Source: Comamonadaceae bacterium
GTDB lineage: Bacteria; Pseudomonadota; Gammaproteobacteria; Burkholderiales; Burkholderiaceae_C
Length of the DNA stretch: 12,243 nt
Assembly: GCA_947494405.1 (NCBI GenBank)
Contig: CANLWQ010000030.1
Span: 1-12,243, forward strand
Reading direction: 5' to 3'
Below are positions 1 to 12,243 of this stretch, one piece after another. The notes beneath the pieces are model-generated. The model saw nothing but the letters and a program-made list of their open reading frames with translations. It made no database searches and had not been told where the DNA came from. Within the stretch, counting starts at the first letter, position 1. Each line of letters begins with the position of its first letter. The translations under genes were made by a program, and so were the position numbers.

Positions 1-964
1 ATTTGTTGGTAAGGTGCTTTTTGTCGTTCTTGAACTTCTCTACGGTTAAGTCTAAATTTATAACCGGAGACGATGCAGCAAGTGCAGCGTTATCAAAAGA
101 GATCAAGTCATGAATATGACTGATGAGGCTAGCTGTTCTGTTAAGGCCCGTTGCCGACAACCATCCTCTTTTTTGGGCAAATTCAACTGCGACCTTCATC
201 CCAATTCCTACCGCAATCCCGTGTGACACCCCGAAATCAGTACCGGCCTCAATTGCATGACCAAAAGTATGACCAAAATTGAGAAGCAGCCGCTCCTTTT
301 GATCGAATTCATCGGTTTCAATGAACCACTTTTTAGTTTTCAATGCCCGAACAATGATGGCTTGTATATTGTTCCTGGACGTTCGCGCATCAGGGGCATC
401 GCAGAGGTAAGCTTGGAAGTCTTCGAAGCCTTTGGCGTAGCAAATTTTTGCTGCTTCGAATAAGCCACCTACAATTTTTTCAGAATCCATGCTGTCGACA
501 AAATCAATATCGACCAACACCTCTTTAGGTGGGTAAAAATTGCCAACAAGGTTTTTGTAGCCCAAAACATTGATAGAAGATTTTCCACCGATACAAGAAT
601 CGGCCATACTCAGTAAGGTAGATGGCATATATGTCCACTGAATTCCCCGCATATAGATGGATGCAGAAAATGTGGCTATATCCTGAATAACGCCGCCACC
701 CAAAACAACCAGATGCGTAGAACGATTAGCACCTAATTCACGTAACTTGAGAATAACTTCAGCCATGTATTCCAAGGCTTTGTTGTTCTCTGAAGCATTG
801 ATCAATATGCGCCTGCCAACTGGAATTGACAAAAGGGATTCGAAATAGTCATCTACCAAGAAAATAGCATCAGGATTGTCAATGATGACTTGCTGAAGTA
901 AATCGTGTCCAACAATTACCCTGTAACTGCCGCTCGAGGCTGATACTTCAAATGATTCTTGCAT
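1..964 (-). CDS. 3-dehydroquinate synthase-like sugar-phosphate cyclase (AroB family), C-terminus cut by window edge
   Basis: Reading the minus strand from ATG at 964 gives 321 open codons to the window edge. The protein aligns by eye with the dehydroquinate synthase superfamily, which uses NAD and a divalent metal to oxidise, eliminate phosphate from and cyclise a sugar phosphate. The NAD site is GGGVIQD (89-95). The phosphate/substrate loops are DSCIGGK (122-128) and YKN (136-138). The metal ligands are E170, H232 in NFGHTFGH (229-236) and H248. R225 and N229 match the conserved Arg/Asn of the family. The usual HGEAV motif reads HGIAV (248-252). The start is supported by AGAGGA seven bases upstream; the gene overlaps the preceding reductase gene by 17 bases. 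Its place after CDP-sugar genes and a NeuB-like gene argues against the housekeeping aroB. True substrate unknown; other superfamily members use DAHP, sedoheptulose 7-phosphate or glucose 6-phosphate. The family call is firm, the exact function is not. Confidence 0.88.
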   Translation of the reverse strand, partial: MQESFEVSASSGSYRVIVGHDLLQQVIIDNPDAIFLVDDYFESLLSIPVGRRILINASENNKALEYMAEVILKLRELGANRSTHLVVLGGGVIQDIATFSASIYMRGIQWTYMPSTLLSMADSCIGGKSSINVLGYKNLVGNFYPPKEVLVDIDFVDSMDSEKIVGGLFEAAKICYAKGFEDFQAYLCDAPDARTSRNNIQAIIVRALKTKKWFIETDEFDQKERLLLNFGHTFGHAIEAGTDFGVSHGIAVGIGMKVAVEFAQKRGWLSATGLNRTASLISHIHDLISFDNAALAASSPVINLDLTVEKFKNDKKHLTNK

Positions 965-1664
965 AAGAAAATCCTCTGTCAGCGGCCACAAACTGCCCAG
1001 TGATACCCGTATTTTCCTGAGAACACAAAAAACCTACGAGTTGGCAAACATCATTGAGGCTAGGGAGGCTGCCAATTGGGGTCATACCCAGCAAGCTATG
1101 GATCTGTTCGCTACTGAGATTGGCTCGGGTCATAGGCGTATCTAGCGCGCCAGGCAAGACTGCGTTTACAAGATACCCAGAACGCCCAAGATCCACAACA
1201 AGTGACTGCACAAGACCCTGCAAAGCGGATTTCGTGGTGCAGTAAGACAGTTTGTTCTGCCGGGCTAAGTTTTGCCAAATTGAACTGATGATGCAAAGGC
1301 GAGCTACCGAAGCAAGCAAATTGTGCTGCAACAATAATTGAAGGGCAACGAGAATATAAGTCACGTTGGCCGCATACAAAGCCTCGTGAAGCTTTAAATC
1401 AAAAGTGTGGATGTCATCACTGCAATTTGCACCCTGGGCCCAAACAACTGCATTGAACTGCTGGGAGTTTTTAGGAATAGGAAAAACACCATCACAACTC
1501 TTTGGGTCCCATGAAAGCCAGACAGCCCCTGAAAGTGATTCGTTGGGAGTCACTCCAGTGCGACTGACGGCTGTCACCCAGTAATCTTTATCCAAAAAGC
1601 TTTTGCATAAAGCCTGACCAATTGCGCCTGACGCACCAAAAATAATGACAGTCTGTTTGGACAA
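948..1664 (-). CDS. Short-chain dehydrogenase/reductase (SDR) of the sugar operon
   Basis: Protein of 238 residues, normal for a classical SDR, expected to be a cytoplasmic NAD(P)-dependent oxidoreductase. The nucleotide-binding motif GASGAIG is at 10-16, the structural Asn at about 100, the catalytic Ser at 127/128 and the YxxxK pair at Y141/K145. The usual NNAG stretch is altered to WAQGAN (75-80). The C-terminal GQFVAADRG resembles the usual cofactor-side GQ..xVDGG end. The start codon is TTG with no recognisable Shine-Dalgarno; the 25-base gap after the NeuB-like gene is almost pure A/T. No in-frame ATG lies upstream, so translation may depend on coupling to the previous gene. It overlaps the cyclase gene by 17 bases. 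Substrate unknown; reduction or epimerisation of a keto-sugar or cyclitol ketone is inferred from the neighbours. Confidence 0.85.
   Translation of the reverse strand: MSKQTVIIFGASGAIGQALCKSFLDKDYWVTAVSRTGVTPNESLSGAVWLSWDPKSCDGVFPIPKNSQQFNAVVWAQGANCSDDIHTFDLKLHEALYAANVTYILVALQLLLQHNLLASVARLCIISSIWQNLARQNKLSYCTTKSALQGLVQSLVVDLGRSGYLVNAVLPGALDTPMTRANLSSEQIHSLLGMTPIGSLPSLNDVCQLVGFLCSQENTGITGQFVAADRGFSYARII
972..977 (-). promoter_or_regulatory. Ribosome binding site of the AroB-like gene
   Basis: AGAGGA on the minus strand, seven bases before ATG at 964. It lies inside the end of the upstream reductase gene and fixes the start of the cyclase. It is the clearest Shine-Dalgarno in the sugar operon. 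Confidence 0.6.
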
Positions 1665-1689
1665 AATGAAATTAAAAATTAAATTAAGC

Positions 1690-2796
1690 TTAAAGACCGC
1701 GCTCGTATATGACCTTCTTCATCTCGGGATTTTTGGCATACGGTGTATCCAAAAGATCGATGTTCAAAGGATTATCTTTTTTGCAATCCTCAAGCATGCG
1801 GTGGCCAAATTTTCCAAGCATTAGCTCGCGACTTGATATTTGCCCCTTTTGCAAAGGAATGGACAGATACACATCTTCTTTGGTCAAAAGTTGGCCTTTG
1901 ACAAGGTCGTGTTTGGCATAGACGCCCCTGATATAAGAGTCTAGGTATGCAGTCTCGCGTGCAAGAGGAGCTCTACGTTGCGCCCCCGTATTTCCACACA
2001 TTTCCTTCGCCTTGTGCCAAGCTTTGAACCATGTATCTATTTGGTGAGGCAGGGACGAATAAGTGGCTACCTTGAATCCATCGGTGTCAATGTCTATATG
2101 TCGCTCAAATGTGCGAGCCCCTTTTGCAAAAGCAATTTGCACTGACGCAGTCCAGTCATGGTATTCATGGCAGGAATAACCAATCACGTGATTTGGGTAA
2201 CGCTGGCGAAGAAAATCAATTTGATTGAGTTCAGCCTCTGAATCCTCATGAGGGTAGGCCGCAACGCAATGATTGAGTGCAAGTGGAATATTTCTGTTCT
2301 CAAAAAAAGTGACTAAATCATCATTATCTTTCTGTGACAAACCACCCAGTGACACGATAACAGGCTTACGGGTTGTTGCAATCTTTTCAAGCAGTAACCA
2401 GTCGTTGTTATCAGCACTTGCAACCTTGATAATCGGCATATTGAACTCAACACACCAGTCAACAGATTTTTCATCAAATGGCGTTGCCATAGGAATACAA
2501 CCGCTGCGAACAATTGCCTCAACCAAAGTAGCAAACTCGCCTTTTGAAAGCTTGGTGTCATTTACCCGCTTGACATATCTGATGTCTTCCCTACCGACAA
2601 AATCTTTATGTACAAAATTATCCAGATCTCTAAACTGAAGCTTAATTGCTGCGCGCACATTATTAAAACGAACAATTTTTGAATACTGGTCTATTATGTT
2701 TAATCCGCGCTCCAAATTACCCTGATGGTTACTAGCCATTTCAAGAACGAACAGGTCATCGAAAATATTTGCATTCATAAATCTCTCATCATCCAT
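1690..2796 (-). CDS. NeuB-family PEP-condensing synthase (sialic acid synthase-like) with SAF domain
   Basis: Protein of 368 residues. The N-terminal TIM-barrel (about 15-270) is of NeuB type, which condenses phosphoenolpyruvate with an aldose to give a 3-deoxy-2-ulosonic acid. A C-terminal SAF (antifreeze-like) domain follows (about 285-350). Visible family residues include E19 and the ASNHQGN stretch (21-27), K52, K124 in IIKVAS, S149, H176 in NHCVAAYP and H210 in GYSCHEYH (the two metal-ligand histidines), and ERH at 231-233. The usual GPD..S substrate segment after ERH is replaced by DTDGFKVATYSS (237-248), and the SDHT motif by SCHEY, so the sugar substrate probably differs from ManNAc. 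No Shine-Dalgarno precedes ATG 2796. An alternative start at 2778 (Met7) has GAGAG four bases upstream and may be the real one. It lies 45 bases after rfbG. Sialic, legionaminic or pseudaminic acid synthase is less likely because none of their partner genes is present here. Confidence 0.85.
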   Translation of the reverse strand: MDDERFMNANIFDDLFVLEMASNHQGNLERGLNIIDQYSKIVRFNNVRAAIKLQFRDLDNFVHKDFVGREDIRYVKRVNDTKLSKGEFATLVEAIVRSGCIPMATPFDEKSVDWCVEFNMPIIKVASADNNDWLLLEKIATTRKPVIVSLGGLSQKDNDDLVTFFENRNIPLALNHCVAAYPHEDSEAELNQIDFLRQRYPNHVIGYSCHEYHDWTASVQIAFAKGARTFERHIDIDTDGFKVATYSSLPHQIDTWFKAWHKAKEMCGNTGAQRRAPLARETAYLDSYIRGVYAKHDLVKGQLLTKEDVYLSIPLQKGQISSRELMLGKFGHRMLEDCKKDNPLNIDLLDTPYAKNPEMKKVIYERGL

Positions 2797-2841
2797 TGGT
2801 GAAGTTTAAAGAAAAAAGTATTTAACTCTGCGGTAATTTTA

Positions 2842-3912
2842 TCAATTATTCTTACAGAAATTGTTGATTTGGTTCAGGGTCAATTCGCGCATGTCTTCAC
2901 CTGCAAGATATGCGCGATGCCACACAATAATATTTTTTATTGCCAGTTCAATATCAAGCCGCGGATGCCAGCCAAGACGCGCTTTTGCCTTGGAGCAATC
3001 AAGCTTTAAGTAATGGGCCTCGTGTGGATGCTCTTGGCCGTCCAACACCCAAGATGCACCATTTCCCCACTGTTCAGTCATTTTTTCCACTATCCAACTT
3101 ACAGGCTTGGCGTCTTCTTCGTTAGGTCCAAAATTCCATCCTTCTGCGAACTCAGTACCGGTTTCATGTAATTTTTCAGCCAGCATCAAGTAGCCCATTA
3201 AAGGCTCTAAAACATGCTGCCAAGGTCTAACGGCATGCGGATTGCGAATCTCGACTGGCTGACTGGCTTCTACCGATCGCAGAATGTCGGGAACCAAGCG
3301 GTTGGCAGCCCAGTCCCCTCCACCAATCACATTGCCAGCCCGCGCGGATGCTATTGCTACGCCATGCTTTTCATAAGTAGCTGAATTGAAATAGGACGAG
3401 CGATAGGCAGATACAACCAATTCAGCGCAACCCTTACTATTGCTGTACGGGTCATAACCACCCATAGGCTCGTTTTCACGATAGCCCCACACCCACTCTT
3501 TGTTTTCATAACATTTATCGCTGGTCACAATGACTACTGAGCGAACCGTATCCGCTGCCCGCACTGCTTCTAATAAATGAACAGTTCCCATGACATTGGT
3601 GGAATACGTTTCAACAGGATGATCGTAGGAATAGCGCACAATGGGTTGCGCCGCCATGTGAATAACCACATCAGGGCGCGCGTCCTTGATAGCACGCATC
3701 AAAGACTCACCTTCACGAATATCGCCAATAAGGGAGGTCATGCCATGCGCAACATTTGCGACTTTAAATAAACCAGGATCGGTTGCTGGTTCAAGTGAAA
3801 AGCCAGTTAGTTCGGCACCCAAACTCTGTAACCATAAGGACAACCACCCACCCTTGAATCCAGTGTGCCCGGTCATAAAGACCTTGCGCCCGCGCCAAAA
3901 AGAGGCGTTCAT
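2842..3912 (-). CDS. rfbG: CDP-glucose 4,6-dehydratase
   Basis: Cytoplasmic extended SDR of 356 residues, the usual length for RfbG, converting CDP-D-glucose to CDP-4-keto-6-deoxy-D-glucose. Visible motifs are GHTGFKGGW (15-23) for NAD binding, HMAAQP (85-90), TSDKCYEN (130-137), whose Asp-Lys is typical of CDP-glucose rather than dTDP-glucose dehydratases, and catalytic Y156xxxK160 in [14 protein letters not shown] is also present downstream. The reading frame is open 36 bases further up, to 3948, but the start at 3912 is preferred: it forms an ATGA overlap with the rfbF stop, has GGAAG eight bases upstream, and puts the Rossmann motif at the usual distance. It works directly on the product of rfbF. 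No RfbH-type 3-dehydrase is seen in the window, so 3-deoxygenation, if it occurs, must be encoded outside. Confidence 0.95.
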
Positions 3913-4679
3913 GTCCACAACTTCCAAGGAGCTTTGCCAGAATCCCACAGATTTTCTAAATGGTTCTTATCACGAAGCGTATCCATGGGCTGCCAAAAAC
4001 CATGATGAAGATAGGCTTGAAGCTGATCAGTACGCGCCAATTCTTCCAGAGGCTTTCGCTCCCAGATGCACTCATCGCCCTGAATCAAGCCAAGCACTTT
4101 GGGGGAAAGAACAAAGAAACCACCATTGATCCAACCGCCATCCCCCTCGGGTTTTTCTAAGAAGCTACGCACCGAGGACCCCTCAAGTCCCAAAGCACCG
4201 AATCGACCTGGCGGTTGGGTTGCCGTCATGGTTGCCAAGCGGCCGTGCGCCTTATGGAATTCAATAGTTTCCTTGATGTTGATGTCGCCAACGCCATCTC
4301 CATAGGTCATGCAAAAGTCTTCGTCGCCAAGATACTCTGCAACCCGCTTGAGTCGACCACCTGTTTGAGTTGTATCGCCTGTGTCAACCAGTGTCACACG
4401 CCAAGGTTCAGCCTTTTGACGGTGAACCTGCATTGTGTTGGCAGCCATGTCAAAGGTTACATCCGACATATGAAGAAAATAATTAGCGAAGTATTCTTTG
4501 ATGACGTAACCTTTGTATCCACAGCAAATAACAAAGTCGTTAACGCCATGAGAGGCATAAATTTTCATGAGGTGCCAGAGTATTGGCCTGCCTCCTATTT
4601 CAATCATAGGCTTGGGTTTGACCGCAGTTTCTTCGCTAATTCGCGTTCCCAAGCCCCCGGCAAGAATGACAGCTTTCAT
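3909..4679 (-). CDS. rfbF: Glucose-1-phosphate cytidylyltransferase
   Basis: Protein of 256 residues, matching the RfbF family (about 257). It makes CDP-glucose from CTP and glucose 1-phosphate in the cytoplasm, the entry step to CDP-linked 6-deoxy and 3,6-dideoxy sugars. The nucleotidyltransferase signature LAGGLGTR (6-13) is followed by [10 protein letters not shown] (21-30). Further family segments are CCGYKGY, YGDGVGD (Asp residues expected to bind metal), [27 protein letters not shown] and QPMDTLRDK. It is the first gene of the leftward operon in this window and its stop overlaps the rfbG start as ATGA. A weak GTGGA lies about ten bases upstream of the ATG. Divergent transcription from xdhC leaves 165 bases between them for the operon promoter, but I could not pick out a convincing minus-strand -35/-10 pair. 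Confidence 0.95.
3921..3925 (-). promoter_or_regulatory. Ribosome binding site deciding the rfbG start
   Basis: GGAAG on the minus strand, eight bases before ATG at 3912 and inside the end of rfbF. Together with the ATGA overlap it favours the shorter 356-residue product over the upstream in-frame start at 3948. Confidence 0.55.
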
Positions 4680-4785
4680 TTCAAAAAATCCACTTTAAAA
4701 AAACCACCCACTTTGCATGCTGAAGGAAGTACTACAAATCAGTGAACCAAAACAAAAAGCTACCGCAACACCAGTTTCTGAAAGC

Positions 4786-4814
4786 TTGTCACTCATCTAC
4801 ACTTTGTTTAAATT
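4786..4814 (+). promoter_or_regulatory. Candidate sigma-70 promoter for the XdhC gene
   Basis: TTGTCA (4786-4791, five of six to consensus), a 17-base spacer, then TAAATT (4809-4814, four of six). It lies 30 bases before the ATG at 4845, in the 165-base divergent region shared with rfbF. This is a motif match only, and the region is A/T-rich, so chance matches are likely. Confidence 0.35.
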
Positions 4815-4844
4815 CTAACATTTCAACAAGCCTGCTAACTGCAG

Positions 4845-5942
4845 ATGCACTCGCAGTTAAAGTCACAACTTATGGAAAACATTGATGTCATGGTTTTGCG
4901 CACATTGCGCAACTGGCGCCAAGCAGGCCAACGTGCACTGCTGGCCACTGTCGTTCGCACTTGGGGCTCTTCTCCCCGCCCCATAGGCTCCATCATGGCG
5001 CTGTGTGAAACAGGCGCGGTGGTGGGCTCGGTCTCAGGTGGTTGTATCGAAGACGACTTGATTTATCGCTTCACGCAGGCCTATGCCACTGGGCAAAGCA
5101 CGGGGGAAACATCGGTGATTCCCAGCGGTGCACCGCAGCGCGTGAAGTACGGCATCACTGCCGATGAAGCGCACCGCTTTGGCTTACCCTGCGGGGGAAC
5201 ACTGGAGCTGCTTTTGGAGTTCGATCCAGATGCGCAAGGTTTGGATAGCTTGGTGCAGTCGTTAGAACAAGGCCAGCTGATGCAGCGCAGCACCGTGTTG
5301 GCCTCCGGTGCGGTGAGTTTGCAAAACAGTGAAACACCTACCGAGCTCTTTATAGACGACGACAAACTTATCAACACGTTTGGCCCCGAATACCGCATGC
5401 TGCTCATAGGTGCGGGTCAACTGACCGAGTACCTGGCCACCATGGCGCTTTTCAATGGCTTTGCCGTCACCGTGTGCGACCCTCGCGACGAGTACAGCGG
5501 CGCTTGGTCTGTGCCCAACGTCGCTCTCACGCGTGAAATGCCCGATGACGTGGTGCACAGTTTTCGCCCCGACAGGCGCAGTTGCGTGATTGCCTTGACC
5601 CACGACCCCAAGCTGGACGACTTGGCGTTACTCGAAGCCTTGGACACCGATGCGTTTTATGTGGGCGCCATAGGTTCTAGGCGCAACAACGAAGCGCGGC
5701 ATCAACGCATGATCGAGCATCTTGATAAAACCGAAGAAGAACTCAAACGTTTGCGTGGCCCCATTGGTATTTACATTGGCAGCAAAACACCCGCGGAAAT
5801 TGCGGTCAGCATCATGGCCGAAGTGTTGGCTGTGAAAAACAATGTGCCCCTGCCCCGCGACATGGATGTGGCGCACGCCAAAAACACCCAAGAAATTGCT
5901 CACAACGACCCAGGTGTGTTGGTGTGCGGAATTCGAAATTGA
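4845..5942 (+). CDS. xdhC: XdhC/CoxI-family molybdenum cofactor maturation protein
   Basis: Cytoplasmic protein of 365 residues. The N-terminal XdhC/CoxI domain has TWGSSPRPIGS (39-49), SGGCIED (64-70) and GLPCGG (113-118). The C-terminal XdhC Rossmann domain has LLIGAGQ (186-192), THDPK (252-256), VGAIGSRRN (273-281) and IYIGSKTPAEIA (309-320). Family members bind molybdenum cofactor, protect its sulfurated form and insert it into xanthine dehydrogenase-type hydroxylases. No hydroxylase subunit is visible nearby, so its client is unknown. No clear Shine-Dalgarno is seen. An in-frame ATG at 4872 (Met10, giving MENIDVMVLR) would match the usual family N-terminus and may be the true start. The gene stops one base before the convergent ApbE gene. 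Codon use looks more G+C-rich than in the sugar operon to its left. Confidence 0.92.
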   Translation: MHSQLKSQLMENIDVMVLRTLRNWRQAGQRALLATVVRTWGSSPRPIGSIMALCETGAVVGSVSGGCIEDDLIYRFTQAYATGQSTGETSVIPSGAPQRVKYGITADEAHRFGLPCGGTLELLLEFDPDAQGLDSLVQSLEQGQLMQRSTVLASGAVSLQNSETPTELFIDDDKLINTFGPEYRMLLIGAGQLTEYLATMALFNGFAVTVCDPRDEYSGAWSVPNVALTREMPDDVVHSFRPDRRSCVIALTHDPKLDDLALLEALDTDAFYVGAIGSRRNNEARHQRMIEHLDKTEEELKRLRGPIGIYIGSKTPAEIAVSIMAEVLAVKNNVPLPRDMDVAHAKNTQEIAHNDPGVLVCGIRN

Positions 5943-5954
5943 TTCAACTCAATT
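5937..5954. terminator. Weak A/T-only hairpin between convergent genes
   Basis: AATTGA (5937-5942) and TCAATT (5949-5954) form a six-base inverted repeat around a six-base loop, exactly over the two convergent stop codons. With one G-C pair and no strong T tract it is a poor intrinsic terminator; it may simply reflect the two stops facing each other. Confidence 0.2.
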
Positions 5955-6930
5955 GAGCAGATGGTTGCGAAGACCACTGCCCGCGCTTATCCTGCAACAC
6001 CACGCCCACACCCCAAGCCTTTGCCATGCGCTTAACCGCTTGGGGCGGGCACATGAAGAACACCTTGGTCAAAGCGTCGGCCATAGTGCATGAAGGGGCG
6101 ATGACGCTGACAGAGGACCAATGGGTGGGTGAGTCGCCGGTGTGCGGATTCAAAATATGGTGATGCCTATGGTCTGCACTGAACACAGTGTGTGCGTCGG
6201 ATGATGTGGCAGTGGCCAACCCTTGTGGATGAATGACTGGTGGCGCCACTGTTGAGGCAACAGAAGGCTCAACTGCAAAACGCCAGTCTTCTCCTTTGGC
6301 AGATTTACCCAGTAATGCGGTCTCACCCGTGTCAATCAAGGCATGCTGCACGCCATGCGACTGCAACACCGCACGCACCTTATCTGCCGCATAGCCTTGG
6401 GCAATGCCATTCAAAGACACTCCCATGCCTTTTACATGTAAACGCACAACATCTGCAGACACAGTCATGGCCTGCCAATTCACCAAAGAACGCGCTTGCG
6501 AAAGCGCCTTAAAAGAAGGCAAAGTTTGAGATTGCGCATGCAATAACCATAAGTTCCATAAAGGTTGCATGGTCACATCAAACGCGCCCGCGCTGCGGCG
6601 TGACACATATTGCGCCAGTGTCAACACCGACAGCAAGTGTGCATCAGGTTTGCGCAGTTCTCCTACGCGGTTCAAATGACAAAGCGCAGAATCTGGATCA
6701 AACAAACTCATTTGCTTTTCAACAGAACGAATGGCTTTGACCGATGCATCCAAGGCCTCGCTCAGCTTGCTGGCATCGGTGTGCGCGGCTTTGAGCCAAA
6801 GCGTGGTGCCAAAGCCCACCAAGCTACGCTCCTGCCAAACCAAGTATTCACGCGCCGCTGCATGCACACCGAGGCCATGGCCCAAGCCCAAACCCATGCC
6901 AAGTTGCAATAACTGTCTGCGCTGCATCAT
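5944..6930 (-). CDS. apbE: FAD:protein FMN transferase, ApbE/NosX type, exported
   Basis: Protein of 328 residues in the ApbE family, which attaches FMN covalently to Ser/Thr of extracytoplasmic flavoproteins using FAD. The N-terminus MMQRRQLLQLGMG with a hydrophobic Gly/Leu stretch to about residue 25 looks like a twin-arginine-type signal, so the mature protein should be periplasmic. Family segments seen are FDVTMQPLW (117-125), LNGIAQGYAADKV (173-185), IDTGE (199-203), HHILNPHTG (257-265) and DALTK (285-289), whose Asp is the expected metal ligand. It overlaps the NosR-like gene by ATGA and follows it, so that protein is the obvious target. NosX of denitrifiers is the same type of enzyme in the same gene neighbourhood, but nosZ is absent here. 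Annotation as apbE is therefore safer than nosX. Confidence 0.93.
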   Translation of the reverse strand: MMQRRQLLQLGMGLGLGHGLGVHAAAREYLVWQERSLVGFGTTLWLKAAHTDASKLSEALDASVKAIRSVEKQMSLFDPDSALCHLNRVGELRKPDAHLLSVLTLAQYVSRRSAGAFDVTMQPLWNLWLLHAQSQTLPSFKALSQARSLVNWQAMTVSADVVRLHVKGMGVSLNGIAQGYAADKVRAVLQSHGVQHALIDTGETALLGKSAKGEDWRFAVEPSVASTVAPPVIHPQGLATATSSDAHTVFSADHRHHHILNPHTGDSPTHWSSVSVIAPSCTMADALTKVFFMCPPQAVKRMAKAWGVGVVLQDKRGQWSSQPSAQLS

Positions 6931-9080
6931 GCCGACACCTTTTGTTTAATGGGAATGAATCGATCGCCAATTTTGCGATGCTGTATCAAAGGCAAGCACT
7001 TTTGATCGTCTTGGTAAATGGACACGCAATCCAAACACTGAAAGCATTCCGCATAGTTGATGTCGCCGGTTTTCTCTATGGCTTGGTATTCACAACGGTG
7101 GCGGCAAGTTTGGCAAGGTGTGCCGCAGGCCTCTCGCCTAGGTATCCACGACCAACGTTGCAACACATTCACTGCAGCCAGCGCCGCCCCCAAGGGGCAT
7201 ATATAGCGGCAATAACCGCGGTAAACCACCACACTCAAAATTAAACAAAACGCCGCCCAAGCAACATATGGCCAGTCCCGCTCAAAATACATGCTGATGG
7301 CGGTCTTAAACGGCTCAACCTCCAAAGCCAGCTCAGCAAACGAGGGCGATGCATACAAAGATCCCATAACCACGGCCAGCACCCCATACTTGATCCATTT
7401 CAGTTTGGCATCTAACGCCGTTTTCAATCGGCGCTGACGCACGCCCACCGCGTTAGCCAACAGGCTGATCAACTCTTGCAATGCCCCAAAAGGACACAGC
7501 CAGCCACAAAACGTGCCCCTGCCCCACACCAACAAAGTGACCGCCACAAACAGCCACAAAATCACGGTCATGGGGTCGTTCATGAAAAAGCTTAAATCTC
7601 CGCCAGCAGCCAGTGCTTCAATAGACGCGGTGATGTTCACGATGCTCAATTGGCCTTGCGCATACCAACCGATAAAACCCACGGTGAACACCAAATACAC
7701 ACTTCGCAACACCTTCAAGCGCTTAGGGTTGGCGCTCAGGCGTTTTTGCAAAAACAGTCCAGAGCTCAGCGCAATCAAGCCCAGCAATAACACCGCTATG
7801 TCTCCAGACCTTTGGCGCCACACTTCAGCCCATTCATAGCTGGAGAGATCGGTGTCTAACAAAGCATGCCACTGCGCACGAATGCCGTGGTAGCTATAAG
7901 GAATATCAATAAGCCGGCTTTCAAATTGGTTGGGAAAGTTGCCAAAGCGACGACCATATTTCAGCGCAATCTCAAAGCCTTGAGCAGGATCGAAAGGCGT
8001 GGCTGTATCGATGACATAAAAATATGCGCCTGTTTTATCGGGGTAGCCCGGTACCTTTAAACCTTTGTCATAGGCCATGGGACGCAGCTTGAGTTCTTTG
8101 CCGTTTTGCGAGACCACGAAAGGGATGTCCTCGACTATTCGCTGGCTCTCGTAATTCATTTTGTACAAAGGGCCGGTCTCGGTGACCATCAAAGCTTGTG
8201 ACAAGCGCCGGTTGGCTCCCAATAAACGCCAACCCTCCTCGTCCAGCAAATTGCGACCAATCGAGGGCAGACTCACCAATGCAGCATGAAATGTTAAAGC
8301 GACTTCATCGGGTTTGGTGGCAGCCAACTTGTCTGCGCCAGCCGCACGCGTGCCTGCAAACAATTGCTCAATCTCTCCTCGGGTGATGCTCATGCGGCTG
8401 ACCATGCCACGCGAGAGCAAGTCTTCCCACAATAAAGGCTTGTAGCTGTTGACCTCAGATTGGCGTTTAACCGAACTTGACGCAGAACTGCCCGCCATTT
8501 GTCCCATGGCACTGGCTTCCACATGCGCCAAAGCCACCGAAGCAGCCGATGTGACGATGGTGCGGTCAATCGCCTTGGCACTGACTGTGCCGGCTTGAAC
8601 ACCAAACAAGGCTGCATATTGATCATCGCGTCGCGCAGTGGCCAAATGACCAAAAATTTCAATTTGGTGGTTCACCGTCAAGCCCTCGTATTGCTTGGCA
8701 AATGTGGTCAGTTTGGCAATGCCTGCATCAGAGCGAAAAATAGGTTCGCGGTGGCTGATGAGAAGCGACTTGATGAAGCGACCTTCGGTGTCCATGGCCA
8801 CCAATATATTGATGGGCTTGCCGCCATAGCCTCTGACCGGCTCGAAGTCCACCGACTCAAACACATAGCCTTTGTGCTCTGGTTTGGCATCTGGTAATTC
8901 AGGGTTTTTGATGAACAAGGGGTACAGCGGCATGCCCGTCTGCATTTCACCCACAATGAAACTACCTGCAAAGATTTTGTCGAGATCTTCTTTCAGCAAC
9001 TCGCCTGCAGATGAGGGAAAAACAGACAGCGCAAAAAACGAAACTAGCAAGTAACGGACGAGCGATGAGAGAAGATGCAT
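6927..9080 (-). CDS. nosR: NosR-type membrane flavo-iron-sulfur electron-transfer protein
   Basis: Protein of 717 residues, close to the usual NosR length. A signal peptide (1-25) leads to a periplasmic FMN-binding domain (about 75-190) whose candidate flavinylation motif is SAAS (178-181). A second periplasmic region follows, then about five membrane spans (near 427-445, 457-474, 503-520, 564-578 and 604-620). The conserved CGWLCP (525-530) and CRYICP (624-629) pairs are typical of the NosR/NapH group. A C-terminal cytoplasmic ferredoxin-like segment has CxxxCxxCxxxC (652-663), CFQCLDC (679-685) and C695. NosR feeds electrons from the quinone side to nitrous oxide reductase maturation or activity. 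Here the only partner is the following ApbE gene, so this may be a partial nos module or a relative serving another periplasmic acceptor. No Shine-Dalgarno is obvious before ATG 9080. Confidence 0.9.
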   Translation of the reverse strand: MHLLSSLVRYLLVSFFALSVFPSSAGELLKEDLDKIFAGSFIVGEMQTGMPLYPLFIKNPELPDAKPEHKGYVFESVDFEPVRGYGGKPINILVAMDTEGRFIKSLLISHREPIFRSDAGIAKLTTFAKQYEGLTVNHQIEIFGHLATARRDDQYAALFGVQAGTVSAKAIDRTIVTSAASVALAHVEASAMGQMAGSSASSSVKRQSEVNSYKPLLWEDLLSRGMVSRMSITRGEIEQLFAGTRAAGADKLAATKPDEVALTFHAALVSLPSIGRNLLDEEGWRLLGANRRLSQALMVTETGPLYKMNYESQRIVEDIPFVVSQNGKELKLRPMAYDKGLKVPGYPDKTGAYFYVIDTATPFDPAQGFEIALKYGRRFGNFPNQFESRLIDIPYSYHGIRAQWHALLDTDLSSYEWAEVWRQRSGDIAVLLLGLIALSSGLFLQKRLSANPKRLKVLRSVYLVFTVGFIGWYAQGQLSIVNITASIEALAAGGDLSFFMNDPMTVILWLFVAVTLLVWGRGTFCGWLCPFGALQELISLLANAVGVRQRRLKTALDAKLKWIKYGVLAVVMGSLYASPSFAELALEVEPFKTAISMYFERDWPYVAWAAFCLILSVVVYRGYCRYICPLGAALAAVNVLQRWSWIPRREACGTPCQTCRHRCEYQAIEKTGDINYAECFQCLDCVSIYQDDQKCLPLIQHRKIGDRFIPIKQKVSA

Positions 9081-9106
9081 AAGTTCACATAAAAATGAGT
9101 AAAAGA

Positions 9107-9112
9107 GTTATA
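9107..9112 (-). promoter_or_regulatory. Possible -10 element for the nosR-apbE operon
   Basis: TATAAC on the minus strand, 27 bases before the nosR ATG (9080). No good -35 hexamer lies at 16-18 bases and no FNR-type TTGAT-N4-ATCAA box is seen, so the assignment is weak. Confidence 0.2.
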
Positions 9113-9137
9113 CCAGCCAAAACCCTGGTACTTACCC

Positions 9138-9166
9138 TTGCAACTGAGCCCTAAGTCGTTTTTAAA
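9138..9166 (+). promoter_or_regulatory. Weak candidate promoter for the MFS permease gene
   Basis: TTGCAA (9138-9143), a 17-base spacer, then TTTAAA (9161-9166); each matches the sigma-70 consensus at four of six positions. It lies in the 155-base region between the divergent nosR and permease genes. Low confidence. Confidence 0.18.
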
Positions 9167-9222
9167 AAGGCCAAACCAGTTTGCCTATGCTAAGGTGAAA
9201 AACTTCGATGAATTCTTTGCCC

Positions 9223-9227
9223 AAAGG
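9223..9227 (+). promoter_or_regulatory. Ribosome binding site of the MFS permease
   Basis: AAAGG eight bases before the ATG at 9236; it supports that start. Confidence 0.5.
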
Positions 9228-9235
9228 CTCTTCCC

Positions 9236-10528
9236 ATGAACTCTGCAGCACAAACCTCCACGCCCTTCGAAGAAGCCACTTATCTCAAGGTCACTTGGCG
9301 ACTGATTCCCCTCTTGCTGCTGTGCTACATAGTGGCTTACCTTGACCGCGTCAATGTAGGATTTGCAAAACTGCAAATGGCTGGCGATCTGGGGTTTTCC
9401 GATGCGGTGTATGGCTTGGGTGCAGGCATGTTCTTTATTGGTTATTTCTTTTTTGAAGTGCCCAGCAACATCATCTTGCACAGAGTTGGCGCCCGTGTTT
9501 GGATAGCCCGCATCATGGTGACATGGGGCATCATCTCTGGCGGCATGATGTTCATTCAGACAGAAACACAGTTTTATGTCATGCGGTTTTTGCTGGGATT
9601 GGCAGAAGCAGGTTTCTTCCCCGGCATCATCTTGTACCTGACCTACTGGTACCCCGCGCATCGCCGCGCACGCATAGTGACCATGTTCATGACGGGTATT
9701 CCGCTGGCCGGTGTGATCGGTGGTCCGCTGTCGGGCTGGATCATGAAGAGCTGGGATCAGGTCAGCGGTTTGCATGGCTGGCAGTGGATGTTTTTGCTTG
9801 AGGCCATCCCCTCAGTATTGATAGGTTTTGTGGTGTATTTTTATTTGGATGACCGCATCACCAGCGCCAAATGGCTAGAAGATGAAGAGCGCGCCATTTT
9901 GCAAAAGCGGATTGAAGAAGAAGAAAGCCAGAAAGAACATGTGCCGATGATGCAGGTGTTTAAAAGCGGGCGTATGTGGACCATGAGCGCGATTTACTTC
10001 ACCATGGCCATGAGTCTGTACGGCGTGAGCTTTTGGCTGCCCACCATCATCAAAGGCATGGGCGTCACAGACAACTTGGAAATTGGTTTGCTGTCTTCCC
10101 TGCCTTGGATTGCTGCAGTTTTTTCTATGCTGCTGTTTGCACGCAGTGCAGACAAAATGCGCGAGCGGCGTTGGCATGTGGTCGTACCCATGTTGATGGG
10201 ATCAACAGGGTTGATTTTGTCGGTGCTTTTGTCTGGCAACCATTACCTGTCATTTGCCGCTCTGGTGCTGGCATGCATGGGCATAGTCTCCGCTATTCCT
10301 TTGTTTTGGAGTCTGCCCACCGCATTTTTGGTGGGCGTGGGAGCAGCAGCAGGCATTGCAGCCATTAACTCCATCGCCAATTTGGCCGGCTTCTTGGCCC
10401 CTTATTTGGTCGGTTGGTTAAAACAACTCACCTCGTCCACCGATTCGGGCATGTATTTGCTGGCTGCGGTTTTGGTCATAGGTGCAGGCATCACTTTGAC
10501 GGTTCCAGCCAAACTGGTGAACCGATAA
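9236..10528 (+). CDS. MFS transporter, anion:cation symporter (ACS) family
   Basis: Inner-membrane permease of 430 residues with about twelve hydrophobic spans in two halves, separated by a charged central loop rich in Glu and Lys (about 210-240). ACS-type signatures are AYLDRVNVGFA (34-44) after span 1, EVPSNIILHRVGAR (74-87), RFLLGLAEAGFFPG (117-130) and YWYPAHRRAR (137-146). The family takes up organic anions such as tartrate, glucarate, phthalate or hydroxyphenylacetate with protons. The sequence alone does not identify the substrate, and no catabolic gene stands beside it to suggest one. It is divergent from nosR and convergent with the response-regulator gene, leaving 18 bases between stops, so it is probably transcribed alone. 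AAAGG at 9223 supports the start. Confidence 0.9.
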   Translation: MNSAAQTSTPFEEATYLKVTWRLIPLLLLCYIVAYLDRVNVGFAKLQMAGDLGFSDAVYGLGAGMFFIGYFFFEVPSNIILHRVGARVWIARIMVTWGIISGGMMFIQTETQFYVMRFLLGLAEAGFFPGIILYLTYWYPAHRRARIVTMFMTGIPLAGVIGGPLSGWIMKSWDQVSGLHGWQWMFLLEAIPSVLIGFVVYFYLDDRITSAKWLEDEERAILQKRIEEEESQKEHVPMMQVFKSGRMWTMSAIYFTMAMSLYGVSFWLPTIIKGMGVTDNLEIGLLSSLPWIAAVFSMLLFARSADKMRERRWHVVVPMLMGSTGLILSVLLSGNHYLSFAALVLACMGIVSAIPLFWSLPTAFLVGVGAAAGIAAINSIANLAGFLAPYLVGWLKQLTSSTDSGMYLLAAVLVIGAGITLTVPAKLVNR

Positions 10529-10546
10529 CTTCGGAGTTCTACCTGC

Positions 10547-11290
10547 CTAGTACACCAAGCTGATGGGCACGCACAACTGGTAACCCACACCCCAGACCGA
10601 CTTGATGGCGGGTTCGGCGTCCTCATCTTGAACCGACTTGAACTTTTTGCGCAAGCGTGCAATCAGTTCTTCTAAAGCATGCTTGGTCATGGTGTCAGCA
10701 TCATCTTCAGGTGAAAACAAGTCGCACAAGGCACCTGACTCCAAAATTTGTTCTTTGGCATGGCTTAAAGACACCAACAAAACTTTTTCGCGATTGGTTA
10801 AGCGTAGTTTTTGACCCTCCATCGGGCCTGTCAACAAACGATCGCGAAGGCTTAATGTCCAACTGTTTTCAGACAACTGTTTCTTCACCCGCTTGCCCAA
10901 GTTTTGCAACACCAACACCAACTCGTCAGGTGAAATAGGCTTGGTTAAGTAAAAATCTGCGCCCCCGTGGCTGTAGCCAGCCAACCTGTCGTTCAAGGCG
11001 ACACGGGCGGTCATGATGACAATGCCTGCATTGGGCAAAGCCGCTCGAAGACGTTTACACAAACTCAAACCGCCCTCGCCTGGCAAATTCAAATCAATGA
11101 TGAACAAATCGATGGGCTCGGCTTGGGTGAGGTCATCCAAAGCGGCGGCGCTGGACACGCCCACCACGGAAAAATCATTCGAGGTGAGGTGCAGCTCAAT
11201 CTCTTGTCTCAGCAATCTGTCGTCTTCAACAATGGCTACTCTCAATGAATGGGCAGGCGTTGCCTGGTGGGGAGCGAGAAGATTTTTCAT
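10547..11290 (-). CDS. OmpR/PhoB-type response regulator
   Basis: Protein of 247 residues. The receiver domain (about 16-132) has the acidic pocket E22 D23 D24, phosphoacceptor D66 in IIDLNLPG, T94 in MTAR and K117 in TKP. The C-terminal winged-helix DNA-binding domain (about 142-243) ends in IKSVWGVGYQLC, the typical OmpR/PhoB hairpin. All receiver key residues are intact, so phosphorylation by the adjacent kinase is expected. The start overlaps the kinase stop as ATGA and has AAGG seven bases upstream. The N-terminus carries about 14 extra residues before the first strand. Target genes cannot be read from the sequence, and no repeated operator was noticed upstream of the neighbouring genes. 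Confidence 0.93.
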   Translation of the reverse strand: MKNLLAPHQATPAHSLRVAIVEDDRLLRQEIELHLTSNDFSVVGVSSAAALDDLTQAEPIDLFIIDLNLPGEGGLSLCKRLRAALPNAGIVIMTARVALNDRLAGYSHGGADFYLTKPISPDELVLVLQNLGKRVKKQLSENSWTLSLRDRLLTGPMEGQKLRLTNREKVLLVSLSHAKEQILESGALCDLFSPEDDADTMTKHALEELIARLRKKFKSVQDEDAEPAIKSVWGVGYQLCVPISLVY

Positions 11291-12243
11291 TGGGGTACCT
11301 TGAGGCTAAACACAACCAAATTTTGGTGTTGTGCGAAGTTGATGGTCGCATTAATTTTTTCACTGGCGGCCAACACCAGCGAGAGGCCTAAGCCCATGCC
11401 GGATTGGTCTTGAACATTGTCGTGACGGTAATAGGCTTGAAAAATTCTCTTTGGATCGGGGGATTTACCAAGCTCCACCGTATTGGAAACCTCCATCACA
11501 ACCATGTCGTCTTGCCGGGAGGCTCGGATGAGAATGGAGTCGGTTTTCAGGTGGTATTTGTATGCATTACTGATTAAATTTTGCAAAATCAGGGTCAACA
11601 TCAATCGACTGGTTTGGATATTCAAGTCTTTTGGAATATCTATTTTAAAAATAGATATGTCTTCAAAGTCGCCAATACACACATCCACCAATTCTTCTAT
11701 GTCGACTGACTCTCTGACTTGGCTCACATCAAAGCGGTCAATTTTGTTGGATAGCGCCACATGCTCAATCAACTCATTCATGCGCTCCACCGAGTCATCA
11801 ATTCGCTTAACCCGTTGTTGCGATTCACTGTCCTCCGCCGAACTGCGTTTCAAACTTGCCAAGGCAAACCGAATGGTTCCCAAAGGGTTTTTCAATTCAT
11901 GGGTCAGCATATCGATCATGCTTTGCCTCTCTATCAATCGCTCGCGCTGAGCCGTCGATTTGGCAGCTTCAATCTTGAATTCTTGCAAGGTGTCCGAATT
12001 GATTTTTCTTCGCTCAAACACCTGAATAATCAAAATCGCAAACAGGAAAATGCCAACGCGACCGCCATTCAAACGCGAGTCGCCAAAACTTTGCATGAAC
12101 AGCGGTGCAGGCGAGTTGATTTCAATAAAGAGATTGAAGTTCACGACCACACTGCCAAGCAAAATAATCGCAAACACCGAATAACCCAGCAATGTGATCC
12201 AGCGCAGTAATTTGGGGATTTTTTCAGCTGTTGATGCGCCCAA
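11287..12243 (-). CDS. Membrane sensor histidine kinase, N-terminus probably beyond the window
   Basis: The frame is open to the right edge, giving 318 residues. The outermost codon is TTG, so it could be a start, but the gene more likely continues upstream. Two hydrophobic spans are visible (about 13-39 and 60-76), followed by a short charged linker, probably coiled coil (80-108). The dimerisation/phosphoacceptor helix has H115 in THELKNPLG. The ATPase domain has an N box at QNLISNAYKY (221-230) and a G2 box GMGLGL (282-287). The usual DxGxG box (G1) is not recognisable; the segment reads EVSNTVELGKSPDPKRIF (251-268). The last membrane spans plus linker resemble kinases with a 7TMR-DISM sensor, but the sensor is outside the window and this is only a suggestion. 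Its stop overlaps the regulator start as ATGA. Confidence 0.88.
   Translation of the reverse strand: MGASTAEKIPKLLRWITLLGYSVFAIILLGSVVVNFNLFIEINSPAPLFMQSFGDSRLNGGRVGIFLFAILIIQVFERRKINSDTLQEFKIEAAKSTAQRERLIERQSMIDMLTHELKNPLGTIRFALASLKRSSAEDSESQQRVKRIDDSVERMNELIEHVALSNKIDRFDVSQVRESVDIEELVDVCIGDFEDISIFKIDIPKDLNIQTSRLMLTLILQNLISNAYKYHLKTDSILIRASRQDDMVVMEVSNTVELGKSPDPKRIFQAYYRHDNVQDQSGMGLGLSLVLAASEKINATINFAQHQNLVVFSLKVPQ

What the first reader, a model, noticed from the sequence alone, without database searches (positions are those of the whole stretch)
1..2796. Shikimate-like trio (NeuB-like, SDR, AroB-like) inside a CDP-sugar operon
Seen: a PEP-condensing synthase, a reductase and a dehydroquinate-synthase-like cyclase are consecutive and tightly packed (25-base gap, then a 17-base overlap), directly after rfbF-rfbG. 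Known: DAHP synthase plus AroB turns an aldose phosphate plus PEP into a carbocycle, and carbocyclic sugars such as caryose and bradyrhizose occur in some lipopolysaccharides. Inference: if the NeuB-like enzyme makes an ulosonate phosphate, the AroB-like enzyme could cyclise it and the SDR reduce the ketone, giving a carbocyclic or branched higher-carbon sugar. The CDP-4-keto-6-deoxyglucose branch may be a separate residue or a precursor. I do not know of a characterised pathway with this exact set.
Basis: partly seen in the sequence, partly recalled or inferred. Interest (0 to 1): 0.8.

Follow-up and report, generated by a model that had tools for sequence, protein, structure and literature searches.

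The report
Donor-making module for branched CDP-sugar
Three neighbouring bacterial genes that look like sialic-acid and shikimate-pathway enzymes probably build an unusual sugar acid that another enzyme welds onto a CDP-sugar to make a long branched surface sugar of the caryophyllose type, rather than building a ring.

Summary
In detail: a NeuB-family synthase, an SDR and an AroB-family enzyme follow rfbF-rfbG, tightly packed. The window is a whole contig of a 79.7%-complete draft genome, and the AroB-like gene runs off its end. The genome has another AroB and two other NeuB genes. Related loci show what is missing. A YerE-like thiamine-diphosphate carboligase is present in 10 of 16 NeuB-like loci, often with rfbF, rfbG and rfbH. 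Across 60 loci, NeuB and an HpcH-type aldolase never occur together, and they swap between sister operons. All 9 AroB-like genes found beside YerE have NeuB or HpcH. SDR and AroB-like go together; without AroB-like, NeuB loci often have a HAD phosphatase (8 of 18 against 0 of 15).

Best reading: NeuB or HpcH makes a 2-keto-3-deoxy-heptulosonate 7-phosphate; the AroB-like enzyme expels phosphate without closing a ring; the SDR reduces the ketone; YerE decarboxylates this acid and transfers it to C4 of the CDP-4-keto sugar, giving a caryophyllose-type sugar. Stereochemistry fits NeuB facial selectivity. Nothing was assayed; a carbocycle is not excluded.

The parts
3909..4679 (-). RfbF, glucose-1-phosphate cytidylyltransferase; first gene of the operon
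   Evidence: TIGR02623 483.7 bits over cut-off 300.25
2842..3948 (-). RfbG, CDP-glucose 4,6-dehydratase; makes the CDP-4-keto-6-deoxy sugar
   Evidence: TIGR02622 515.4 bits over cut-off 278.45
1690..2796 (-). NeuB-like PEP-condensing synthase, proposed maker of a 2-keto-3-deoxy-heptulosonate 7-phosphate
   Evidence: Pfam NeuB 126.4 bits; best solved relative 3g8r, 223 bits; metal-binding His and PEP-site Lys kept, Arg314 equivalent replaced by Ile in 20 of 20 (roles recalled)
948..1664 (-). Classical SDR, proposed to reduce the C6 ketone left by phosphate elimination
   Evidence: PF13561 73 bits; S...YxxxK intact in the window and in the 17 relatives listed; present in 14 of 15 NeuB+ AroB-like+ loci and in 0 of 18 NeuB+ loci without AroB-like
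1..964 (-). AroB-like enzyme (TIGR04425-like), proposed non-cyclising phosphate lyase; 3' end cut by the contig end
   Evidence: DHQ_synthase N and C domains; TIGR04425 283 bits, below cut-off 400; split from 24 AroB copies taken as housekeeping at support 100

Best explanation
The trio is a donor-making module for a YerE-type branched CDP-sugar pathway. (1) The NeuB-like enzyme condenses PEP with an aldose phosphate, most simply D-erythrose 4-phosphate, giving a 2-keto-3-deoxy-heptulosonate 7-phosphate (the C4 epimer of DAHP). In sister operons an HpcH/HpaI-type aldolase replaces it, presumably using pyruvate. (2) The AroB-like enzyme runs the oxidation, phosphate-elimination and re-reduction half of the dehydroquinate synthase reaction but releases an open-chain 6-keto-7-deoxy product instead of closing a ring. 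(3) The SDR reduces that ketone, giving 3,7-dideoxy-heptulosonate. (4) A YerE-like ThDP enzyme, next door in relatives and presumably beyond the contig end here, decarboxylates this 2-keto acid and attaches its C6 acyl chain to C4 of the CDP-4-keto-6-deoxy (or 3,6-dideoxy) hexose made by RfbF, RfbG and often RfbH. (5) An extended-SDR reductase reduces the new ketone. The expected product is caryophyllose, or its 3-hydroxy analogue where RfbH is absent. Shown here: gene families, gene order, co-occurrence, mutual exclusions, residue conservation. Inferred: every chemical step, the substrate length, and the lack of ring closure.
For: Co-occurrence over 60 loci (16 NeuB-like and 44 YerE-like). 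NeuB (33 loci) and HpcH (10 loci) are never together at my thresholds (0 of 60; within the 44 YerE loci P = 0.003). All 9 AroB-like loci of the YerE set have NeuB (2) or HpcH (7), against 18 of 35 without AroB-like (p = 0.007; 0.02 if three distant NeuB proteins are counted). For one of the nine (L080) my first fetch had cut the AroB-like gene; extending it showed HpcH-SDR-AroB-like, as the rule predicted. AroB-like with SDR among NeuB+ loci: 14 of 15 against 0 of 18 (p = 2e-8). HAD phosphatase among NeuB+ loci: 0 of 15 with AroB-like, 8 of 18 without (p = 0.003; 0.018 if a sub-threshold HAD in L082 counts), as expected if both act on the same phosphate. YerE tree of 55 rows: rows from loci with no 2-keto-acid enzyme over threshold cluster (5 changes, shuffled mean 14.6, 0 of 500 as low), and NeuB and HpcH loci are sisters in L017/L096, L074/L075 and L004/L081, each at support 100. 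The YerE-like protein's best solved relative is 8rph (406 bits; next 246). AroB-like proteins keep 13 DHQS active-site positions (positions matched by motif, roles recalled). Literature: ErwE prefers 4-hydroxy-2-oxo acids, and MMAR_2332 is the caryophyllose enzyme with a similar donor preference (PMC12247030, passages). Caryophyllose is 3,6-dideoxy-4-C-[D-altro-1,3,4,5-tetrahydroxyhexyl]-D-xylo-hexose (PMC5706390, passage). Read as an acyl chain from a 2-keto acid, that branch is a 3,7-dideoxy-D-ribo-heptulosonate: 3-deoxy, methyl-ended, C4 hydroxyl on the side that NeuB enzymes make and DAHP and Kdo8P synthases do not (nomenclature reasoning, recalled).
Against: No enzyme was assayed, and I found no sugar structure for any of these strains. 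The own draft genome shows no close YerE-like match (best 25%), no RfbH over cut-off and no reductase match at E up to 1e-20; it is about 80% complete and the contig ends inside the operon, so this neither supports nor refutes. AroB-like enzymes keep the DHQS positions checked, which also fits a true cyclase. Ten of 18 NeuB+ loci without AroB-like show no HAD over threshold. One AroB-like locus (L075, 5 kb contig) shows no SDR. L082 has a weak HAD (92.5 bits, threshold 120) in the same locus as AroB-like. Three HpcH+ YerE loci (L083, L098, L100) have no AroB-like gene. Three YerE loci counted as without a 2-keto-acid enzyme (L086, L088, L092) hold distant NeuB-family proteins at 76-98 bits. 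The TIGR04425 protein over its cut-off (G331, L062) sits in a cluster without a YerE hit. Loci are not independent and the HMMs were built from a part of them. I could not reach the genomes of known caryophyllose producers.
Confidence: 0.55

Rival explanations
1. One reading: NeuB-like makes an ulosonate phosphate, the AroB-like enzyme cyclises it to a carbocycle as dehydroquinate synthase does, and the SDR reduces the ring ketone, giving a cyclitol acid or carbocyclic sugar. YerE in the same operon uses pyruvate for a separate yersiniose-like residue.
For: The 13 DHQS positions checked are kept in the AroB-like copies; DHQS and its sugar-phosphate relatives (2-deoxy-scyllo-inosose synthase among the hits) are cyclases; SDR and AroB-like stay together.
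Against: Ring closure onto C2 destroys the 2-keto acid, yet these operons are tied to a YerE-like enzyme whose characterised relatives ErwE and MMAR_2332 take long hydroxy-2-oxo acids. YerEs from loci without a 2-keto-acid enzyme over threshold lie mostly apart in the tree. HAD replacing AroB-like fits this rival equally well.
Confidence: 0.2
2. The AroB-like enzyme and SDR act before the carbon-carbon bond is made: they deoxygenate the aldose phosphate (for example to a 4-deoxytetrose), and NeuB-like or HpcH then adds the three-carbon unit. End product as in the best explanation.
For: The same final carbon skeleton results; gene order varies, with AroB-like before or after NeuB/HpcH; HpcH enzymes often take unphosphorylated aldehydes (recalled).
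Against: The residues said to bind the substrate carboxylate of DHQS (Arg264, Asn162; roles recalled) are kept in every readable copy checked, which points to an ulosonate substrate; erythrose 4-phosphate cannot form the pyranose that DHQS uses (chemistry, recalled).
Confidence: 0.12
3. Same module and same logic, but a different chain length or sugar (for example an octulosonate or a hexulosonate phosphate), so the product is a new branched sugar rather than caryophyllose.
For: YerE-like enzymes make several sugars with different branches (PMC12247030); operons differ in RfbH, reductase type and methyltransferases.
Against: DHQS-type elimination in a six-membered ring needs the phosphate on C7 of a 2-ulosonate, i.e. 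a tetrose acceptor (reasoning), and the positions checked are unchanged.
Confidence: 0.1
4. Ordinary paralogues: a sialic-acid synthase and a spare shikimate enzyme that landed in an LPS operon.
For: Both belong to those superfamilies.
Against: Scores far below the equivalog cut-offs (NeuB_NnaB 104 of 399.65, PseI 108 of 340.25, aroB 231 of 305); no Arg314 equivalent; separate AroB clade at support 100; own AroB and two other NeuB elsewhere in the genome.
Confidence: 0.03

Closest known systems
YerE/ErwE-type C4-branched CDP-sugar pathways (yersiniose, erwiniose, caryophyllose)
   Same: RfbF, RfbG, often RfbH, a YerE-like ThDP carboligase and an extended-SDR reductase in relatives.
   Different: The donor is made in the operon by NeuB-like or HpcH plus SDR plus AroB-like; I saw no description of that module in the listings and passages of searches. 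The YerE gene itself is not in the window or found in its draft genome.
TIGR04425, AroB-related putative sugar phosphate phospholyase (cyclizing)
   Same: Best NCBIfam hit of the AroB-like protein, ahead of aroB (283 against 231 bits); the G331 member shares all five letters that mark the operon type.
   Different: Below the family cut-off of 400 (the window copy is truncated). In 399 order genomes only G331 is over it, in a cluster without a YerE hit.
Shikimate pathway: DAHP synthase and 3-dehydroquinate synthase
   Same: PEP-derived 2-keto-3-deoxy-heptulosonate phosphate (inferred) followed by an AroB-family enzyme; DHQS positions kept.
   Different: NeuB family instead of DAHP synthase, so opposite C4 stereochemistry is expected; product must stay open if it feeds YerE; separate AroB clade.
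Sialic-acid synthase NeuB / PseI and PDB 3g8r (Chromobacterium violaceum; organism recalled)
   Same: NeuB family; 3g8r is the closest solved relative at 223 bits.
   Different: The Arg314 equivalent (N-acyl sugar binding, recalled; found as the Arg before the conserved Pro) is Ile in 20 of 20 NeuB-like and Ile or Phe in 11 of 11 cupin-fused relatives, Arg in both other NeuBs of the own genome.

Membership tests
3-dehydroquinate synthase (AroB) | Score over the aroB equivalog cut-off TIGR01357 | tested here: not met
   231.2 against 305; window copy lacks its C-terminal end
3-dehydroquinate synthase (AroB) | Zinc ligands and catalytic residues of DHQS | tested here: met
   13 positions kept in 21 rows (20 distinct; L040 repeats L095, and G331 is included), except one K182R in L082 and three masked letters in L003; positions matched by motif, roles recalled
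3-dehydroquinate synthase (AroB) | Groups with housekeeping AroB | tested here: not met
   24 AroB copies taken as housekeeping (23 of them picked as top TIGR04425 matches of order genomes, plus the own one) split from the operon copies at support 100; long branches flagged. Q103, W119, C133 in 19 of 19 and L217 in 18 of 18 readable operon rows, against G, F, S, C in 23 of 23 others; D47 in 19 of 19 against N in 22 of 23
3-dehydroquinate synthase (AroB) | Cyclises its substrate | not testable with these tools
   needs an assay
TIGR04425 P_lya_rel_AroB | Score over the family cut-off | tested here: not met
   283.1 against 400 for the truncated window copy
N-acetylneuraminate / pseudaminate synthase | Score over equivalog cut-offs | tested here: not met
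   104 of 399.65 and 108.4 of 340.25
N-acetylneuraminate / pseudaminate synthase | Arg in the C-terminal domain that contacts the N-acyl sugar (Nm Arg314, recalled) | tested here: not met
   Ile in 20 of 20
NeuB superfamily (PEP condensation) | Metal His pair and PEP-site Lys | tested here: met
   K52, K124, H210, H233 conserved in all rows with a letter there; roles recalled
YerE-type branched CDP-sugar pathway | RfbF and RfbG in the operon | tested here: met
   both over cut-off
YerE-type branched CDP-sugar pathway | YerE-like ThDP enzyme in the operon | tested here: inconclusive
   contig ends inside the operon and no close match in the 80% complete genome; over threshold in 10 of 16 NeuB-like loci, the window counted as without
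YerE-type branched CDP-sugar pathway | RfbH (3-dehydratase) | tested here: inconclusive
   not between RfbG and NeuB-like here; none over cut-off in own genome; present in 6 of 16 NeuB-like loci
Caryophyllose pathway | Same genes in a known caryophyllose producer | not tested

The most novel reading that the evidence does not exclude
The AroB-like enzyme is a dehydroquinate synthase homologue that has lost ring closure: with a NeuB-type (or HpcH) synthase and an SDR it turns erythrose 4-phosphate and a three-carbon unit into 3,7-dideoxy-D-ribo-heptulosonate. This is a second, shikimate-like heptulosonate route whose product is the acyl donor for a YerE-type enzyme and which accounts for the branch of caryophyllose.
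Probability: 0.42. Interest if true: 0.82.

Novelty: new variant of a known kind. Interest (0 to 1): 0.66.

Why it matters
It offers a concrete, testable origin for the long branch of caryophyllose-type sugars and proposes a role for an AroB-related family that NCBI lists only as a putative cyclizing phospholyase. If right, a shikimate-type fold works here as a phosphate-expelling deoxygenase, and the module (NeuB or HpcH; AroB-like plus SDR, or HAD; YerE) becomes a code for reading branched-sugar clusters from sequence.

Tried and rejected
Sialic- or pseudaminic-acid synthesis: rejected on scores and the missing Arg314. Ordinary shikimate AroB: rejected on score, clade and the separate own copy. 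A link to 2-deoxy-scyllo-inosose or valiolone synthases: a 2-deoxy-scyllo-inosose synthase is only the 14th of 16 solved relatives by sequence; not compared residue by residue. Bradyrhizose or caryose as product: no matching chemistry by reasoning, not tested. Plasmids: no NeuB-like, AroB-like or YerE-like match at the thresholds used. An HpcH homologue on a Novosphingobium humi plasmid has no YerE or AroB-like relative among the ORFs called nearby and was dropped. A promoter/terminator scan gave 9 promoter-like sites (shuffles 7.5) and 2 terminator-like (shuffles 5.4) and was not used. Papers: TIGR04425 is in no held paper; searches gave no description of this gene set in the listings and passages that I saw. 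The in-silico survey of over 200 YerE-like clusters (Krug et al. 2024, cited in PMC12247030) is not held, so it may already mention these genes. Seen in passages only: PMC12247030, PMC12507525, PMC4703794, PMC5706390, PMC9074039, PMC4426668, PMC4403928, PMC13354803, PMC12395582, PMC7821131, PMC9912281.
Full report
What is there. The operon runs leftward from RfbF (4679) to the contig end: RfbF, RfbG, NeuB-like, SDR, AroB-like (families). Base 1 is the end of contig C30, so the AroB-like gene is cut and later genes are unseen. To the right, from 4845, lie XdhC, ApbE, a NosR/NirI-like membrane protein, an MFS transporter, a response regulator and a histidine kinase (the names NosR/NirI and response regulator are my reading of the sequences), which I take as unrelated. 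The genome also has another AroB on C90 and two further NeuB genes on C67 and C199.

Related loci. A scan of genome contigs with the NeuB-like protein gave 15 loci at 68-84% identity. With the window these are 16 NeuB-like loci. On six-frame translation with HMMs made from a part of these and later loci (counts), 13 of 16 have SDR and AroB-like, 10 a YerE-like ThDP enzyme, 7 RfbF, 8 RfbG, 6 RfbH, 7 an extended-SDR reductase (two types, 6 and 1), 2 a HAD phosphatase, none HpcH. Four contigs are only 3-8 kb. The nearest relative, L003, reads RfbF, RfbG, RfbH, NeuB-like, SDR, AroB-like, reductase, YerE. Its RfbH scores 744 against a cut-off of 423, and its ThDP protein is below the cut-off of each of the 25 families shown; the ThDP protein's best solved relative is 8rph at 406 bits, the next 246 (I recall 8rph as the YerE-like JanthE, not checked).

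A second sample not chosen by NeuB. I searched the YerE-like protein in 369 class, 399 order and 398 phylum genomes (the sets overlap). 7, 16 and 22 genomes matched at E up to 1e-85; G101 is in two sets, so there are 44 loci, all fetched at up to 20 kb and annotated. In one, L080, my fetch had cut the AroB-like gene; the extended stretch shows HpcH (434 bits), SDR (263) and AroB-like (411) in a row. With that, 17 have NeuB, 10 have HpcH, none both. Nine have AroB-like, and all nine have NeuB (2) or HpcH (7); of the 35 without AroB-like, 18 have one of them (Fisher p = 0.007; if three distant NeuB-family proteins at 76-98 bits in L086, L088 and L092 are counted too, 21 of 35 and p = 0.02). SDR is in 8 of 9 with AroB-like (the other is the 5-kb contig L075) and in 1 of 35 without (p = 4e-7). 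Joining both samples, 33 loci have NeuB over threshold: 15 with AroB-like (SDR in 14, HAD in 0) and 18 without (SDR in 0, HAD in 8). These p-values treat loci as independent, which they are not, and the HMMs and thresholds were mine; the HAD model was built from four HADs of these same loci, and L082 has a HAD below my threshold (92.5 bits) in the same locus as AroB-like.

Trees. In a 55-row YerE tree (quick method; made before L080 was extended) the 17 rows from loci without a 2-keto-acid enzyme over threshold need 5 changes against a shuffled mean of 14.6; four of them nevertheless lie within clades of NeuB or HpcH loci (L099, L103, L104, L108). NeuB and HpcH loci are sisters at support 100 three times (L017/L096, L074/L075, L004/L081). 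So the two carbon-carbon-forming enzymes swap while YerE stays, the pattern expected if they serve the same purpose. In the AroB tree 24 AroB copies taken as housekeeping, own copy included, split from the operon type at support 100; long branches are flagged there.

Residues. NeuB-like: PEP and metal residues are kept, but the Arg that contacts the N-acyl group of ManNAc in Neisseria NeuB (roles recalled) is Ile in 20 of 20. AroB-like: 13 positions corresponding to DHQS active-site residues (matched by motif) are kept apart from one K-to-R and masked letters, including those that I recall as binding the carboxylate. So the substrate is probably a phosphorylated 2-ulosonate. Four positions separate the operon type from the other AroB copies completely and a fifth in all but one row (the row L040, labelled housekeeping, is in truth an operon copy); the G331 protein has the operon letters at all five.

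Mechanism. YerE-like enzymes decarboxylate a 2-keto acid and add the acyl group to the C4 ketone of a CDP-sugar; ErwE prefers 4-hydroxy-2-oxo acids, and MMAR_2332 of Mycobacterium marinum, linked to caryophyllose, has a similar donor preference (PMC12247030, passages). Caryophyllose carries a D-altro-1,3,4,5-tetrahydroxyhexyl branch at C4 (PMC5706390, passage; a C12 sugar with a hydroxylated C6 chain, PMC7821131, passages). Read backwards, that branch is 3,7-dideoxy-D-ribo-hept-2-ulosonate minus CO2. Its C2' methylene is the 3-deoxy carbon that PEP or pyruvate condensation leaves; C4' matches D-erythrose; C3' has the configuration that NeuB enzymes set at C4 of Neu5Ac and Pse, opposite to DAHP and Kdo (nomenclature, recalled); and the terminal methyl is what phosphate elimination followed by ketone reduction gives. 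Thus NeuB-like, AroB-like, SDR, YerE, RfbFG(H) and the reductase each have one step. The HAD variant would give a CH2OH end; I recall gastriose as such a sugar, but found no text for its branch.

Limits. Nothing was assayed. Ring closure by the AroB-like enzyme is not excluded; the argument against it is that its product would no longer be a YerE donor. The own genome shows no close YerE, no RfbH over cut-off and no reductase but is about 80% complete. The TIGR04425 member over its cut-off (G331) lies in a different cluster with an HpcH aldolase, a CTP_transf_3 cytidylyltransferase and oxidoreductases, again beside a 2-keto-acid enzyme family but without a YerE hit.

Noticed in passing
L087 10787-12316, and L077, L084, L085, L090, L091 among others: Long NeuB proteins of about 500 aa beside YerE-like genes (11); the one scanned has a C-terminal cupin / lyxose-isomerase-like domain. 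The cupin may isomerise a ketose to the aldose acceptor.
   Followed up: partly
L062 4035-11033: TIGR04425 protein over its cut-off (G331) in a cluster of HpcH aldolase, CTP_transf_3, methyltransferase, GFO/IDH, AroB-like, 2-hydroxyacid dehydrogenase, with a DegT gene, RfbF and RfbG further on; no YerE hit.
   Followed up: partly
L007 9266-9940 and L012 3542-4201: HAD phosphatase beside NeuB-like where SDR and AroB-like are not found (L012 is a 4.4-kb contig); predicted to give a CH2OH-ended branch.
   Followed up: partly
L086 16250-17398, L088 16231-17400, L092 5325-6467: Distant NeuB-family proteins (76-98 bits) in YerE loci counted as without a 2-keto-acid enzyme.
   Followed up: partly
L098 7344-8465 and 5176-6474, L061 5467-6642, L066 4236-5345, L083 4826-5989: Radical-SAM (some with SPASM) and C-methyltransferase-like genes in several YerE loci, perhaps further tailoring of the branch.
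   Followed up: no
window 6927-9080 and 5944-6930: Membrane protein with 4Fe-4S domains (NosR/NirI-like by my reading) followed by an ApbE-family protein.
   Followed up: no
window 11287-12243: Histidine kinase at the other contig end, next to a response regulator; possibly cut by the end.
   Followed up: no
L009 1763-2733: AroB-like match in two frames in this draft contig, possibly a sequencing error.
   Followed up: no
L073 14001-14771: HpcH-type aldolase 56% identical to the operon type on a Novosphingobium humi megaplasmid beside a polysaccharide export gene; no YerE or AroB-like relative among the ORFs called nearby.
   Followed up: partly
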